A stretch of DNA of 64,000 nucleotides from positions 35,504-99,503 of the forward strand of contig NZ_NEGZ01000003.1 in assembly GCF_002127585.1 (NCBI RefSeq), given 5' to 3'. The notes under the pieces are model-generated. The model made no database searches. It had not been told where the DNA came from and worked only from the letters and a program-made list of their open reading frames with translations. Positions 1-64,000 of the stretch are shown here, piece by piece. Positions within the stretch are counted from its first letter, which is position 1. Each line of letters opens with the position of its first letter. Both the position numbers and the translations under genes were made by a program. The DNA is from Janthinobacterium sp. GW458P. Lineage in GTDB: Bacteria > Pseudomonadota > Gammaproteobacteria > Burkholderiales > Burkholderiaceae_D.

Positions 1-346
1 AAAATACCCGCCGTCAAAATGAAGGCGGCGAACAATAATTGGCGAAAAGAAAGTCGGGACAAGGTAGGCGCCTTCGGTTCAGTCTGGAGTGCAAAAGGCG
101 CATGGTACGCTAAGCCCCCATCCTGGGGCGCCGCCTGTCAGAAAATAGTCTATTTTGCAATATTGTTGCTTTTACGGCGAACAAGCAAGGCCCGGCGGCG
201 GCGCGCGAGTACTCCTAGTACAATAGGGAAAAACTTCACGCAGGCATCAAAGTGGCCCACGGCCCTCGCATTGCGCCACTTTGCCCCCACATGTGATGCA
301 GCCCCACCGACCATCCGAATCACCTACCGCAGAGATCCCATACCGC
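1..346. other. upstream non-coding region of the M16 protease gene
   Basis: I see no credible gene here. A -10-like TACAAT lies at 219-224 but has no recognisable -35 at the usual distance. The short open frames that cross it have no ribosome binding site and no recognisable product. It probably carries the promoter of the downstream protease and possibly the tail of an unseen upstream gene's non-coding region. Confidence 0.4.
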
Positions 347-3217
347 ATGAGCACATTTGAAAAAGTCAGCAGCAACTTCATTCCAGTCTTGCAGGCGACC
401 ATCGAGCAGTACGTCGACCCCGCAACGGGCATGCGCCATATCCACATGCATACCGAGCAGGCTGAAATGGTGTTCCTGGTGGCGTTTCCCACTGTGCCCG
501 AAGTGAGCGACGGACGCGCCCACATCCTCGAGCACCTGGCCTTGTGCGGCTCGGCCCGCTACCCGGTGCGCGACCCGTTCTTCTCGATGCTGCGCCGCTC
601 GACGGCCACCTTCATGAATGCGATGACCTATCCGGACCGCACCGTGTACCCGTTCGCCAGCACGGACCGCAAGGATTTCTTCAACCTGCTCGACGTGTAC
701 CTGGACGCCGCCTTCTTCCCGAATCTCGATTACCTGAATTTCCGCCAGGAAGGCTGGCGCCACGCCTTCGAAGGCGACAAGCTCGTGTACCAGGGCATCG
801 TCTTCAATGAAATGAAGGGCGCCTTCAACAGCCCCATGCGCGCATTGGACAGCGGCATCGCCAGCGCCTTGCTCAAGGGCACGACGTATGAAGTGGAATC
901 GGGCGGCGACCCGCTCGACATCCCCGCGCTGACGCATGCCATGCTGAAAGAATTCCACGCCAGCCACTACCACCCCTCGCAAGCCGTGATCATGACTTCC
1001 GGCAATATCGAGGCGTCGGCCGTGCAGGAACAGGTCGCCGAGCGCGTGCTGTCCAAGCTCAGCGGTTTCAGTCCGCGCCGCCTGCCGCAGCTGGCGCCCG
1101 CGTGGACGGCGCCGCAGGAAAATGTGGTGAAAATTCCGTCGCAGGAAGCGCGCGACGATGAATTCGGCCTGCAATTCGCCTGGCTGATGGGCGAGTCGAG
1201 CGATCCCGTCGCCTACTATCACGCGCATCTGCTGTCGCACGGCTTGCTCGGCGAATCGTCGGCGCCCGTCATGCGCGCCATGGAATCGGCCGGCTATGGC
1301 CGTCCATCGGACATGAATGGCCGCGACGCGGGCATCCGCCAGATGGTGTTCCACATCGGCATGGAAGGTTTAACCAAAGAACAGATCGCCGACGCGCACC
1401 AGCGCATCTGGACGGCGCTGGAAGAAACGGCGCAAGAGGGCATCCCGGCCGCCGTGCTGCACGCGGCCTTGCGCGATATCAAATACAGCCAGCGCGAAAT
1501 CAGCAGCGGCCGCATGCCGTATGGCCTGGGCCGTTTGCTGCACGCCTTGCCGCTGGCCATGTACGACGGCAACGTCATGGACGCCTTCGACAATGCGGCG
1601 ATTTTGGAAACGCTGGAACAACAGATCGAGGACCCGGCATTCTTCAAGCAGCTGGTGCGCGAGCTGATCGCCAACCCGACCCGTTTGACCACGCGCGTGG
1701 TGCCCGATGCCGCCTTCTTCACGGACCGCGCCGCGCAGGAAGACGCCACATTGGCGGCCCTGCAGGCGCAGCTGACGGATGCCGAGCGCGAGCACATCGT
1801 CGCCGAGTCCGCCGCGCTGGAAGCGCACCAGCAACTGCCGTCGAATTCGGAAGTGCTGCCGCGCATCCGCCCGGGCGACGTCAGCGCCTCGCCGCGTCCG
1901 GCGCTGCCGATTCCGCCCGCCGTCGACGGTGCCGTGGCGTTTTCCATCGCCTCGAACGGCATCAGCTACGCCAACGTGCTGTACGACGTGTCGGCCTTGC
2001 CGGAAGCGTCGTGGCCCTGGCTGCGCCTGTACACGGACCTGGCGCCGGAACTGGGCGTGGGCGACATGTCGTTCGACGACGCCAGCGCCTGGCGCCAGAG
2101 CATGGTGCCTTCGTTCCACATCGGCCTGGAAGCCATTCCCCGCCCGCAACAGGCAATGCGCGTGGAACTGTCGTTCTCGGCCAGCGGCTTGCGTGAAGAA
2201 CACGCGGCCATTGCCGCCGTGCTGTCGGCCTGGATCGCCAAGCCCCGCTTCGATGAAGAAGAGCGCCTGGCCTTCCTGATCGAAAGCCTGGTGCAGGACA
2301 AATTAAGCAGCCTGGCCGAATCGGGCAACCGCTACGCCATGCTGGCGTCGGCAGCGCCGCTGTCGCCGACGCGCCGCTTCGACGACATCGTCGGCGGCCC
2401 GGCCGCCTTGCCGTTCTACCACCGCTTGCAGCAGCTGAGCAAGACCTCGGCAGGCTTGCAGGAAATCGCGCGCGAGCTCGACACCCTGCACGCGCACATC
2501 ATCGCCCAGCCGCCGACCGTGCTGTGCGCGGGCCTGGAGCAGGATGGCATCACCCTGGCCCGTCTGCTGGACTTGCCTGCCGCCACCGCTGGCGCGGCCG
2601 CGCCTGTTGAAGTGGCAACGCCGGCAGCATTGCCGCTGGCCAATTCAGCCCTGCATGCAACGAGCCAGATCAACCATTGCTTCGTTTCCTGGGCCGTGCC
2701 CGGCGTGCACAATCCGGACGCCTCCGCCCTGGCCGTGGCCGCCGAACTGATGACCAACCAGGTGCTGCATACGGCCCTGCGCGAAAAAGGCGGCGCGTAT
2801 GGCGGCAGCGCCAGCTACGCGGCCGGCGCCGGCACGTTCACGCTCAGTTCCTACCGCGATCCGCGCCTGGCCGGCACGTTCGCCGACTTCGGCACGACGC
2901 TGGACCAGATCCTCGCCGGCGATTTCTCGCAAGAGCAGGTGGAAGAAGCCATCATCTGCGTCATCAAGGGCCTCGACAAGCCGCATTCGCCGTACGCGGA
3001 AGCGCTGACGGCGTGGAACATGCAGCAGCGGGGCACGACGGAAGCCGTGCGCCAGCAGTTCCGTACCGGCGTGCTCAATTGCACCCTGGCGCAGATCAAG
3101 GACGTGACGCGCACCTGGCTGAAAAACGGCCAGCAAAGCCGCGCCGCGTTTGCGGGCAACACGACGCAGGACCTGGCCGGGCTGGAGGTGGTCGATCTGC
3201 TGGCGCTGGCGTCCTAA
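347..3217 (+). CDS. M16 family zinc metallopeptidase (insulinase/presequence-protease type)
   Basis: The product is about 956 residues, the length of the single-chain M16C (presequence protease-like) enzymes, which degrade peptides inside a closed chamber made of two homologous halves. The inverted zinc motif HxxEH is visible as HILEH near residues 59-63 of the chosen start, followed by the expected conserved downstream segment. The C-terminal half carries the inactive M16 repeat, including a REKGGAYGGSASY-type segment typical of the family. I chose the ATG at 347 because the first 22 residues of the longer frame (from 281) look like non-conserved sequence and a purine-rich AGAGA lies a little upstream of 347. 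No signal peptide is evident, so it is probably cytoplasmic. It appears to be a single-gene unit; the next gene is convergent. The family assignment is firm, the physiological substrate is unknown. Confidence 0.9.
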   Translation: MSTFEKVSSNFIPVLQATIEQYVDPATGMRHIHMHTEQAEMVFLVAFPTVPEVSDGRAHILEHLALCGSARYPVRDPFFSMLRRSTATFMNAMTYPDRTVYPFASTDRKDFFNLLDVYLDAAFFPNLDYLNFRQEGWRHAFEGDKLVYQGIVFNEMKGAFNSPMRALDSGIASALLKGTTYEVESGGDPLDIPALTHAMLKEFHASHYHPSQAVIMTSGNIEASAVQEQVAERVLSKLSGFSPRRLPQLAPAWTAPQENVVKIPSQEARDDEFGLQFAWLMGESSDPVAYYHAHLLSHGLLGESSAPVMRAMESAGYGRPSDMNGRDAGIRQMVFHIGMEGLTKEQIADAHQRIWTALEETAQEGIPAAVLHAALRDIKYSQREISSGRMPYGLGRLLHALPLAMYDGNVMDAFDNAAILETLEQQIEDPAFFKQLVRELIANPTRLTTRVVPDAAFFTDRAAQEDATLAALQAQLTDAEREHIVAESAALEAHQQLPSNSEVLPRIRPGDVSASPRPALPIPPAVDGAVAFSIASNGISYANVLYDVSALPEASWPWLRLYTDLAPELGVGDMSFDDASAWRQSMVPSFHIGLEAIPRPQQAMRVELSFSASGLREEHAAIAAVLSAWIAKPRFDEEERLAFLIESLVQDKLSSLAESGNRYAMLASAAPLSPTRRFDDIVGGPAALPFYHRLQQLSKTSAGLQEIARELDTLHAHIIAQPPTVLCAGLEQDGITLARLLDLPAATAGAAAPVEVATPAALPLANSALHATSQINHCFVSWAVPGVHNPDASALAVAAELMTNQVLHTALREKGGAYGGSASYAAGAGTFTLSSYRDPRLAGTFADFGTTLDQILAGDFSQEQVEEAIICVIKGLDKPHSPYAEALTAWNMQQRGTTEAVRQQFRTGVLNCTLAQIKDVTRTWLKNGQQSRAAFAGNTTQDLAGLEVVDLLALAS

Positions 3218-3277
3218 GCTGGCCGGAGATGCCGGATTACGCGCGGCTTTGCCGCGCTAATCCGCCACCACCACCGA

Positions 3278-3682
3278 TCAGCCAGGTACGGCGCCCGGCT
3301 CCATGTACATCAATTCCCATTGATGTCCATCGGGGTCCTGGAAACTGTGGCCATACATGAAGCCGAAATCGATGGGCTCCTTGTAGATGCTGCCGCCCGC
3401 CTGGACGGCTTTGGCCACCAGCTCATCGACCTCGCCGCGGCTCTCGGCCGACAGGCACACGAGCACTTCCGTCGCCACCTTGGTGTCGCACAGCTGCTTG
3501 GGCGTGAACTGCTTGAATTTGTCGTGCGTCAATAACATGACGAAGATATCGTCGGTGACGATCATGCAGGTCGCTGTTTCATCGGTGAAATGGGCATTGA
3601 AACTGAAGCCCAGCGCCGTGAAGAACGCGACGGAACGCTCGAGCGACTGGACGGGCAGATTGACAAAGATTTTGCGGGCCAT
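3278..3682 (-). CDS. VOC superfamily (glyoxalase/bleomycin-resistance-like) protein
   Basis: This small protein of 134 residues has the vicinal-oxygen-chelate fold pattern: an N-terminal KIFVNLPVQSLERSVAFF strand-helix unit and a C-terminal DPDGHQWEL motif whose Glu is the usual metal ligand. Proteins of this type are PhnB/YaeR-like members, often annotated as glyoxalase or lactoylglutathione lyase without proven activity. Two adjacent ATG codons are possible. I prefer 3682 because the GGAG ribosome-binding sequence then sits about five bases upstream; 3685 leaves only two bases. It lies between two genes of other functions and I see no operon partner. The substrate cannot be told from sequence. 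Confidence 0.85.
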   Translation of the reverse strand: MARKIFVNLPVQSLERSVAFFTALGFSFNAHFTDETATCMIVTDDIFVMLLTHDKFKQFTPKQLCDTKVATEVLVCLSAESRGEVDELVAKAVQAGGSIYKEPIDFGFMYGHSFQDPDGHQWELMYMEPGAVPG

Positions 3683-3739
3683 CATGTCTCCTTGTGGGTC
3701 GTATGAGTATTTGCTGCCCGCCGATTCTACACCGGCTTT

Positions 3740-4627
3740 TTACCCGCCCGCGCGCCCCACGGTCTTCGGCGCATAGCCGAAATAGCGGCTGAAGGCGGCG
3801 CTGAAATTGGCCGGATGCCGATAACCGGTCTGCCAAGCTGCCTGCGCCACCTGGCAACCATTTTCCAGCAGTAACTTTGCCCGCCGCATGCGCAACGCCA
3901 GCAAGGTACGCTGGGGGCTGTCCCCATAGCGGTAGCGCCACCCCTGCTTGAGCTTGAACAAGCTCAGCCCCGCTTGCGCGCACAGGTAATCGAGCGTGAG
4001 TGCCTGCGCCATCTGCTCCTGCATCAGCGCGTGGACGCGCTCGAGCTTGATGATATCGGCGTCGGACCAGCGCGGCACGGCAAGCGGCGGCGGCTGCAAG
4101 CCCCGCAGCTGTTCCGCCAGGATACTGAGCACGCCGATATGCACGGCCAGCGGGTCCGCCGCGCGCAGCAGGGCGCGCGCGTGCTGGGCGACAGCTGCCG
4201 TGGTGGCCGCATGCGCCAGCTGGCGCGCGCCGCCATGGGGCAGCAGCGATGCCAGGCCCTGCGGCCAGTAGCGCGCCAGCGCGTGCTCGTCGACCAGCAC
4301 GCGCAATTGCGCCGCCCGCTGGTTCGCCTCGAAGCGGCGCTCGCCGCTGACGTGCTGGAACACCGTCATGGTCGTGTGGCCGCCCTGGAAACGCAGTTGT
4401 TCGCCATCGCGCGTGGCGTAGGCGGATGCGCCTTCCAGGCCGATGGTGATCACCATGCCGCCCCCGTCGTCATGCTGCGATGGCTCGACGAGCGCCAGGC
4501 GCGGGCGGTAATCGGAATGCACGAGCAGCACGCCCTGGTCGACCTGGCGCTGGTCGGCGCGGCACTCTTTCAACCCCGGGTCCAGCTGGCGCCGCACCCA
4601 GCCTGCCGCTGCCCTGTCCTGTTCCAT
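3740..4627 (-). CDS. AraC family transcriptional regulator, PchR-like
   Basis: The product is about 295 residues. The C-terminal third is a clear AraC/XylS double helix-turn-helix (ALTLDYLCAQAGLS, then VAQAAWQTGYRHPANFSAAFSRYFGYAPK). The N-terminal part resembles PchR-type regulators, which in pseudomonads sense ferric siderophores and activate siderophore biosynthesis and receptor genes. The ATG at 4627 leaves a five-base gap from the GGGAGGAG ribosome binding site; 4630 is the alternative. It diverges from a methyltransferase gene, and a Fur-box-like sequence sits in the shared upstream region, so iron control of both is likely. No siderophore synthesis or TonB-receptor gene is next to it, so the effector remains unknown. 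Confidence 0.88.
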   Translation of the reverse strand: MEQDRAAAGWVRRQLDPGLKECRADQRQVDQGVLLVHSDYRPRLALVEPSQHDDGGGMVITIGLEGASAYATRDGEQLRFQGGHTTMTVFQHVSGERRFEANQRAAQLRVLVDEHALARYWPQGLASLLPHGGARQLAHAATTAAVAQHARALLRAADPLAVHIGVLSILAEQLRGLQPPPLAVPRWSDADIIKLERVHALMQEQMAQALTLDYLCAQAGLSLFKLKQGWRYRYGDSPQRTLLALRMRRAKLLLENGCQVAQAAWQTGYRHPANFSAAFSRYFGYAPKTVGRAGG

Positions 4628-4696
4628 CATCGCTCCTCCCGTTTTCCCGCGCGCCGTCCCGCATACGAAAAACGCCGCCGCGCATACAAATGCAAA

Positions 4697-4711
4697 TGAT
4701 AATTATTCTCA
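4697..4711. promoter_or_regulatory. Fur box (7-1-7)
   Basis: The sequence TGATAAT-T-ATTCTCA matches the 7-1-7 Fur consensus TGATAATNATTATCA with one mismatch. It lies 70 bp upstream of the AraC gene start and 48 bp upstream of the methyltransferase start, so one bound Fur dimer could repress both divergent promoters when iron is abundant. Confidence 0.75.
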
Positions 4712-4758
4712 TTGTTGCATAAAATGACGCTGATGCCCACCTCGCCGAAAGGAAGATC

Positions 4759-5796
4759 ATGTCATGCAATCCGCAACACGCCCTGCAGCCGTACTGGGAC
4801 CTGGCCGTCGCCCCCGTGCAGGCGGACGGGCTGGCCGCCGCCCTGGAACTGGGCATACTCGATGTACTGACCGTGCCGCACACACCGGCGCAACTGGCCG
4901 AGGCCCTGTCGCTGCATGCGCCGCACACGGCCCTGCTGCTCGAATTGCTTTGGAGCATGCAGGTGCTGGAACGCGATGCGGCCGATGCGGATGCACAGCG
5001 CTACCGCTGCACGGCCGCCACCGTGCAGTATTTCTGCCGCGACTCCGTGGCCTTTTGCGGCGACGCCTGGCTGTACCGGCTGCACGCGCTGCGCCATTTC
5101 GCCACGCAATTGAACTCGCTCGTGCGCGACGGCGGCAAAGCGGCGCCGTACAGCACGGCCAATGGCGTCAACTGGGCCGCCGCCGCGCAGCAGCAGATCG
5201 GCCAGGAGCAGCGCGCCGTCACCATGCGCGCCGCGCTGTCCGTGATGGAGCGCGTCGCGCCGTTCGCGGCACGCGCTACGCCCTTGAACTTGCTGGACCT
5301 CGGCGGCGGCCCCGGCTGGGTTGCCATTGCGCTGGCGCAAGCCCACGCGGGCTTGCACGGCTGCGTTTTCGACTGGCCGGAAACGGTGGCCGTGGCGGCC
5401 GCGAACATTGCCCATGCGCAATTATCCGAGCGCCTGGAAACGTTGGGCGGCGACCTGGACAGCGACGATATCGGCGGCGATTACGACCTCGTCTGGTGCT
5501 CGTCCGTGCTGCATTTCGTGCCCGACATGGCGGGCGCCTTGCGCAAGATCCATGCGGCCTTGAAGCCCGGCGGCGTGTTCGTCTGCGTGCAGGCGGAAAT
5601 CGCCGCGACAGCGGGCGAGGCGGCGCGCGTGCTGCCGTATTACTTGCCGATGCGCATGCTGGGCCGCGCCGTCACGCGCCAGGGAGAACTGGCGCTGCTG
5701 CTGCGCGCGGCCGGATGGCGGCAGGTGGAACAATATGGCGCCAGCGACTTCCCCATGGCGCCCGTGCAAGTGCTGGTCGCCCGGCGGGACGCTTGA
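4759..5796 (+). CDS. SAM-dependent O-methyltransferase (acetylserotonin/hydroxyindole O-methyltransferase-like)
   Basis: The 345-residue protein has the two-part layout of this group. An N-terminal winged-helix dimerisation domain (about residues 10-90) is followed by a Rossmann-type methyltransferase domain with motif I as LLDLGGGPGWVAIAL near residues 180-195 and a later WCSSVLHFVPD segment. Small-molecule hydroxyl groups are the usual substrates. A strong AAGGAAG ribosome binding site precedes the ATG. Its promoter region holds a Fur box shared with a PchR-like AraC regulator. That context suggests a role under iron limitation, perhaps modifying a siderophore or pigment, but this is inference. 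No biosynthetic neighbours are present to identify the substrate. Confidence 0.82.
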   Translation: MSCNPQHALQPYWDLAVAPVQADGLAAALELGILDVLTVPHTPAQLAEALSLHAPHTALLLELLWSMQVLERDAADADAQRYRCTAATVQYFCRDSVAFCGDAWLYRLHALRHFATQLNSLVRDGGKAAPYSTANGVNWAAAAQQQIGQEQRAVTMRAALSVMERVAPFAARATPLNLLDLGGGPGWVAIALAQAHAGLHGCVFDWPETVAVAAANIAHAQLSERLETLGGDLDSDDIGGDYDLVWCSSVLHFVPDMAGALRKIHAALKPGGVFVCVQAEIAATAGEAARVLPYYLPMRMLGRAVTRQGELALLLRAAGWRQVEQYGASDFPMAPVQVLVARRDA

Positions 5797-6148
5797 GCTT
5801 TATCCAGGGCAACGGCCGCCAGCCAGGTCACTATCGACAAGCAAGCGGCGAGGCGCCGCCGTCGCGCGCCTCATGCTCGACAGCGGCGCGAGCTGTTGCA
5901 CGGCTTGCCACCTAATAATTGTCAATTATGCAGCAAATGCGCTAAGCTGTAGCTGCCGCGTATTGCAGTGAAACAACCCAGTTCGGCAGCGCAGCAAAAA
6001 ATACCAGCATGTCCAGTCGATTCACCATATGGCGGCCTCGCAATGCTGCCCATTTTGGGAATGGTAAACAACATCATTTCCATGGGAGCATGGCGGGCCC
6101 GATACTGATGTCAACCGCAGCAGCCGCTGCCTCCACGAGGAATTCATC
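5797..6148. other. intergenic region upstream of the SDR gene
   Basis: This 352-bp gap contains no gene that I can support. Its one notable element is the 13-bp palindrome with overlapping promoter-like hexamers at 5916-5948, listed separately. The last bases (CACGAGGAATTCATC) supply the GAGGA ribosome binding site of the SDR gene. Confidence 0.5.
5916..5948 (+). promoter_or_regulatory. candidate promoter with overlapping LysR-type palindrome
   Basis: TTGTCA (5919-5924) and TAAGCT (5943-5948) are separated by 18 bp and could be a sigma-70 promoter for the SDR gene, with a long leader of about 200 bases. The -35 is embedded in TAATTG-T-CAATTA (5916-5928), a perfect 13-bp palindrome of the T-N11-A form bound by LysR-type regulators. 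Confidence 0.35.
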
Positions 6149-6901
6149 ATGAGTCAAAATATCGCAGGAAAAGTCGTCGTCATCACCGGTGCCAGCAGCG
6201 GCCTGGGCGAAGCCACCGCGCGCCACCTGGCCTCACTGGGCGCTTCCGTCGTGCTCGGCGCGCGCCGCATGGACTTGCTCACCGCCATCGCTGAAGAAAT
6301 CACGGCCGCCGGCGGCCTGGCCGCCGTTGCCCTGACCGACGTCACAGTGCCTGCCGACGTCAAGAATCTGATCGATACGGCCCTGGCCGTGTTCGGCAAG
6401 GTCGACGTGATGATCAACAATGCGGGGCTGATGGCCATCGCACCGATGAGCGCCTTGCAAGTCGACGAGTGGAACAACATGATCGATATCAACATCAAAG
6501 GCGTGCTGAACGGCATCGCCGCCGTCCTGCCGCATTTCCAGGCGCAAAACAGCGGCCACTTCATCAATATTTCGTCGGTGGCGGGGCTCAAAGTCTTCAG
6601 CCCCGGCGGCACCGTCTACAGCGGCACCAAGTTTGCCGTCAGCGCCATTTCGGAAGGTTTGCGCCACGAGCTGGCGGCCAGCGGCGGCACCATCCGCACC
6701 ACCGTCATTGCGCCGGGCGCCGTGGACACGGAATTGAGCCAGGGCAGCAGCCACGCCGAGAGCGCCAAGGCCGTCAAGGAGTTCTACCAGATCGCCATTT
6801 CCGCCGGCTCGGTGGCGCGCGCCATCGCGTATGCGATCGAGCAGCCGGCCGACGTGGATATCAATGAAATCGTGCTGCGCCCCACGGCACAGGCGTTTTA
6901 A
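6149..6901 (+). CDS. short-chain dehydrogenase/reductase (SDR)
   Basis: This classical SDR of 250 residues has the NAD(P)-binding TGASSGLGEA motif near residues 14-23, the NNAG motif near 90 and the catalytic S/YxxxK set (ISSVAG, then YSGTK). An Arg-rich GARRMD segment after the second strand suggests NADP(H) preference. It resembles the YdfG/serine-dehydrogenase-like subgroup annotated as oxidoreductases of unknown substrate. GAGGA upstream of the ATG supports the start. Its 3' end overlaps that of the convergent LysR gene by four bases. The LysR gene and the MFS gene beyond it may belong to the same functional unit, but nothing fixes the substrate. Confidence 0.9.
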   Translation: MSQNIAGKVVVITGASSGLGEATARHLASLGASVVLGARRMDLLTAIAEEITAAGGLAAVALTDVTVPADVKNLIDTALAVFGKVDVMINNAGLMAIAPMSALQVDEWNNMIDINIKGVLNGIAAVLPHFQAQNSGHFINISSVAGLKVFSPGGTVYSGTKFAVSAISEGLRHELAASGGTIRTTVIAPGAVDTELSQGSSHAESAKAVKEFYQIAISAGSVARAIAYAIEQPADVDINEIVLRPTAQAF

Positions 6902-7794
6902 GGCCCAGCCTGCAGTGCCGCGATGAGCAGGGCCGCCAGGCGCTCGACTGGCGGCCCGGGCACGCTGGAGGCCTGCAGCAATTCCAGCGACAGCGCGGGC
7001 AGGGCGGGCAAGCCCGCCGCCACGTGGTCGAGCACGCGCACGGACGGCGGCAAGCCCAGGCTGGTGCGCACCGTCACCCCGAGCCCTGCGGCGGCCGCGG
7101 CCCACAGTCCCGCCAGGCTGGGACTGGTAAACGCGATGCGCCAGGCGATGCCGGCCTGGTCCAGCGCCTGCGTGGCGCAGCGCTGGAACAGGCATTCGCG
7201 GTCGAACATGATCAGGGGCAAGGCTTCGCCCGACTCGGGCTGCCACGCCAGGCTGGACGAGGCGATCCAGCGCATGGCCGGTTCGGCGATGCGCTGACGC
7301 TGCTGCGGCGGATAGGCCGCCACGTCGGCGATGCACGCGCCGCCCCACAGCAGGGCCAGGTCCAGCTGGCCCATGGTGAGCCGGTCCATCAGTTCCGTGT
7401 TGCGCGCCACATGCGCCTCGATGCGCACTTTCGGATGCGCGCGCGCAAAGCGCCCCAGCACCTCGGGCAGCAAGGCTTCGCCGAAATCCTCCTGCAGGCC
7501 GAGCTTGATCCAGCCGTCCAGTTCCACGCCGCGCAAGGCGACGGCCGCCTCGTCGTTCAGTTCCAGCAGGCGGCGCGCATAGCCGAGCAAGACTTCGCCG
7601 GCCGGCGTCAGCGCCAGGCCCCGGCCATCCTTGCGGAACAGGGGCAGGCCCGCCTGCTCCTCGAGTTTTTTCAGCTGCGCGCTGACGGCCGAGGTGGAGC
7701 GGCCCACCTTGTCGGCCGCGCGGGCAAAGCTGCCCAGCTCGATGCCGGCCACATAGCTGCGCAGGAAGGCGATGTCGAAATTGAGCTGATGCAT
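6898..7794 (-). CDS. LysR family transcriptional regulator
   Basis: The product is 298 residues, the standard LysR length, with an N-terminal winged helix-turn-helix (FLRSYVAGIELGSFARAADKVGRSTSAVSAQLKKLEE) and a periplasmic-binding-protein-like effector domain. The gene diverges from an MFS transporter with about 110 bp between the starts. That gap contains a perfect TCTGA-TAT-TCAGA palindrome, the usual arrangement for a LysR regulator controlling its divergent neighbour. It also runs convergently into the SDR gene. The likely target is the transporter; the effector is unknown. Confidence 0.9.
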   Translation of the reverse strand: MHQLNFDIAFLRSYVAGIELGSFARAADKVGRSTSAVSAQLKKLEEQAGLPLFRKDGRGLALTPAGEVLLGYARRLLELNDEAAVALRGVELDGWIKLGLQEDFGEALLPEVLGRFARAHPKVRIEAHVARNTELMDRLTMGQLDLALLWGGACIADVAAYPPQQRQRIAEPAMRWIASSSLAWQPESGEALPLIMFDRECLFQRCATQALDQAGIAWRIAFTSPSLAGLWAAAAAGLGVTVRTSLGLPPSVRVLDHVAAGLPALPALSLELLQASSVPGPPVERLAALLIAALQAGP

Positions 7795-7842
7795 GGCGTG
7801 ACGGCAATCGTCCTGTTTTATGGGATGGTATAGCGTAAATTA

Positions 7843-7855
7843 TCTGATATTCAGA
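7843..7855. promoter_or_regulatory. LysR-type operator candidate
   Basis: TCTGA-TAT-TCAGA is a perfect 13-bp palindrome with the T-N11-A pattern of LysR binding sites. It lies between the divergent LysR and MFS genes, 49 bp upstream of the regulator start and 52 bp upstream of the preferred transporter start. Confidence 0.55.
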
Positions 7856-7906
7856 ATGATCGTAGCGCGCCACACTGCCTGGGTCAACCACTTTCCTGTC
7901 CCTGCC

Positions 7907-9163
7907 ATGCGCACCAGCTGCCCTGCCGTCCCTGTCCCCATCACCGCGCCCTCGTTGAGCGCCTCGCACCGCTGGAAAGTACTGGCCGTCGGCGTGGCGG
8001 CCAACGCCAGCTTTTCCGCCGCCGCCAACGGCATGCCCACGACGGCCGTCTGGCTGCGCAGCGGCTATCACCTGAGCAATACGGAACTGGGGGTGGCGCT
8101 GGGCGCCATGGGCCTGGGCGTGGCGCTGACTGAATTGCCATGGGGCATGGCGACCGACCGCTGGGGCGACCGCCCCGTGCTGCTGACGGGCTTGCTGGGC
8201 ACCATGCTGGCCTTGCTGGCCCTGCTGTTGTGGATCACGCCCGCTGACGGGTCCGTGCCGCCGTTGTGGGCGCTGGCGGCCGGGCTGGCGGCAGTCGGCG
8301 TGCTGGGCGGCAGCGTGAACGGCGCCAGCGGCCGCGCCGTGATGCGCTGGTTCGGCGCTGGCGAACGGGGTTTCGCCATGAGCATCCGCCAGACGGCCGT
8401 GCCGCTCGGCGGCGGCCTCGGCGCGCTCATCCTGCCCAGCCTGGCGTCGCGCCATGGCTTCATGCCCGTCTTCGGCGCCCTGGCCCTCGTATGCGCGCTG
8501 TCGGCGTTTTTGACGTGGCGCTGGATGCATGAGCCCGATTCCGCTGCCGAGGCCGCCACGGGGCCGCACAACGCGTCGCAAGGCCTGTCTGGTGTCAAGC
8601 CGCCGCCGCTGCGCAATCGACAGGTCTGGCGCATGGTGGCCGCCATCGGCTTGCTGTGCGTGCCGCAGTTTGCCGTACTCAGCTATGCCACCGTCTTCCT
8701 GCACGACCATGGCCGCCTGGGCCTGGCGGCCATCACGGCCGTGATGGTGGCCCTGCAAATGGGCGCCATGGTGATGCGCATCTGGAGCGGGCGCCATACG
8801 GACCGCCGCGCCAACCGGCCCGCTTATCTGCGCGGCTCGGCCCTGGTGGCGCTGGCCGCGTTCATCTTGCTGGGATGCATCGCCTGGCTGGAGGCGCCGG
8901 GCTGGCTGCTGATGGCCGCCGTGGTGCTCGCCGGCATCGCCGTGTCCGCCTGGCATGGCGTGGCCTACACGGAGCTGGCCACGGAAGCGGGCGGCGCCAG
9001 CGCGGGCACGGCCCTGGGCATGGCGAACACGGCCGTCTACGTGGGGCTGTTCCTCACGCCCGTCACGCTGCCGCACCTGCTGGCGGCCAGCAGCTGGGCC
9101 GTCGTATGGTGGACGGCGGGGCTGGTGGCGCTGGCCGCCCGGCCCCTGTTTCCCAAGCCTTAA
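7907..9163 (+). CDS. MFS transporter, 12-TM type
   Basis: From the ATG at 7907 the protein is 418 residues with about twelve hydrophobic segments. It has the MFS loop 2-3 signature-like MATDRWGDRPVLL and a second-half counterpart IWSGRHTDRRANRP. It resembles the CynX/NimT and YbjJ-like carriers. The frame stays open to 7820, but those extra 29 residues overlap the putative LysR operator and are not hydrophobic. No strong ribosome binding site is visible for either start, so the N-terminus is uncertain. Regulation by the divergent LysR protein is likely. The gene ends four bases inside the convergent HTH regulator gene. The substrate is unknown. Confidence 0.87.
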   Translation: MRTSCPAVPVPITAPSLSASHRWKVLAVGVAANASFSAAANGMPTTAVWLRSGYHLSNTELGVALGAMGLGVALTELPWGMATDRWGDRPVLLTGLLGTMLALLALLLWITPADGSVPPLWALAAGLAAVGVLGGSVNGASGRAVMRWFGAGERGFAMSIRQTAVPLGGGLGALILPSLASRHGFMPVFGALALVCALSAFLTWRWMHEPDSAAEAATGPHNASQGLSGVKPPPLRNRQVWRMVAAIGLLCVPQFAVLSYATVFLHDHGRLGLAAITAVMVALQMGAMVMRIWSGRHTDRRANRPAYLRGSALVALAAFILLGCIAWLEAPGWLLMAAVVLAGIAVSAWHGVAYTELATEAGGASAGTALGMANTAVYVGLFLTPVTLPHLLAASSWAVVWWTAGLVALAARPLFPKP

Positions 9164-9819
9164 GGCAGCGGCGAAATGCGATAGACGCAGCGCATCGCAT
9201 TGGCCAGCACGTGCTGCTCGCGCACGATGCTGGCGCTTGGCCCCACCACTTCCTGGAACAGCTGCAGTTCCGAGCGGCAAAAGCCCTGGCAGGTGCGGGC
9301 GGCTGCGCAGATGGGGCAGTGGTCCTCGATCAGCAGCCAGTCGCCGCCGTCCGCTTCCACGCGCGCCATATACCCCTCTTCATCGCGCACGGCGGCCAGC
9401 TGCCGCAGCCGCGTGGGCAAGTCCGGCGCCGAGCACGCAAGCGCATACGCGCTGCGGCTTTCCTCTTCGCGCTGCGTGATCAATTTGTCCAGCCCCGCCT
9501 CGCCGAACAGCTGGCGCACCGAGCCGATCAGCTTGATCGTCAGCTGCGCATGCGTGTCGGGAAAGCGCGCATTGCCCGCCTCCGTCAAGACCCAGTTCTG
9601 GCGCGGCCGTCCCGCACCCGCCTGCGCTTCCTGGCGCCCCTCGATCAGGCCCGCCGCCACCAGCTTTTGCACCTGCTGGCGCGCCGCCTCGCCCGTCATG
9701 TCCAGGGTCCTGGCCAGGGTCGCCGTAGAGACGGGTCCCTTGGTCTTGATGAAATACAGGATGCGCTCCGTCGTTTGCGGCGCCTCGCTATTATCCAAAC
9801 GTTTACTTGTGTAATTCAT
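9160..9819 (-). CDS. HTH transcriptional regulator with four-cysteine motif (ArsR/SufR-like, COG2345 type)
   Basis: The protein of about 219 residues starts with a winged helix-turn-helix (RILYFIKTKGPVSTATLARTL...EAARQQVQKLVAAGLI). It ends in a domain with the cluster CPICAAARTCQGFC (spacing C-x2-C-x5-C-x3-C). SufR-like repressors of this family use such cysteines to hold an iron-sulfur cluster, so a redox- or iron-responsive switch is plausible but not shown. The ATG at 9819 is chosen; a TTG at 9828 would add three residues. The gene diverges from the operon encoding a small membrane protein and an RND pump, its probable target. Confidence 0.8.
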   Translation of the reverse strand: MNYTSKRLDNSEAPQTTERILYFIKTKGPVSTATLARTLDMTGEAARQQVQKLVAAGLIEGRQEAQAGAGRPRQNWVLTEAGNARFPDTHAQLTIKLIGSVRQLFGEAGLDKLITQREEESRSAYALACSAPDLPTRLRQLAAVRDEEGYMARVEADGGDWLLIEDHCPICAAARTCQGFCRSELQLFQEVVGPSASIVREQHVLANAMRCVYRISPLP

Positions 9820-9841
9820 TTCGCTCAACTATCATGGGGCC

Positions 9842-9868
9842 AGTTAACCAACTAATTGCTTGCATAAT
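9842..9868 (+). promoter_or_regulatory. candidate promoter/operator of the RND pump operon
   Basis: An inverted repeat AGTT-AACC-AACT (9842-9853) lies just upstream of a -10-like CATAAT (9863-9868) between the divergent Cys-rich regulator and the pump operon. No good -35 is visible, as in activator-dependent promoters. The repeat could be the regulator's binding site. Confidence 0.35.
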
Positions 9869-9944
9869 AGGCCGGTAGCTCCCCGCTGTCGAGGAATTTC
9901 CACGCCTGCATGCCGGCAAGGTACTCTTTTGACAGGATTTTCCC

Positions 9945-10427
9945 ATGCAACTGTCTCACTCCATCTGGCTGTTTCACGCCATCCTCGCCGCCGGCCTGGC
10001 CTCCTGGCTCACCCTGGCCGCCATCAACAACCTGCACGCCTTCCACGGCTCCGTCTGGGCCATCGGCAACACCATGCGCATGGACCCGCTGCGCCAGGAC
10101 CCCACCATCCAGACGCCGCTGCTGCGCCGCGCGCTCACCTCATTGACCTTGCACCGCTTGTCGCTGGGCGTGGTGCTGGCGCTGCAACTGCTGGCCGCCA
10201 TCGCCGCCTGGACGGGCGTGGCGCTGTTGCTCGGCGGCGGCCTGGCGGCCGGCTTGCCCTGGCTGAACCTGGCCCTGTGCGCCATGGCCGCCTTCTTGCT
10301 GCTGATGCACCTGGGCGGCCTGTGGTTCGGCTACTGGATCGCGCAGGAAGGCTTGCAGACGACGCACCTGGTGCTGCTGCTGTGGACCATCGGCCTGTTT
10401 TTACTCTTCAACGCGCAGCGGACCTGA
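9945..10427 (+). CDS. small integral membrane protein, DUF2165-like
   Basis: This 160-residue protein has four predicted membrane helices (about residues 5-27, 68-92, 98-122 and 132-155) with a short polar loop after the first. The pattern fits the DUF2165 group of predicted small membrane proteins of unknown function. AGGA precedes the ATG. It is the first gene of a run followed by an RND adaptor, RND permease and outer-membrane factor. In Pseudomonas the MexGHI-OpmD pump likewise begins with a small membrane protein (MexG, DoxX-like), so an accessory role to the pump is suggested. That parallel is inferred from order and size, not homology. Confidence 0.75.
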   Translation: MQLSHSIWLFHAILAAGLASWLTLAAINNLHAFHGSVWAIGNTMRMDPLRQDPTIQTPLLRRALTSLTLHRLSLGVVLALQLLAAIAAWTGVALLLGGGLAAGLPWLNLALCAMAAFLLLMHLGGLWFGYWIAQEGLQTTHLVLLLWTIGLFLLFNAQRT

Positions 10428-10493
10428 TCAGCCTCCGCTGCGCCTCTTCTTCCCTTTGTACTTTTCCCTTTTACTACTGTAAAGGACTTCATC

Positions 10494-11594
10494 ATGAATA
10501 CGAAAATCGTCGGCGCCTCCGCGCTGGCCATCGCCCTGGCCGTCGCGGGCGGCGCGCTGTATCCGCGCGCAGACTCCCATGCGGCCGATGCCGCCGCCAC
10601 TCCCGCCACCAAGGTGGCGCTGGTGCCCGTCGTGCTGGGCACGCAGGAGCGCTTTTTTGCCGGCGTGGGCGAGCTGGAAGCGGCGCGCCAGGTGCAGGTG
10701 GCGGCCGAAACGGGCGGCCGGATCACGCAGATCCGCTTCGAATCGGGACAGAGCGTGGCCGCAGGCGCCGTGCTGGTACAGCTCAATGACGCCCAAGAAC
10801 AGGCAATGCTGCTGCGCCAGCGCGCGCAGCTGAAAAACGCGGAAAGCAGCCATGCGCGCACGGCGCAGATGGTCAGGGACAAGGCGGCCACGCAGGAGCA
10901 GCTCGACAGCGCCCTGGCCGCGCGCGACGCGGCCCTGGGCGACGTGCGGCAGACGGAGGCGCTGATCGCGCAAAAGACCATCCGCGCGCCGTTCGCCGGC
11001 CAGCTGGGCATCCGCAAGGTGCACGCGGGCCAGTACCTGAACGCGGCCGACACGGTGGCCAGCCTGATCGACACCAAGTCGCTGCTGGTGAACTTCGCCC
11101 TCGATGAACAGAGCAGCGCCAAGCTGGCGCCGGGCCAGGCCGTGCAAGTGCTGGTGGACGCGTATCCGGGCGACGTTTTTACGGCCAGGATCAACGCCAT
11201 CGACCCGCTGGTCGCCCGTTCGCGCATGGTGCAGGTGCAGGCGACGCTGACAAATCCCCGTGGCGCCCTGAAAGCGGGCATGTACGCGAACGTGCGCGTG
11301 GAGCGCGAAGCCGGCCAGCAGCTGACGGTGCCGGAAACGGCCGTGACCTACAGCGCGTATGGCGACACGGTGTTCGTCGCGCAGCAGGAGGGCAAGCAGC
11401 CGCTCACCGTCAAGCGCGTGGGCGTGAAACTGGGCGAGCGGGCAGGGGGCCGCGTGGCCATCCTCGACGGCTTGCGCGAAGGCCAGCGCGTGGTCGCCTC
11501 GGGCCAGCTGAAACTGGCCGACGGCATGGCCGTGCAGGCAGTCGCCAACACCCTGGACGAGGCCAAGCGCGCCGCGCCCAGGGCCGGTTCTTGA
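10494..11594 (+). CDS. RND efflux periplasmic adaptor subunit (MexH/AcrA-like)
   Basis: The product is 366 residues: an N-terminal signal/anchor segment (about residues 1-31), a lipoyl-like half (AAETGGRITQIRFESGQSVAAG), an alpha-helical hairpin (about 95-160, rich in Ala, Gln and Arg), the second lipoyl half (TIRAPFAGQLGIRKVHAGQYL) and beta-barrel and membrane-proximal domains. Adaptors of this family bridge the inner-membrane pump and the outer-membrane channel. It is close in length to MexH. AAAGGA precedes the start, and the permease gene follows after 12 bases, so co-translation in one operon is expected. Confidence 0.93.
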   Translation: MNTKIVGASALAIALAVAGGALYPRADSHAADAAATPATKVALVPVVLGTQERFFAGVGELEAARQVQVAAETGGRITQIRFESGQSVAAGAVLVQLNDAQEQAMLLRQRAQLKNAESSHARTAQMVRDKAATQEQLDSALAARDAALGDVRQTEALIAQKTIRAPFAGQLGIRKVHAGQYLNAADTVASLIDTKSLLVNFALDEQSSAKLAPGQAVQVLVDAYPGDVFTARINAIDPLVARSRMVQVQATLTNPRGALKAGMYANVRVEREAGQQLTVPETAVTYSAYGDTVFVAQQEGKQPLTVKRVGVKLGERAGGRVAILDGLREGQRVVASGQLKLADGMAVQAVANTLDEAKRAAPRAGS

Positions 11595-11606
11595 GGGAAG
11601 GCCGCC

Positions 11607-14600
11607 ATGAAATTTACCGATCTATTCGTACGCCGCCCCGTGCTGGCGCTGGTGATCAGCACCTTGATCCTGATGCTGGGCGTGATCGCCATCCTGCAGC
11701 TGCCGATCCGCCAGTACCCGATGCTCGAATCGTCCACCATCACGGTGAAAACCACGTATCCGGGCGCCTCGGCGGAACTGATGCAGGGTTTTGTCACGCA
11801 GCCGATCGCGCAAGCCGTGTCGTCGGTGGAAGGCATCGATTACCTGACCTCGTCGTCGGTGCAGGGCAGCAGCACGGTCACCGTGCGCATGGAACTGAAC
11901 CGCGATTCCACGCAGGCATTGACGGAGGTCATGGCCAAGGTCAATCAGGTGCGCTATAAATTGCCTGAAGGTGCTTTTGACCCCGTCATCGAGCGTTCGG
12001 CCGGCGATTCCTCGGCCGTCGCCTACGTCGGCTTTGCCAGCGAGAGCGTGTCCGCGCCCGCGCTGACCGATTATCTGGCGCGCGTGGTGCAGCCGATGTT
12101 CGCCACCATCGACGGCGTGGCCAAGGTCGACGTGTATGGCGGCCAGCAGCTGGCCATGCGCCTGTGGATCGACCCGGAAAAACTGGCGGCGCGCGGCCTG
12201 ACGGCGGCCGACGTGGCCGATGCCGTGCGGCGCAATAACTACCAGGCGGCGCCCGGCAAGGTGAAGGGGCAGTTCGTCGTCGCTAACATCAGCGTCAACA
12301 CGGATCTCACCAGCGTGGAACAATTCCGCGACATGGTCATCACCAAGGGCGGCGATGAAAAAGACAGCGCATCGCTCGTGCGTCTGAAGGACGTGGGCAC
12401 GGTGGAACTGGGCGCGGCCGCCACGGAGACGAGCGGCATCATGGACGGCGTGCCGGCCGTGTACCTGGGCCTGTCGCCCACGCCCGGCGGCAACCCGCTG
12501 GTGATCGTCGACGGCATCAAGAAGCTGCTGCCCGAGATCCAGAAAACCCTGCCGCCCGGCGTGAAAGTCGAGCTGGCGTTCGAGACGGCGCGCTTCATCC
12601 AGTCGTCCATCGACGAGGTGGCGCACACCCTGCTCGAAGCGCTCTTGATCGTCGTCATCGTCATCTATTTGTGCATGGGTTCCCTGCGCTCCGTGCTGAT
12701 ACCCGTCGTGACGATACCGCTGTCGATGCTGGGCGCGGCGGCGCTGATGCTGGCCTTCGGCTTCAGCATCAATCTGCTCACCCTGCTAGCGATGGTGCTG
12801 GCCGTGGGCCTGGTGGTCGACGACGCCATCGTCGTGGTGGAAAACGTGCACCGGCATATCGAGGAAGGCAAGACGCCCGTGGCCGCCGCGCTGGTGGGCG
12901 CGCGCGAAGTGGCCGGCCCCGTGATCGCCATGACGATCACGCTGGCGGCCGTGTATGCGCCGATCGGCATGATGGGGGGATTGACTGGCGCGCTGTTCAA
13001 GGAATTCGCACTCACTTTGGCCGGCGCCGTGGTGGTGTCGGGCGTGGTGGCATTGACCTTGTCTCCCGTGATGAGCTCTTTGCTGCTGCAGCCGAAACAA
13101 TCGGAAGGGCGCATGGCGCGCGCCGCCGAGCATTTCTTCGAAGGCTTGACCAGCCGTTATGCGCGCCTGCTGGACCGCTCGCTGCACCACCGCTGGCTCA
13201 GCGCCGGTTTCGCCGCGCTGGTGATGGTGAGTCTGCCGTTTTTGTACCTGCTGCCGCAGCGCGAACTGGCGCCCGCGGAAGACCAGGCCAGCGTCTTGAC
13301 GGCGATCAAGGCGCCGCAGCACGCCAACCTCGATTACGTCGAGCGCTTTTCGTACAAGCTCGATGATATCTACAAAAACATCCCCGAAACGCACTCGCGC
13401 TGGATCATCAACGGCGGCGAAGGCCCGGCGTCGAGCATCGGCGGCATCAACCTCACGCCATGGGCCGAACGCGCGCGCAATGCGGCCGTCATCCAGGCCG
13501 AACTCCAGCACGCCGCGGGCGACGTGGAGGGCACGAGCGTCTTCGCCTTCCAGCTGGCGCCTCTGCCCGGGTCGAGCGGCGGCCTGCCCGTGCAGATGGT
13601 CTTGCGCAGCGCGCAGGATTACGCCACCCTGTTCCGCACCATGGAAGACGTCAAGCAGCGCGCGCGCGACAGCGGCCTGTTTGCCGTCGTCGACAGCGAC
13701 CTCGATTACAACAATCCCGTCGTCAAGGTGCGCGTGGACCGCTCGAAAGCGAACAGCCTGGGCATCCGCATGCAGGACGTCGGCGAATCGCTGGCCGTGC
13801 TGGTGGGCGAGAATTACCTGAACCGCTTCGGCATGGATGGCCGCGCCTACGACGTCATCGCGCAAAGCCCGCGCGAGCAGCGCTTGACGGCGCAAGCCCT
13901 GACGCAGCAGTACGTGCGCGCCGACGACGGCAGCCTGCTGCCCCTGTCCGCCGTCGTCTCGGTAACGGAACAGATCGAGCCGAACATGCTGACGCAGTTC
14001 AACCAGCAAAATGCGGCCACCTTCCAGGGCGTGCCGGCGCCGGGCGTGACCCTGGGCGACGCCGTCGCCTTCCTCGACGGCGTGGCGAAAACCCTGCCGC
14101 CGGGCTTCAGCTACGACTGGCAATCGGACGCGCGCCAGTTCGCCACGGAAGGCAATGCCCTGCTGCTGGCCTTCCTGGCGGCCGTCGTCGTCATCTACCT
14201 GGTGCTGGCGGCGCAATATGAAAGCCTGACGGACCCGTTGATCATCCTGATCACCGTGCCGCTGTCGATCTGCGGCGCGCTGATTCCGCTGGCCCTCGGC
14301 TACGCCACCGTGAACATCTACACGCAGATCGGCCTGGTGACCCTGATCGGCTTGATCAGCAAGCACGGCATCCTGATGGTGGAATTTGCCAACGAATTGC
14401 AGGTGCATGAACAGCTCGACCGCATCACGGCCATCCGCAAGGCGGCGCAGATCCGCCTGCGCCCGATCTTGATGACGACGGCCGCCATGGTGGTGGGCCT
14501 GGTGCCGCTGCTGTTCGCGTCCGGCGCGGGCGCCAACAGCCGCTTCGGCCTGGGCGTGGTGATCGTCTCGGGCATGTTGATCGGCACCTTCTTTACCCTG

Positions 14601-14705
14601 TTCGTGCTGCCCACCGTGTACACCTTTCTGGCCCGCCGCCACACGGCCGACCATGCCACGCCGCGTGCCCGCGATTTGTCGCAGGCGCTGAAGGAATCCC
14701 CATGA
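11607..14705 (+). CDS. RND efflux permease, HAE1 family (MexI-like)
   Basis: This 1032-residue proton-driven pump has the usual duplicated layout of twelve transmembrane helices and two large periplasmic loops. The N-terminus FVRRPVLALVISTLILMLGV is the typical TM1. The conserved acidic pair of TM4 is visible in AVGLVVDDAIVVVENVHRHIEEG, and the LTLSPVMSSLLL motif ends the first half. It sits between the adaptor gene and an outer-membrane factor gene, overlapping the latter by four bases. Size and context match MexI of MexGHI-OpmD. Its substrates cannot be deduced. Confidence 0.95.
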   Translation: MKFTDLFVRRPVLALVISTLILMLGVIAILQLPIRQYPMLESSTITVKTTYPGASAELMQGFVTQPIAQAVSSVEGIDYLTSSSVQGSSTVTVRMELNRDSTQALTEVMAKVNQVRYKLPEGAFDPVIERSAGDSSAVAYVGFASESVSAPALTDYLARVVQPMFATIDGVAKVDVYGGQQLAMRLWIDPEKLAARGLTAADVADAVRRNNYQAAPGKVKGQFVVANISVNTDLTSVEQFRDMVITKGGDEKDSASLVRLKDVGTVELGAAATETSGIMDGVPAVYLGLSPTPGGNPLVIVDGIKKLLPEIQKTLPPGVKVELAFETARFIQSSIDEVAHTLLEALLIVVIVIYLCMGSLRSVLIPVVTIPLSMLGAAALMLAFGFSINLLTLLAMVLAVGLVVDDAIVVVENVHRHIEEGKTPVAAALVGAREVAGPVIAMTITLAAVYAPIGMMGGLTGALFKEFALTLAGAVVVSGVVALTLSPVMSSLLLQPKQSEGRMARAAEHFFEGLTSRYARLLDRSLHHRWLSAGFAALVMVSLPFLYLLPQRELAPAEDQASVLTAIKAPQHANLDYVERFSYKLDDIYKNIPETHSRWIINGGEGPASSIGGINLTPWAERARNAAVIQAELQHAAGDVEGTSVFAFQLAPLPGSSGGLPVQMVLRSAQDYATLFRTMEDVKQRARDSGLFAVVDSDLDYNNPVVKVRVDRSKANSLGIRMQDVGESLAVLVGENYLNRFGMDGRAYDVIAQSPREQRLTAQALTQQYVRADDGSLLPLSAVVSVTEQIEPNMLTQFNQQNAATFQGVPAPGVTLGDAVAFLDGVAKTLPPGFSYDWQSDARQFATEGNALLLAFLAAVVVIYLVLAAQYESLTDPLIILITVPLSICGALIPLALGYATVNIYTQIGLVTLIGLISKHGILMVEFANELQVHEQLDRITAIRKAAQIRLRPILMTTAAMVVGLVPLLFASGAGANSRFGLGVVIVSGMLIGTFFTLFVLPTVYTFLARRHTADHATPRARDLSQALKESP

Positions 14706-16117
14706 AAAATGACCGCTATCTAGCTTCCCTTTTTGCCGCCCTTTTCCCCTTGCTGGCCGGCTGCGTCGTCAGTCCCGCCTATGTGACGCCGGGCACGCCA
14801 GACATCGCCCTGGCCAGCCCGCAGCAGGCGCAGTTTGCGCCAGCTCAAACGGCTGCCAGCAGCGCCGCCTGGTGGACGTTTTTTGACGATGCACGGCTGT
14901 CGCAGCTGATCGCCAGCGCGCTCGAACATAACCTTGATATCGCGCAAGCGCAAGCGAACCTGCTGGCAGCGCGCGCCGTCTTCGACGAGCGCAGGCTCGA
15001 TGAACTGCCCGCTGTCACGGGCCAGGCAGGATGGCAGCGCACGGTGCAGCAAAATACGCCAGACAGGCGCGCCGCCACGGTGAATACGCGCGTGGGATTC
15101 GACGCGCAATGGGAAATCGACCTGTTCGGCCGCCTGGCGCACATGCGCCGCTCGGCGCAGGCAAGCGCGGACGCGGCGCAGGCGGACGTGCGGCAAGTGC
15201 AGCTGACGATCGCCGCCGAGGTGGCGCGCAATTATTACGAGGCGCTGGGCTACCAGCAAAACCTGGCGCTGACGCAGGCGCAGGCACAAAGCTGGCGCGA
15301 CACGGTGGCATTGACCGATGCGCGCATCCGCGCCGGCAGCGGCTTGCCGGAAGAGCGCCATAACGCGCTGGCCAACCTGGCGCGCAGCGAGGCGGCCCTG
15401 CCACCGTTGCAGGCGCTCTTGCGCCAGGCGCAGTACCGGCTCGACGTGCTGAGCGGTCAACGACCTGGCACAGACACTGCGGGCGCCATCGCGCTGGCCA
15501 CCAAGCCCCAACAGCAGGCGCCGCTGGCGGGCCGGCTGCCGCTCGGCGACGTGAACCGGCTGATCAAGCAGCGGCCCGACGTGGTGCGCGCCGAGCGCCT
15601 GCTGGCCGCCTCCAGCGAAAACGTTGGGGCGGCCACGGCCGACCTGTATCCGCGCCTCAGTCTCGGCGGTTTCCTGGGCTTCTTCGCCCTGCGCGGCAGC
15701 GGCGTGTTTGACGGCGGCGCGCGCGCCTTCGAGGTGGCGCCCTCCGTCAGCTATCCGGCCTTCCGCCTGGGCAGCGTCAAGGCGCGCCTGCGCGGCGCGC
15801 GGGCCGAGGCGCAGGGCGCCCTGGCGCGCTATGCACAAACGATGTTATTGGCGCAGGAAGACGTGGAAAACGCCGTCACGCAGCTGGCGGAAAACCAGAC
15901 GCGTCTCGCGTCACTGCTGGAATCGGCGCGCCACGGCAACGCGGCCCTCGGCATCGCCAGCACGCGCTACCAGGGCGGCTCCGGCAGCTACCAGGCCGTG
16001 CTGGAAAACCAGCGTGCCTTGTTCGATATCCGGCGCGAAGCGCTGCAGGCGGAAACGGCGTCCTATATCGACGCGATCGCGCTGTACAAGGCGCTGGGTT
16101 GGGGGCACACTATGTGA
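14702..16117 (+). CDS. outer-membrane efflux lipoprotein (NodT/OprM family)
   Basis: The 471-residue protein begins with a lipoprotein signal peptide ending in LLAGC, so Cys21 would be lipidated. It has the two outer-membrane-efflux repeats that build the trimeric TolC-like channel (for example the helical stretch IASALEHNLDIAQAQANLLAARA). It completes a tripartite RND pump. The ATG overlaps the permease stop codon (ATGA), indicating translational coupling. Length and position match OpmD-type channels. Confidence 0.93.
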   Translation: MKNDRYLASLFAALFPLLAGCVVSPAYVTPGTPDIALASPQQAQFAPAQTAASSAAWWTFFDDARLSQLIASALEHNLDIAQAQANLLAARAVFDERRLDELPAVTGQAGWQRTVQQNTPDRRAATVNTRVGFDAQWEIDLFGRLAHMRRSAQASADAAQADVRQVQLTIAAEVARNYYEALGYQQNLALTQAQAQSWRDTVALTDARIRAGSGLPEERHNALANLARSEAALPPLQALLRQAQYRLDVLSGQRPGTDTAGAIALATKPQQQAPLAGRLPLGDVNRLIKQRPDVVRAERLLAASSENVGAATADLYPRLSLGGFLGFFALRGSGVFDGGARAFEVAPSVSYPAFRLGSVKARLRGARAEAQGALARYAQTMLLAQEDVENAVTQLAENQTRLASLLESARHGNAALGIASTRYQGGSGSYQAVLENQRALFDIRREALQAETASYIDAIALYKALGWGHTM

Positions 16118-16142
16118 TCTTTTTAGCTCAGAAAGGGGCGCA

Positions 16143-16718
16143 ATGTTCACGCAAGGCAGCTGGCTCAATCCACCGGAAAACTGGTCCGCCGACGGCGCGC
16201 AGCTGCGCGTGACGACGGATGCGCAGACGGATTTCTGGCGCAAGACCTCGTATGGCTTTATCCGCGACAGCGGCCATTTTTTCGGCACTGACATCAGCGG
16301 CGATTTTACGGCGCAGCTGCACGTGGCGGCGCAGTATTCTGCGCTGTACGACCAGGCCGGCATGATGGTGCGCATCGACGAGCAACACTGGATCAAATGC
16401 GGCGTCGAATTTTCCGACGGCCAGCTGCTGTTGAGCTCCGTATTGACGCAGGACAAATCCGACTGGGCCGTCAGCCTCGCGCCCGCGATGCCCGATGGTT
16501 TCTGGCTGCGCGTCACGGTGGAAAAAGGCGTGATCCGGGTGCAGTATTCGACCGATGGCCGGCGCTGGCCGCTGCTGCGCCTGGCGCCGTTTCCCGAGGC
16601 CGGCAGCTACCGCGTCGGACCCATGTGCTGCACGCCGGAACGCGGTGGGCTGGAGGTGGTGTTTTCGCAGTTTTCCATCGCTCCGGCGCAGCAAAAAGAC
16701 TTGCATGATTTAAGCTAG
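16143..16718 (+). CDS. DUF1349 domain protein (concanavalin A-like fold)
   Basis: This protein of 191 residues follows the efflux channel gene by 25 bases and starts after a good AGAAAGGGG ribosome binding site. It contains the DUF1349 pattern (KTSYGFIRDSGHFFG, DQAGMMVRIDEQHWIKCGVEF, WLRVTV, QYSTDGRRWPLLR). Fungal members were once called regulators of enolase, but the bacterial proteins have no proven function. A carbohydrate-binding-like beta-sandwich is expected. It could be read through from the pump operon. The next gene is convergent. Confidence 0.85.
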   Translation: MFTQGSWLNPPENWSADGAQLRVTTDAQTDFWRKTSYGFIRDSGHFFGTDISGDFTAQLHVAAQYSALYDQAGMMVRIDEQHWIKCGVEFSDGQLLLSSVLTQDKSDWAVSLAPAMPDGFWLRVTVEKGVIRVQYSTDGRRWPLLRLAPFPEAGSYRVGPMCCTPERGGLEVVFSQFSIAPAQQKDLHDLS

Positions 16719-16719
16719 A

Positions 16720-17118
16720 TCAAGCCACCCACGTCTCGTGCAAATGGCGCCACAACAAGGCTCCAGACGGGGTTTTGTCATACACGACGGTCGACAGGCG
16801 CTCCGTGTTTTCTGCGCCGGGCATGGCTTGGAACTCGCGATAAGACACGGTGGCGCCGGCCGCGCTTTCCTGGATCAGAACGAGATCCGAAATGTGCATC
16901 TGCAAGCCCGGACGGCTGCCGCCGGCGGCGCGGAAAAACGCCGCCAGGCCGGCGCCATCGAGCTGCTTGCCAACGGGCGCCACCATCGTGAAGGCGGGCG
17001 AGAAACGCGCGAGCAAATCAGTGCAATGTTCGGGCGCCGTGACGTCGCCGGAGAGCCAGTCGCGGATCAGCACATGCGTGGTTAAAACGTCGTCAAAATA
17101 GAGATTTGTAGCATTCAT
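16720..17118 (-). CDS. SnoaL/NTF2-like (DUF4440-type) small protein
   Basis: The 132-residue product has the cone-shaped alpha+beta NTF2-like pattern: a long first helix, then DLLARFSPAFTMVAPVGKQLDGAGLAAFFRAAGGSRPGLQMHISDLVLIQ, ending in WRHLHETWVA. Such proteins are small-molecule binders or enzymes of diverse function. Its ATG overlaps the stop of the upstream MFS gene as ATGA, so the two are translationally coupled and probably form one LysR-controlled unit. The catalytic role is unknown. Confidence 0.75.
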   Translation of the reverse strand: MNATNLYFDDVLTTHVLIRDWLSGDVTAPEHCTDLLARFSPAFTMVAPVGKQLDGAGLAAFFRAAGGSRPGLQMHISDLVLIQESAAGATVSYREFQAMPGAENTERLSTVVYDKTPSGALLWRHLHETWVA

Positions 17119-18542
17119 TTTTTGCTTGCTCCATGGTGATGTAAAAGGTCGAGAACGGCGCGGTTGTCGATGCGCAGGCACAACGCCAGCGGCAGCACGC
17201 ACGCGCTGGCGGCCAGGGCAAAACACCAGTGAAACACCTGCGCCGCGCGCGCATGCAGGGCGGGGTCGTCCAGGGTGGCGATGCCTTGCGCCGCCAGCAA
17301 GCCATTGAGCAGTACGCTGAGCAGCGCCACGCCCAGGCAAAATCCCAGCTGGCGGTTGATATTCCACAAGGCGCTGGCCTGGCTCAGTTGCCCGTCGGGC
17401 GTACGCAAGAAGGCCGTGCTTTGCGCCGTGCTGCTGCACAAGCCGCCGCCAAAACCCATCACGGCATACGCGCCGGCCAGCCAGAATAACTGGTCCGCCG
17501 AATCCACCCGCAGCAGCATCAGCATGCCGGCCGCCTGCAGCAGGGCGCCGGCGATGAACAGCGGTTGCGGCCCCACGCGGCGGTAGCTTTTTCCCGTCAG
17601 CGCAATGGCGCCAAACGAGGCCAGCGCCCACGGCAGCATCAGGGCGCCCGCCGTCGATGCCGGCATGCCCAGCACGCCCTGCAGATACAGCATGGCCAGC
17701 AGGCTCACGCCCATGAACACGCCCGGCACCAGCAGGTACATCAGCATGGCAATGCGCAGCAGCGGCTCGGCGGCCAGGCGCAGGTTGAGCAGCGGCGTCG
17801 ACTTGCGCAGCGCGCCGCGCACATAACCCCACGCGCAGGCGGCGCCCAGCGCCAGCACGCCGGCACCGGCCAGGCCATCGCCGGGCGTACCCAGCATGGT
17901 CAGGCCCAGCAGCAGCAACAGGATCGCCGTGCTGCCGGCCAGCAGGCCGCCCGCGTCGAGACGGGGCACCGAGCCGGCCACGCGCGGCGGATCGGGGCGC
18001 AGCCAGCAGGCGGCCAGCAGCAGCGCCAGCGCCGCGAACGGCACGTTCAAATAAAAAATCCAGCGCCACGACAGGCTGTCGACGATCACGCCGCCCAAGG
18101 CGGGCGACAGGGCCGGCGCCAGCAAGCCCACCAGCATGATGACGGCGGACAGGCCGGGGCGCTCGGCAGGTTGATACAGCTGGTAGGTCATGCTTTGCCC
18201 CAGCGGAATGAGCAGGCCGCCGCCCAGGCCCTGCACGCAGCGCCAGGCGATCAGCGCCTCGATCGATGGCGCCAGGCCCGCGCCCACGCTGGCGCATAGA
18301 AAGGTGAGCAACGATGCCATGAACACGGTTTTGCTGCCATAATAGGCAGCCAGCCAGGCGCTGGCGGGGATGACGATGGTCAAGCCGAGGATGTAGGCGG
18401 TGCTGATCCAGGCCAACTGCGCCACCGAGGCGTGCAGGGCATGGCCGATGTCGGGGTAGGCGACGCTGGTGATGAACATGTTGATCAGGTCGACGAAAAA
18501 TCCCAGCAGATAGATGGCCGCCACTTTTTTGCGATAGTCCAT
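17115..18542 (-). CDS. MFS drug transporter, DHA2 (EmrB/QacA) family
   Basis: The 475-residue protein has about fourteen hydrophobic segments and DHA2-type landmarks. These include the first helix with ...FFVDLINMFITSVAYPDIG, the loop-2 region LAAYYGSKTVFMAS and motif C-like GLLAPALSPALGGVIVDSLSWRWIFYLNVP. Members export toxic organic compounds by proton antiport. It diverges from a LysR gene across a perfect TGTCAAA/TTTGACA palindrome and is coupled to an NTF2-like gene downstream. A role in resistance to a small molecule sensed by the LysR protein is likely. Confidence 0.9.
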   Translation of the reverse strand: MDYRKKVAAIYLLGFFVDLINMFITSVAYPDIGHALHASVAQLAWISTAYILGLTIVIPASAWLAAYYGSKTVFMASLLTFLCASVGAGLAPSIEALIAWRCVQGLGGGLLIPLGQSMTYQLYQPAERPGLSAVIMLVGLLAPALSPALGGVIVDSLSWRWIFYLNVPFAALALLLAACWLRPDPPRVAGSVPRLDAGGLLAGSTAILLLLLGLTMLGTPGDGLAGAGVLALGAACAWGYVRGALRKSTPLLNLRLAAEPLLRIAMLMYLLVPGVFMGVSLLAMLYLQGVLGMPASTAGALMLPWALASFGAIALTGKSYRRVGPQPLFIAGALLQAAGMLMLLRVDSADQLFWLAGAYAVMGFGGGLCSSTAQSTAFLRTPDGQLSQASALWNINRQLGFCLGVALLSVLLNGLLAAQGIATLDDPALHARAAQVFHWCFALAASACVLPLALCLRIDNRAVLDLLHHHGASKK

Positions 18543-18614
18543 GGTGCTCCGAATGGCAAACGGCCAGCTTAAGCGCCCGTCGCCATTTGCGTAACGGGCC
18601 AGCCCCGATTACAC

Positions 18615-18633
18615 TGTCAAATCTATTTTGACA
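18615..18633. promoter_or_regulatory. LysR operator candidate
   Basis: TGTCAAA-TCTAT-TTTGACA is a perfect 7-5-7 inverted repeat between the divergent MFS and LysR genes. TTGACA inside the right arm could also serve as a -35 hexamer for the LysR gene, so binding there would autoregulate. Confidence 0.6.
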
Positions 18634-18664
18634 AATCCCTGCAAGCTTCCATCTCCTTCCATCT

Positions 18665-19567
18665 ATGATCAGTCTTGACCGTTTGGGTATTTTCATCGCC
18701 ATCGTCGACGCCGGTTCGCTGACGGCCGCCGCCGCCGTGCTGGGCCAGAGCAAGGCCGTCGTCAGTTTTAATTTGAAACAGCTGGAGGCGGAGCTGGGCG
18801 TGTCGCTGCTCACGCGCAGCACGCGCAGCCTGGCGCTGACCGACGTGGGACGGCGCTTTTACGAGGATTGCCAGCGCGTGCTGAGCGAAGCGCACGGCGC
18901 CATCGAGACGGCGCGCCAGGGCCACCAGGGCTTGCGCGGCACCCTGCGCCTGACCACCACCGTCGAATACGGCAGCCGCACGGTGGTCCCCGCGCTGATC
19001 GCCTTCGCCGCCGCCCATCCGCAGCTGCAGATCCAGCATTCGTCGTCATCCTCGCATGAAGACCTGATCTCGGGCCGCTACGACGTGGCCATCCGCATGG
19101 GTTCGCTCAACGATTCGAGCTACCGCGCCGCGCTGATCGAGCCGTATGCGATCTGGCCCGTCGCCTCGCCCGCCTACCTGGCCAGCCTGCCGGGCCAGGG
19201 CATCGCCACCTTGCCCGACTTGCAGCGCGCGCGCTGGCTGGCGCACAGCCGCCTGGCCTCGCCGCTGCGCTGGGAGGTGCAGACGCCCGATGGCCCGGCT
19301 GCGTTTGCCGTGCAGGACGCCGCCGTCATCCAGTCCGACTCCGCCTCGGCCCTGCTGGGCTTTGCCCTGGGCGGCTGCGGCGTGGCCCTGCTGCCGCAGT
19401 GGCAGGTGGAAGGAGAGGTGCGCGCGGGACGCCTGCGCCGCCTGCTGCCCGACGTCGCCTTCCCGGAGCAGGGCGTGTATGCCGTGTATCCGAACACCCA
19501 GCATATTGCGGAAAAGGTGCGCGCCTTTATCGACTTCTTGCACGCGTTCGTGGGCACGCCCGCATAA
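18665..19567 (+). CDS. LysR family transcriptional regulator
   Basis: This 300-residue protein has a standard LysR architecture: winged HTH (LTAAAAVLGQSKAVVSFNLKQLEAELG) then an effector domain of the CrgA/AaeR-like class. It diverges from the DHA2 exporter and faces the palindrome at 18615-18633. Control of the exporter and the coupled NTF2-like gene is the obvious hypothesis. Confidence 0.9.
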   Translation: MISLDRLGIFIAIVDAGSLTAAAAVLGQSKAVVSFNLKQLEAELGVSLLTRSTRSLALTDVGRRFYEDCQRVLSEAHGAIETARQGHQGLRGTLRLTTTVEYGSRTVVPALIAFAAAHPQLQIQHSSSSSHEDLISGRYDVAIRMGSLNDSSYRAALIEPYAIWPVASPAYLASLPGQGIATLPDLQRARWLAHSRLASPLRWEVQTPDGPAAFAVQDAAVIQSDSASALLGFALGGCGVALLPQWQVEGEVRAGRLRRLLPDVAFPEQGVYAVYPNTQHIAEKVRAFIDFLHAFVGTPA

Positions 19568-19705
19568 GTTTCACGTGGCGCCACGGCGTCAGTGTCACGT
19601 CGTCAATACTTGTTGCATACAACGATTTCCAAGAGGCAAACGAGCGCCCATTTCGTTTTTCACGGCCTACACTGAAGGGACGTTGTTCACCGATTGGAGA
19701 CCATC

Positions 19706-20539
19706 ATGGCACATACATTGGCAGCAGTTTTCGCGCAGCGCGACATGGCCGAACATGCGCGGCAAGACCTCATCACCGCTGGCTTTCCCAGCGCCAACAT
19801 CCGCCTGCACGAGGCGGGCAGCGACGCGGCGTCCGCCCCGGCAGACGCCCGCCGCGACGATGGCGAAACGCTGCTCGACAGCGTCAAGCATTTCTTTACA
19901 GACCTGTTCGGCAGCCACGCCGACCGCCACATCTATGCGGAAGCCGTGCGGCGCGGCCACATCGTGCTGACCCTGGAAGGGGCCAGCGACGCCGACATCC
20001 AGCGCGCCACCGACCTCGTCGAGCGCTATGCGCCCATCGACATCGATGCGCACGCGGACAGCTGGCGCGCCAGCGGCTGGCAGGGTATGCCGCAAAACGA
20101 CAGCGCGATGCGCCAGGGCGCCGGCATGCAGTCGGGCGCGCCGTCCCAGCAGGGCATGCCGGCCGGCAACGTGAACCGGCAGGATGCCTCGTCGTCGCAG
20201 CAATTTGCCGGCAGCATGCCGCAGGAGGGAACGCGCGGCGGCGCCACCGTGCGCCACTATCCGGGCGCCGACAACCTGCCGCGCACCAGCGACGACGACG
20301 AGCAGTACTACCAGGCGCACTGGAGCAGCGTGTATGCGGCCAGCGGCGCGCGCTTCGAGGACTACGATCCCGCCTACCGCTATGGCCACTCGATGGCGGG
20401 CAGCGACAGCTACCGCGGCCAGCACTGGGAGCAGGTCGAGCCCGAGCTGCGCAGCAACTGGGAGCACACGTATCCGCAGTCGGCCTGGGACGACTTCAAG
20501 GCGGCCGTCAGGCATGGCTGGGAGCGCGTGACGTCCTGA
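19706..20539 (+). CDS. general stress protein 17M/YflT-domain-like hypothetical protein
   Basis: This 277-residue protein has an N-terminal alpha/beta domain (about residues 1-100: LAAVFAQRDMAEHARQDLITAGFPSANIRL...) resembling the general stress protein 17M-like domain. A Gln/Met/Ser-rich low-complexity linker follows (about 120-185). The C-terminal segment is rich in Tyr, Trp and His (DDDEQYYQAHWSSVYAASGARFEDYDPAYRYG) and resembles repeats seen next to such domains in other proteobacteria. GGAGA precedes the ATG; a TTG at 19694 is a less likely start. No signal peptide is visible. The function is unknown; a stress role is only suggested by the domain. Confidence 0.7.
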   Translation: MAHTLAAVFAQRDMAEHARQDLITAGFPSANIRLHEAGSDAASAPADARRDDGETLLDSVKHFFTDLFGSHADRHIYAEAVRRGHIVLTLEGASDADIQRATDLVERYAPIDIDAHADSWRASGWQGMPQNDSAMRQGAGMQSGAPSQQGMPAGNVNRQDASSSQQFAGSMPQEGTRGGATVRHYPGADNLPRTSDDDEQYYQAHWSSVYAASGARFEDYDPAYRYGHSMAGSDSYRGQHWEQVEPELRSNWEHTYPQSAWDDFKAAVRHGWERVTS

Positions 20540-20565
20540 CGCGCCAGGGGCGCTGCGGGCTGCCC

Positions 20566-21621
20566 CTAGCGCCCCTCGTGCGTGAGGTGCAGGAAGTGGT
20601 TCAGGATATGGAAGTGGTCTTCGAAGAATTCCTCTTCCATGGCCGGCAGCACCGTCACCGGCACCCATTGCGCCAGCGCCGCGTCGTCGGCCGCCGTCAC
20701 GGCTGGCAGCTGGCGCGTCTTCAGGTCAAAATAATGCGCATGCGTGATGGTGCGCCCGCGCTGGCTGCGGTCCGGATGGTCGAACACGGCCACGCCGACC
20801 AGCGCCTCGACGAGGGTGGGCGCCAGCACGCCCAGCTGCGTCTCTTCCGCCAGTTCGCGCAGGGCGCCCTGCAACAGGCGCTCGCGCGGCTCCAGGAAGC
20901 CGCCCGGCAAGGCCCACAGGCCCTTGCCCGGGTAGCCGCCGCGGCGCACGAGCAGGACGTGGCCGCCCGTCTGCACCAGTGCGTCGACGGTGGTGAAGAT
21001 GGGCGGATACGGCGCCACCTTCCAGCGCGCTTTATAGGCTTCGATGGCGCGGTATTCCTGCACCAGCGGCGCGTACCACGGCAGCAAGGTCCACGCCTTC
21101 AGGTACTGGCCGATCGCCGCCGGCAGCAGCTGCGCCACGGCGCTCAGCGACACGTCCACGTCCTCGGCTTCGAACAGCACGTTGCGGATGGCCGTCGCGC
21201 CGATGGGCGCGCCGGGGTCGATCTCCAGGTTCAGCAGCTGCCAGTGCGGAAAATGGTGCAGATAATAGCTGGTGGCGTCCTTGAAGCAGGCCACCAGGGT
21301 CACGCGCTGCGCGCGTGGCACGGCGCCGGCCACGGCGTGGCGCACGGCGTCGGCCCACAGGCCGTCGTCATAGTAGTCGCGCACGGCCACGTAATGCACG
21401 CGGTCGCGCTGCGCCTCGGGCAGGGTGGCGGCGATCATGGCGGCCCGCTCCTGCCACGTAAACGGGTTTTTGGGACTGCGCGCATGGAAGGCGGAACCGA
21501 GCACCACCACCACCTGCGACGCCGTCGCCAGCGCCTTCTGCAGCAGGCCCGCATGGCCGTTATGAAAAGGCTGGAAGCGGCCGATCAGGATGGCCGCGTC
21601 GGCTGGATAGGCGAGGGTCAT
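20566..21621 (-). CDS. bifunctional nicotinamide-nucleotide adenylyltransferase / Nudix hydrolase (NadM-Nudix)
   Basis: The 351-residue protein is a fusion. The N-terminal half is a NadM-type adenylyltransferase with the nucleotidyltransferase motif GRFQPFHNGH (residues about 14-23) and a terminal IGATAIRN segment. The C-terminal half is a Nudix domain with the box GGFLEPRERLLQGALRELAEETQL. It would make NAD+ or its deamido form from the mononucleotide, while the Nudix part may hydrolyse ADP-ribose-like compounds. Its ATG overlaps the stop codon of the upstream nadE gene (ATGA), so the two NAD-biosynthesis genes are translationally coupled. Confidence 0.92.
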   Translation of the reverse strand: MTLAYPADAAILIGRFQPFHNGHAGLLQKALATASQVVVVLGSAFHARSPKNPFTWQERAAMIAATLPEAQRDRVHYVAVRDYYDDGLWADAVRHAVAGAVPRAQRVTLVACFKDATSYYLHHFPHWQLLNLEIDPGAPIGATAIRNVLFEAEDVDVSLSAVAQLLPAAIGQYLKAWTLLPWYAPLVQEYRAIEAYKARWKVAPYPPIFTTVDALVQTGGHVLLVRRGGYPGKGLWALPGGFLEPRERLLQGALRELAEETQLGVLAPTLVEALVGVAVFDHPDRSQRGRTITHAHYFDLKTRQLPAVTAADDAALAQWVPVTVLPAMEEEFFEDHFHILNHFLHLTHEGR

Positions 21622-23333
21622 GCGTCGTCTCCGGTGGGGTAGCGGGCGGCGATCGGCAATTGGCGGCCGCTGCCAAAGGCGCGCGAACGCACGCGGATGA
21701 TGGGCGCAGCCTGCCGCCGTTTGTACTCGTTGCGGGCGACCATGCCGAGGATGCGCGTCACGAGGGTCCGCCCCTCGTGCGTCTCGCGCAGCTGGTCGAC
21801 CAGGGTCAGCGCCTGCGCGCTTTCGGCCGCCGGCAAACGCCGTCCCTCGATATGCCATTTGAGGATTTCATCGAGCACCGGGTACGGCGGCAGGCTGTCC
21901 GTGTCGCGCTGGCCCGGCGCCAGTTCCGCCGACGGGGGTTTATCGAGCACGGCCACAGGAATCAGTTCGCGCCCGGCGCTGGCGTTGATGTGGCGCGACA
22001 GGGCAAAGACCTCCGTTTTATACAGGTCGCCGATCAGCCCCAGGCCCCCGTTCGTGTCGCCGTACAGGGTGCAGTAGCCAACCGAGATTTCGCTCTTGTT
22101 GCCGGTGGTGAGCAGCAGGGCGCCGAAGGCGTTCGAGTATTCCATCAAGATGGTGCCGCGCACGCGCGCCTGCAGGTTTTCCAGCGGCAGCCCCTGCAGC
22201 CTGCCGTCGAAGGCCTGGGCATAGCCGGCTTCGTACTGCGCCACGATGTCGCGTATCGGATGCGTGGTCAGGGCGATGCCGAGGTTGGCGCACAGGGCCA
22301 CGGAATCGGTGACGGAGCCGGCGCTGGAAAAGACGGACGGCATGGTAATGGCCGCCACGTTGTCGGCCCCCAGCGCCTCGACGGCCAGGGCCAGCGTCAG
22401 CGCCGAATCGATGCCGCCCGAGCAGCCGACGACGACTTGCGTAAAGCCGCAGCGGCGCGCGTAGTCGCGCAAGCCGAGCACGATTTGACGCCGCGCAAAC
22501 TCGACGGCGGGGATGCCTGCCGGATCCGGCACGGGAAACGCCGCGCCATCGGTGCGCGTAAAACGCCCATCGGCAAAGCGCAGCAATGGAAAATCTTCGG
22601 CGAAGCGGGCCGCCTCGAACTGCAGGCCGTCGCCGGGCGAGAAGGCGAACGAGGCGCCGTCGAACACGAGCTGGTCCTGGCCGCCCACCTGGTTGACGAA
22701 CAGCAGGGGCAGGTGCACGCGCTGGCAGGCGGCGCCAAACACGGCATGGCGCTGCGCGCGCTTGCCGATGTCGGACGGGCTGGCGTTGATGCTGACGATG
22801 AGGTCCGGCCGCGCCGCGTGCAGGGCCTCAAACGGATTGACGGCGTAGGCGCGGCCGTCGTCATTCCAGCCGTCCTCGCAGATCATGAAACCGACCTTGC
22901 AGCCGGCGATGGCGAGGGTGCAGGCGCCGGGCGGCCCCGGCTCAAAATGCCGGCCCTCGTCGAAGATGCCGTAGGTCGGCAGCAGCTGCTTGTAGTATTC
23001 GGCGACGATATGCCCGTCGCGGATCGCCAGCAGGGCGTTATATAAGGGCTTGCCGACGCCGGGATTCGGGCGCGCCGTGCCGATGACGGTGACCAGCGCC
23101 GGCCAGCGCGTGGACGCCTGCAGCAGCGCATCGAGCGCCTGCCGCAGGCCGCGCAGGAAGGCGGCATCCTCGAACAGGTCGCCCGGGTAATACGCGCACA
23201 GCGACAGTTCCGGGCATACCAGCAGGTCGGCGCCATCGCTGCTCGCGCAGGCCATGCGCGCGGTGATGGCGGCGACATTGGCGTCGAAATCGCCCACGGT
23301 GGGATTCATCTGGGCGAGGGCGATGGTCAGCAT
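21618..23333 (-). CDS. nadE: glutamine-dependent NAD+ synthetase
   Basis: The 571-residue enzyme has an N-terminal nitrilase-type glutaminase domain with its catalytic triad. The Glu lies in VCPELSLCAYYPGDLFED, the Lys in KQLLPTYGIFDEGRHF and the Cys in GFMICEDGWND. The C-terminal ATP-pyrophosphatase synthetase domain has the P-loop GCSGGIDSALTLALAV. It amidates nicotinate adenine dinucleotide using ammonia channelled from glutamine. It is followed by the overlapping NadM-Nudix gene, forming an NAD operon. Confidence 0.96.
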   Translation of the reverse strand: MLTIALAQMNPTVGDFDANVAAITARMACASSDGADLLVCPELSLCAYYPGDLFEDAAFLRGLRQALDALLQASTRWPALVTVIGTARPNPGVGKPLYNALLAIRDGHIVAEYYKQLLPTYGIFDEGRHFEPGPPGACTLAIAGCKVGFMICEDGWNDDGRAYAVNPFEALHAARPDLIVSINASPSDIGKRAQRHAVFGAACQRVHLPLLFVNQVGGQDQLVFDGASFAFSPGDGLQFEAARFAEDFPLLRFADGRFTRTDGAAFPVPDPAGIPAVEFARRQIVLGLRDYARRCGFTQVVVGCSGGIDSALTLALAVEALGADNVAAITMPSVFSSAGSVTDSVALCANLGIALTTHPIRDIVAQYEAGYAQAFDGRLQGLPLENLQARVRGTILMEYSNAFGALLLTTGNKSEISVGYCTLYGDTNGGLGLIGDLYKTEVFALSRHINASAGRELIPVAVLDKPPSAELAPGQRDTDSLPPYPVLDEILKWHIEGRRLPAAESAQALTLVDQLRETHEGRTLVTRILGMVARNEYKRRQAAPIIRVRSRAFGSGRQLPIAARYPTGDDA

Positions 23334-23428
23334 GGTGATCCTTCATTGGTTACGCTTGAAACCACTATCCTGCCTGAAAAATTTTCTGAGCGTACTGATG
23401 CAATCGTGCAAGCCTGCCGATCCAGCGC

Positions 23429-23941
23429 CTACAAGGTCTTGAGCCAGGCCCGCAAGCGCGTGCGCGCATTCGCATACGGCGACGCCGTATTGAACTGGAT
23501 CATGCGCCCCATCGTGTAATGCGTGTACCAGGGCTGGCCATACAGTTGCACATCGTCATGCGCGTCGATCAGCGCCAGCAGCTGGTCTTTTGCCTGTTCC
23601 AGGCGCGGCAGCAAGTCCTCCATGCCCAGTTCAGCATAGTCGGCATAGAAGCGCTGCGCCAGTTCTCCCAGAGCGTTCCACGTGAAACCTTCGGCGGGAA
23701 AGGCGATGTCCTCGATGCGTTTGCCGTCGCGCAGCTGCGCATGCCAGTGCAAGACCAGCTCGTTCCAGCCCACCAGGTAGGCCAGCAAATCGCACACGCT
23801 CATGCGCGTGCCTTTCACTTGCCCCTCCAGCACGGGATCGCGCGCCAGCGCCGGCGGCACGCGCGCCAGTTCCTGCATCAGCCTGGCGTAGGTGGTGGTA
23901 ATCGCCTCGACCAGTTCCTGCTTGCTGTTGGGGATCGCCAT
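23429..23941 (-). CDS. ClbS/DfsB family four-helix-bundle protein (DUF1706)
   Basis: The protein is about 170 residues with the ClbS/DfsB pattern (MAIPNSKQELVEAITTTYARLMQEL, KGTRMSVCDLLAYLVGWNELVLHWH, YTMGRMIQFNTASPYANARTRLRAWLK). ClbS of colibactin producers is a cyclopropane hydrolase that protects the host; most other members have unknown roles in a DinB-like fold. The start overlaps the upstream ArsR-rhodanese stop codon (TGATG), so the two are coupled. A parS-like sequence lies within this gene at 23675-23688. Confidence 0.85.
   Translation of the reverse strand: MAIPNSKQELVEAITTTYARLMQELARVPPALARDPVLEGQVKGTRMSVCDLLAYLVGWNELVLHWHAQLRDGKRIEDIAFPAEGFTWNALGELAQRFYADYAELGMEDLLPRLEQAKDQLLALIDAHDDVQLYGQPWYTHYTMGRMIQFNTASPYANARTRLRAWLKTL
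23675..23688. other. parS-like site (one mismatch)
   Basis: GTTCCACGTGAAAC fits the generalised ParB binding site GTTNCACGTGNAAC. As a palindrome it has one mismatched pair between its two half-sites. It lies inside the ClbS-like coding sequence. It may belong to the same origin-proximal parS cluster as the perfect site at 63144. Confidence 0.5.
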
Positions 23942-24585
23942 CACGCCGCCCGGATCACCGGCAAGCCGGCCGCCTGCCAGTCGTCGTAGCCGCTGCCGAG
24001 GCGGCGCGCATGCAAGCCATGCTGGCGCAGGGCCGCCACGGCCTGCACGGACAACACGCAGTACGGGCCGCGGCAGTAGGCGGCAATCTCTGCGTTCGCG
24101 GGCAGTTCGCCCAGGCGGCGCTGCAAGTCGTCAAACGGAATATTGATCGCTCCGGGCAAGTGGCCGGCGGCAAATTCCTGCGCGGGACGCACGTCGAGCA
24201 CGGTGATGCTGGCTTCCTGCATGCGTTCCAGCAACTCGTCGCCCGTGATGGCTTCCACGTGGTCGCCGCGGCCCAGCGCCTGCAATTCGCTGCGCTGGTG
24301 CTGCGCATACAGGCCCAGCGCATCGAGCAACTGCATCACAGGGCCGCTGCCCAGGCGATACAGCACGCGCTTGCCGTCGCGCCGCGCCTGCACGAAACCG
24401 GCGCGCCGCAACTGCTGCAGATGCTGCGAGGTGTTCGCCACGGACAGGCCCGTCAACTCCACCAGCTGCTCCACCGCATACTCGCCGTGCGCGATCTGCT
24501 CGAGCAGGCGCAAACGCGGCGCGCTGCCTAAAACATGGGCAAACCCGGCGGAACCGGTGAGCAATTCGATATCGGCATTTTTCAT
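23941..24585 (-). CDS. ArsR family regulator fused to a rhodanese domain
   Basis: The 214-residue fusion has an N-terminal ArsR-type winged helix (about residues 12-80: LRLLEQIAHGEYAVEQLVELTGLSVANTSQHLQQLRRAGFV). The C-terminal rhodanese domain has the active-site loop CRGPYC. Such fusions are thought to sense sulfane sulfur or thiol chemistry through the rhodanese cysteines. ATG 24585 is preferred; GTG 24591 is possible. The gene diverges from a DUF2938 membrane protein across a perfect 16-bp inverted repeat, the likely operator, and is coupled downstream to the ClbS-like gene. Confidence 0.87.
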   Translation of the reverse strand: MKNADIELLTGSAGFAHVLGSAPRLRLLEQIAHGEYAVEQLVELTGLSVANTSQHLQQLRRAGFVQARRDGKRVLYRLGSGPVMQLLDALGLYAQHQRSELQALGRGDHVEAITGDELLERMQEASITVLDVRPAQEFAAGHLPGAINIPFDDLQRRLGELPANAEIAAYCRGPYCVLSVQAVAALRQHGLHARRLGSGYDDWQAAGLPVIRAA

Positions 24586-24601
24586 TGACACGATGCTAGC
24601 A

Positions 24602-24641
24602 CCCTTATAACATTCAAGCAATCAATTGAATGTTATAAGGG
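24602..24641. repeat. perfect 16-bp inverted repeat, operator candidate
   Basis: CCCTTATAACATTCAA (24602-24617) and its exact reverse complement (24626-24641) are separated by eight bases. The repeat occupies the divergent gap between the ArsR-rhodanese and DUF2938 genes. The right arm contains the AAGGG of the DUF2938 ribosome binding site, so a bound repressor or an RNA hairpin would block expression. Confidence 0.85.
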
Positions 24642-24648
24642 AGAGACG

Positions 24649-25137
24649 ATGCAAACAATCTGGCTCGATGCGCTGGCGATCGGCGTGGGCGCGACGGCGG
24701 TGATGGACGTATGGGCCATGGCATTAAAGCGCTTCTGGTGCATACCCTCGCTGAACTTTGCCATGGTGGGGCGCTGGCTCGGCCATCTGCCGCGTGGCAC
24801 CTTGAGCCACGTCAACATCGCCCAGGCGGCGCCCGTGCGCGATGAAGCCATCCTGGGCTGGACGGCCCACTACGTGATCGGCGTGCTGTTTGCGGCCGTG
24901 CTGCTGGCGCTGGTGGGACAGCAGTGGGTGCAAGGGCCGACGTTCGCGCCGGCCCTGCTGGCGGGCCTGGTGAGCGTGGCCGCGCCGTTTTGCATCTTGC
25001 AACCGGGCATGGGCGCCGGCCTGGCCGCCAGCAAGACGCCGCATCCGAACGCCGCCCGCCTGCGCAGCCTGATGGCGCACACGGCGTTCGGCGTCGGCCT
25101 GTACCTGGCGGCGCTGCTGTGGTCGACCGTGCGCTGA
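24649..25137 (+). CDS. DUF2938 family membrane protein
   Basis: This 162-residue protein has four predicted membrane helices and the conserved family features (GVGATAVMDVWAMALKR, GRWLGHLPRG, GWTAHYVIGVLFA, LQPGMGAGLAASKTPHPNAARLRSLMAH). The function of DUF2938 is unknown. AAGGGAGAG precedes the ATG and overlaps the right arm of the inverted repeat, implying tight repression by the divergent ArsR-rhodanese regulator. A transport role in sulfur or thiol stress is an inference from that regulator only. Confidence 0.85.
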   Translation: MQTIWLDALAIGVGATAVMDVWAMALKRFWCIPSLNFAMVGRWLGHLPRGTLSHVNIAQAAPVRDEAILGWTAHYVIGVLFAAVLLALVGQQWVQGPTFAPALLAGLVSVAAPFCILQPGMGAGLAASKTPHPNAARLRSLMAHTAFGVGLYLAALLWSTVR

Positions 25138-25146
25138 CTTGTCCGG

Positions 25147-27615
25147 CTAGCTCGTCAGCGGCGGCACGGGGGCGGGCGCCGCCGTCGGCACCGCCACCGC
25201 CGGGACCAGCGGCGCCTCGGGCTGCGCCGGCACGGTGCTCAGCACCATGGTGCTGGGCTTGGCGATCGCGATATGCGCCGCGTCCAGGCGCTTGAGCAGC
25301 TCGAACAGCAGGGCGCTGCGGATGCCCGACGTCAGGCGCGGCGACGAGGCATAGCCGGTGGCGTTGAACAGCAACAGGCCGTTGTCGATGCCGTCGAGCT
25401 GCACGCTGGGCGCCGGCGTATCGAGCACGTCGGGATTGTCGACAAACGCGGACAGGATCAGCGCGCGCGCCGCCTGCGCATCCGTGCCCAGCGGCAGCGG
25501 CAGCTTGACCTGCACCAGGCCCAGGGGATTGGCCAGGGTCACGTTGCGCACCGTCTTGGTGATGAATTCCGAGTTCGGCACGATCACCGTGGAACGGTCG
25601 CCCAGCTGGATTTCCGTGGCGCGCACGTTGATGCGGCGGATATCGCCCTCCACGCCGCCGAGGGACACCCAGTCGCCCACTTTCACGGGGCGCTCGGCCA
25701 GCAGGATCAGGCCGGAGACGAAATTCTGCACCACGGCCTGCAAGCCGAAACCGATCCCCACCGACAGGGCCGACGCCACCCACGCGATGCGTTCCAGGCC
25801 GATGCCGGCCGCCGACAGGGCCAGCGCCACGGCCAGCACGCCGCCGATATAGCCGAACAGGGTGATGAACGACACTTGCATGCCGGAATCGAGATTCGTG
25901 GTCGGCAAATAGCTGTTCTGCAGCCAGCGCTTGAACAGGCCCAGCGCAATGAAGCCCACCACCAGCACCAGCAGGGCCTGGATCAGGGCGGACGGGCGGA
26001 TCGCCACTTCGCCGATGGCCAGGCCATCCTGCAGCTTGCCGACCCGCTGGAACAGCTCGCCCGGACCTTCGCCGAACGGCGCCAGCAGCAGCATCAGCGC
26101 CAGCAGCACGACGATGGCGCGGCCTATGCCCGACAGCAGCACGGCCGCCTGGTCGCGCGCCTTGGGCGTGGCCAGCACGGGGTGGGCCGCGTCCGGCGGC
26201 GGCGGCGTGGACGCCAGCAGCATGCAGATATCGTCGACCAGCACCGTCAGCAAGTAGGTGCTGCACAGCACCACGATGACCCAGGCGATTTGCTTGGCGA
26301 CAAAACTGCCGAACGCCACGTAACCGATCAGCAGGCTGATGACGCTGGACGCCAGCGCCAGCCACAGCAGCACCGTGACGCAGCGCAGCCACAGCGGCGT
26401 GACGTGCGTGGCGGGGTCGGCCTCGCGCAGCTGCCGCCAGCAGCGCTCGGCGCGCATCAGGCCATAGGCGATGGTCGTGCTCATCACCAGGGCGACGATG
26501 CAATTGACGGCCACGGCCGTGGACAGGCCAGCGTTGATGACGATGGTGACCCGCTCCGTCGCCCACACCAGCACGACGATGAAGGAAAACATCGACGGGA
26601 AGTTGCGCATGCGGTGCGCCAGCGCGTCGGGCAGGGGCAGCAAACGCCAGGACACGCGCCACGGCGACAGCAGCGCGTGACCGAGGCCCGCCGTGAAACC
26701 GGAAAAACAGATGATGCCGATCAAGCTGCTGAGGAAAGTCGAGGTTTTTTCGGACAGGCTGCCATCCCAGCGCAAGCCCATGGCCAGCAATTCGGCCACC
26801 AGCCCCGGCGTGGCGGCGGCCAGCACCAGCACGGCCAGCGCATGGAGCGAACGGCGCAGGCGGCCGTGCGGCACGCGCGTGGCCGTCACCACCAGCAAGT
26901 AGCGCGAAGCCCAGATGCTGGCGCCGATCACGGCCACGATCCCCGCCAGCAAGCCGCCCCAGGCCGACCACGGCGTGGCGCGTGCCGCATTCGCCAATTC
27001 CAGCTCCAGCGCCCGCAAACGCTGCAGATTCTGCGGCAATTCGCCATGCAGCTGTTTCCAGAACGAGCCGGCCAGAATCGATGCCGTGCGCTCGCCCAGG
27101 CGCGCCTGCAGCTGCGCGCGGCGCGCCATCGACACCTGCTCGGACGCCTGCGTCGCTTCCACGGCCAGCAGGCGCGCCAGTTTTACCTGTGCGTCGAGGG
27201 CGCTGCTGGTGCGGTCCAGCTGGTTGCGCTGCGCCGCCACGTCGGGCGCCTCTTTCGTGCCCGCCGCCGGCTTGCCCAGCTCGGCGAGGCGCGCCTGCAC
27301 GCTCGACAGCGTCGGCGCCAGCGACTCGGCCACCTTGTCCGCATCGGCGCTGGCTGCCAGCGCGTCGGCGCGCATCTGCGACAGGGTCGCGTCATCGAGG
27401 TCGGCGTCGCCATCGAGCGCCTTCTGGATGGTCGTGATCTGCTTGCGCAAGCCGTCAAGACGCTGGTCGGCCGTGGCGGCATCGTCGACGGGCTGCGACC
27501 AGGCGGCAGGTGTTGATAAGGAACAAGCCAGCAGCAGGCTCAATAGCAGCGGCAGCAGCCAGCCGCGCCGGCGCGGGCGCGCGGACAAACAGTGGGGGGT
27601 ACGGAATGAAATCAT
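25147..27615 (-). CDS. MscS-type mechanosensitive channel with DUF3772 domain
   Basis: The 822-residue protein has a cleavable-looking signal peptide and a periplasmic coiled-coil N-terminal region (about 45-190, rich in Ala, Asp and Gln). A DUF3772-like segment and about ten membrane helices follow. The C-terminus is an MscS core: the pore helix region VGIGFGLQAVVQNFVSGLILLAERPVKVGDWVSLGG near residues 615-655, then the beta domain GDIRRINVRATEIQLGDRSTVIVPNSEFITKTVRN. This architecture resembles MscK/YjeP-like large channels that release solutes on hypo-osmotic shock. It is a stand-alone gene with a long, gene-free upstream gap. Confidence 0.92.
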   Translation of the reverse strand: MISFRTPHCLSARPRRRGWLLPLLLSLLLACSLSTPAAWSQPVDDAATADQRLDGLRKQITTIQKALDGDADLDDATLSQMRADALAASADADKVAESLAPTLSSVQARLAELGKPAAGTKEAPDVAAQRNQLDRTSSALDAQVKLARLLAVEATQASEQVSMARRAQLQARLGERTASILAGSFWKQLHGELPQNLQRLRALELELANAARATPWSAWGGLLAGIVAVIGASIWASRYLLVVTATRVPHGRLRRSLHALAVLVLAAATPGLVAELLAMGLRWDGSLSEKTSTFLSSLIGIICFSGFTAGLGHALLSPWRVSWRLLPLPDALAHRMRNFPSMFSFIVVLVWATERVTIVINAGLSTAVAVNCIVALVMSTTIAYGLMRAERCWRQLREADPATHVTPLWLRCVTVLLWLALASSVISLLIGYVAFGSFVAKQIAWVIVVLCSTYLLTVLVDDICMLLASTPPPPDAAHPVLATPKARDQAAVLLSGIGRAIVVLLALMLLLAPFGEGPGELFQRVGKLQDGLAIGEVAIRPSALIQALLVLVVGFIALGLFKRWLQNSYLPTTNLDSGMQVSFITLFGYIGGVLAVALALSAAGIGLERIAWVASALSVGIGFGLQAVVQNFVSGLILLAERPVKVGDWVSLGGVEGDIRRINVRATEIQLGDRSTVIVPNSEFITKTVRNVTLANPLGLVQVKLPLPLGTDAQAARALILSAFVDNPDVLDTPAPSVQLDGIDNGLLLFNATGYASSPRLTSGIRSALLFELLKRLDAAHIAIAKPSTMVLSTVPAQPEAPLVPAVAVPTAAPAPVPPLTS

Positions 27616-27987
27616 GCGGTCCTATGGGCCAGGTGAGACAAGTGGTATCAAGACGGCATCGCACCGGCGTGCGCGGCTGTGAAATGCCTCTGCAGGGGGC
27701 CGGAAACGACGGGTAGTACGGGAGTTGCTGAACTGTACGGCAAACATCGAGAGACTAGCGCACTCCTGCGATCGCTGACGGATATTTTCGTGCGGCAAGA
27801 GCAAGCCCGTGCCAGCCAGCGGCCGCAGGGCGCCATTTCCATCCCGTATCATGCCCGTCCGGCGGCCCGCAAAGGCGGCGGCCAGGGGACCGCAATGGTC
27901 TTGATGTTTACAAAAAAATTTCCACAAGACAACATATCAGCTTCTTGTTAAAATATTAAATTATTCTCTATTTCAACGCGAGCACCC
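27616..27987. other. divergent intergenic region
   Basis: This 372-bp gap lies between the MscS channel gene and the MoxR-led operon and contains no supported gene. The last 85 bases are markedly AT-rich (27905-27975) and contain TTGTTA (27945-27950) upstream of TATTAAATTATTC, a plausible place for the operon promoter, though no clean -35/-10 pair stands out. I see no obvious operator. Confidence 0.4.
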
Positions 27988-29109
27988 ATGACATTGCCTG
28001 TGAATCAAGCCGCGCAGCATTTACGAGCCGCCATTCGCGAGGCCACGGCAGGCCTGGTCGATCGCGAACAACTGGCCGAACTGATGATCCTGGCGGCCGT
28101 GGCAAGGGAACATTTGCTGGTGATTGGTCCCCCCGGCACGGCGAAGAGCGCTGTGGTACGGCGCGTGGCGCAGAGCCTTGGCGGACAGTATTTCGAATAT
28201 CTGCTAGGCCGTTTCACGGAGCCATCCGAGCTGTTCGGCCCCGTCAACCTGAGCAAACTGCGCGTGGGCCAGGTGGAAACCGATATCGCCGGCATGCTGC
28301 CTGAAGCGGAAATCGCCTTCCTCGACGAAGTTTTCCTTGGCTCGACCGCCATCCTCAATACCTTGCTGGGACTGCTGAACGAACGCCAGTTCCGGCGCGG
28401 CCATACGCGCATTGAGTGCCCGCTGCGGGTCTGTGTCGGCGCCGCCAACGCGCTACCCGAGGATGAGGGCCTGGCAGCGTTCGCCGACCGCTTCCTGCTA
28501 CACGTGTTTGTCGAGCCGGTGCCCGACAACCGTCTGGAGGATCTGCTGGCTGGCGGTTGGGCTGCCGGCCAGCACCAGGTGACGGCCATGCTCGACCTGT
28601 CCAGCCTCGACGTGCTGAACCAGGCCGTGCCGCAGGTCGACATGGAGGGCGTGCGGCTGGCGCTGGCACAGGCGATCCGCCTGCTGCGCCAGGCCCAGGT
28701 ACAACTGTCGGACCGCCGCATCGTCAAGGCCCAGCAGCTGATCGCGGCGGCGGCCGTGCTGGCCGGCCGCAAGGCGGCCAGCCGCGCCGACCTGTGGCCG
28801 CTGCTGTACGTGATACCGACGGCGGCAGGCCAGCTCAGCGCGCGCGAAATCCTGCGCGAACTGCTGGCGGAAGCCAGCCATCCACTGCTGCACGCGGTGG
28901 TCGAGCAGGCCGCCCAGCAGCCGATGGCGCGGCTGGCGCGCCTGGCCGAAAGCGCCGACCTGCTATTGGCGAACAGCGGCGCTGGTGATACCCGCCCGCG
29001 CATCGAAGCGCTGCTGCGCGAAATCGACGCCAACTTTGATGCCGCGCAACTACCCGAGCAACTGGCGCAGCGCCGCCAGCAGTTGATCGCCGCGGCGGGC
29101 ACAGTCTGA
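27988..29109 (+). CDS. MoxR family AAA+ ATPase of a MoxR-vWA-beta-propeller ternary system
   Basis: The 373-residue AAA+ protein has Walker A GPPGTAKS (residues 47-54), Walker B EIAFLDE (108-114), sensor 1 in GAANALPED (around 151-159) and an arginine finger candidate in FADRFL. The region after the AAA core is a helical lid. MoxR/RavA ATPases act as chaperone-like remodellers with von Willebrand A (vWA) partners. The gene leads a four-gene run in which every junction overlaps (TGATG, ATGA, then 11 bases). Together they match the MoxR-vWA-bpX ternary systems predicted from comparative genomics as NTP-dependent biological-conflict systems. Direct function is unproven. Confidence 0.9.
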   Translation: MTLPVNQAAQHLRAAIREATAGLVDREQLAELMILAAVAREHLLVIGPPGTAKSAVVRRVAQSLGGQYFEYLLGRFTEPSELFGPVNLSKLRVGQVETDIAGMLPEAEIAFLDEVFLGSTAILNTLLGLLNERQFRRGHTRIECPLRVCVGAANALPEDEGLAAFADRFLLHVFVEPVPDNRLEDLLAGGWAAGQHQVTAMLDLSSLDVLNQAVPQVDMEGVRLALAQAIRLLRQAQVQLSDRRIVKAQQLIAAAAVLAGRKAASRADLWPLLYVIPTAAGQLSAREILRELLAEASHPLLHAVVEQAAQQPMARLARLAESADLLLANSGAGDTRPRIEALLREIDANFDAAQLPEQLAQRRQQLIAAAGTV

Positions 29110-29525
29110 TGCCGGTGATGGCATGGCAAACGCGCGCCACCGCGCTGGCGCCGGCCGGCATGGTGGCGCCCGCTGCGCTGGCCCCCGTGCTGCTGGCGCG
29201 CCTGCGCACCTGCAGTGCCAGCCAGTTGCTGGCCTTGTCGGTGGTGGCGACGCGCGACCTGATGGTGCTGCTCGGCGCGAACGATGCGTTGCCATGGGTC
29301 GACGGCGCGCGCTACTGCGCCCCGCATCCGCAAGCCCCGAATCTGTGGACGCCCACGCATCTGGAGCCGGCGCTGCCGGCAGACCTGGTGCAAACCAATC
29401 TGATCGAACGGGCCGGCAGCAGCCCGGTACTGCTGTGGCCCGCGCCGGAGCTGCTGCTGCCGCTGGCCGCGGCCCAGGCACTGACACCATCCTTGCTGGA
29501 CTGGCTGGCCCAGGAGTTGGCATGA
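29109..29525 (+). CDS. small bpX-like accessory protein of the MoxR-vWA system
   Basis: The 138-residue protein has no motif I can identify with certainty. It is Leu/Ala-rich with the central segment RDLMVLLGANDALPWVDGARYCAPHPQAPNLWTPTHLEPALPADLVQTNLI. Its position between the MoxR and vWA genes, overlapping both, matches the small bpX-family components (bpX0/bpX5-like) of ternary systems. A recognition or adaptor role is inferred. I cannot assign the exact bpX class without a profile search. Confidence 0.6.
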   Translation: MPVMAWQTRATALAPAGMVAPAALAPVLLARLRTCSASQLLALSVVATRDLMVLLGANDALPWVDGARYCAPHPQAPNLWTPTHLEPALPADLVQTNLIERAGSSPVLLWPAPELLLPLAAAQALTPSLLDWLAQELA

Positions 29526-31333
29526 CCTCGCTGCCGGCCGCACTCGAGCCGTGGGCGCCATGGCTGACGCTGTTTCCGCCCGATCTGGCGCCCGCCGTCG
29601 GCGCACTGCTGCTGCGCCTGCATCCGCTGGTCGGCAAACTCAGTACCGCCACCCTGGAGCGCGGCGCCGACCCCGCCGGCATCGGCAACATCGTGCGGCG
29701 CGGCCAGTACGAGCGCCTGCTGATGACGCAATGGGTGTATGCCGATGCCGAGCCGGATGAATTCCTGCGCCGCGCCGCCAGTGGCGAGCTGCTGTTCAAC
29801 GGCCCCGAACCGGCGGTACACCAGCGCTCGCTGCACAGCGTGGCGCTGTTCGACGCGGGGCCATCCCAGCTGGGCGAGCCGCGTCTCGCACATTTGGCGC
29901 TGTTCATCCTGCTGGCGCGCCGCGCGCAGCAGGCTGGCGCCCGGTTCAGCTGGGGCATCTGGCAGCTGCCCGGTATCCTGTCCGAAGACACGGAAAAGGA
30001 AGGCTTGCGCAAGCTGATCCAGTCGCGCACCCTGCACGCAGCGCCCGCCAACGCGCGCGAGCAGTGGCAAACCAGGCTTGGCGGCGACCTGGCCGACTGC
30101 TGGCTGATCGGCGTTGCCGGCGAGGCGCCCAGGCAGGCGCGTGAGCGGGTGGCGATTCGCCGCGCCCTCTGCGGCAACCATCTGAATGTCAGCCTGCGGC
30201 AGCGGCATGACTACCGCACGGTGCAACTGGAATTGCCCGACGCGCCGACAGGCGTGCGCCTGCTGCGAAAACCGTTTGCGCCGCGCGCGCCAGCGGGCGT
30301 GATCCATCACCACGGCCACCAGCCGTCACGCGCACAGGCGCCGCGCTTCGCCAGCGGCGGCAATCTCGTGTGCGCGCCGCAACTCAATGGCGGCGCCATC
30401 GTCTATCACGTGCCCCAGTCGGCGTCCGTCAAACCCGGCAAGCCGCGCATCATCTCCGCGCCGAAGCATGGCGCCATCCTGGCAGCCGGCGTGTTCAAGC
30501 CGGCGCTGTCCTGTATTACCTCGGCCGGCGGCACGCTGGGTTTTCACAACTTTCCCGGTCCCCTGTTTTCCAGCAAACCGATCATGTGCGACCGGCCGCC
30601 GCTGGAACAATTCCATGCGCCGCCCGGCATGGGACGATGGTTGCAGACGTTCTATCTGCTGGCCAACCACAACGTCAATTGCTACGAACATGTCGTTGTA
30701 CTCGATACCAAAAGACGGCTGGTTTGCTGGCAGGCGGCTCCGGCGGCATCGCACAAGGTGGCGTCCACGGTTTCCTTCCGGGCTGTGCTCGACAATGTGA
30801 TCGGCGCTGACCAGCTGGGCGACTCGCTGTACATCGGCTGCGCCGATGGCGACGGCGTGCAGCTGTATCACTGGCATCGCCAGAATGCGACCCCGTACAA
30901 GATGCAACGGATCGCGCAACAAGGCAGCAGGCTGCTGCATGGCGCCTTGAAAGGCGAGCACGCCGGGCACAGCGGCAACCTGCTCGCGCTCAAAACCGGC
31001 CCGAGCCGCTGGTGGGTCGGCAGCCACGCCATGGGCGAAGCGATGGACATCGACGACAACGCCGCCGTGCTGGGCGTGGCCATCAGCGAAAAACACCCCA
31101 AGCCCGGCCTGGTGGTGCTGCATCCGGGCCGCTACCGCATCGAATTGCGGGTCGGCCATCTGCGCTACACGCTGGCCACGTCACCCGAAGCGATACAGCA
31201 AGCCAGCATGGATCCTGCCAGCGCGCGCATCGCCTGGATCACGGCCAAGAGCAGCACCCTCGTCGTGCGCCATATCGATGACGAGCAGCCGCTGTTGCAA
31301 ATTTCCTGCGATCGAGACATTGATGAGTCATAA
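29522..31333 (+). CDS. vWA-like protein with C-terminal beta-propeller-like region (bpX system)
   Basis: The 603-residue protein has an N-terminal domain (about 1-290) with a degenerate vWA metal site, HSVALFDAGPSQLG (residues about 106-118), where the usual DxSxS is DAGPS. Next comes a helix LAHLALFILLARRAQQAG and strand FSWGIWQLPG, as in vWA folds. From about residue 300 the sequence turns into short beta-rich repeats (GTLGFHNFPGPLF, NCYEHVVVLDTKRRLVCWQ, GDSLYIGCADGDGVQLYHW) fitting a beta-propeller. The start ATG overlaps the stop of the small bpX-like gene. It is the presumed partner of the MoxR ATPase. Confidence 0.75.
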   Translation: MTSLPAALEPWAPWLTLFPPDLAPAVGALLLRLHPLVGKLSTATLERGADPAGIGNIVRRGQYERLLMTQWVYADAEPDEFLRRAASGELLFNGPEPAVHQRSLHSVALFDAGPSQLGEPRLAHLALFILLARRAQQAGARFSWGIWQLPGILSEDTEKEGLRKLIQSRTLHAAPANAREQWQTRLGGDLADCWLIGVAGEAPRQARERVAIRRALCGNHLNVSLRQRHDYRTVQLELPDAPTGVRLLRKPFAPRAPAGVIHHHGHQPSRAQAPRFASGGNLVCAPQLNGGAIVYHVPQSASVKPGKPRIISAPKHGAILAAGVFKPALSCITSAGGTLGFHNFPGPLFSSKPIMCDRPPLEQFHAPPGMGRWLQTFYLLANHNVNCYEHVVVLDTKRRLVCWQAAPAASHKVASTVSFRAVLDNVIGADQLGDSLYIGCADGDGVQLYHWHRQNATPYKMQRIAQQGSRLLHGALKGEHAGHSGNLLALKTGPSRWWVGSHAMGEAMDIDDNAAVLGVAISEKHPKPGLVVLHPGRYRIELRVGHLRYTLATSPEAIQQASMDPASARIAWITAKSSTLVVRHIDDEQPLLQISCDRDIDES

Positions 31334-34031
31334 GATACGCCGCCCCCTGCATGACGGCATGCAGCTGGTGCATGCGCTGTGGTTCGACCTGGCCCTGCTG
31401 GGCGAGGCCGAGGTGCGCCGCCGCGTGCTGCGGCACTGGGCGCCGGGCGCGCGACTGCACCGGGTGCACGATGGTTTCCTGCTGTTGCTGGCGACGCCGC
31501 GCTACGGCCAGTGCGCCGCGCTGGACGGCTTGCCGCTGTGCGAACAGGCGGGCATCCTCAGCAGCGCGCCACTGGCGGCGGACGAACGGGCGGTCACGCC
31601 TCCGTCCGGCATCTGGCTGGTGCGCGCGGCGCAGGCGCAGCTGATCAGCCTTGCGGCGGCGCCGCGTATCGACCCGGCCGCCTGGCTCGATCTGCGCGCG
31701 ATTCCCCTGCATGCGCCATTGCGCCCGCCGCTAGCCGCTGCGGCTGCGGCCACTGCGGCCTTGCTGGAAACGCTGCCCGTGCACGACATCTTCGCGGGCG
31801 CGCTGGCACCGCCCAGCGACAAACGCGAAGCGTTTCTACGCCAGATGGACAAGGCGCAGCACGGCGCCAAGGCCATGCGGCGCGGCGCCGGCATCGCGCT
31901 GGCGGTGACGGGCGTGGCGGCCGTCCTGCTGGGCGCCATACCGCTGGGCTTGATCAAGCTGTTCGGCGGCGGCAAGCAGGCCGCATCCGCGCAGGCGGAC
32001 AGCGGCCGGCAACAGCGACCGCCATCGGCGCTGCAGCAGCGCCTGGCCGCGCTGGCGACCCGGCTGGCGATCATGACGCGCGCCTCCACGGTGATCGGCT
32101 GGCGCCAGGCCGCTTATCTGCGCAAGATGATGCAGCTGCTGGAACAGGGCGACGTGAAAGAAGCCCTGCGCCATGCGATCCCGCTCGACACCCTGTCGCC
32201 AGCGCGCCGTCCCGCCTTCGGCACGCCGCGCCCGCGCACCAGCCTGGAAATTTCCGGCCCCGGCCAGGCGAGCAGCTCGATCAGCCTCGGCGGCGAGCTG
32301 GAGCAATACTTGCGCGCGACCTACCGCGCCACCTTCGAGCGGCTCGATCGTGAAGGCAAGATCGACGAAGCCACCTACGTGCTGGCGGAACTGCTCAAGT
32401 GCGGTAGCGAGGCAGTCGACTATCTGGAGAAAAAGGGCCGCATCAAGCAAGCCGCGCAGCTGGCGGAAACCATGGAGCTGGCGCCGGAAGTCGCCGTGCG
32501 CCTGTGGTGCATGGCAGGCGACGTCGAACGGGCGGTGAAGCTGGCCCGGCTCGGCCAGGCGTTTGCCGCGGCGGTCCAGTTGCTGGAACGGCGCAAGAGT
32601 CCGCAAGCACCGGAGATGCGCTTGCTATGGGCCGAGGATCTGGCCATGCGCGGCCAGCTGAGCGAAGCGGCGGAAGCCATCTGGCCATTGCCGGAGCAGC
32701 AGGACAAGGCGCTGGCATGGCTGCTGGAAGGCGAGCGCACGGGGGGCGTGCTGGGCATGCGTGCCCTCCTCAAAAAGCTGGCCTTGCTGCCAGCCAGCCT
32801 GGCCGACAGCGAAGCGGCCGTGCTGCAGCTGCTCGACGACGACAGCGACGAAGGCGCGCAGCAGCGCATGCGCCTGGGCACGGAATTGCTGGCGCTGTCG
32901 CTGCATTCGCCCGCCACCCGACGCGTGGCGGCGGAACTCATGCGCCCCTTGCTGGCTGACCGCATGGGCGAACGTATCGCATTCGACAAGAAGGCAATGG
33001 CCAAGCTGCTGTCACTGTCCGACGGCGCCGTCCTGCGGGCCGATCTGTCGGCATTGACCCTGCCTGCCATGGTGCCGCCCCAGGAGCTGCGCAAGCGCCG
33101 CAAGCCGCTGCGGGTGCATCTGGCCGAACGCGGCCTGTTGACGATCCATGATGCCCGGCGCCTGCCGGACGGCCATTACCTGCTGGCGCTGGGCGAGGGC
33201 GGCGTGGTGCGCATCGACCGGCATGGCCGGCAACTGGCGCAGTTCCCAGTACCGGCGACGCGGCTGGTGATGGCGGCCGGCGGCCAGCGTGCGCTGGCGC
33301 TGGTGCAGCGCGACAGCATGTGGCGCGTCAGCCGCATCGACTTGATCGCGCGCAAAGTGTCGGACTGGATCATCCAGCCACTGCGCTTCTGGGCCGACAA
33401 CTATGACGGCCTGATCTGGAACGCGGTGATCGACAACCGCCTCGTCGCCATCGACAGCAGCAAGGATCAGTTGTCGGTGAGCTGGCAAGTGGCCGACTTG
33501 CCAGGGCGGGTGGTCGCCTTCCAGGAAGAGCCTGGCGTACAGACCTTGCTGCTGGCGACGGCAGAAGGCATCCAGCAATGGCGCTATCAATTGCCCGCGC
33601 GCCGCCTGCTGCAGCGCGACAGCTTCCCGCATCCACGCGATCCAGTGCTGGCGCTGCTGCCGCATAGCGCGCGCGATGCGCCCACCCTGGTCTGCATCAT
33701 GGGCGATGACGGGCCTCGCTACCTGCAAGTGCATCACGGCGGCGCCACTGCGCCCTTGACGCTGCCGTTGCAGGCGATTGCCTCGGTTCCCGAGGTGACC
33801 CAGGCGGCAGGCTTGCTGATGGTGCGCAGCCACCTCGACGACGACAGCCCCATGGAATGCCTGGTGGCCGATGGCGGAACGGGAACCGTCCTGGCCCAAT
33901 TGCGGCTGGACGAATGCGATGCGGCACGCGTGCATGTCAATGACGGCCACATCCTGCTGTGCGACGACGCGGGCCGGCTGATCGATATCGACTGCGAAAA
34001 CAGCCAGGTGCACACCTTGACGCTGGCGTAG
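31323..34031 (+). CDS. bpX6-like membrane-anchored protein with helical repeats and beta-propeller
   Basis: The 902-residue product has four visible parts. The N-terminal domain (about 1-175) resembles the bpX6 class. A single transmembrane helix (about 189-213, IALAVTGVAAVLLGAIPLGLIKLF) is followed by a Gly/Lys/Gln linker. A long helical-repeat region follows (about 300-590, for example YVLAELLKCGSEAVDYLEKKGRIKQAAQLAETMEL and the VRLWCMAGDVERAVKLARLG segment), like the solenoids of trafficking proteins. Last is a C-terminal beta-propeller (about 600-902, DGHYLLALGEGGVVRIDRHGRQLAQFPV and later blades). The ATG lies 11 bases inside the vWA gene. It would place the ternary system at the membrane. 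Confidence 0.72.
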   Translation: MSHKIRRPLHDGMQLVHALWFDLALLGEAEVRRRVLRHWAPGARLHRVHDGFLLLLATPRYGQCAALDGLPLCEQAGILSSAPLAADERAVTPPSGIWLVRAAQAQLISLAAAPRIDPAAWLDLRAIPLHAPLRPPLAAAAAATAALLETLPVHDIFAGALAPPSDKREAFLRQMDKAQHGAKAMRRGAGIALAVTGVAAVLLGAIPLGLIKLFGGGKQAASAQADSGRQQRPPSALQQRLAALATRLAIMTRASTVIGWRQAAYLRKMMQLLEQGDVKEALRHAIPLDTLSPARRPAFGTPRPRTSLEISGPGQASSSISLGGELEQYLRATYRATFERLDREGKIDEATYVLAELLKCGSEAVDYLEKKGRIKQAAQLAETMELAPEVAVRLWCMAGDVERAVKLARLGQAFAAAVQLLERRKSPQAPEMRLLWAEDLAMRGQLSEAAEAIWPLPEQQDKALAWLLEGERTGGVLGMRALLKKLALLPASLADSEAAVLQLLDDDSDEGAQQRMRLGTELLALSLHSPATRRVAAELMRPLLADRMGERIAFDKKAMAKLLSLSDGAVLRADLSALTLPAMVPPQELRKRRKPLRVHLAERGLLTIHDARRLPDGHYLLALGEGGVVRIDRHGRQLAQFPVPATRLVMAAGGQRALALVQRDSMWRVSRIDLIARKVSDWIIQPLRFWADNYDGLIWNAVIDNRLVAIDSSKDQLSVSWQVADLPGRVVAFQEEPGVQTLLLATAEGIQQWRYQLPARRLLQRDSFPHPRDPVLALLPHSARDAPTLVCIMGDDGPRYLQVHHGGATAPLTLPLQAIASVPEVTQAAGLLMVRSHLDDDSPMECLVADGGTGTVLAQLRLDECDAARVHVNDGHILLCDDAGRLIDIDCENSQVHTLTLA

Positions 34032-34074
34032 ACGCGTGCCAGGTCAATCGGATGCCCGAACATATTGGGGAGGC

Positions 34075-34093
34075 GCGTCGCCCCGGGCGACGC
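34075..34093. terminator. GC-rich hairpin between convergent genes
   Basis: GCGTCGCCC-C-GGGCGACGC is a perfect 9-bp inverted repeat in the 86-bp gap between the convergent bpX6-like and mesD-like genes. No T-run follows on either strand, so it may halt transcription weakly or act in RNA stability. Confidence 0.35.
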
Positions 34094-34117
34094 ACCGGAA
34101 CCGTACTTCACTTCCTG

Positions 34118-35143
34118 CTAGGCGAGTTCTCCGCGGATGATTGCCGCACCGGCGCTGAGCGCATTGAGTTTGCCTCTTGCCACGCGACGCGCCAGGGGCG
34201 CCATGCCGCAGTTGGTGCTCGGGTAGAGCTTGTCGGCATCGACAAAGCGCAGCGCCTTGCGCAGGGTGTTGGCCACTTCCTCCGGCGTTTCAATGGCATT
34301 GCTTGCCACGTCGATGGCCCCGACCATTACTTTCTTGCCGCGTATGAGTTCAATCAGGTCGATGGGCACGCGCGAGTTGTGGCATTCCAGCGAGATGATG
34401 TCGATATTCGACTGCTGCAGCTTGGGGAACGATTCCTCATATTGGCGCCATTCGGATCCCAGCGTATTTTTCCAGTCCGTATTGGCCTTGATGCCGTAAC
34501 CATAGCAAATATGCACGGCCGTTTCGCATTTGAGCCCTTCAATTGCCCGCTCCAGGGTGGCGATGCCCCAATCGTTCACTTCATCGAAGAACACATTGAA
34601 CGCGGGTTCGTCAAACTGGATGATATCGACGCCGGCCGCCTCCAGTTCCCGCGCTTCCTGATTGAGGATCCTGGCGAATTCCCAGGCCAGCTTTTCGCGG
34701 CTTTTATAGTGGCTGTCGTACAGCGTATCGATCATCGTCATCGGACCTGGCAGCGCCCATTTGATCGGCTGCGTGGTTTGCTGGCGTAAAAATCTGGCGT
34801 CGTCGACAAAAACCGGCCTGGTGCGGCTCACGGCGCCCACCACGGTCGGCACGCTCGCATCGTAGCGGTCACGAATGCGGACGGTCTCGCGTTTGTCGAA
34901 ATCGACGCCGCTCAGATGCTCGATGAACGTGGTGACAAAATGCTGGCGGGTCTGCTCGCCATCGCTGACGATATCGATGCCGGCCTGCTGCTGTTCCTGC
35001 AGCGACAAGCGCAAGGCATCCTGTTTGCCCTCAATCAATTCCTCGTCCTGTAATTTCCACGGCGACCAGAGTTTTTCAGGCTGCGCCAGCCAGGAAGGTT
35101 TGGGCAGGCTGCCGGCAGTGGAAGTAGGTAACAATTTTTTCAT
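34118..35143 (-). CDS. mesD: core methionine synthase, folate-independent (MesD-type)
   Basis: The 341-residue protein corresponds to only the catalytic C-terminal domain of cobalamin-independent methionine synthase. It lacks the N-terminal folate-binding half of MetE (about 750 residues). Zinc-ligand motifs are visible: HICYGYG, SLECHNSR and STNCGMAP. Immediately upstream on the same strand is a DUF1852 gene. Core synthases paired with DUF1852 are the MesD family, shown by Price and co-workers to methylate homocysteine without methyl-folate or B12 but to need the DUF1852 protein (MesX) and oxygen. An FMN reductase and a divergent MetR-like regulator complete the locus. Confidence 0.88.
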   Translation of the reverse strand: MKKLLPTSTAGSLPKPSWLAQPEKLWSPWKLQDEELIEGKQDALRLSLQEQQQAGIDIVSDGEQTRQHFVTTFIEHLSGVDFDKRETVRIRDRYDASVPTVVGAVSRTRPVFVDDARFLRQQTTQPIKWALPGPMTMIDTLYDSHYKSREKLAWEFARILNQEARELEAAGVDIIQFDEPAFNVFFDEVNDWGIATLERAIEGLKCETAVHICYGYGIKANTDWKNTLGSEWRQYEESFPKLQQSNIDIISLECHNSRVPIDLIELIRGKKVMVGAIDVASNAIETPEEVANTLRKALRFVDADKLYPSTNCGMAPLARRVARGKLNALSAGAAIIRGELA

Positions 35144-35166
35144 GATGGTGATTTCGTGTATTGTGA

Positions 35167-36147
35167 TTAATCAACGAGCGTGGCGGCAGCCCATTGTTCA
35201 AGAAGATGCTTGTATGGCTTGATGAAGTGCTCTTCCGTATATTTGCCCTGCTTGACAGCCAGCTCGCTGCGCTCTTCGCGGTCATAGACAATTTGCGTCA
35301 ATGAATAATCCTGGTTCTTCAGGCTGGGCTGATAGCATTTCCCCGCCGCGGCATTGGCGTTGTAAATCTCGGGCCGATAAATCTTCTGGAATGTTTCCAT
35401 CGTGCTGATGGTGCCGATCAGCTCAAGATTGCTGTAGTCCGCCAGCAGGTCGCCGATAAAGTAAAACGCCAGCGGTGCGGCGCTGTTCGGCGGCATGAAA
35501 TAGCGCACTTGCATGCCCATTTTCTCGAAATAGGCATCCGTCGATGAGAACTCATTTTGCTGATACTCGACGCCCAGGATGGGGTGCTGGTTTTCCGTGC
35601 GCCGATAGGTCTTGCTGCTCGAAGCGCTGAGGCAGATGACAGGCGGCTTGCTGAAACGCTCTTGATAAGCATCGGATCTGACAAAGTGCTTGAACAACTT
35701 GCCATGAAAATCGCCGAAATCCTCTGGTGCGCTGAATGCGGATTGATTGTTGTTGTGCTCTGGCAGCAGCACGCTGAAGTCGTAATCGCGCACGTAAGAG
35801 GAAAAGTTATTTCCGGCGATGCCATCGATGCGTTTTCCGGTTTTTTTGTCGATAATATTCGGCTTCAATATCTCGATCAGCGGGATATTGCCGCCTTTGA
35901 CATCGATATTCAACTCGACGGAAATGATTTCGAGCTCGACAGAGTAGCGGTCTGCGTTCGGGTTGTCCCAATGCGCCAGGCTGTTGAAGCGGCTGGCTAT
36001 CATTTTCAGCGTATTGCGCAAATTCTCCTGGCGGCTCTTTCCCCTGGCCAGATTGGCAAAGTTGGTCGTCAGGCGCGTGTTGTCCGATGGATGATAGTTT
36101 TCATCGAAAACAATGCTCTTGATGCTGAATACAAAATCGTTGCTCAT
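35167..36147 (-). CDS. mesX: DUF1852 protein, MesX partner of MesD
   Basis: The 326-residue protein begins MSNDFVFSIKSIVFDENY and matches DUF1852, with conserved stretches including NFANLARG, KKTGKRIDGIAGNNFSSYVRDYDF and QVRYFMPPNSAAPLAFYFIGD. The family was uncharacterised until genetic work showed it is required, with oxygen, for MesD activity; its chemistry is unknown. It lies 23 bases upstream of mesD and 70 bases downstream of an FMN reductase gene. The ATG at 36147 is preferred over the longer open frame, whose extra 37 residues are low-complexity and unlike the family. Codon use here is more AT-rich than in the neighbours. Confidence 0.88.
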   Translation of the reverse strand: MSNDFVFSIKSIVFDENYHPSDNTRLTTNFANLARGKSRQENLRNTLKMIASRFNSLAHWDNPNADRYSVELEIISVELNIDVKGGNIPLIEILKPNIIDKKTGKRIDGIAGNNFSSYVRDYDFSVLLPEHNNNQSAFSAPEDFGDFHGKLFKHFVRSDAYQERFSKPPVICLSASSSKTYRRTENQHPILGVEYQQNEFSSTDAYFEKMGMQVRYFMPPNSAAPLAFYFIGDLLADYSNLELIGTISTMETFQKIYRPEIYNANAAAGKCYQPSLKNQDYSLTQIVYDREERSELAVKQGKYTEEHFIKPYKHLLEQWAAATLVD

Positions 36148-36217
36148 GGTGATCTGCTGTCCTGATTTCTGCGAAAAGGTGAATGGGTTGCTTGCTTGGT
36201 GCCTGCGGTGAGGCTTA

Positions 36218-36811
36218 TCAGGCGGCGGCCAGCTCTTGCGTCGTGGCCGGTCTCGCATGGCGCGTCAATGCGATCAAGGGCAAGGCCCGTTGCACCGCCA
36301 GTGTCGCCCGCTGGATCAGCGCCTCGTCCTGCAGGCGGTAGTCGAGGAAATCCTTGTCGGTCGCGTAGACGCCCAGCGGCAAGGTGCGTGCCTGGAAGAA
36401 GCTGAACAGCGGGCGCAACTGGTGGTCGATCATCAGGGCATGGCGCTCGCTGCCGCCGGTGGCGGCCAGCAGGACGGGCTTGTCGATCAAGGCATCCTGA
36501 TCAATAAAGTCGAAGAAGTGCTTGAACAGTCCCGTGTACGAGCCGCGATAGACCGGTGTCGCCACCACCACGATGTCAGCTTGCTCGACGGCAGCAAGTT
36601 CGCGCTCCACCGTCTCGGGCAGCTGCGAGCGCCAGACGGCGCCGGCCAGCTGCGGCGCCAACTGGCCCAGTTCGACCAGGCGTTGCTCGCACAGCACTTC
36701 GTCGGCGATCAGGTCCATCAGGTGTTCGGCCAGGGCTGCCGCCTTGGACGGGCGTTGCAGCCCGCCGGAGACGGCGACTAGACGCAGTGGACGTGTCATG
36801 TTTGCTTTCAT
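36218..36811 (-). CDS. NAD(P)H-dependent FMN reductase, MsuE/SsuE-like
   Basis: The 197-residue flavodoxin-fold protein has LVAVSGGLQRPSKAAALAEHL near the N-terminus and the ADIVVVATPVYRGSYTGLFKHFFDF motif typical of MsuE/SsuE reductases. These deliver reduced FMN to sulfonate monooxygenases. Here the partner on the same strand is the oxygen-requiring MesX/MesD pair, not a monooxygenase. Supplying reduced flavin to MesX is an attractive inference. A second in-frame ATG (36799) is possible. It is the first gene of the mes operon and diverges from a MetR-like gene. Confidence 0.85.
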   Translation of the reverse strand: MKANMTRPLRLVAVSGGLQRPSKAAALAEHLMDLIADEVLCEQRLVELGQLAPQLAGAVWRSQLPETVERELAAVEQADIVVVATPVYRGSYTGLFKHFFDFIDQDALIDKPVLLAATGGSERHALMIDHQLRPLFSFFQARTLPLGVYATDKDFLDYRLQDEALIQRATLAVQRALPLIALTRHARPATTQELAAA

Positions 36812-36876
36812 AGGGATGGATGCGCGAGGGCGAAGAACGCCGGCAACAGGGAAGTGGATGATAGCGGCGGGAATCG

Positions 36877-36901
36877 ATGAAGTATAATGGTCATATTTCA
36901 T
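36877..36901. promoter_or_regulatory. MetR-like operator with embedded -10
   Basis: ATGAAGTAT (36877-36885) and ATATTTCAT (36893-36901) form a 9-bp inverted repeat with one mismatch and a 7-base spacer. They lie between the mes operon and the LysR gene. MetR sites have TGAA/TTCA half-sites, which are present in both arms. A perfect TATAAT (36883-36888) on the plus strand overlaps the left arm, so binding would also affect the regulator's own promoter. Confidence 0.55.
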
Positions 36902-36926
36902 ACATCCATGAATATGGCTCATTCCA

Positions 36927-37826
36927 ATGCTTGAACGCATCCACCTCAGCATCGTCCAGCAGGTCGAAAAACAAGGGTCGTTGACGGCCGCCGCAGGCGT
37001 GCTGCACCTGACCCAGTCGGCCCTGAGCCACAGCATGAAGAAGCTGGAGCAGCAGCTGGGCACCGACGTCTGGCTGCGCGAAGGAAGAAATTTGCGCCTG
37101 ACGCAGGCTGGCCAGTACTTGCTGGCGGTGGCGAACCGGGTGCTGCCGCAGCTGGACCTGGCCGAAGAGCGCCTGGGCCAGTTTGCGCAGGGCGAGCGCG
37201 GCGCGCTGCGCATCGGCATGGAATGCCACCCCTGCTACCAGTGGCTGCTCAAAATCGTGTCCCCGTATCTGGCCGCATGGCCCGACGTGGATGTGGACGT
37301 CAAGCAGAAGTTCCAGTTCGGCGGGATCGGCGCGCTGTTCGGCTACGAGATCGACCTGCTGGTCACGCCCGACCCGCTGTACAAGCCGGGGCTGACCTTC
37401 GAACCCGTGTTCGACTACGAGCAGGTGCTCGTCGTGGCCAAGGGCCATGCGCTAGCTGGGGCGGCGTATGTGCAGCCGCAGCAACTGACCCGGGAAGTGC
37501 TCATCAGCTACCCTGTGGACATCGAGCGCCTGGATATTTACAATCAATTCCTCTTGCCGGCCGGCGTCACGCCCAAGCGCCACAAGGCCATCGAAACGAC
37601 CGATATCATGCTGCAAATGGTGGCCAGCGGCCGCGGCGTGGCCGCCCTGCCGCGCTGGCTGGTCGAGGAATATGCGGCCAAGATGGACGTGGTGCCGGTG
37701 CGGCTGGGCGCGCGCGGCATCGCCAAGCAGATCTTCCTGGGCGCACGCGAGACGGACACCGCCATCGACTATGTGCGCGCCTTCATCGCACTGGCGCGCC
37801 AGCCTGTCGTTGCGCAGGGAAACTAA
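36927..37826 (+). CDS. LysR family regulator, MetR-like
   Basis: The 299-residue protein has a LysR winged helix (GSLTAAAGVLHLTQSALSHSMKKLEQQLG) and an effector domain with MetR-like features (GMECHPCYQWLLKIV). MetR uses homocysteine as co-effector to activate methionine-synthesis genes. This gene diverges from the FMN reductase-mesX-mesD operon, with a TGAA/TTCA-type inverted repeat between them, so control of that operon is expected. No clear ribosome binding site precedes the ATG. Confidence 0.88.
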   Translation: MLERIHLSIVQQVEKQGSLTAAAGVLHLTQSALSHSMKKLEQQLGTDVWLREGRNLRLTQAGQYLLAVANRVLPQLDLAEERLGQFAQGERGALRIGMECHPCYQWLLKIVSPYLAAWPDVDVDVKQKFQFGGIGALFGYEIDLLVTPDPLYKPGLTFEPVFDYEQVLVVAKGHALAGAAYVQPQQLTREVLISYPVDIERLDIYNQFLLPAGVTPKRHKAIETTDIMLQMVASGRGVAALPRWLVEEYAAKMDVVPVRLGARGIAKQIFLGARETDTAIDYVRAFIALARQPVVAQGN

Positions 37827-37853
37827 GCACGCACGCCGGTTCGCCGGGGCCGG

Positions 37854-38996
37854 CTACCGCGCGCCTTCCATGGCTTCCACGGTGTCGAAAAGACGCGCCA
37901 GCGCGCTTTCCATGGCGCCGGCCGTAGCGTCGCCGCTCTGGTTGGTGATGATGAAGACGCCAAGCTGATATTTGGGAACGATGTAGGCGTAGCTTTGCGC
38001 ACGCGGCACGCCGCCATGGTGGACATAATGCGTGCCCAGCTGGCGATTGCTGCCGATGTTCCAGAAATAGCCGATGCTGAAGTCGTCCTGAAAGCGGACC
38101 AGCGGCTGGTGCGATTCGACGACGGCGGGATGGGCGCTCAACTGCAGGCGCAGGTATTTCGCCATGTCCGGCATCGTCGACTTCAGGTTACCGGCCGCCC
38201 CCCAGGGCAGCTGCGGCATCGGCGTGGTGACGACGGGATTGTCGCTGTGGTAGCCGGGCGCCAGCCGGCCGGCATCCTGGGCGGTGATGCTCAGCCTGGT
38301 ATCGTGCATGCCCGCTGCGCGCGCGAGCCATTGCGTGAGCAGGACGTCATAAGGCATGCCGTAGATTGTTTCGAGCGTGTGCGCAATGAGTTCGGTCGCG
38401 GCGCTGGAATAGGCGTAATCCTTGCCGAGCGGGCCTTTGATGCTGACCGTGTGCAAGTCCTGCCAGAATTGCCGTTGCCCGTAGCCGGCGTAGGCGGCAT
38501 TGAGCTTTGCCGGCGTGGCGTGTGCCGTGAAATCCTTCAAGACGGTGTTTACCTGCAATGGCAGCATGCCCGGCATATTGCTCGTGTGCGTGATCAAGTG
38601 GCGCAGGCGTATGGGCTCCCCCTGCGACTGCAGGTTCGGGTAGGCGGCCGGCAGATACATTTGTATGGGATCGTCGAGCGCCGCCTTCCCATCGAGCACG
38701 GCCTTCGCCAGCAGCAGGCCGGCAAAAGTCTTGCTGACCGAGCCGATTTCATACAGCGTCGTATCGTCCGGCGGATTGGCTTTGCCGGTCTCCAGCTCGC
38801 CTTGATGCAGCATGAATTGCTTGCCGCGATACACGACGGCAATCGAAGTCGCGTGCAGCAATGGCGACTGCAGCAAAGTGGTCGCGGTCTGGCGCATGGC
38901 CGCAGGAATGTCGTGCGCAGGTGCCGTGGCTGCGGGCTTGCAAGCTGCCAGCACGAGTGTCATTCCAGTCATGATTGCGGCGAGTTTGTTCATCAT
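37854..38996 (-). CDS. serine hydrolase lipoprotein, class C beta-lactamase-like
   Basis: The protein of about 380 residues has a lipoprotein signal peptide (LVLAAC, lipidated Cys near residue 19). Its serine-hydrolase fold has the catalytic SVSK tetrad (S-x-x-K), a YSS motif in place of YxN, and HHGG as the third motif. Such proteins include AmpC-type lactamases, DD-peptidases and EstB-like esterases. The altered second and third motifs favour an esterase or peptidase over a true beta-lactamase. It is monocistronic, downstream of the glmS terminator. Confidence 0.87.
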   Translation of the reverse strand: MMNKLAAIMTGMTLVLAACKPAATAPAHDIPAAMRQTATTLLQSPLLHATSIAVVYRGKQFMLHQGELETGKANPPDDTTLYEIGSVSKTFAGLLLAKAVLDGKAALDDPIQMYLPAAYPNLQSQGEPIRLRHLITHTSNMPGMLPLQVNTVLKDFTAHATPAKLNAAYAGYGQRQFWQDLHTVSIKGPLGKDYAYSSAATELIAHTLETIYGMPYDVLLTQWLARAAGMHDTRLSITAQDAGRLAPGYHSDNPVVTTPMPQLPWGAAGNLKSTMPDMAKYLRLQLSAHPAVVESHQPLVRFQDDFSIGYFWNIGSNRQLGTHYVHHGGVPRAQSYAYIVPKYQLGVFIITNQSGDATAGAMESALARLFDTVEAMEGAR

Positions 38997-39080
38997 GCGC
39001 ACCATCGAAGGGGGAGGGGCATTCTCGCACAACGGGTTCTGCGGCGGCAGAAAAAAGTCATGCGTATGAATTTTCCAGGT

Positions 39081-39118
39081 AGAAAGAAAACGCCACCTGG
39101 CGGTGGCGTTTTCTTTCT
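39081..39118 (-). terminator. intrinsic terminator of glmS
   Basis: A perfect 17-bp inverted repeat (39081-39097 and 39102-39118) with a TGGC loop lies 33 bases beyond the glmS stop. The lower stem becomes a T-rich tail (TTTTCTTTCT) when read in the glmS direction. The symmetrical layout would also work for plus-strand transcription. Confidence 0.85.
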
Positions 39119-39150
39119 CTTCCTGATGGCCTGGGCGGCGCCCGGCCGGC

Positions 39151-40980
39151 TTATTCCACCGTCACCGACTTGGCCAGATTCCTTGGCTTGTCCACGTCCG
39201 TGCCGCGCGCCAGCGCCGTGTGGTACGCCAGCAGTTGCAAGGCGCACACGTGCAGGATAGGCGACAGATCGCCGTAGTGCTCGGGCAGGCGGATGACGTG
39301 CAGGCCTTCGCCGGAGCTGATGCGCGAATCGACGTCGGCAAAGACGTACAATTGGCCGCCGCGGGCGCGCACTTCCTGCATGTTCGATTTGAGTTTTTCG
39401 ATCAGGGCGTCGTTCGGCGCGATGGTAACGACCGGCATTTCATTCGTCACCAGGGCCAGCGGGCCGTGTTTCAGTTCGCCGGCCGGATACGCTTCGGCGT
39501 GGATGTACGAGATTTCCTTCAGTTTTAATGCGCCTTCCAGGGCGATCGGGTAGTGCATGCCGCGGCCCAGGAAGAGGGCGTTTTCCTTGCGCGCGAACTC
39601 CTCGGACCAGGCGATGATCTGCGGCTCCAGCGCCAGCACGGAAGCGATGGCGACGGGCAGGTGGCGCATGGCTTTCAGGTGCGCCGCTTCCTGCTCTTCG
39701 GACAGGTGGCCATTGACTTGCGCCAGGCACAGGGTCAGCAGGAACAGGCCCGCCAGCTGCGTCGTGAACGCCTTGGTCGACGCCACGCCCACTTCCACGC
39801 CGGCGCGCGTGATGTAGGCCAGCGCGCATTCGCGCACCATGGCGCTGGTGGCCACGTTGCAGATGGTCAAAGTGTGCTGCATGCCCAGGCTGCGCGCATG
39901 TTTCAGCGCGGCCAGGGTGTCGGCCGTTTCGCCGCTTTGCGAAATCGTCACCACCAGCGTGTTCGGGTGCGGCACGCTGTCGCGGTAGCGGTATTCGCTG
40001 GCCACTTCCACGCTGACGGGCACTTTCGCAATCGCTTCGATCCAGTATTTGGCCGTCATACCCGCATACGAGCTGGTGCCGCAGGCGAGGATCAGCACGC
40101 GGTCGATCTGCTTGAAGATTTTATAGGCGCCGTCGCCGAACAGTTCCGGCATGATGGCCGTCACGCCTTCGAGCGTGTCGCCGATGGCGCGCGGCTGTTC
40201 AAAAATTTCCTTCTGCATGTAGTGGCGGTACGGGCCCAGCTCGGCCGCGCCCGTGTGCGCATGCACGGTTTTGACTTCGCGCTCGACCGGCTTGCCGTCC
40301 ACGTCGACGATCCAGCAGCGCGACAGCTGCAGGTCGACCACGTCGCCTTCTTCCAGGTAGATGATCTGGTCCGTCGTGCCGGCCAGCGCCATGGCGTCCG
40401 ACGCAACGAAGTTTTCACCGTTGCCCAGGCCGACGATCAGCGGCGAGCCCTGGCGCGCGGCCACCACGCGGTGCGGTTCGTCGCGGCAGAAGACGGCGAT
40501 CGCGTACGCGCCGTCGAGGCGTTTCACGGCCTGCTGCACGGTCTCGAACAGGTCGCCGTTATACATGTGCTCGACCAGGTGGGCGATCACTTCCGTGTCC
40601 GTCTGGCTCTGGAAGACGTAACCCAAGGCCGTCAGTTCGGCGCGCAGTTCGTCGTGGTTTTCGATGATGCCGTTGTGCACCAGCGCCACGCGGGCGTTTT
40701 CTTCCGTCGGGGAAAAGTGCGGGTGGGCATTGAACGAGACAGGGGCGCCATGCGTGGCCCAGCGCGTGTGGGCGATGCCCGTAAAACCGCCCAGGCCTTC
40801 TTCGCCGATCTGCTTTTCCAGCTCGGCCACGCGCGAGGTGGAGCGCGAACGCTGCAGCCGGCCATCGGCGTGCAGGGCGATGCCGCAGGAATCGTAGCCG
40901 CGGTATTCCAGGCGCTTCAAGCCTTCGAGCAGGATGGGAGTGATATTACGCTGCGCTACCGCGCCGACGATGCCGCACAT
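39151..40980 (-). CDS. glmS: glutamine-fructose-6-phosphate aminotransferase (isomerizing)
   Basis: The 609-residue enzyme makes glucosamine-6-phosphate for cell-wall synthesis. Cys2 of MCGIVG is the N-terminal nucleophile of the glutaminase domain. Two SIS sugar-isomerase domains follow (about 280-420 and 450-590), ending in the family C-terminus [18 protein letters not shown] upstream supports the start. It diverges from an Lrp-type gene. Its pathway partner glmU lies 1.4 kb away on the same strand, beyond that gene and a DnaA-box array. No glmS ribozyme-like leader is apparent. Confidence 0.97.
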
Positions 40981-41067
40981 GGAAACCTCTGTCTAAAAAT
41001 TCATCAATGCACGCATGCTAAAGCAGAGAGCATGAAATAAGTTTTCTAAATATGTGTATTTTTGACT

Positions 41068-41101
41068 GAATATTTCACGACTATTTCACGATGAAATATT
41101 C
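41068..41101. promoter_or_regulatory. Lrp-type operator candidate between glmS and the lrp-like gene
   Basis: GAATATTTCA (41068-41077) and its exact complement TGAAATATTC (41092-41101) form a 10-bp inverted repeat with a 14-base spacer. Within it TATTTCACGA occurs twice in direct orientation, 11 bp apart. The site sits 41 bp upstream of the regulator start and may autoregulate it and touch the glmS promoter. Confidence 0.55.
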
Positions 41102-41141
41102 TTTCATCTATACTTGATTTATTTCCAAATTCATCAAAACC

Positions 41142-41615
41142 ATGAACGAGAACAACATTACCCTCGATGAAATCGATCGTCGCATCCTGAACGCTTTGCA
41201 AGTTGACGCATCGCAAACCAACAGCGAGCTGGCCCAGGCCGTACACGTCTCGGCGCCCACCTGTTTGCGGCGGGTCAAGCATTTGCGGGAAAGCGGCGTC
41301 ATCGAGCGGCAAGTGGCCATCGTCGCGCCGCAGCGGGTGGGTGCGCGCCTGACGGCCATCGTGGAAATCACGCTCGACGTGCAGGCGTTTGAGCGCATGG
41401 CGGAATTCGAGCAGCTCGTGGCGCACGAGCCGGCCGTGCTGCAATGCTACCGCGTCTCGCCCGGCCCCGACTTCGTGCTGATGGTGCAGGTGGCCGACAT
41501 GCCCGCCTACCACGCGCTGGCGCACCGCTTGTTTGCCGCGCACGCCAACGTGCGCAACGTGAAAAGCTATTTTTCCACGTTTCGCAGCAAATTCGAGACG
41601 CGTATCGCCGTCTGA
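41142..41615 (+). CDS. Lrp/AsnC family transcriptional regulator
   Basis: This 157-residue protein has an N-terminal HTH (LDEIDRRILNALQVDASQTNSELAQAVHVSAPTCLRRVKHL) and a C-terminal RAM ligand-binding domain (LQCYRVSPGPDFVLMVQVADMPAYHAL). Feast/famine regulators of this type respond to amino acids. It diverges from glmS across an A/T-rich inverted repeat. Targets other than itself are unknown. Confidence 0.92.
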   Translation: MNENNITLDEIDRRILNALQVDASQTNSELAQAVHVSAPTCLRRVKHLRESGVIERQVAIVAPQRVGARLTAIVEITLDVQAFERMAEFEQLVAHEPAVLQCYRVSPGPDFVLMVQVADMPAYHALAHRLFAAHANVRNVKSYFSTFRSKFETRIAV

Positions 41616-42353
41616 TCTTCGACTGTAAATTATCCACCGCTTGCACACATCTTATACGCGGCTTGCCCACCGCTTATCCGGCGCTTTTGCACAGGCTTAT
41701 GCACAGCCCTGAATCCGGCGCAGGGCTGATGGCGTAACGCTTTTCTTCCATGAAAAGCCCGGTCTGCCGCCAGCGTGCCCGGCAACGTAGCCTGATTCCC
41801 TGCCACCGATATTTTCACCAACAGGCACAGCGACTTTTGCACCGCTTTCACACAGCTTGCCAACAGGTTGTTGCACCACTTATCGACACACTTATCCACA
41901 TCGTCCGCCCGCGCCATCCGGGACCTGCGCCCCCAGGCAAGCCGCGGCCGCTTCCGTGCGCGCAGCGACATGGCGCAGAACGCCCCGTTCAGGCACTTGA
42001 GTTTGCTGAAAGCATGACTTGATATGGAACAATACTTGTCCACATGTTTTCAACCCTCTTTTCCACAGGCTTACCCACAGAGCACACTCGAGCACAAGGC
42101 GGGAAAGCACACTTATCCCCACTTATGCAAAGGCTATGCAGTGCTTATCCGCAGGCTTACGCACAGACTTATCCACATTCGATGGGTAAACCGGCTTGCC
42201 GGGCTGCAGAATGGCGGAAAGTGCAGGGGAGAACCACGACAGGCGCATGGCAGGCGAAGCCGGCAACTTTACACACAGCTTATGCATGGGCTTGTCCACA
42301 TGCTTATGCAGTACTTACTGATGGGCTTACCCACATAGTTATCCACAAAAAAA
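41616..42353 (+). repeat. array of DnaA-box-like repeats (GGCTTATCCACAG type)
   Basis: This gene-free region between the lrp-like gene and glmU contains at least three consensus DnaA boxes TTATCCACA (41892-41900, 42169-42177, 42339-42347). It also has near matches: TTATCCACC 41630, TTATGCACA 41697, TTATCCCCA 42113 and TTATCCGCA 42145, plus several TTACCCACA and TTACGCACA variants. All are in the same orientation and many sit in a GGCTTA-CCACAG context. DnaA binding, as in a titration locus or part of an origin, is the best explanation. Confidence 0.7.
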
Positions 42354-42375
42354 AGGCAGGCCGCAAGGCCTGCCT
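42346..42375 (-). terminator. intrinsic terminator of glmU
   Basis: AGGCAGGCC (42354-42362), loop GCAA and GGCCTGCCT (42367-42375) form a perfect 9-bp stem. Read in the glmU direction, it is followed by eight T residues (42346-42353). Confidence 0.9.
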
Positions 42376-42397
42376 GTGCAAGGACGGACTGCGCCGC

Positions 42398-43774
42398 TTA
42401 CTTCTTGATCTTCACGGGACGCGTCCAGCCGTCGATGGTCACCTGGCGCGCGCGCGAGACAGTCAGCTTGCCTGCCGGCGCATCCTTCGACAAGGTCGTG
42501 CCGGCGCCCAGCGTGGCGCCCTTGCCGACGGTGACGGGGGCGATCAGCTGGCTGTCGCTGCCGATAAACGCGTCGTCTTCGATCACCGTGCGGAATTTAT
42601 TGACGCCATCGTAATTGCAGGTGATGGTGCCGGCGCCGATATTGACCCTGGAACCGATGCTGGCGTCGCCGATGTAGGCCAGGTGGTTGGCCTTGCTGTG
42701 CGCGGCGATCTGGCTGTTTTTCACTTCCACGAAGTTACCGATGTGCACGTCTTCCGCCAGCACGGCGCCGGGGCGCAGGCGCGCATACGGGCCGATGATG
42801 GATGCGGCGCCGACGACGGCGTCCTCCAGATGGCAGAACGGCTTGATGTGCGCGCCGGCGGCCACCGTGGCGTTGATGATCACGTTGTTGGCGCCCACGC
42901 GCACGCCGTCACCGAGTTCCACGCGGCCTTCGAACACGCAGCCGACGTCGATGGTGACATCGCGGCCGCAAATGAGTTCGCCGCGCACGTCGATGCGGGC
43001 CGGGTCCAGCAAGGTCACGCCCCGCTCGAGCAAGGCTTGCGCGATATTGTTCTGGTGGATGCGTTCGAGCTGGGCCAGCTGCACCTTGCTGTTGACGCCC
43101 GCCACTTCCCACACGGCGCCCGGCTGGGCCGAGGTGACGGGCACGCCATCGGCGACGGCCTGGGCGACGATATCGGTCAGATAATATTCCCCTTGGGCAT
43201 TGTTGTTCGACAAGGACGACAGCCATTTCTTCAGGGGCACGGTGGGCGCGACCATGATGCCGCTGTTGATTTCGCGAATCGCGCGCTCGCCTGGTGAGGC
43301 ATCCTTTTCCTCGACGATGCGCACGATGGCGCCCTGGTCGCGCACGATGCGGCCCAGGCCGAAAGGATCGTCCTGTTCCACGGTCAGGATGGCCAGCTTG
43401 TCGCTGCCGGCGGCGTCCACCAATTTCTGCAGGGAAACAGCACTGGTCAGCGGCACGTCGCCGTACAGGATCAGGGTCGGCACCGATTCGTCGAGCAGGG
43501 ACACGGCTTGCTGCACCGCATGGCCCGTACCCAGCTGCTGCGTTTGCTCGGCGGCGTCGACCGCCAGGCCATGGTTCGCCTTGTAGCCGTCAAGCAACTT
43601 GAGCACCGCAGCGCCCCCATGCCCGTAAATCACGCATAATCGGGACGGCGCCAGACTGCGCGCCGTATCGATCACATGCGACAGCAGCGGCTTGCCAGCC
43701 AGCGGGTGCAGTACTTTTGGCAGCGCCGACTGCATGCGTTTCCCCATACCGGCGGCGAGAATGACAACGTTCAT
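42398..43774 (-). CDS. glmU: bifunctional UDP-N-acetylglucosamine pyrophosphorylase / glucosamine-1-phosphate acetyltransferase
   Basis: The 458-residue enzyme has an N-terminal uridylyltransferase domain beginning [29 protein letters not shown]. The C-terminal left-handed beta-helix acetyltransferase domain has hexapeptide repeats ([33 protein letters not shown]). It catalyses the last two steps to UDP-GlcNAc. The gene ends at a strong terminator and diverges from a lipoprotein gene. Confidence 0.97.
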
Positions 43775-43803
43775 AGACCGTATTTATTTATTAAGTTAAG
43801 AAT

Positions 43804-44700
43804 ATGAAAAAGTTTAACACGCAAGCCCCTCTCGCCAGTCGCTTTCGCACTGCCGTGCTGGCCGTCTTGCTGGTCGTCATAGCCGGCTGCAGCGGCTTGC
43901 GCCTGGCCTACAACAACGGCGACACCGTGCTGTACTGGTGGCTGAACGCGTATGTCGACCTGGACCGCGACCAGAAGGGCTGGGTGCGCGACGATATCGG
44001 CAAGCTGTTCGACTGGCACCGCAAGACGCAATTGAAGGATTACGTCGACATCCTGCATACGGGCCAGAAGCAGTTGCAGGGCAACATCACGCAGGCGGAC
44101 CTGATGGCCGACTACGGCGAGATCAAGCACCGCACGCAGACGCTGCTGCTGAAGGCGGCGCCGGACCTGGCCGACCTGGCCCGCTCGCTCAAGCCCGAGC
44201 AACTTGCGCAGATGGAAAAGAAGTTCAAGTCGAACAATGACGACTACCGCAAGAAATACCTGAGCGGCGACAAGGACAAGCGCCAGAAGCTGCGCTACAA
44301 GAAGGCCATGGAGCAATTCGAGCTGTGGTTCGGCGGTTTCAGCAGTGAGCAGGAAGCCATCATCCGCAAGGCGTCCGACGCGCGTCCGCTGGACAATGAG
44401 ATCTGGCTCGACGAACGCATGCGGCGCCAGCAGAATGTCTTGAACCTGGTCAAGAAAGTGCAGCAGGAAAAGCTCGGCAAGGACGCCACCGTGTCCCTGA
44501 TCAATACGCTGATCAGGGACAGTTTCGAGCGCCTCGAGCACTCCGAGCGCAAAGCCTTCTTTGACGCCTACCAGGACAGCACGGCGCAGATGGTTTTGAC
44601 GGTGATCAAGATCGCCACGCCGGCGCAAAAAGCCCACGCCGTCAAGCGCATGCAGGGCTGGATCGACGATTTCAACTCGCTGGCCACGCAAGCCAAATAG
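43804..44700 (+). CDS. DUF6279-type lipoprotein
   Basis: The 298-residue protein has a signal peptide ending VVIAGCSG, so it is probably lipidated at Cys29. The mature part is helical and charged (LAYNNGDTVLYWWLNAYVDLDRDQKGWVRDDIGKLFDWHRKTQLKDYVDIL, then MEKKFKSNNDDYRKKYLSGDKDKRQK). This matches the DUF6279 group of proteobacterial lipoproteins with no known function. It diverges from glmU and precedes rsmD. Confidence 0.78.
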   Translation: MKKFNTQAPLASRFRTAVLAVLLVVIAGCSGLRLAYNNGDTVLYWWLNAYVDLDRDQKGWVRDDIGKLFDWHRKTQLKDYVDILHTGQKQLQGNITQADLMADYGEIKHRTQTLLLKAAPDLADLARSLKPEQLAQMEKKFKSNNDDYRKKYLSGDKDKRQKLRYKKAMEQFELWFGGFSSEQEAIIRKASDARPLDNEIWLDERMRRQQNVLNLVKKVQQEKLGKDATVSLINTLIRDSFERLEHSERKAFFDAYQDSTAQMVLTVIKIATPAQKAHAVKRMQGWIDDFNSLATQAK

Positions 44701-44763
44701 CCAGGCAGCGCCAGCAGGGGGGAGGGGGCCATATGCTATAGTGGCCGCCACCGAATTGAAGAA

Positions 44764-45429
44764 ATGCCCATGCAAAAGAAAATTAAAAAACCCGCCAAAG
44801 TCCCCGTCCACCACGCACCGCCACCGAACCAGGTGCGCATCATCGGCGGCCAATGGAAACGCTCCGTGCTGCCTGTCTTGCAGGCGCTGGGCTTGCGCCC
44901 GACGCCGGACCGCGTGCGCGAGACCGTCTTTAACTGGATCAATCATCTGCGCGACGGCGACTGGTCCAACGCCCAGGTGCTGGACCTGTTCGCCGGCAGC
45001 GGCGCGCTGGGTTTTGAAGCGGCCAGCCGCGGCGCCGCGTCCGTCACCATGGTCGACACGCACACGCCGGTGATCCGCCAGCTGGAAGAGAACAAGGTGA
45101 AATTGCGCGCCGACAACGTGCACCTGCTGCGCGGCGACGCCCTGCTGACGGCGCAAGGCCTGGCCTCGCGCGGCCAGCGTTACGACCTGATCTTCCTCGA
45201 CCCGCCTTACCAGCAGGATTTCCTGGCCAAGGTCTTGCCCCTGTGCGCCAATCTGCTCAAGGAAGGCGGCATGGTCTACGCGGAATCGGGCTTGCCGCTG
45301 GTCTTCGACGAGCACAGCGCACTGGAAAAACCCGAGTGGATGGCGCCATGGGAAGTCATCCGCGCCGACAAGGCGGGCACCGTTTATTATCATTTGCTAA
45401 CTTACAACAAAGTGCCGGCAACTGCCTGA
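44764..45429 (+). CDS. rsmD: 16S rRNA (guanine966-N2)-methyltransferase
   Basis: The 221-residue enzyme has the RsmD pattern: RIIGGQWKRSVLPV...LRPTPDRVRETVFNWI, SAM motif I VLDLFAGSGALGFEAASRGA, and the catalytic DLIFLDPPYQ. It methylates a single guanine of 16S rRNA in the 30S subunit. coaD follows, a pairing common in proteobacteria. A short Lys-rich N-terminal extension of about 25 residues precedes the conserved part. Confidence 0.95.
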   Translation: MPMQKKIKKPAKVPVHHAPPPNQVRIIGGQWKRSVLPVLQALGLRPTPDRVRETVFNWINHLRDGDWSNAQVLDLFAGSGALGFEAASRGAASVTMVDTHTPVIRQLEENKVKLRADNVHLLRGDALLTAQGLASRGQRYDLIFLDPPYQQDFLAKVLPLCANLLKEGGMVYAESGLPLVFDEHSALEKPEWMAPWEVIRADKAGTVYYHLLTYNKVPATA

Positions 45430-45505
45430 ATCTGCCTATAAATGAGGCAAAAAAGCTCCCTGGCCCGAGGCGCGGCAGCAAGGTGGTCACCAATTTCAGG
45501 CATAA

Positions 45506-46039
<534 letters not shown>

Positions 46040-46053
46040 GTAAGAGTGAAATC

Positions 46054-46320
46054 ATGGCATTACTGATCACCGACGAATGCATCAATTGCGACATTTGCGA
46101 GCCCGAGTGCCCGAATGATGCGATCTACATGGGTGCGGAAATCTACGAAATCGATCCCAACAAGTGCACCGAATGCGTGGGCCACTTTGACGAGCCGCAA
46201 TGCCAGCAAGTATGCCCCGTCAGCTGCATTCCATTCAATCCCGCCTGGCGCGAAAGCCCGGAGCAATTGATGGCCAAGTACGAGCGCCTGCAGGCGGAAC
46301 TGCCTGCCGCCAAGCCCTGA
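46054..46320 (+). CDS. YfhL-type 4Fe-4S ferredoxin
   Basis: This 88-residue protein binds two [4Fe-4S] clusters: CINCDICEPECPNDAI supplies C-x2-C-x2-C-x3-C, and CTECVGHFDEPQCQQVCPVSC supplies the second set with the extended spacing of the YfhL/Allochromatium-type ferredoxins. Such proteins are low-potential electron carriers. It sits in the rsmD-coaD-fdx order seen in other betaproteobacteria. Confidence 0.95.
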   Translation: MALLITDECINCDICEPECPNDAIYMGAEIYEIDPNKCTECVGHFDEPQCQQVCPVSCIPFNPAWRESPEQLMAKYERLQAELPAAKP

Positions 46321-46386
46321 GCTTGCCCTCCGCGCCCCTTCTGCGTGGCGCCAGCTTCTGCCAACTGTTCTACACTATGTGCTGAC

Positions 46387-46395
46387 TTATCCACA
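46387..46395 (+). other. isolated consensus DnaA box
   Basis: TTATCCACA occurs in the 100-bp gap ahead of the chalcone-isomerase-like gene. It is a perfect DnaA box, in the same orientation as the 41.6-42.35 kb array. Confidence 0.55.
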
Positions 46396-46420
46396 GCCCA
46401 TGGTTTCACGGAGGTAGAAG

Positions 46421-47017
46421 ATGCATATCAGCACATCCCGTTTTGGCCTCTCCCTGGCTGCCGCCTGCCTGTGCGCCGGCCTGGCGCAGCCGGCGCTGGC
46501 CGTCGACGTGGGCGGCGTCAAGCTCGACGAGACGGTGCAGCTGGCCAGCCGTGAACTCAAGCTCAACGGCGCCGGCGTGCGCTACAAGATCATCTTCAAG
46601 GTCTACACGATCGCGCTGTACCTGCCGGAAAAAAAAACCCAGCTCGACGACATCCTGGCGCTGCCCGGCCCGCGCCGTCTCGAAATCGTCATGTTGCGCA
46701 ATATCACGTCCGACGAGCTGGGCCAGGCCTTCATGCAAGGCTTGAAGCGCAGTTCCGACCAGGCCGACCGCACGCGTTTGCTGAGCCAGACGATGCAGTT
46801 CGGCGCCATGTTCGAAATGGTGCCGGGCCTGAAAAAGGGCGACATTCTCACCGTGGACTGGCTGCCGGACGAGGGCACGTTGTGCAAACTCAACGGCAAG
46901 CAGGTGGGCGACAAGGTGCCGGACCTGGCCTTCTACAATGCGCTGCTGAAAATCTGGCTGGGCGCCCATCCGGCCGACACCGCCCTGCGCGCGCATTTGC
47001 TGGGCGAGGTGGCCTGA
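46421..47017 (+). CDS. chalcone isomerase-like periplasmic protein
   Basis: The 198-residue protein has a cleavable signal peptide (MHISTSRFGLSLAAACLCAGLAQPALA). The mature domain is of the chalcone isomerase-like fold (GGVKLDETVQLASRELKLNGAGVRYKIIFKVYTIALYLP). Bacterial members lack known flavonoid substrates and are of unknown function. It has its own terminator downstream. The position after the ferredoxin looks independent. Confidence 0.88.
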   Translation: MHISTSRFGLSLAAACLCAGLAQPALAVDVGGVKLDETVQLASRELKLNGAGVRYKIIFKVYTIALYLPEKKTQLDDILALPGPRRLEIVMLRNITSDELGQAFMQGLKRSSDQADRTRLLSQTMQFGAMFEMVPGLKKGDILTVDWLPDEGTLCKLNGKQVGDKVPDLAFYNALLKIWLGAHPADTALRAHLLGEVA

Positions 47018-47033
47018 AGCAAGACGCGGGCGT

Positions 47034-47067
47034 AAAAAAAGCCGGTGCATGCACCGGCTTGTCTTTC
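47034..47067. terminator. bidirectional intrinsic terminator
   Basis: AAGCCGGTGCA/TGCACCGGCTT is a 22-bp perfect palindrome (47039-47060). It is preceded by seven A residues and followed by TGTCTTT, suiting termination of both the chalcone-isomerase-like gene and the convergent small membrane protein gene. Confidence 0.8.
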
Positions 47068-47083
47068 TGCAACAGTTTAACGC

Positions 47084-47389
47084 TTATGCGCGCGTCGACA
47101 GGGCGCGCAATTCGGCGGCATTGCTCGGCGAGACGCCATCCATCTTGCCCAGCGTGCGCTTGAGCGCCTGCGCTTCGCGCATCTGCTGGCGCGCCAAACG
47201 CTCTTCGCGGCTCAGCTTGGGACGCACCACCAGCACCATGGCGCGGGCGATGCCCACCAGCAAAGGCTTGAACAGCAGGGCGAAAGCGCCCACGGCCACG
47301 ATCACCAGGGCGATTTGCAGGGTGTTGAGCAGGGAAATCTCCAGCACGGGTGCGGATACTGCGTACAGGGCGGAGGCGAAGGTAGACAT
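47084..47389 (-). CDS. small membrane protein, unknown function
   Basis: From ATG 47389 (SD-like GGAA upstream) the protein is 101 residues. A hydrophobic N-terminal half (LEISLLNTLQIALVIVAVGAFALLFKPLLVGIARAMVLVV, one or two membrane helices) is followed by a basic helical tail (RPKLSREERLARQQMREAQALKRTLGKMDG). I do not recognise the family. It diverges from a LysR gene. Confidence 0.65.
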   Translation of the reverse strand: MSTFASALYAVSAPVLEISLLNTLQIALVIVAVGAFALLFKPLLVGIARAMVLVVRPKLSREERLARQQMREAQALKRTLGKMDGVSPSNAAELRALSTRA

Positions 47390-47496
47390 ACTGTTCCAGT
47401 GCATTATAGAATTTGACAGTACTATAGTGCAGTGCAACATATAAATCTAATTCCATTTCTTGATACCAATTATATGAATTGTGAATGGAAAACTGT

Positions 47497-47522
47497 AATA
47501 TTTTTTTACGAGTGAAAATATT
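47497..47522. promoter_or_regulatory. AT-rich inverted repeat upstream of LysR gene
   Basis: AATATTTT (47497-47504) and AAAATATT (47515-47522) form an 8-bp inverted repeat with a 10-base spacer, 65 bp before the LysR start. It could be its operator. Confidence 0.3.
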
Positions 47523-47586
47523 CGTGCCCGGCGCGGTTTACACTCCTAACTAATTATCTGAATTCAACTTTTATCTTGGGCTTTCC

Positions 47587-48567
47587 ATGAGTTTTCTGAC
47601 GCTGGATCTGAACTTGCTGCGTGTTTTCGACGCCGTCATGACGGAACAAAACCTGACGCGCGCGGCCGGCCACCTGGCGATGACGCAGCCGGCGGTATCG
47701 AACGCCATCAAACGCCTGCGCGAAAGCCTCGGTGACGAATTGCTGATCCGCACGGCGTATGGCGTGAAACCCACGCCGCGCGCCGAAGCCCTGTGGCCGT
47801 CCGTGCGCTCGGCCCTGGCCAGCCTGGAAGCGGCCGTCACGCCGGAAACCTTCGACGTGTCGAAAACCCACGCCACTTTCCGCATGGCCATGGCCGACGC
47901 CACGGCCGCGTTCTGGCTGCCCTCGCTGATGCGCTCGATCGAACGCGAAGCGCCGGGCGTCAACGTGCGCATGATGCCGCTGACCACGCGCGAACCGCGT
48001 CCCATGCTGCTGCGCGGCGACATCGACCTGGCCGTGGGCTTCTTTCCCGGCGTGGCGGCGCAGTTGTCGAGCGACACCAGCTCGCCGATCCGCCATGAAC
48101 GTTTATATTCCGGCAAATATGTCTGCGTGATGCGGCGCGGCCACCCGCTGGCGAAAGTGGAACTCAATCTGGATAATTACTGCGCGGCAAATCACCTGCT
48201 GGTGAGCTTTTCCGGCCGCGCCCACGGCCTCGTCGACGAGGCGCTGGCGCAGATCCACCGCGAACGGCGCATCCTGTTGACGGTGAACCAGTTCTTCACG
48301 GCCGGGCGCGTGGTCGCCAATTCCGACCTGATCACGGTCTTGCCGCGCCACCTGATCGCCTCGACGGGCATGACGGAGTCCTTGCTGTACAAGGATTTGC
48401 CGTTTGCCTTGCCGGCCGTCCACCTGGACATGCTGTGGCATGAACGCGACGCCCGCAGCCCGGCCCACAAATGGCTGCGCAACCACCTCGAAGAAATGAA
48501 TACGCCGACCCTGCGCTCGGCCACGGCGGCCGGCGGCGGCGTGGCGCCGAAACCGCATATTGAGTAA
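47587..48567 (+). CDS. LysR family regulator (NodD/DntR-like class)
   Basis: The 326-residue protein starts LTLDLNLLRVFDAVMTEQNLTRAAGHLAMTQPAVSNAIKRLRESLGDELLIRT. This is the typical start of the NodD/DntR/LeuO-type branch, many of whose members control aromatic-compound genes. Its divergent neighbour is only a small membrane protein, so targets are not obvious. A clear terminator follows. Confidence 0.9.
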   Translation: MSFLTLDLNLLRVFDAVMTEQNLTRAAGHLAMTQPAVSNAIKRLRESLGDELLIRTAYGVKPTPRAEALWPSVRSALASLEAAVTPETFDVSKTHATFRMAMADATAAFWLPSLMRSIEREAPGVNVRMMPLTTREPRPMLLRGDIDLAVGFFPGVAAQLSSDTSSPIRHERLYSGKYVCVMRRGHPLAKVELNLDNYCAANHLLVSFSGRAHGLVDEALAQIHRERRILLTVNQFFTAGRVVANSDLITVLPRHLIASTGMTESLLYKDLPFALPAVHLDMLWHERDARSPAHKWLRNHLEEMNTPTLRSATAAGGGVAPKPHIE

Positions 48568-48587
48568 GGCTGAGATGGGTCAAAGGG

Positions 48588-48617
48588 AAGCCTGATGCAC
48601 ATGCATCAGGCTTTTTT
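48588..48617 (+). terminator. intrinsic terminator of the LysR gene
   Basis: AAGCCTGATG, a six-base loop and CATCAGGCTT (48604-48613) form a 10-bp stem followed by a T-run to 48617. It abuts the 3' end of the convergent chemoreceptor gene. Confidence 0.85.
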
Positions 48618-50179
48618 CATGCGTGATTGCTGGAGCGGTAGCCGATGCGGAAACCGCCCCAGTGCTTGCCCTCGACGTGGATCGGCACGGACAAGTCGTG
48701 CATGACTTCGCCCGTGTCGCGTTTATAGGTTTGCAACAGGAACGGCTTCGTGTTGCTGCCGCAGCGCTTGCCCGTGCGGTCGCTGAAGATGCGCTTGGTA
48801 CGGTTGTTAATGATATCGGTGGCGTAGTCGCCCGTCAGCGGCTGCGAAAACTTCTTGTTGTGCGTCGGAAAGTATCCATTGTTGTCGACGGCGCCCGCAT
48901 ACGCCAGGTGGGGCAATGCCGCCAGCACGTCTTCCTGCAGGTCCGGCAGCACCTTGTCCGTAAAGGCGTCGAATTTCGTGTTGTGCTTGGGCGGATTGGT
49001 GTTCGGGATGGGGCGGTAATGGCGGTCGAACAGGGCTTCGCGCGTGATGCGGCCCGAGGCGATCGCCTGCTCGAACAATTTGCCCACCTCGCGCGCGGCG
49101 CGCTGGGCGGCCTCGCGGATCTCATCATGCGGCGTGGCCACGCCGGCTTCGCCGAGGGCGCCGGCGATCACTTCAGCCCGCTCGGCCAGGGCCATGGCCG
49201 ACTGCGTGGCGCGCGGCAATTCGGCATTCGTCGACAGCATGCTGTCGCGGATTTTCAGGATGGCGTCGGCGATCAGCTGCGTCGTGTCGACGTGTTCGCG
49301 CGAGGCGCGGGCGATTTGCCCGATCTCGTCCTCGGACACGCCCGAGGATTCCTCGATATGGCTGAGCGAGCCATGCACGCTTTCCACATTGCGCGCCGCC
49401 TCCGTCACGCCGGTGGCCAACGCCGTCATGCCTTGCGCGGCTTTTTCCGCCTGTTCATTGATTTCGCGCACCATCACGCTGATTTCATCGGACGCTTCCT
49501 TGGTGCGCTGCGCCAGTTGCCGCACTTCGCCGGCCACCACGGCAAAACCACGGCCGTGCTCGCCGGCGCGCGCCGCTTCGATGGCGGCGTTCAGCGCCAG
49601 CAAGTTGGTGCGCGCGGAAATATCGGAAATGGCTTCCGTAAAACCCGTGATGCGTCTGGATTTTTCCTGCAGGCCCAGCATGGCGCTGGAGGCGCCTTGC
49701 GCTTCTTCGCGTGCTTTATTGATGCGGCGCAAGCCCTGATCCACTTCGGCGCGCGCCGCCACGCTTTCCACGCGCACGCCGGCGGCCACCTTGGCGGCCC
49801 GTTCCGCATTGGCGGCGATCTTTTCCGTCATCATGGCGTTCTGTCCGGAACTGTCGGCGATCTCGCTGGCCGTGCGCACGTCCAGGTCCACCTTCTGTTT
49901 GACGGAATCGACAAAATACGACGTTTCCGCCGCGCCGATCATGATGGCGTCAATGGCGTGCCCGACCGTGCCGGAAAACGCGTGCAACCCCCCTTCGCCG
50001 CGCGGGCGTCCGGCAAAGGCCAGCAGCGCGGCGCCCGTAACGGCCGCCACGCAGGCAATCAGATACGGATGCTCGCCGCCGCCCAGCGCCAGCAGCAGAT
50101 AGGCCAGGCAACAAGCCACGGCCATGGCCAGAACAGTGAATACAAAGAAACGCACCAGCTGATGCTGCAACTGCTTCAT
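48617..50179 (-). CDS. methyl-accepting chemotaxis protein with C-terminal sensor-like domain
   Basis: The 520-residue protein begins with two closely spaced membrane helices and almost no periplasmic loop, followed by the signalling coiled coil. The hairpin tip is clear ([39 protein letters not shown]). After the signalling domain comes a domain of about 150 residues ([22 protein letters not shown]...[25 protein letters not shown]). It resembles a Cache/PAS-like ligand fold and ends the protein, so the sensor would be cytoplasmic. ATG 50179 is preferred; the longer frame adds 27 non-conserved residues. Confidence 0.88.
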
Positions 50180-50384
50180 TTGTCCCCCGCTGCGAGAACC
50201 CGTCGCCCCTCCCGCCAGGGGAGAGGCCATAACCGTATGCGCATGGGCACGATTGCCCATTTTGCACCCTGAACCTGACGTCTGCGCGTCGTTTCAGGCG
50301 GCTACCGGATGGCAGAATTGTAGTTCTACCCTACAACATTTGTTCCGATAGCTCAATCAGAAAAACGGGAGCACTACACCGCGG

Positions 50385-50846
50385 TCACTTAATCGGCAAC
50401 TTGGTGGTGTTTTTGACCTCTTCCATGACGGCATAAGTGTGGGTTTCCCGCACACCTTTTTGCAACAGCGTCTTGCCCAGGAATTCGCGGTAAGCGGCCA
50501 TGTCCTTGACGCGCGCCTTGACCAGGTAATCAAAACCGCCGGCCACCATATGACATTCCAGTACCTCTGGAATGATTTGTACGCTATGCTTGAAGGCGTC
50601 GAACACTTCCGGTGTCGTGCGATCGAGCACCACTTCGATGAACACCAGCAGCGACACGTCGAGCAGCTGCGGGTTCAACTGGGCCGTATAGCCCATGATG
50701 TAACCGGATTCGTGCAATTTGCGCACGCGCTCCAGGCAGGCGGCCGGCGACAGGTTCACGCGCGCGGCCAGCTCCACATTGCTGATGCGTCCATCGCTCT
50801 GCAATTCCATCAAGATTTTCTTACTGATCTTGTCCAGCATTTCCAT
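50385..50846 (-). CDS. Lrp/AsnC family regulator, probable PutR
   Basis: The 153-residue protein has a typical Lrp HTH (LDKISKKILMELQSDGRISNVELAARVNLSPAACLERVRKL) and RAM domain (LECHMVAGGFDYLVKARVKDM). It diverges from putA; Lrp-type PutR/BkdR proteins often activate the adjacent proline-degradation gene in response to proline. The ATG at 50846 follows a G-rich SD (GGGGG). A CCAAAT/ATTTGG inverted repeat lies just upstream. Confidence 0.88.
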   Translation of the reverse strand: MEMLDKISKKILMELQSDGRISNVELAARVNLSPAACLERVRKLHESGYIMGYTAQLNPQLLDVSLLVFIEVVLDRTTPEVFDAFKHSVQIIPEVLECHMVAGGFDYLVKARVKDMAAYREFLGKTLLQKGVRETHTYAVMEEVKNTTKLPIK

Positions 50847-50851
50847 CACCC

Positions 50852-50870
50852 CCAAATTAATATTATTTGG
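50852..50870. promoter_or_regulatory. Lrp-type operator candidate
   Basis: CCAAAT-TAATATT-ATTTGG is a 19-bp site with perfect 6-bp arms and an A/T centre, immediately upstream of the regulator start in the divergent putR-putA gap. It fits autoregulation. Confidence 0.45.
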
Positions 50871-51047
50871 TTAAATTGTCGCATCAAAAACTATCTATTG
50901 CTAGTCCCCTGTATTACCAGAATTAATCCATAAGAATCCCCTTTACAATCGAATCATCTTAACGTCCGACTTTCTGTATTTTTTTGCACCAAAAAAGAGC
51001 AGGCATGGCGGGCGTTTTCGTCCCCTTTTTCCTTGTAAAGAGCACTT

Positions 51048-54000
51048 ATGCACCCTGCAGGCCCCTCGGCTTTTACCCCGATTCCCTTTGCCGCGCTCCA
51101 GGCGGAAATCCTGCCCGAAGCGACGCCACAACGCGCCGCCATCACCGCCGCCTATAGGCGCGATGAGGTTTCCGCCGTGCAGTGGCTGTTGCAACAAGTG
51201 CGCGCCAGCAGCACCGAAACGACGGCCGCAGGCCAGGCCCTGGCGCACCGGCTGGTGTCGGCCGTGCGCCAGAAACGCACGCGCGCTTCCGGCGTCGATG
51301 CGCTGATGCATGAGTTCTCGCTATCATCGGAAGAGGGTGTTGCGCTGATGTGCCTGGCCGAAGCGCTGTTGCGTATACCCGACAGTCAAACGGCCGATCG
51401 CCTGATCGCCGACAAAATCAGCAAGGGCGACTGGCGCAAGCACCTGGGCGAATCGCCGTCGCTGTTCGTCAACGCCGCCACCTGGGGCTTGCTGATCACG
51501 GGCAAACTGGTCAGTACCAGCAGCGAATCGGGCCTCGGCTCGGCCATGACCAAGCTCATCGCCAAAGGCGGCGAGCCGCTGATACGCAAGGGCGTCGACC
51601 TGGCCATGCGCATGCTGGGCAACCAGTTCGTCACGGGCCAGACCATCGAGGAAGCGTTAAAAAACAGCCGCGAGAATGAAACGCGCGGCTACCGCTACTC
51701 GTACGACATGCTGGGCGAGGCGGCCCTGACGCAAGCCGACGCGGCCAGCTACTACGCCTCGTACGAAACGGCGATCCACGCCATCGGCAAGGCGTCGAAC
51801 GGGCGCGGCATCAAGAACGGCCCCGGCATTTCCGTAAAACTGTCGGCCCTGCACGCGCGCTACAGCCGCGCCCAGCGCGCCCGCGTCATGGAAGAACTGT
51901 TGCCGAAAGTCAAAGCGCTGCTGTTGCTGGCAAAACAGTACAACATCGGCTTCAACATTGATGCGGAAGAAACGGACCGCCTGGAACTGTCGCTGGACCT
52001 GATGGAAGCCCTCGCTTTTGATCCGGACCTGGCCGGCTTCGACGGCATCGGCTACGTGGTGCAGGCGTATCAGAAGCGCTGCCCGTTCGCCATCGATTTC
52101 CTGATCGACCTGGCGCGCCGCAGCGGCCGCAAGTTCATGGTGCGCCTGGTCAAGGGCGCATATTGGGATGCGGAAATCAAACGCGCCCAGGTCGACGGCC
52201 AGGAAGGCTATCCCGTCTACACGCGCAAGGTCTACACGGACGTGTCTTACCTCGTCTGCGCGCAAAAACTGCTGGACGCCAGCAGCCTGATCTACCCGCA
52301 ATTTGCCACGCACAATGCGCAAACCCTGTCGACCATCTTTACCTGGGCGAAACGCGACGGCGTTACCGACTACGAATTCCAGTGCCTGCACGGCATGGGC
52401 GAAACCCTGTACGACCAGGTCGTCGGCCCGGCCAACCTGGACAAGCCTTGCCGCATCTACGCGCCCGTCGGCTCGCATGAAACCCTGCTGGCCTACCTGG
52501 TGCGCCGGCTGCTGGAAAACGGCGCCAACTCGTCCTTCGTCAACCAGATCGTCGACGAAAGCGTGGCCATCGACAGCCTGATCCGCGATCCGCTGGAACA
52601 GGCGCGCCTGCAGGGCGGCTTGCCGCACCCGTCGATCCCGCTGCCGCTGGACATGTTTGGCAGCGAGCGCAGGAACTCGGCCGGCCTGGACCTGTCGAAT
52701 GAAGACACCTTGCGCGCCCTGGCCGCCGGCCTGGCGCAGCAGCAGCAATGGCAGGCGGGACCGCTGATCGACGGCGCCGTCAGCCTGAATACGCCAACGC
52801 AAGTGATCCACAATCCGGCCCAGCACGACGATGTCGTCGGCAAGGTCATGGAAGCGGCGCCGGCCGACGTGGAAACGGCCCTGGCCAGCGCCAGCGCCTA
52901 CGCCATGGAATGGCAGACAACGGAGCCGTCGCTGCGCGCACTAGCCTTGCTGCGCGCCGCCGACCTGTTCGAGGAACACCACATCGAGCTGATGGCCCTG
53001 GCCGTGCGCGAAGCGGGCAAGTCGCTGCCGAACGCGATCGCGGAAATCCGCGAAGCCGTCGACTTCCTGCGCTATTACGCAGCGCAGGTGGAACACGCGC
53101 CCAATACCGTGGCGCTCGGTCCCGTCACCTGCATCAGCCCGTGGAATTTCCCGCTGGCCATCTTTACGGGCCAGCTGGCCGCCGCCCTGGCCGCCGGCAA
53201 CGTGGTGCTGGCCAAGCCGGCCGAGCAAACGCCGCTGATCGCCCACCGCGCCGTGCAGCTGCTGCATGCGGCGGGCGTGCCGCGCGGCGCGCTGCAGTTC
53301 TTGCCCGGCAGCGGAGAAGTCGTCGGCGCCGGCCTGTGCAATGATGCGCGCGTGAAAGGCGTGATTTTCACGGGTTCCACGGAAGTGGCGCAATTGATCA
53401 ACCGCAACCTGACCGCGCGCGCCGTGGCCGAAGGCATCGACCTTCCCCTGATCGCCGAAACGGGCGGCCAGAACGCCCTGATCGTCGATTCGTCGGCCCT
53501 GCCGGAACAGGTGGTGCAGGACGTGATGTCGTCCGCCTTCGACAGCGCCGGCCAGCGCTGCTCGGCCTTGCGCGTGCTGTTCCTGCAAACGGAAATCGCC
53601 GACAAGACCATCCACATGCTGAAAGGCGCCATGCAGGAATTGCGCGTTGGCAATCCTGACCGCCTGGCCACCGATATCGGCCCCGTCATCGACGCGGAAG
53701 CGCAAAGTAATCTGCTGGCGCACATCAACAAGATGAAAACCATGGCCATCGACCATTATTCCCTCGATTTACCGACCGTGAAAGGCACGTTCGTCGCCCC
53801 GACCGTGCTGGAAATCAAGTCGCTGGCGCAATTGACGCAGGAAGTCTTCGGCCCCGTACTGCACGTGATCCGCTACAAGCGGTCCGAACTGCCGCAACTG
53901 GTGCAATCGATCAACGACAGCGGTTACGGCTTGACCCTGGGCATCCATACGCGCATTGATGAAACCATCGGCTTCATCACCAAACGCGCGCACGTGGGCA

Positions 54001-54701
54001 ATATTTATGTGAACCGCAACATCGTCGGCGCCGTCGTCGGCGTGCAGCCGTTCGGCGGCGAAGGCAAGTCGGGCACCGGTCCGAAGGCGGGCGGCCCCCT
54101 GTACCTGAAACGCCTGCAGCGCAATGCGCCGGCCGGCGCGCAGCACCAGCGCCAGGCGCCGCCGGCGCTCGACGCGCTGACCGTATGGGCCAAGATGCAC
54201 GGCCACGACCAGGTGCAGCAACTGGCGCAGGAATACGCGCGCACTACCTTGTTGGGCAGCACCACCGTCTTGCCAGGCCCGACGGGCGAGCGCAATACGC
54301 TGAGCTTTGCCGCCCGCGGCACGATCTTGTGCGCGGCAGCCACCTCCGGCACCTTGATGAACCAGCTGGCGGCGGTATTGGCCACCGGTAACCAGGCCCT
54401 GGTGCTGGCGCAAGCGCCGGACCTGATCCCGGGTGACTTGCCGGCCGCGCTGAAGGACCGCATCCAGGTCGTCAGCAGCCTGGAGTCGGTCAAGCAGGAT
54501 TTCCAGATCGCCATGATCGAGCCGAGTCTCGATGGCCAGCTCAAACCGCTGCTGGCGGCCCGGGAAGGGGCCCTGGTGAGCACCATCGCCACGACGCAGG
54601 ACGATGTCATCCCCCTGTGGCGCCTGGTCGCTGAACGGGCGCTGTGCGTAAATACGACGGCAGCGGGCGGAAACGCCAGTTTAATGATGCTCAGTGTCTA
54701 A
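51048..54701 (+). CDS. putA: bifunctional proline dehydrogenase / L-glutamate-gamma-semialdehyde dehydrogenase
   Basis: The 1217-residue enzyme oxidises proline to glutamate. The FAD-binding proline dehydrogenase barrel spans about 140-460 (YDMLGEAALTQADA, GISVKLSALHARYS, VKGAYWDAEIKRAQVDG). The aldehyde dehydrogenase domain spans about 560-1020 (TCISPWNFPLAIFTGQ, AETGGQNALIVDSS, catalytic Cys in SAGQRCSALR). A C-terminal ALDH-like extension follows. The N-terminal ribbon-helix-helix repressor domain of trifunctional PutA is absent, consistent with control by the divergent Lrp-type regulator. Confidence 0.96.
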   Translation: MHPAGPSAFTPIPFAALQAEILPEATPQRAAITAAYRRDEVSAVQWLLQQVRASSTETTAAGQALAHRLVSAVRQKRTRASGVDALMHEFSLSSEEGVALMCLAEALLRIPDSQTADRLIADKISKGDWRKHLGESPSLFVNAATWGLLITGKLVSTSSESGLGSAMTKLIAKGGEPLIRKGVDLAMRMLGNQFVTGQTIEEALKNSRENETRGYRYSYDMLGEAALTQADAASYYASYETAIHAIGKASNGRGIKNGPGISVKLSALHARYSRAQRARVMEELLPKVKALLLLAKQYNIGFNIDAEETDRLELSLDLMEALAFDPDLAGFDGIGYVVQAYQKRCPFAIDFLIDLARRSGRKFMVRLVKGAYWDAEIKRAQVDGQEGYPVYTRKVYTDVSYLVCAQKLLDASSLIYPQFATHNAQTLSTIFTWAKRDGVTDYEFQCLHGMGETLYDQVVGPANLDKPCRIYAPVGSHETLLAYLVRRLLENGANSSFVNQIVDESVAIDSLIRDPLEQARLQGGLPHPSIPLPLDMFGSERRNSAGLDLSNEDTLRALAAGLAQQQQWQAGPLIDGAVSLNTPTQVIHNPAQHDDVVGKVMEAAPADVETALASASAYAMEWQTTEPSLRALALLRAADLFEEHHIELMALAVREAGKSLPNAIAEIREAVDFLRYYAAQVEHAPNTVALGPVTCISPWNFPLAIFTGQLAAALAAGNVVLAKPAEQTPLIAHRAVQLLHAAGVPRGALQFLPGSGEVVGAGLCNDARVKGVIFTGSTEVAQLINRNLTARAVAEGIDLPLIAETGGQNALIVDSSALPEQVVQDVMSSAFDSAGQRCSALRVLFLQTEIADKTIHMLKGAMQELRVGNPDRLATDIGPVIDAEAQSNLLAHINKMKTMAIDHYSLDLPTVKGTFVAPTVLEIKSLAQLTQEVFGPVLHVIRYKRSELPQLVQSINDSGYGLTLGIHTRIDETIGFITKRAHVGNIYVNRNIVGAVVGVQPFGGEGKSGTGPKAGGPLYLKRLQRNAPAGAQHQRQAPPALDALTVWAKMHGHDQVQQLAQEYARTTLLGSTTVLPGPTGERNTLSFAARGTILCAAATSGTLMNQLAAVLATGNQALVLAQAPDLIPGDLPAALKDRIQVVSSLESVKQDFQIAMIEPSLDGQLKPLLAAREGALVSTIATTQDDVIPLWRLVAERALCVNTTAAGGNASLMMLSV

Positions 54702-54815
54702 AGGAACCTGAGAAAAAGTCCATGGCGTTGTTGCCTTGCCTGGCCGTACATTCGTACTGCCTGCAGCAAGGCGCCTAGCCCTGAACATTTTTCAGGCTAC
54801 TTTGTTTTTAAATAC

Positions 54816-54848
54816 AAAGGGCAGAACCGCTGGTTCTGCCCTTTTTTT
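54816..54848 (+). terminator. intrinsic terminator of putA
   Basis: AAAGGGCAGAACC (54816-54828), loop GCT and GGTTCTGCCCTTT (54832-54844) form a 13-bp stem running into a T-run to 54848. Another gene converges from the right. Confidence 0.9.
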
Positions 54849-54867
54849 ATGCACGCTAGCTGAAAAA

Positions 54868-55644
54868 TCAGCCGACCAGGCGCTGGCACAGCTGCTGAAT
54901 TACCGTCAACGCATACGGCGAGGCGACGGTCTGCACGAAACGCATGAAGTCGACGGCAGCGTCTTCATTGGCGTTGTCGGAAATGGTGCGCATGACCGTA
55001 AACGGCACGCCCAGCTCAAAACACACTTGCGCCACGGCGGCGCCTTCCATTTCGACGGCCAGCAGGTCGGGGATATCCGCTTTCAGCTCGTTGATATGCG
55101 CGGCGCTGCTGATGAACTGGTCGCCGCTGGCGATCAGGCCGCGGTGTACTTTGGCGTGCTGCAAACAGAATTGCGCGATATCGGCGGCCTTGAGCACGCT
55201 GGAGACATCGTCACGCAGGAAATCTTCCGCGGCGCCAGCCAGTTGCGTGCTCAGTTCCAGGTCCGTGGCAAAGCGCTGCAAGCCCGTCAGCGGCACTTCG
55301 AAGCGGGGAAACAGGGGGCGGGCGTCCATATCGTGCTGCAGCAGTGCTTCGGCCACGACGATATCGCCTACTTTCACGTGGTGATCGCCACTGCCGGCCA
55401 CGCCGGTGAAGACGATGTGGGTAACTCCGTACTTTTCCACAAGGATAGAAGCTGTCATGGCAGCGGCAACCTTGCCCAGACGCGACAGGACGCACACAGC
55501 GTCGATATTCCACAGGGTTCCCAGGGTGTAGTCACGCATGCCGTGCGAACGCCTCTGGGGGCCTTGCATGGCTTCTACCAGCCCCTGCTGTTCTTCGTGC
55601 AAGGCACTGATGATGCCTAAACGCATTTTTTTGTGTGAATTCAT
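54868..55644 (-). CDS. mtnN: 5'-methylthioadenosine/S-adenosylhomocysteine nucleosidase
   Basis: The protein of about 258 residues has the nucleoside phosphorylase-like fold with MRLGIISALHEEQQGLVEAM at its start, FTGVAGSGDHHVKVGDIVVAE, and the substrate-binding LLAVEMEGAAVAQVC and TISDNANEDAAVDF motifs. It cleaves adenine from SAH and MTA, feeding methionine salvage and quorum-signal precursor recycling. Starts at 55644 or 55626 are both possible; neither has an SD. The gene faces the AT-rich origin-like region. Confidence 0.9.
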   Translation of the reverse strand: MNSHKKMRLGIISALHEEQQGLVEAMQGPQRRSHGMRDYTLGTLWNIDAVCVLSRLGKVAAAMTASILVEKYGVTHIVFTGVAGSGDHHVKVGDIVVAEALLQHDMDARPLFPRFEVPLTGLQRFATDLELSTQLAGAAEDFLRDDVSSVLKAADIAQFCLQHAKVHRGLIASGDQFISSAAHINELKADIPDLLAVEMEGAAVAQVCFELGVPFTVMRTISDNANEDAAVDFMRFVQTVASPYALTVIQQLCQRLVG

Positions 55645-55740
55645 GCTGTTTTTACAGGTTTTTTGCATTGCAAAACGGTTTACAGGGTGAAAACAGCCGT
55701 TTTGGCGACTTTTCCACCGTTCGCGTTTGTCTCTGTGTTT

Positions 55741-55959
55741 TAAATAAAGATGTATACATAAAAATAGTAGTGATAGTAAACGGCCATTTTTTTGTGGATA
55801 AGTCGGTATACCATCGAAAAATCATCGACTTAGCGCACAAAAAAGTAGGCGTACATGCATTGTATCTACGGAGGACTTGTTTGGGATAAAAATTGGCTTG
55901 TGGACAAAGATCGACTTTTCCCACATCTCATCCTGTGGATATGCAGGCACTTATCCACA
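55741..55959. repeat. origin-like module 1
   Basis: The order is an AT-rich tract (55741-55764), TAGTAGTGATAGTAA (55765-55779), 13 bases, then the DnaA box TGTGGATAA (55793-55801). TGTGGATAT (55934-55942) follows, then the opposite-facing TTATCCACA (55951-55959). Read on the minus strand this is box, spacer, repeating ACTA triplets, AT-rich DNA: the order of a basal unwinding system with a DnaA-trio. Confidence 0.7.
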
Positions 55960-56210
55960 TAGCCAAGCAAAAATCACGGTTTTTCTTGCTGTCGTGGCAT
56001 GTTTAATGTGCTTCGCATGTCGTGATCCCTGTTTGGCAATCAACGTTGAGCGATCACGAACGCTGTTCTTTCGCGAACATTGGCGTCCAGGTGATTGCTG
56101 GAAGACGGTTTGGCAGTGGGTCGCGCTGTTGCCGTTGGCTCTTTTTTTGACGTTTTTTGTATGCTTTTTGGAAATATCCCCGGACTTCCGTTTTTTTTGT
56201 CGGTTTACAA

Positions 56211-56422
56211 TAGATCTATATATAAAAATAGTAGTAATAGTAAACGCGCTTTTTTCTGTGGATAAGTCGCTTTTTTTCAACAGGATCAATCGTTTACGCG
56301 CAAAATAAAGCGTGCATAATCGCTGTATCACGCGAGGAGCAAAATTGTATAAAATGCGGGCCTGCGCATAACTTCGTGTTTACGCACAAGTCATCCTGTG
56401 GATATCAAGTGACTTATCCACA
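56211..56422. repeat. origin-like module 2
   Basis: The AT-rich tract contains GATC (56213-56216) and runs ATATATAAAAA. TAGTAGTAATAGTAA follows (56229-56243), then 13 bases, TGTGGATAA (56257-56265), TGTGGATAT (56397-56405) and TTATCCACA (56414-56422). It has the best-preserved trinucleotide run. Box distances (140 and 17 bp) match the other modules. Confidence 0.7.
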
Positions 56423-56690
56423 ATCGTTGTAAATTCCCCCTCTTTTTGACATCGAATTGCTTGCTGGCTCTGTGCCTGGTCAGGTCTGTTGGCGTTTCCA
56501 TTTTGCAAAACGGTTTGGCAGTGCAGTGTGCGTGATGCCGGCCGTGCCGGTTTTCGTCGCTCAGTTGTTGGCTGGATTTTTTTTTTGCGTACTGAAAGCC
56601 GCTTGCGGTTTTTTTTACAGGCAAAGACTGCAGGGCTTTCTTTTTTTCGAAGGGCAGGCAAAGCGGGCGTTGTCGGGTTTACCTTAACAA

Positions 56691-56901
56691 GATCGTATAC
56701 AAGAATAGTAATAGTAGTTAACGGCGGCATCTTCTGTGGATAAGTCCTGATTTATCCTTGTAAACAATCGCTTGGCGTACGGATAAGCGCTGAGTAAGCG
56801 TTGTATCTGCATGGGATGGTTTTGGGATAAAAAAAAGTCATCCAAAAAAAATTTCGTTTACTCACATATCGTACCTGTGGATATCCATACGGTTATCCAC
56901 A
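56691..56901. repeat. origin-like module 3
   Basis: GATCGTATACAAGAA is followed by TAGTAATAGTAGTTA (56706-56720), 14 bases, TGTGGATAA (56735-56743), TGTGGATAT (56876-56884) and TTATCCACA (56893-56901). TTTGGGATAAAA between the boxes is shared with module 1. Confidence 0.7.
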
Positions 56902-57123
56902 GCTCGCAACCCCTGTTGGGGACGGTTTTTTCGTTGCCCGACAAGCGCGTCAACACGGCGATCATGCTAGCCATGCGATTAATGTCGCCCTGGGCCGGCA
57001 CTGGTGGTAATCTCAATGTGGCTCAGCAGCCAAGCATGCATGAACGAATACAGACTCTGGTAACGCGATGCGGCGGGGAGACACGCCGCGCGACAGCTTG
57101 ATGGCATACCGAAAGGAGCTTCA

Positions 57124-58749
57124 TTGGAATCGGCAGGCGAATACGACTACATCATCGTGGGCGGCGGCACGGCCGGCTGCGTACTGGCCAACCGGCTCAC
57201 GCGCGACAAGGACGCCAGCGTTTTACTCGTGGAAGCGGGCGGCAAGGACGATTACGTGTGGATCCACATCCCCGTCGGCTATCTGCATTGCATCGGCAAT
57301 CCCCGCACGGACTGGCTGTATGCCACGCAGGCGGACGCGGGCCTGGGCGGGCGCAGCCTGATGTATCCGCGCGGTAAAGTGCTCGGCGGCAGCTCATCCA
57401 TCAACGGCATGATCTATATGCGCGGCCAGGCCGGCGATTACGACCATTGGGCCGACCTGACGGACGACGCTTCCTGGCGCTGGGACAAAGTCTTGCCGCT
57501 GTTTAAGCAAAGCGAGGATTATTACGGCGGCGCGTCGGAAAACCATGGCGCTGGCGGCGAGTGGCGCGTGGAAAAACAGCGCCTGTCGTGGGATATCCTC
57601 AATGCCTTCCGCGACGCGGCGCAGCAGGTCGGCATCCCGAAAACCAGCGATTTCAACGGTGGCGACAATAGCGGCAGCGCGTATTTCGACGTCAACCAGC
57701 GCCGCGGCATCCGCTGGAACACCTCGAAAGCGTTTCTGAAACCGGCGTCGCGCCGGCCGAATCTGACGATCATGACAGGGTGCCATGTGGAACGTCTATT
57801 GATCGAGACCACGGAAGCGGGGCCGCGCTGCACGGGCGTCGTGTTGACGGGCGGCGGCACGCAGTGGCAGGCGACGGCCCGGCGTGAAACTTTATTGACG
57901 GCGGGCGCCATCGGTTCGCCGCAATTGCTGCAATTGTCCGGCATCGGCCCGGCCGCCTTGCTGCGCGAACACGGCATCACGCCCGTGCTCGACGCCGCCG
58001 GCGTGGGCGGCAATTTGCAGGACCACCTGCAGCTGCGCATGGTGTACAAGGTGCAGGGGGTGAAAACCTTGAACGTGATGGCCAGCAATATCGTCGGAAA
58101 AATGCAGATCGGCTTGCAATATGCGCTATTCCAGAGCGGGCCCATGTCGATGGCGCCGTCGCAGCTGGGGGCATTCGCCAAGTCCGATCCGCAGCAAGCC
58201 ACGCCGAACCTGCAATACCACGTGCAGCCCTTGTCGCTCGATAAATTCGGCGAACCCTTGCACGCGTTTCCCGCGTTTACGGCCAGCGTCTGCAATCTGC
58301 GCCCCACCTCGCGCGGCCACGTGCGGATCGCCTCGGCCGACAGCTATGCGGCGCCGAACATCGTGCCCAATTACCTGAGTACAGAACAGGACCGCAAGGT
58401 GGCGGCCGACGCCCTGCGCCTGACGCGGGCCATCGTGGCCGCGCCCGCCCTGAAAAAGTTTGCGCCGCAGGAATACAAGCCGGGACTGCAATTCCAGAGC
58501 GAGGAAGAGCTGGCGCAGGCGGCCAGCCAGATCGGCACCACGATCTTTCACCCGGTGGGCACCTGCCGCATGGGCGTGGCCGGCGATCCGTCCAGCGTGG
58601 TCGACAGCACCTTGCGCGTGATCGGCGTGGCTGGTTTACGCGTCGTCGACGCTTCCATCATGCCCTACATTACTTCTGGTAATACGAACTCGCCCACCGT
58701 GATGATTGCGGAAAAAGCGGCGCAAATGATACATGCGGCCTGGAAATAG
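57124..58749 (+). CDS. GMC family FAD oxidoreductase (choline/alcohol dehydrogenase-like)
   Basis: The 541-residue flavoenzyme has the N-terminal FAD dinucleotide fold YDYIIVGGGTAGCVLANRL and GMC signature 1 (RGKVLGGSSSINGMIYMRG). Signature 2 lies in GAIGSPQLLQLSGIGP, and the C-terminal catalytic HPVGTCRMG and NTNSPTVMIAEKAA motifs are present. It resembles BetA/AlkJ-like dehydrogenases of alcohols. The start is TTG at 57124, chosen because AAAGGAG lies just upstream and the FAD motif begins about eight residues later. It is the first gene after the origin-like region. Confidence 0.92.
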   Translation: MESAGEYDYIIVGGGTAGCVLANRLTRDKDASVLLVEAGGKDDYVWIHIPVGYLHCIGNPRTDWLYATQADAGLGGRSLMYPRGKVLGGSSSINGMIYMRGQAGDYDHWADLTDDASWRWDKVLPLFKQSEDYYGGASENHGAGGEWRVEKQRLSWDILNAFRDAAQQVGIPKTSDFNGGDNSGSAYFDVNQRRGIRWNTSKAFLKPASRRPNLTIMTGCHVERLLIETTEAGPRCTGVVLTGGGTQWQATARRETLLTAGAIGSPQLLQLSGIGPAALLREHGITPVLDAAGVGGNLQDHLQLRMVYKVQGVKTLNVMASNIVGKMQIGLQYALFQSGPMSMAPSQLGAFAKSDPQQATPNLQYHVQPLSLDKFGEPLHAFPAFTASVCNLRPTSRGHVRIASADSYAAPNIVPNYLSTEQDRKVAADALRLTRAIVAAPALKKFAPQEYKPGLQFQSEEELAQAASQIGTTIFHPVGTCRMGVAGDPSSVVDSTLRVIGVAGLRVVDASIMPYITSGNTNSPTVMIAEKAAQMIHAAWK

Positions 58750-58811
58750 CAGGGCAAGCGTGCAAGTTTGCGCCATTCGGCCTGGCGAAAAATCCCCGTA
58801 GTTATACTGTA

Positions 58812-58840
58812 TTGTGCGTTAAATTCAAGTTGTGTATTAT
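58812..58840 (+). promoter_or_regulatory. sigma-70 promoter of the ABC transporter operon
   Basis: TTGTGC (58812-58817) and TATTAT (58835-58840) are separated by exactly 17 bp in an AT-rich stretch between the GMC gene and livG-like gene, leaving a leader of about 35 bases. Confidence 0.55.
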
Positions 58841-58882
58841 AAAAATGACTAAGTAGTACAAAAAGTACAACTAGGAGACACG

Positions 58883-59653
58883 ATGTCAAACGTAATCTTG
58901 GAAACAAGAAATTTGACCAAGGAATTCAAGGGTTTCACCGCCGTCAGCGAGGTGAACCTGAAGGTAGAGCGGGGCCATATCCACGCCTTGATCGGTCCTA
59001 ACGGCGCCGGCAAGACCACGTGTTTCAACTTGCTCACCAAATTCCTGGTCCCCACCGGCGGACAGATCCTGTTCAACGGGAAAGACATCACGGCCGCCAA
59101 ACCGGCCCAGATCGCCCGCATGGGCGTGATCCGTTCCTTCCAGATTTCCGCCGTCTTCCCCCATTTGTCCGTGCTGCAGAATGTGCGCATCGGCTTGCAG
59201 CGCCAGCTCGGCACCTCGTTTCACTTCTGGAAAAGCGAACGTTCATTAAGCCAGCTCAACGACCGTGCCATGGCCTTGCTGGCTGAGGTCGACCTGACGG
59301 AGTTTGCCGACACCATCACGGTCGACATGCCTTACGGACGCAAGCGGGCGCTGGAGATCGCCACCACCCTGGCGATGGAACCGGAAATGATGCTGCTCGA
59401 TGAACCGACGCAAGGCATGGGCCACGAGGACGTGCACCGCGTGACGGAACTGATTAAAAAAGTGTCGGCCGGGCGCACGATTTTGATGGTGGAACACAAT
59501 ATGAGCGTGGTGTCCGGCATCTGCGACAAGATTTCTGTCCTGCAGCGCGGCGCCATGCTGGCCGAAGGCAGTTACGCGGAAGTATCGCGCAATCCGCAAG
59601 TGATGGAAGCGTACATGGGCACCACCCACGCCGAACTGGAAGGGGCGCATTGA
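58883..59653 (+). CDS. branched-chain amino-acid-type ABC transporter ATPase, LivG-like
   Basis: The 256-residue ATPase has Walker A GPNGAGKT (residues 38-45), Walker B MMLLDEPTQGM and the H-loop MVEHNMSVV. The LivG-type signature region is YGRKRALEIATTLA. It pairs with the LivF-like subunit whose ATG overlaps its stop (TGATG). AGGAG precedes the start. Confidence 0.94.
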   Translation: MSNVILETRNLTKEFKGFTAVSEVNLKVERGHIHALIGPNGAGKTTCFNLLTKFLVPTGGQILFNGKDITAAKPAQIARMGVIRSFQISAVFPHLSVLQNVRIGLQRQLGTSFHFWKSERSLSQLNDRAMALLAEVDLTEFADTITVDMPYGRKRALEIATTLAMEPEMMLLDEPTQGMGHEDVHRVTELIKKVSAGRTILMVEHNMSVVSGICDKISVLQRGAMLAEGSYAEVSRNPQVMEAYMGTTHAELEGAH

Positions 59654-60381
59654 TGGCGACACAAGTGAATGGCAACGCACCCGCGCTGGAAATTGCACAA
59701 TTGCATACGTGGTATGGCGAATCGCACATCCTGCACGACGTTAACTTGAAGGTGGAGCAGGGCGAGGTGGTGACCTTGCTGGGCCGCAACGGCGCCGGCC
59801 GCACGACCACCTTGCGCGCCATTATGGGGCTGACGGGCGCGCGCACGGGTTCCATCAAAGTCCATGGCGCCGAAGCGATAGGTTTGGCCACGCACAAGAT
59901 CGCCCACCTGGGCATCGGTTACTGTCCTGAAGAGCGCGGTATTTTCTCGTCGCTGTCGACCGAGGAAAACCTGATGCTGCCGCCGACCCTGGCCAGCGGC
60001 GAGAAGGGCATGTCGGTGGAGGAAATCTACGCCATGTTCCCGAACCTGCAGGAACGCCGGCACAGCCAGGGCACGCGCCTGTCGGGCGGCGAGCAGCAGA
60101 TGCTGGCCGTGGCGCGCATCCTGCGCACGGGCGCACGATTGCTGCTGCTCGATGAAATATCCGAAGGCCTGGCGCCCGTCATCGTGCAGGGCCTGGCGCG
60201 CATGATTACCACCCTGAAAGCGAAGGGATACACCATCGTCATGGTGGAGCAGAATTTCCGGTTTGCCGCGCCGCTGGCGGACCGGTTTTATGTGATGGAG
60301 CACGGTCAGATCGTCGAGACTTTTGCTGCATCCGAACTGGAGGCCAAGATGCCGGTATTGACCGAGCTGCTTGGCGTGTAG
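59653..60381 (+). CDS. branched-chain amino-acid-type ABC transporter ATPase, LivF-like
   Basis: The 242-residue ATPase has the signature LSGGEQQMLAVARIL and Walker B LLLLDEISEGLAP. Its Walker A reads GRNGAGRTT (residues 44-52), with Arg50 (codon CGC at 59800) in place of the usual Lys. Arg at this site normally weakens ATP binding, but I recall similar LivF proteins from related bacteria, so it may be a lineage trait. It is coupled to livG. Confidence 0.93.
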   Translation: MATQVNGNAPALEIAQLHTWYGESHILHDVNLKVEQGEVVTLLGRNGAGRTTTLRAIMGLTGARTGSIKVHGAEAIGLATHKIAHLGIGYCPEERGIFSSLSTEENLMLPPTLASGEKGMSVEEIYAMFPNLQERRHSQGTRLSGGEQQMLAVARILRTGARLLLLDEISEGLAPVIVQGLARMITTLKAKGYTIVMVEQNFRFAAPLADRFYVMEHGQIVETFAASELEAKMPVLTELLGV

Positions 60382-60454
60382 TGCCCATGTCGTTTTTACT
60401 CGTCATCGTCCAGCAATCGACTGAATAGCAAACAATAATCCCAACGGAGACACT

Positions 60455-61663
60455 ATGAAACGTAACGCTATCGCCATTGCCACCGCCACCCTGTGCGCAC
60501 TGGGTTTTTCCGCTGCCGCGCATGCCCAGGTATCGGGCGACACCATCAAGATCGGTTTTATTTCCGACATGTCGGGCGTGTATTCCGACGTCGACGGCCT
60601 CGGCGGCGCGGAAGCCATCAAGATGGCGATCGCCGATGCCGGCGTCGTTCTCGCCGGCAAGAAGGTGGAATTCATTTCCGCCGACCACCAGAACAAGGCC
60701 GACATCGCCGCCTCGAAGGCGCGCGAATGGTTCGACCAGCAGGGCGTCGACATGCTGATCGGCGGCACCAATTCCGGCGCCAGCCTGGCCATGGCCAAGG
60801 TCGCGGCGGAAAAGAAAAAAATCTTCATCGCCATCGGCGCCGGCTCTTCGCGCCTGACGAACGAGGAATGCACGCCGTACACCGTGCACTACGCTTACGA
60901 CACGGTGGCGCTGGCGCGCGGCACGGGCGGCACCATCGTCAAGCAGGGCGGCAAGAACTGGTATTTCATGACGGCCGACTATGCGTTCGGCCATTCGCTG
61001 GAAAAAGACACGGCCGAAGTCGTCAAGGCGGCCGGCGGCAAGGTGCTGGGCAGCGTCAAGCATCCGCTGGGCGCTTCGGATTTCTCTTCCTTCCTGCTGC
61101 AGGCGCAGGCGGCCAAGCCGCAGATCCTGGGTCTGGCCAATGCGGGCGGCGACGCCATCAACAGCATCAAGGCGGCCAACGAGTTTGGCCTGACGAAGTC
61201 CATGAAGCTGGCCGGCCTGCTGATCTTCATCAACGATATTCATTCGCTGGGCCTGAACCTGACGCAGGGCATGTACCTGACGGACGGCTGGTACTGGGAC
61301 TTGAATGCGGAAACGCGCGCCTGGTCGAAACGCTATTTCGCCAAGATGAAGAAGGAGCCGTCGATGCTGCAGGCGGCCGACTATTCGGCCGCGGCGAACT
61401 ACCTGAAAGCCGTCAAGGCCGTCGGCACGGACGATACCGAGAAAGTCATGGCGTATCTGAAAAAGACCAAGATCAACGACATGTTCACCCAGAATGGCGA
61501 AGTGCGTCCCGACGGCCGCATGGTGCACGACATGTATCTGATGGAAGTCAAGAAGCCGTCCGAATCGAAGTACCCATGGGATTACTACAAGGTCGTGGCC
61601 ACCGTGCCCGGCGCGCAGGCGTATGTGACCAAGGCTGAATCGAAGTGTTCGCTGTGGAAGTAA
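60455..61663 (+). CDS. ABC transporter substrate-binding protein, LivK-like
   Basis: This 402-residue periplasmic protein has a signal peptide ending AAHA-Q near residue 26 and a type-I binding fold (DTIKIGFISDMSGVYSDVDGLGGAEAIKMAIADAG, then VDMLIGGTNSGASLAMAKVA). Members bind branched-chain amino acids, amides or aromatic acids; the ligand is not evident. Its larger size and the subsequent intergenic hairpins suggest higher expression than the permeases. Confidence 0.92.
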   Translation: MKRNAIAIATATLCALGFSAAAHAQVSGDTIKIGFISDMSGVYSDVDGLGGAEAIKMAIADAGVVLAGKKVEFISADHQNKADIAASKAREWFDQQGVDMLIGGTNSGASLAMAKVAAEKKKIFIAIGAGSSRLTNEECTPYTVHYAYDTVALARGTGGTIVKQGGKNWYFMTADYAFGHSLEKDTAEVVKAAGGKVLGSVKHPLGASDFSSFLLQAQAAKPQILGLANAGGDAINSIKAANEFGLTKSMKLAGLLIFINDIHSLGLNLTQGMYLTDGWYWDLNAETRAWSKRYFAKMKKEPSMLQAADYSAAANYLKAVKAVGTDDTEKVMAYLKKTKINDMFTQNGEVRPDGRMVHDMYLMEVKKPSESKYPWDYYKVVATVPGAQAYVTKAESKCSLWK

Positions 61664-61713
61664 CGCTGTAGCAGTCCGTCAAACGGATTGCCCGCCCGGT
61701 GCGGGCAGTCTCT

Positions 61714-61814
61714 CCTGCAGGCGCTTTGCCTGCAGGGTTCGCCTTGCGCCGCCGCGCCCGTCTGCGGTGGCGTGTTTCCCTTGATACCACACCGTCGTCC
61801 GGCGGTGCTTTTTA
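61714..61814 (+). promoter_or_regulatory. hairpins between substrate-binding protein and permease genes
   Basis: A perfect stem CCTGCAGGC-GCTTT-GCCTGCAGG (61714-61736) lacks a T-run. A weaker CACCG/CGGTG stem (61790-61807) is followed by TTTTTT to 61814. They could stabilise the binding-protein mRNA and cause partial termination before the permease genes. Confidence 0.45.
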
Positions 61815-61826
61815 TACTGTGATGCC

Positions 61827-62711
61827 ATGGAAATTTTCGGCGTTCCATTACCTGCGATGATGAGCCAGCTGCTGCTGGGCCTCGTCAACGGCTCGTTCTA
61901 TGCCATGTTGTCCCTCGGACTGGCCGTCATCTTCGGCTTGCTCAATGTCATCAACTTCTCGCATGGCGCCATGTACATGATGGGCGCCTTCCTGGCCTGG
62001 ATGGGCCTCAGTTACTTCGACATCAATTACTGGGCCATGCTGGTCATCGCCCCGATCATCGTCGGCCTGTTCGGCATCCTGATCGAAAAAACCATGCTGC
62101 GCTGGCTATATAAACTCGACCACCTGTATGGACTGCTGCTGACGTTCGGCATCACCCTGATCGTCGAAGGCGTGTTTCGTTCCTTCTATGGCGTCTCGGG
62201 CCAGCCGTACGCGGTGCCCGAAGCGCTGGCCGGCGCGACGGACCTGGGCTTCATGATCCTGCCGAACTACCGTGCCTGGGTGGTGATCGCCTCGCTGTTC
62301 GTCTGCCTGGCCACCTGGTTCGTCATCGAAAAAACCAAGTTGGGCGCCTACCTGCGGGCCGGCACGGAAAACCCGAAACTGGTGGAAGCGTTCGGCATCA
62401 ACGTGCCGCTGATGGTGACCCTGACCTTCGGCTTCGGCGTGGCGCTGGCCGGTTTTGCCGGCGTGCTGGCCGCGCCGATCATCCAGGTTTCGCCGCTGAT
62501 GGGCTCGAACCTGATCATCGTCGTCTTCGCCGTGGTGGTGATCGGCGGCATGGGGTCCATCATGGGTTCCATCCTCACGGGCCTGGGCCTGGGCGTGATC
62601 GAGGGCCTGACCCGCGTGTTTTACCCGGAAGGCTCGGCCACCGTGGTCTTCGTGGTGATGGTCATCGTGCTGCTGCTGCGTCCCGCCGGCCTGTTCGGCA
62701 AAGAAAAGTAA
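61827..62711 (+). CDS. branched-chain amino-acid-type ABC permease, LivH-like
   Basis: The 294-residue membrane protein has about eight helices and LivH landmarks (GSFYAMLSLGLAVIFGLLNVINFSHGAMYMMGAF, then AGFAGVLAAPIIQVSPLMGSNLIIVVFAVVVIGGMGSIMGSILTGLGLG). It forms the pore with the LivM-like partner. The gene follows the intergenic hairpins and precedes livM by 31 bases. Confidence 0.93.
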   Translation: MEIFGVPLPAMMSQLLLGLVNGSFYAMLSLGLAVIFGLLNVINFSHGAMYMMGAFLAWMGLSYFDINYWAMLVIAPIIVGLFGILIEKTMLRWLYKLDHLYGLLLTFGITLIVEGVFRSFYGVSGQPYAVPEALAGATDLGFMILPNYRAWVVIASLFVCLATWFVIEKTKLGAYLRAGTENPKLVEAFGINVPLMVTLTFGFGVALAGFAGVLAAPIIQVSPLMGSNLIIVVFAVVVIGGMGSIMGSILTGLGLGVIEGLTRVFYPEGSATVVFVVMVIVLLLRPAGLFGKEK

Positions 62712-62742
62712 TCCTCATCAGTCATGTATTGGAGCTACCACG

Positions 62743-63723
62743 ATGAATAAGAATGTAGGCTACGCCATTGCCCTGCTGCTGGCACTGGCGGCCCCGTTTT
62801 ACGGCTATCCCGTCTTCCTGATGAAGTTGCTGTGTTTTGCCCTGTTTGCCTGCGCCTTCAATTTGCTGATCGGCTATACGGGCTTGCTGTCGTTCGGCCA
62901 CGCGGCCTTCTTTGGCGGCGCCGGCTATGTCACCGGCTACGCGCTGCGCAGCTGGGGCTGGCCGACGGAACTCGGTCTGCTGGCCGGCGTGCTCACCGGC
63001 GCCGGGCTGGGTCTGGTCATGGGCGGCCTGGCGATCCGCCGCCAGGGCATCTACTTTACGATGATCACCCTGGCGCTGGCGCAGATGGTGTATTTCCTCG
63101 CCCTGCGCCTGCCGTTCACGGGCGGCGAAGATGGCTTGCAGGGTGTTCCACGTGGAACCTTGCTGGGCATGATAGACCTGGGCAACGACACGGTGCTGTA
63201 CTACGTCGTGCTGGCCATCTTCATCGCCGGCTTTGCCCTGATCGTGCGCACCATCCACTCGCCGTTCGGGCAAGTGCTCAAGGCCATCAAGGAAAATGAA
63301 CCGCGCGCCATCTCGCTCGGCTATGACGTCAACCGCTACAAGCTGATGGCCATCGTGCTGTCCGCTTCGCTGGCCGCGCTGGCCGGCGCCACCAAGACCC
63401 TGGTGCTGGGCTTTGAGACTTTGACGGACGTGTACTGGGGCATGTCGGGCCTGGTCGTGCTGATGACCCTGGTTGGCGGCATGGGCACCCTGGCCGGACC
63501 CATCCTTGGCGCCGTGCTGATCATCGCGCTGGAAAACAAGCTGGGCGACTTCGGCACGTATCTGGCCACGCACACGGGCATCGAATGGTTCGGCACCCTG
63601 GGCGAATCGGTGGGCATGGTCACCGGCGTCATCTTTGTCCTCTGCGTGCTGATGTTCCGGCGCGGCATCGTCGGCGAAGCCATCGCGCGCTTCAGCGCCA
63701 GGCCAGCCAAGGCCGCTGTCTGA
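62743..63723 (+). CDS. branched-chain amino-acid-type ABC permease, LivM-like
   Basis: The 326-residue membrane protein has the LivM pattern (FALFACAFNLLIGYTGLLSFGHAAFFGGAGYVTGYAL, then VLKAIKENEPRAISLGYDVNRYKLMAIVLSASLAALAGA). The codons for GVPRGT contain a perfect 14-bp parS palindrome (63145-63158). A terminator follows, so the operon has five genes, LivG-F-K-H-M in order. Confidence 0.93.
   Translation: MNKNVGYAIALLLALAAPFYGYPVFLMKLLCFALFACAFNLLIGYTGLLSFGHAAFFGGAGYVTGYALRSWGWPTELGLLAGVLTGAGLGLVMGGLAIRRQGIYFTMITLALAQMVYFLALRLPFTGGEDGLQGVPRGTLLGMIDLGNDTVLYYVVLAIFIAGFALIVRTIHSPFGQVLKAIKENEPRAISLGYDVNRYKLMAIVLSASLAALAGATKTLVLGFETLTDVYWGMSGLVVLMTLVGGMGTLAGPILGAVLIIALENKLGDFGTYLATHTGIEWFGTLGESVGMVTGVIFVLCVLMFRRGIVGEAIARFSARPAKAAV
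63144..63159. other. parS (ParB-binding) site within livM
   Basis: TGTTCCACGTGGAACC contains the perfect palindrome GTTCCACGTGGAAC, the sequence used as parS in Pseudomonas and fitting the general GTTNCACGTGNAAC consensus. Such sites cluster near the chromosome origin and load ParB for chromosome segregation. Confidence 0.8.
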
Positions 63724-63732
63724 TTTTCAAGC

Positions 63733-63760
63733 AACGCCGGACCGATCATCCGGCGTTTTT
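63733..63760 (+). terminator. intrinsic terminator of the ABC operon
   Basis: AACGCCGGA (63733-63741), a seven-base loop and TCCGGCGTT (63749-63757) run into a T-tract to 63760, ten bases after the livM stop. Confidence 0.85.
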
Positions 63761-63799
63761 CATTGTGCGTCCATTGTGACTTCAACGGAGAGAACCACC

Positions 63800-64000
63800 A
63801 TGCAAACGACGAGTACGTGCGCGCCCGCTGGCGTGGGCCTGTGCACCTTGCTGCTGCTGGCAGCCTGCGGCAGCAACCATGCACCCGAAGAGCTGAACCG
63901 GATGCCCGGCTACCTGGGAACGATTGCGCGCGCCGACTACGACGGCAAGAGCAATGACTTGCTGACGGCGGGCCTGGGCAAGACGGGGCTGGCGGGCGCC
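63800..64000 (+). CDS. 3-hydroxybutyrate oligomer hydrolase-like lipoprotein (partial, cut by window end)
   Basis: The first 67 residues are visible. They show a lipoprotein-type signal (LLLLAACGSN, Cys23), then ELNRMPGYLGTIARADYDGKSNDLLTAGLGKTGLAG. The segment DDLLTAGLGKTGL is characteristic of the D-(-)-3-hydroxybutyrate oligomer hydrolases that break down PHB fragments outside or in the periplasm. GGAGAGAA precedes the ATG at 63800. The rest lies beyond the window. Confidence 0.75.
   Translation, partial: MQTTSTCAPAGVGLCTLLLLAACGSNHAPEELNRMPGYLGTIARADYDGKSNDLLTAGLGKTGLAGA

Follow-up and report, generated by a model that had tools for sequence, protein, structure and literature searches.

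The 1.2-kb gap between mtnN and a GMC-type oxidoreductase gene is very probably the chromosomal replication origin (oriC) of a Janthinobacterium. We further consider it likely that this origin is built of three tandem units of the Escherichia coli type and works by the mechanism that we propose in the Discussion.

Results

Three tandem units in one intergenic gap

The window, by which we mean the whole stretch of 64,000 nucleotides that was analysed, corresponds to positions 35504-99503 of its contig in a draft genome of 156 contigs and 6.28 Mb (G000). The G+C content of the window falls from approximately 66% (1-34000) to approximately 60% (34000-64000). The gap is bounded by the start of mtnN (MTA/SAH nucleosidase, minus strand) and by the GMC-type oxidoreductase gene (plus strand), which are divergently transcribed. 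On the parS side of the region are mnmG, rsmG, a parA-like gene that scored below the cut-off of its model, parB, and atpA, and on the opposite side are glmU and glmS. The gap contains three diverged tandem units, M1, M2, and M3, of 219, 218, and 219 bp (Table 1), which align over approximately 219 bp with a pairwise identity of 55-61% (250 bp compared). Each unit has the same layout: AT-rich DNA and DnaA-trio-like triplets come first, then a perfect R1-type DnaA box and an IHF-like site; weaker boxes follow, and a perfect opposed box closes the unit. The R1-type boxes of all three units read TGTGGATAA on the plus strand and TTATCCACA on the minus strand. A sequence-only reading of this DNA had proposed three box-triplet copies, and they are located where it placed them, with the triplets ending 13, 13, and 14 bp from the boxes at 55793, 56257, and 56735; the copies run on beyond this part, to 55959, 56422, and 56901. 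The AT-rich DNA that it noted beside the triplets is also present: the leftmost 19-21 bp of the units have an AT content of 86, 86, and 68%, and the window one of 36%. The window contained no Rfam match at gathering thresholds and no tRNA by ARAGORN, and an RNA explanation was therefore dropped.

Table 1. Features of the three-unit region and of the second DnaA-box cluster (window positions; offsets are counted from the start of the R1-type box)
Feature	Position	Strand	Remarks
Second DnaA-box cluster	41630..42347	+	17 boxes (up to 2 mismatches), + only; M1 lies about 13.4 kb to the right
Origin unit M1, 219 bp	55741..55959	+	AT-rich element, triplets, R1-type box, IHF-like site, weaker boxes, opposed end boxes
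M1 triplets TAG-TAG-TGA-TAG-TAA, TAGTAGTGATAGTAA	55765..55779	+	third imperfect (TGA); 13 bp to box
M1 R1-type DnaA box, perfect TTATCCACA	55793..55801	-	
M1 IHF-like site	55820..55832	+	+27; one mismatch to WATCAANNNNTTR
M1 DnaA box ATATCCACA	55934..55942	-	one mismatch; half of end pair
M1 end box TTATCCACA, R4-like	55951..55959	+	+158; opposed to R1
Origin unit M2, 218 bp	56205..56422	+	
M2 DnaA-trios TAG-TAG-TAA-TAG-TAA, TAGTAGTAATAGTAA	56229..56243	+	13 bp to box; satisfies published BUS rule
M2 R1-type DnaA box, perfect	56257..56265	-	
M2 IHF-like site	56284..56296	+	+27; one mismatch
M2 DnaA box ATATCCACA	56397..56405	-	
M2 end box TTATCCACA	56414..56422	+	+157
Origin unit M3, 219 bp	56683..56901	+	
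M3 triplets TAG-TAA-TAG-TAG-TTA, TAGTAATAGTAGTTA	56706..56720	+	last imperfect (TTA); 14 bp to box
M3 R1-type DnaA box, perfect	56735..56743	-	
M3 IHF-like site	56762..56774	+	+27; one mismatch
M3 DnaA box ATATCCACA	56876..56884	-	
M3 end box TTATCCACA	56893..56901	+	+158

The region contains 6 exact DnaA boxes and 10 with at most one mismatch. In 2000 shuffles of the region, produced as first-order Markov chains and not as exact dinucleotide permutations, the corresponding means were 0.009 (maximum 1) and 0.29 (maximum 3), and the trio-plus-box pattern was absent from all 2000. A cluster of high-affinity DnaA boxes beside AT-rich DNA, as is characteristic of a chromosomal oriC, is thus what the region holds. 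A scan for the trio-plus-box pattern over 1.336 Mb (the window plus stretches of G000, G004, and G383) found the units only, with 3 matches in the window, 3 in G004, and 2 in G383. The 60-nt core model, which was made from 41 same-genus sequences (14 genomes) with the three units of the window among them, likewise matched the window exactly three times at E <= 1.

The published rule for a basal unwinding system (BUS), as given in the available part of the survey, asks for at least three NAN triplets and a gap to the DnaA box of at most 16 bp (PMC8287927). The strict NAN runs of at least three triplets stop 22 (M1), 13 (M2), and 17 bp (M3) from the box. M2 satisfies the rule, with a gap of 13 bp and seven consecutive NAN triplets; M1 and M3, with strict runs of four and six triplets, narrowly miss it, and between the run and the box lie one imperfect triplet plus TAG-TAA in M1 and a TTA in M3. 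The earlier description of three full unwinding modules is therefore borne out in layout for all three copies and under the strict rule for M2, and it fails under that rule for M1 and M3, which resemble a BUS but fall outside the class. This slightly lowers the odds that several units operate. Each copy is nevertheless more than a BUS, because its layout is that of an E. coli-type oriC.

A fixed IHF-like spacing shared with E. coli oriC

IHF-like sites were called against WATCAANNNNTTR, which we take to be the IHF consensus. In all three units of the window, a plus-strand site with one mismatch begins exactly 27 nt from the start of the R1-type box (+27), the ATATCCACA box lies at +140/141, and the perfect opposed box TTATCCACA lies at +157/158, as an R4-like box would. 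The +27 site was present with 0-2 mismatches in 114 of 114 same-genus units, so the distance is fixed across the genus; pooled, these units, which are related to each other and not independent, averaged 0.96 mismatches at +27 compared to 3.11 at the next best offset. The G004, G383, and G000 stretches contain 30 exact boxes. Triplet runs accompany 5 of these, and an IHF-like site at +27 was seen for each of the 5 and for none of the remaining 25. When the oriC of E. coli MG1655 was measured likewise, an IHF-like site with two mismatches lay at +27 (several such matches occur, but no other falls between R1 and the next box, at +55); a reverse box was located at +141 and R4 at +180. Strict DUE-R1 and R1-IHF spacing is reported as required in E. 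coli in the available text of PMC5742627.

Chromosomal position

The region occupies the position of a replication origin. As the sequence-only reading had remarked, dnaA is not nearby: the two are 336-375 kb apart in 13 complete same-genus genomes and 568 kb apart in G002. We searched for dif and parS with patterns that we take to be their consensus. Expressed as a fraction of genome length, the region lay 0.487-0.500 from dif in 12 of the 13 genomes (0.377 in G033), and dnaA lay 0.434-0.454 from dif in the same 12 (0.325 in G033), so that all 13 genomes have dnaA farther than the region from the point opposite dif. G002, scored separately from the 13, agrees, with the region at 0.495 from dif. 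Beyond the 13, a further 12 genomes were tried, of which G071 and G330 had no dif match and were unscored; in the ten with a match (one of them same-genus), the units lay nearer than dnaA to the opposite-dif point in 10 of 10, and this includes nine of nine genomes of other genera, with margins that were small in several. In G281 the units are 0.306 from dif, compared to 0.175 for dnaA. With these values of 0.377 for G033 and 0.306 for G281, dif is far from lying opposite the origin in both genomes, which suggests either unequal replication arms or an effect of assembly or rearrangement.

In all 15 genomes searched, the region had its nearest parS match at a distance between 6.2 kb (in G033) and 12.2 kb, and no parS match was found at dnaA in these 15. 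The cumulative GC-skew minimum, which had been named as a check on the origin claim, was computed over 400 contiguous kb of G004 and fell at 353,712, which is 1.2 kb from the region (354,865-356,071) and not at dnaA (1 kb). In 20 stretches spread over the same genome, the skew was positive in 8 of 9 between 0.65 and 3.4 Mb and negative in 8 of 8 between 3.6 and 6.0 Mb, and the three stretches around dnaA were mixed. In G383, which belongs to another genus, the minimum at 424,617 is approximately 10 kb from the units, in a flat part of the curve. The region therefore sits at a switch of GC skew and opposite the terminus, as expected of a chromosomal oriC. The comparison with the dnaA locus, also suggested earlier, was carried out in G000: one exact and one near DnaA box lie just upstream of dnaA (L040:8613 and 8661), and the core model has no match there. 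This is what autoregulation, more than an origin, would predict. GC skew, dif, parS, and the lack of the core motif at the dnaA locus together support the original identification of the region as oriC.

Conservation within the genus

The three units are conserved separately. Over 28 aligned same-genus loci, the mean pairwise identity was 0.936, 0.943, and 0.904 for M1, M2, and M3 and 0.763 and 0.747, with many gaps, for the two spacers. The 19-nt triplet blocks were invariant at 19/19, 19/19, and 18/19 positions (M1, M2, and M3; 28 genomes). Unit length was 217-219 bp in 109 of 114 units, the other five having no match to the end-pair pattern, and the start-to-start spacing varied from 392 to approximately 1100 bp. 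A short element with the core ACGGTTT is found upstream of each unit at a varying distance (window positions 55668-55681, 56099-56118, and 56503-56523); its two spacer copies are conserved above the surrounding spacer, and the copy left of M1 is not.

By exact boxes, three units were present in 36 of 39 same-genus loci. The R1-type box carries one mismatch in M1 of G010 and in M2 of G019, which indicates that a unit can decay, and G021 carries two units. Of 40 same-genus genomes, 14 of which had supplied the sequences for the core model, 38 matched the model three times; G021 matched it twice, and G037, an assembly that is 82% complete, had no match.

Distribution and history of the units

A pattern scan of 84,980 named genomes returned 70 stretches, of which, by title, 65 belong to Oxalobacteraceae genera or to the family, 2 to Paucimonas (placed in Burkholderiaceae by NCBI), and 3 to Burkholderiaceae only (two of them MAG records). 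Units were sought in 43 of the 70, the omitted 27 being Janthinobacterium stretches and one MAG record; 17 of the 43 (one Janthinobacterium) have three units, and the rest have fewer (two or one), several of them truncated where the locus ends. These counts leave aside unit-finder output that was spurious or partial (L125, L130, L160, L169, L173, and L175). Within the family as delimited in the genome collection, the core model matched 340 of 392 genomes and 32 of 44 genera. Three matches were found in 98 genomes, two in 202, one in 40, and none in 52, so that most of the sampled genomes (300/392) have two or three, with the clustering of the matches confirmed in part of the genomes only. The family and order searches used strict filters, under which weak matches may be missed. 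Given that many genera have two matches, 40 of the 340 matching genomes one, and 52 of the 392 none, three units are not obligatory.

In 28 single-contig genomes from 13 other genera, chosen among those with a core match, at least two matches lay within 3 kb of each other in 28 of 28 (one G068 match lies elsewhere). By plain coordinate difference, dnaA is 20-790 kb from the units in 18 of these other-genus genomes, and it is 50-721 kb from them in G040, G066, G191, and G201. Ten of these genomes were examined in detail: the IHF-like site was at +27 with 0-2 mismatches in 24 of 24 units, and an end box with at most one mismatch was at +156 to +160 in 23 of 24. Two units are inverted relative to each other in some genomes. 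In G191 and G201, which belong to one genus (L183 and L182), the unwinding sides face each other with the R1 boxes 0.7 and 1.1 kb apart, and in G161 (L184) the unwinding sides face away from each other, 2.9 kb apart. Eleven loci of Duganella, Rugamonas, and other Oxalobacteraceae have 2.6-3.4 kb of other DNA between two units (L116, L122, L129, L132, L134, L139, L144, L146, L157, L158, and L168).

In a draw of 300 genomes from the whole order, 22 matched the core model, 8 of them inside the family, and the best of the 14 outside scored 33.5 bits. Seven of these 14 were examined (G507, G545, G482, G444, G421, G590, and G607). In G507 and G545 the single unit resembles E. coli in its spacing, with IHF at +27 and the end box at +180/182; G444 and G421 each have one unit with the best IHF-like site at +26; and in G607 no clear unit was found. 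Two box-triplet units occur in G482, from another family of the order (L193), both with an IHF-like site at +27, and in G590, without such a site at +27. Repeated units are therefore not strictly confined to the family. Among the loci examined in detail, inside the family and outside it, false minor hits of the unit finder (L189, L190, L193, L196, and L197) were left out of the unit counts.

A tree of 73 units from 27 loci, from which units cut by locus ends were dropped, placed the M2 units of Janthinobacterium, Rugamonas, and Duganella in one clade (100/100) and grouped their M3 units at lower support (92/88); the third units of Massilia and Telluria join the M3 side. The M1 units were not recovered as one clade in this tree, and the units of Paucimonas and Glaciimonas pair within species on long branches. 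The grouping of M2 and M3 by position indicates that these units are older than the three genera Janthinobacterium, Rugamonas, and Duganella.

A second DnaA-box cluster

The second cluster of DnaA boxes in the window (Table 1) is flanked by an Lrp-family gene and by the 3' end of glmU. The boxes were found in the same place and direction in all four other genomes examined (G004, G033, G002, and G383), and in G004 the cluster is split by inserted DNA. A DNA search found the cluster in 18 of 40 same-genus genomes; it missed G033 and G002, where the box scan found it. In the portion of PMC5742627 available, E. coli datA is described as having essential boxes that point one way and a place near the origin. 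The cluster is like datA in its one-direction boxes, origin-proximal place, non-coding sequence, and one IHF-like site, a likeness by features. It may be a datA-like element of this lineage, a candidate site for inactivating or titrating DnaA.

Discussion

We propose that DnaA would occupy the perfect R1-type box and the opposed far-end boxes in each unit and that IHF would bend the DNA at the fixed +27 site, carrying the DnaA oligomer to the AT-rich side. DnaA could then engage the triplet strand (plus) and melt the DNA to its left, after which helicase would load and forks would depart in both directions, with the product of the unlinked dnaA gene acting in trans. Binding of DnaA and IHF in this arrangement is predicted from their sites in the sequence. 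We infer that more than one unit can open and that the copies, instead of giving three starts in each cycle, would make the origin redundant or steepen its DnaA threshold.

How many of the units open is the point on which the most plausible readings differ. One is a compound origin, in which two to three complete E. coli-type oriC units, each able to unwind individually, have been maintained by selection throughout the age of the family; we put this forward tentatively, as a real possibility. The main rival, which we regard as possible but doubtful, is that the region is oriC with one working unwinding unit (M2 or M1), the other two serving as regulatory arms that bind DnaA and either titrate it or feed it to that unit. 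That M2 alone satisfies the strict BUS rule, with the triplets of M1 and M3 imperfect, would fit a single working unit, as would the natural box mismatches in single units of G010 and G019 and the divided origins that PMC4285127, in its available part, describes with two box clusters and a DUE in one. Spacers 1 and 2 have GC skews of +0.096 and +0.073, which is the leading-strand composition in the M1-to-M3 direction and is positive in 92% of 36 loci, and the skew is -0.023 in the 500 bp to the left, with +0.055 in the nearest 72 bp. This gives a hint of a start on the M1 side, a weak one because the spacer sequence may itself be under selection. However, titration needs boxes and not triplets, yet within the genus the triplet blocks of every one of the three units vary no more than its boxes. 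The IHF offset is also kept in all three, and two whole inverted units, as in G191, G201, and G161, would be odd for passive arms.

Readings in which the region is not the chromosomal origin fare much worse. The genome papers of Janthinobacterium HH01 and Herbaspirillum seropedicae, in the parts available, set the origin by GC skew and the dnaA-dnaN-gyrB position, and the region is rich in DnaA boxes, as a DnaA reservoir of the datA or DARS type would be if replication started at dnaA. We consider this very improbable, given that GC skew, dif, and parS all prefer the region over dnaA and that the G000 dnaA locus does not have the core motif; by skew, dif, parS, and motif, an origin at dnaA was rejected. 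The essential boxes of datA, moreover, point one way according to the available text of PMC5742627, whereas those of the three-unit region are opposed and lie beside triplet runs, and so do not show the single direction of functional boxes that marks datA. It is more improbable still that the repeats are DnaA-regulated promoters of the mtnN and GMC-oxidoreductase genes, between which, divergent as they are, the gap sits, or a mobile or plasmid-derived origin. Two units are separated by 2.6-3.4 kb of other DNA in the eleven loci listed above, the units were nearer than dnaA to the opposite-dif point in all nine other-genus genomes scored, and the region had no match among 72,556 plasmid records at the sensitivity used, on which a plasmid origin was rejected.

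To our knowledge, the usual picture is of one unwinding element per bacterial oriC, which a compound origin would contradict. Divided bacterial origins, too, are described with the unwinding element in one subregion in the available part of PMC4285127. A family whose origins carry two to three conserved candidate unwinding units would amount to a natural experiment. It bears on the number of opening sites required by an origin, on the sharing of helicases between two forks, and on the way in which once-per-cycle control is kept with several sites. If the compound-origin reading is true, each of the inverted units in some genera may load helicase for one fork. Our results also argue for an origin position other than dnaA in Oxalobacteraceae genomes for which dnaA has been used, which matters for copy-number and growth-rate analyses.

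In the open-access literature searched, we found no account of an origin made up of several complete unwinding units and no analysis of an Oxalobacteraceae origin beyond the HH01 and H. seropedicae placements. According to the available text of PMC8287927, 1755 of the 2070 origins surveyed had BUS sequences, screened to one candidate in almost all, with 3'-GAT-5' as the commonest trio and 10-13 bp as the commonest gap. Since the published program almost always kept one candidate per genome, repeats would not have stood out. The units described here share with the BUS of Bacillus subtilis and others the order of box, spacer, and trio and the strand. They differ in that three stand in a row, each tied to an IHF-like site, and in that M1 and M3 fail the strict rule.

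The divided origins of B. subtilis and Helicobacter pylori, like the region described here, have more than one DnaA-box cluster per origin. In these the DUE lies in one subregion, as far as the available part of PMC4285127 describes them, whereas in our region triplets and an AT-rich element accompany every one of the three clusters and dnaA does not separate them, an arrangement other than that of a bipartite origin. DoriC lists two putative origins each for Ralstonia pickettii and Acidaminococcus fermentans, according to the accessible portion of PMC4403523. These resemble our case in having more than one predicted origin per chromosome, close together in A. fermentans, and differ in that they are tied to duplicated dnaA or lie 291 kb apart (PMC4403523, same portion), compared to three homologous short units in one intergenic gap. 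In chromosome 1 of Cupriavidus metallidurans CH34, the skew switches approximately 90 kb from dnaA, and the switch adjoins a stretch of 213 nt that contains three perfect DnaA boxes (PMC2864759); the available text describes this one short stretch, without repeat units, trios, or IHF spacing. With these three cases, both a separation of origin and dnaA and multiple origins had already been proposed in other bacteria, so far as the parts of the sources available go.

A close likeness is to E. coli oriC (DUE - R1 - IHF - R5M/R2/R3 - R4), in which the order and orientation of the elements are the same as in the units described here; both place an IHF-like site at +27, counted from the R1 box, and both end in a perfect box opposed to it. 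E. coli oriC adjoins mnmG, which is also near the region here, and E. coli dnaA lies away from oriC, as the region does from its dnaA. The differences are that three tandem units are present here and one there, that the far box is at +157/158 here and at +180 there, and that the TAG/TAA triplet run is clearer in our units than in E. coli oriC. The common +27 spacing suggests that the unit predates the split of beta- and gammaproteobacteria and could be copied like a cassette.
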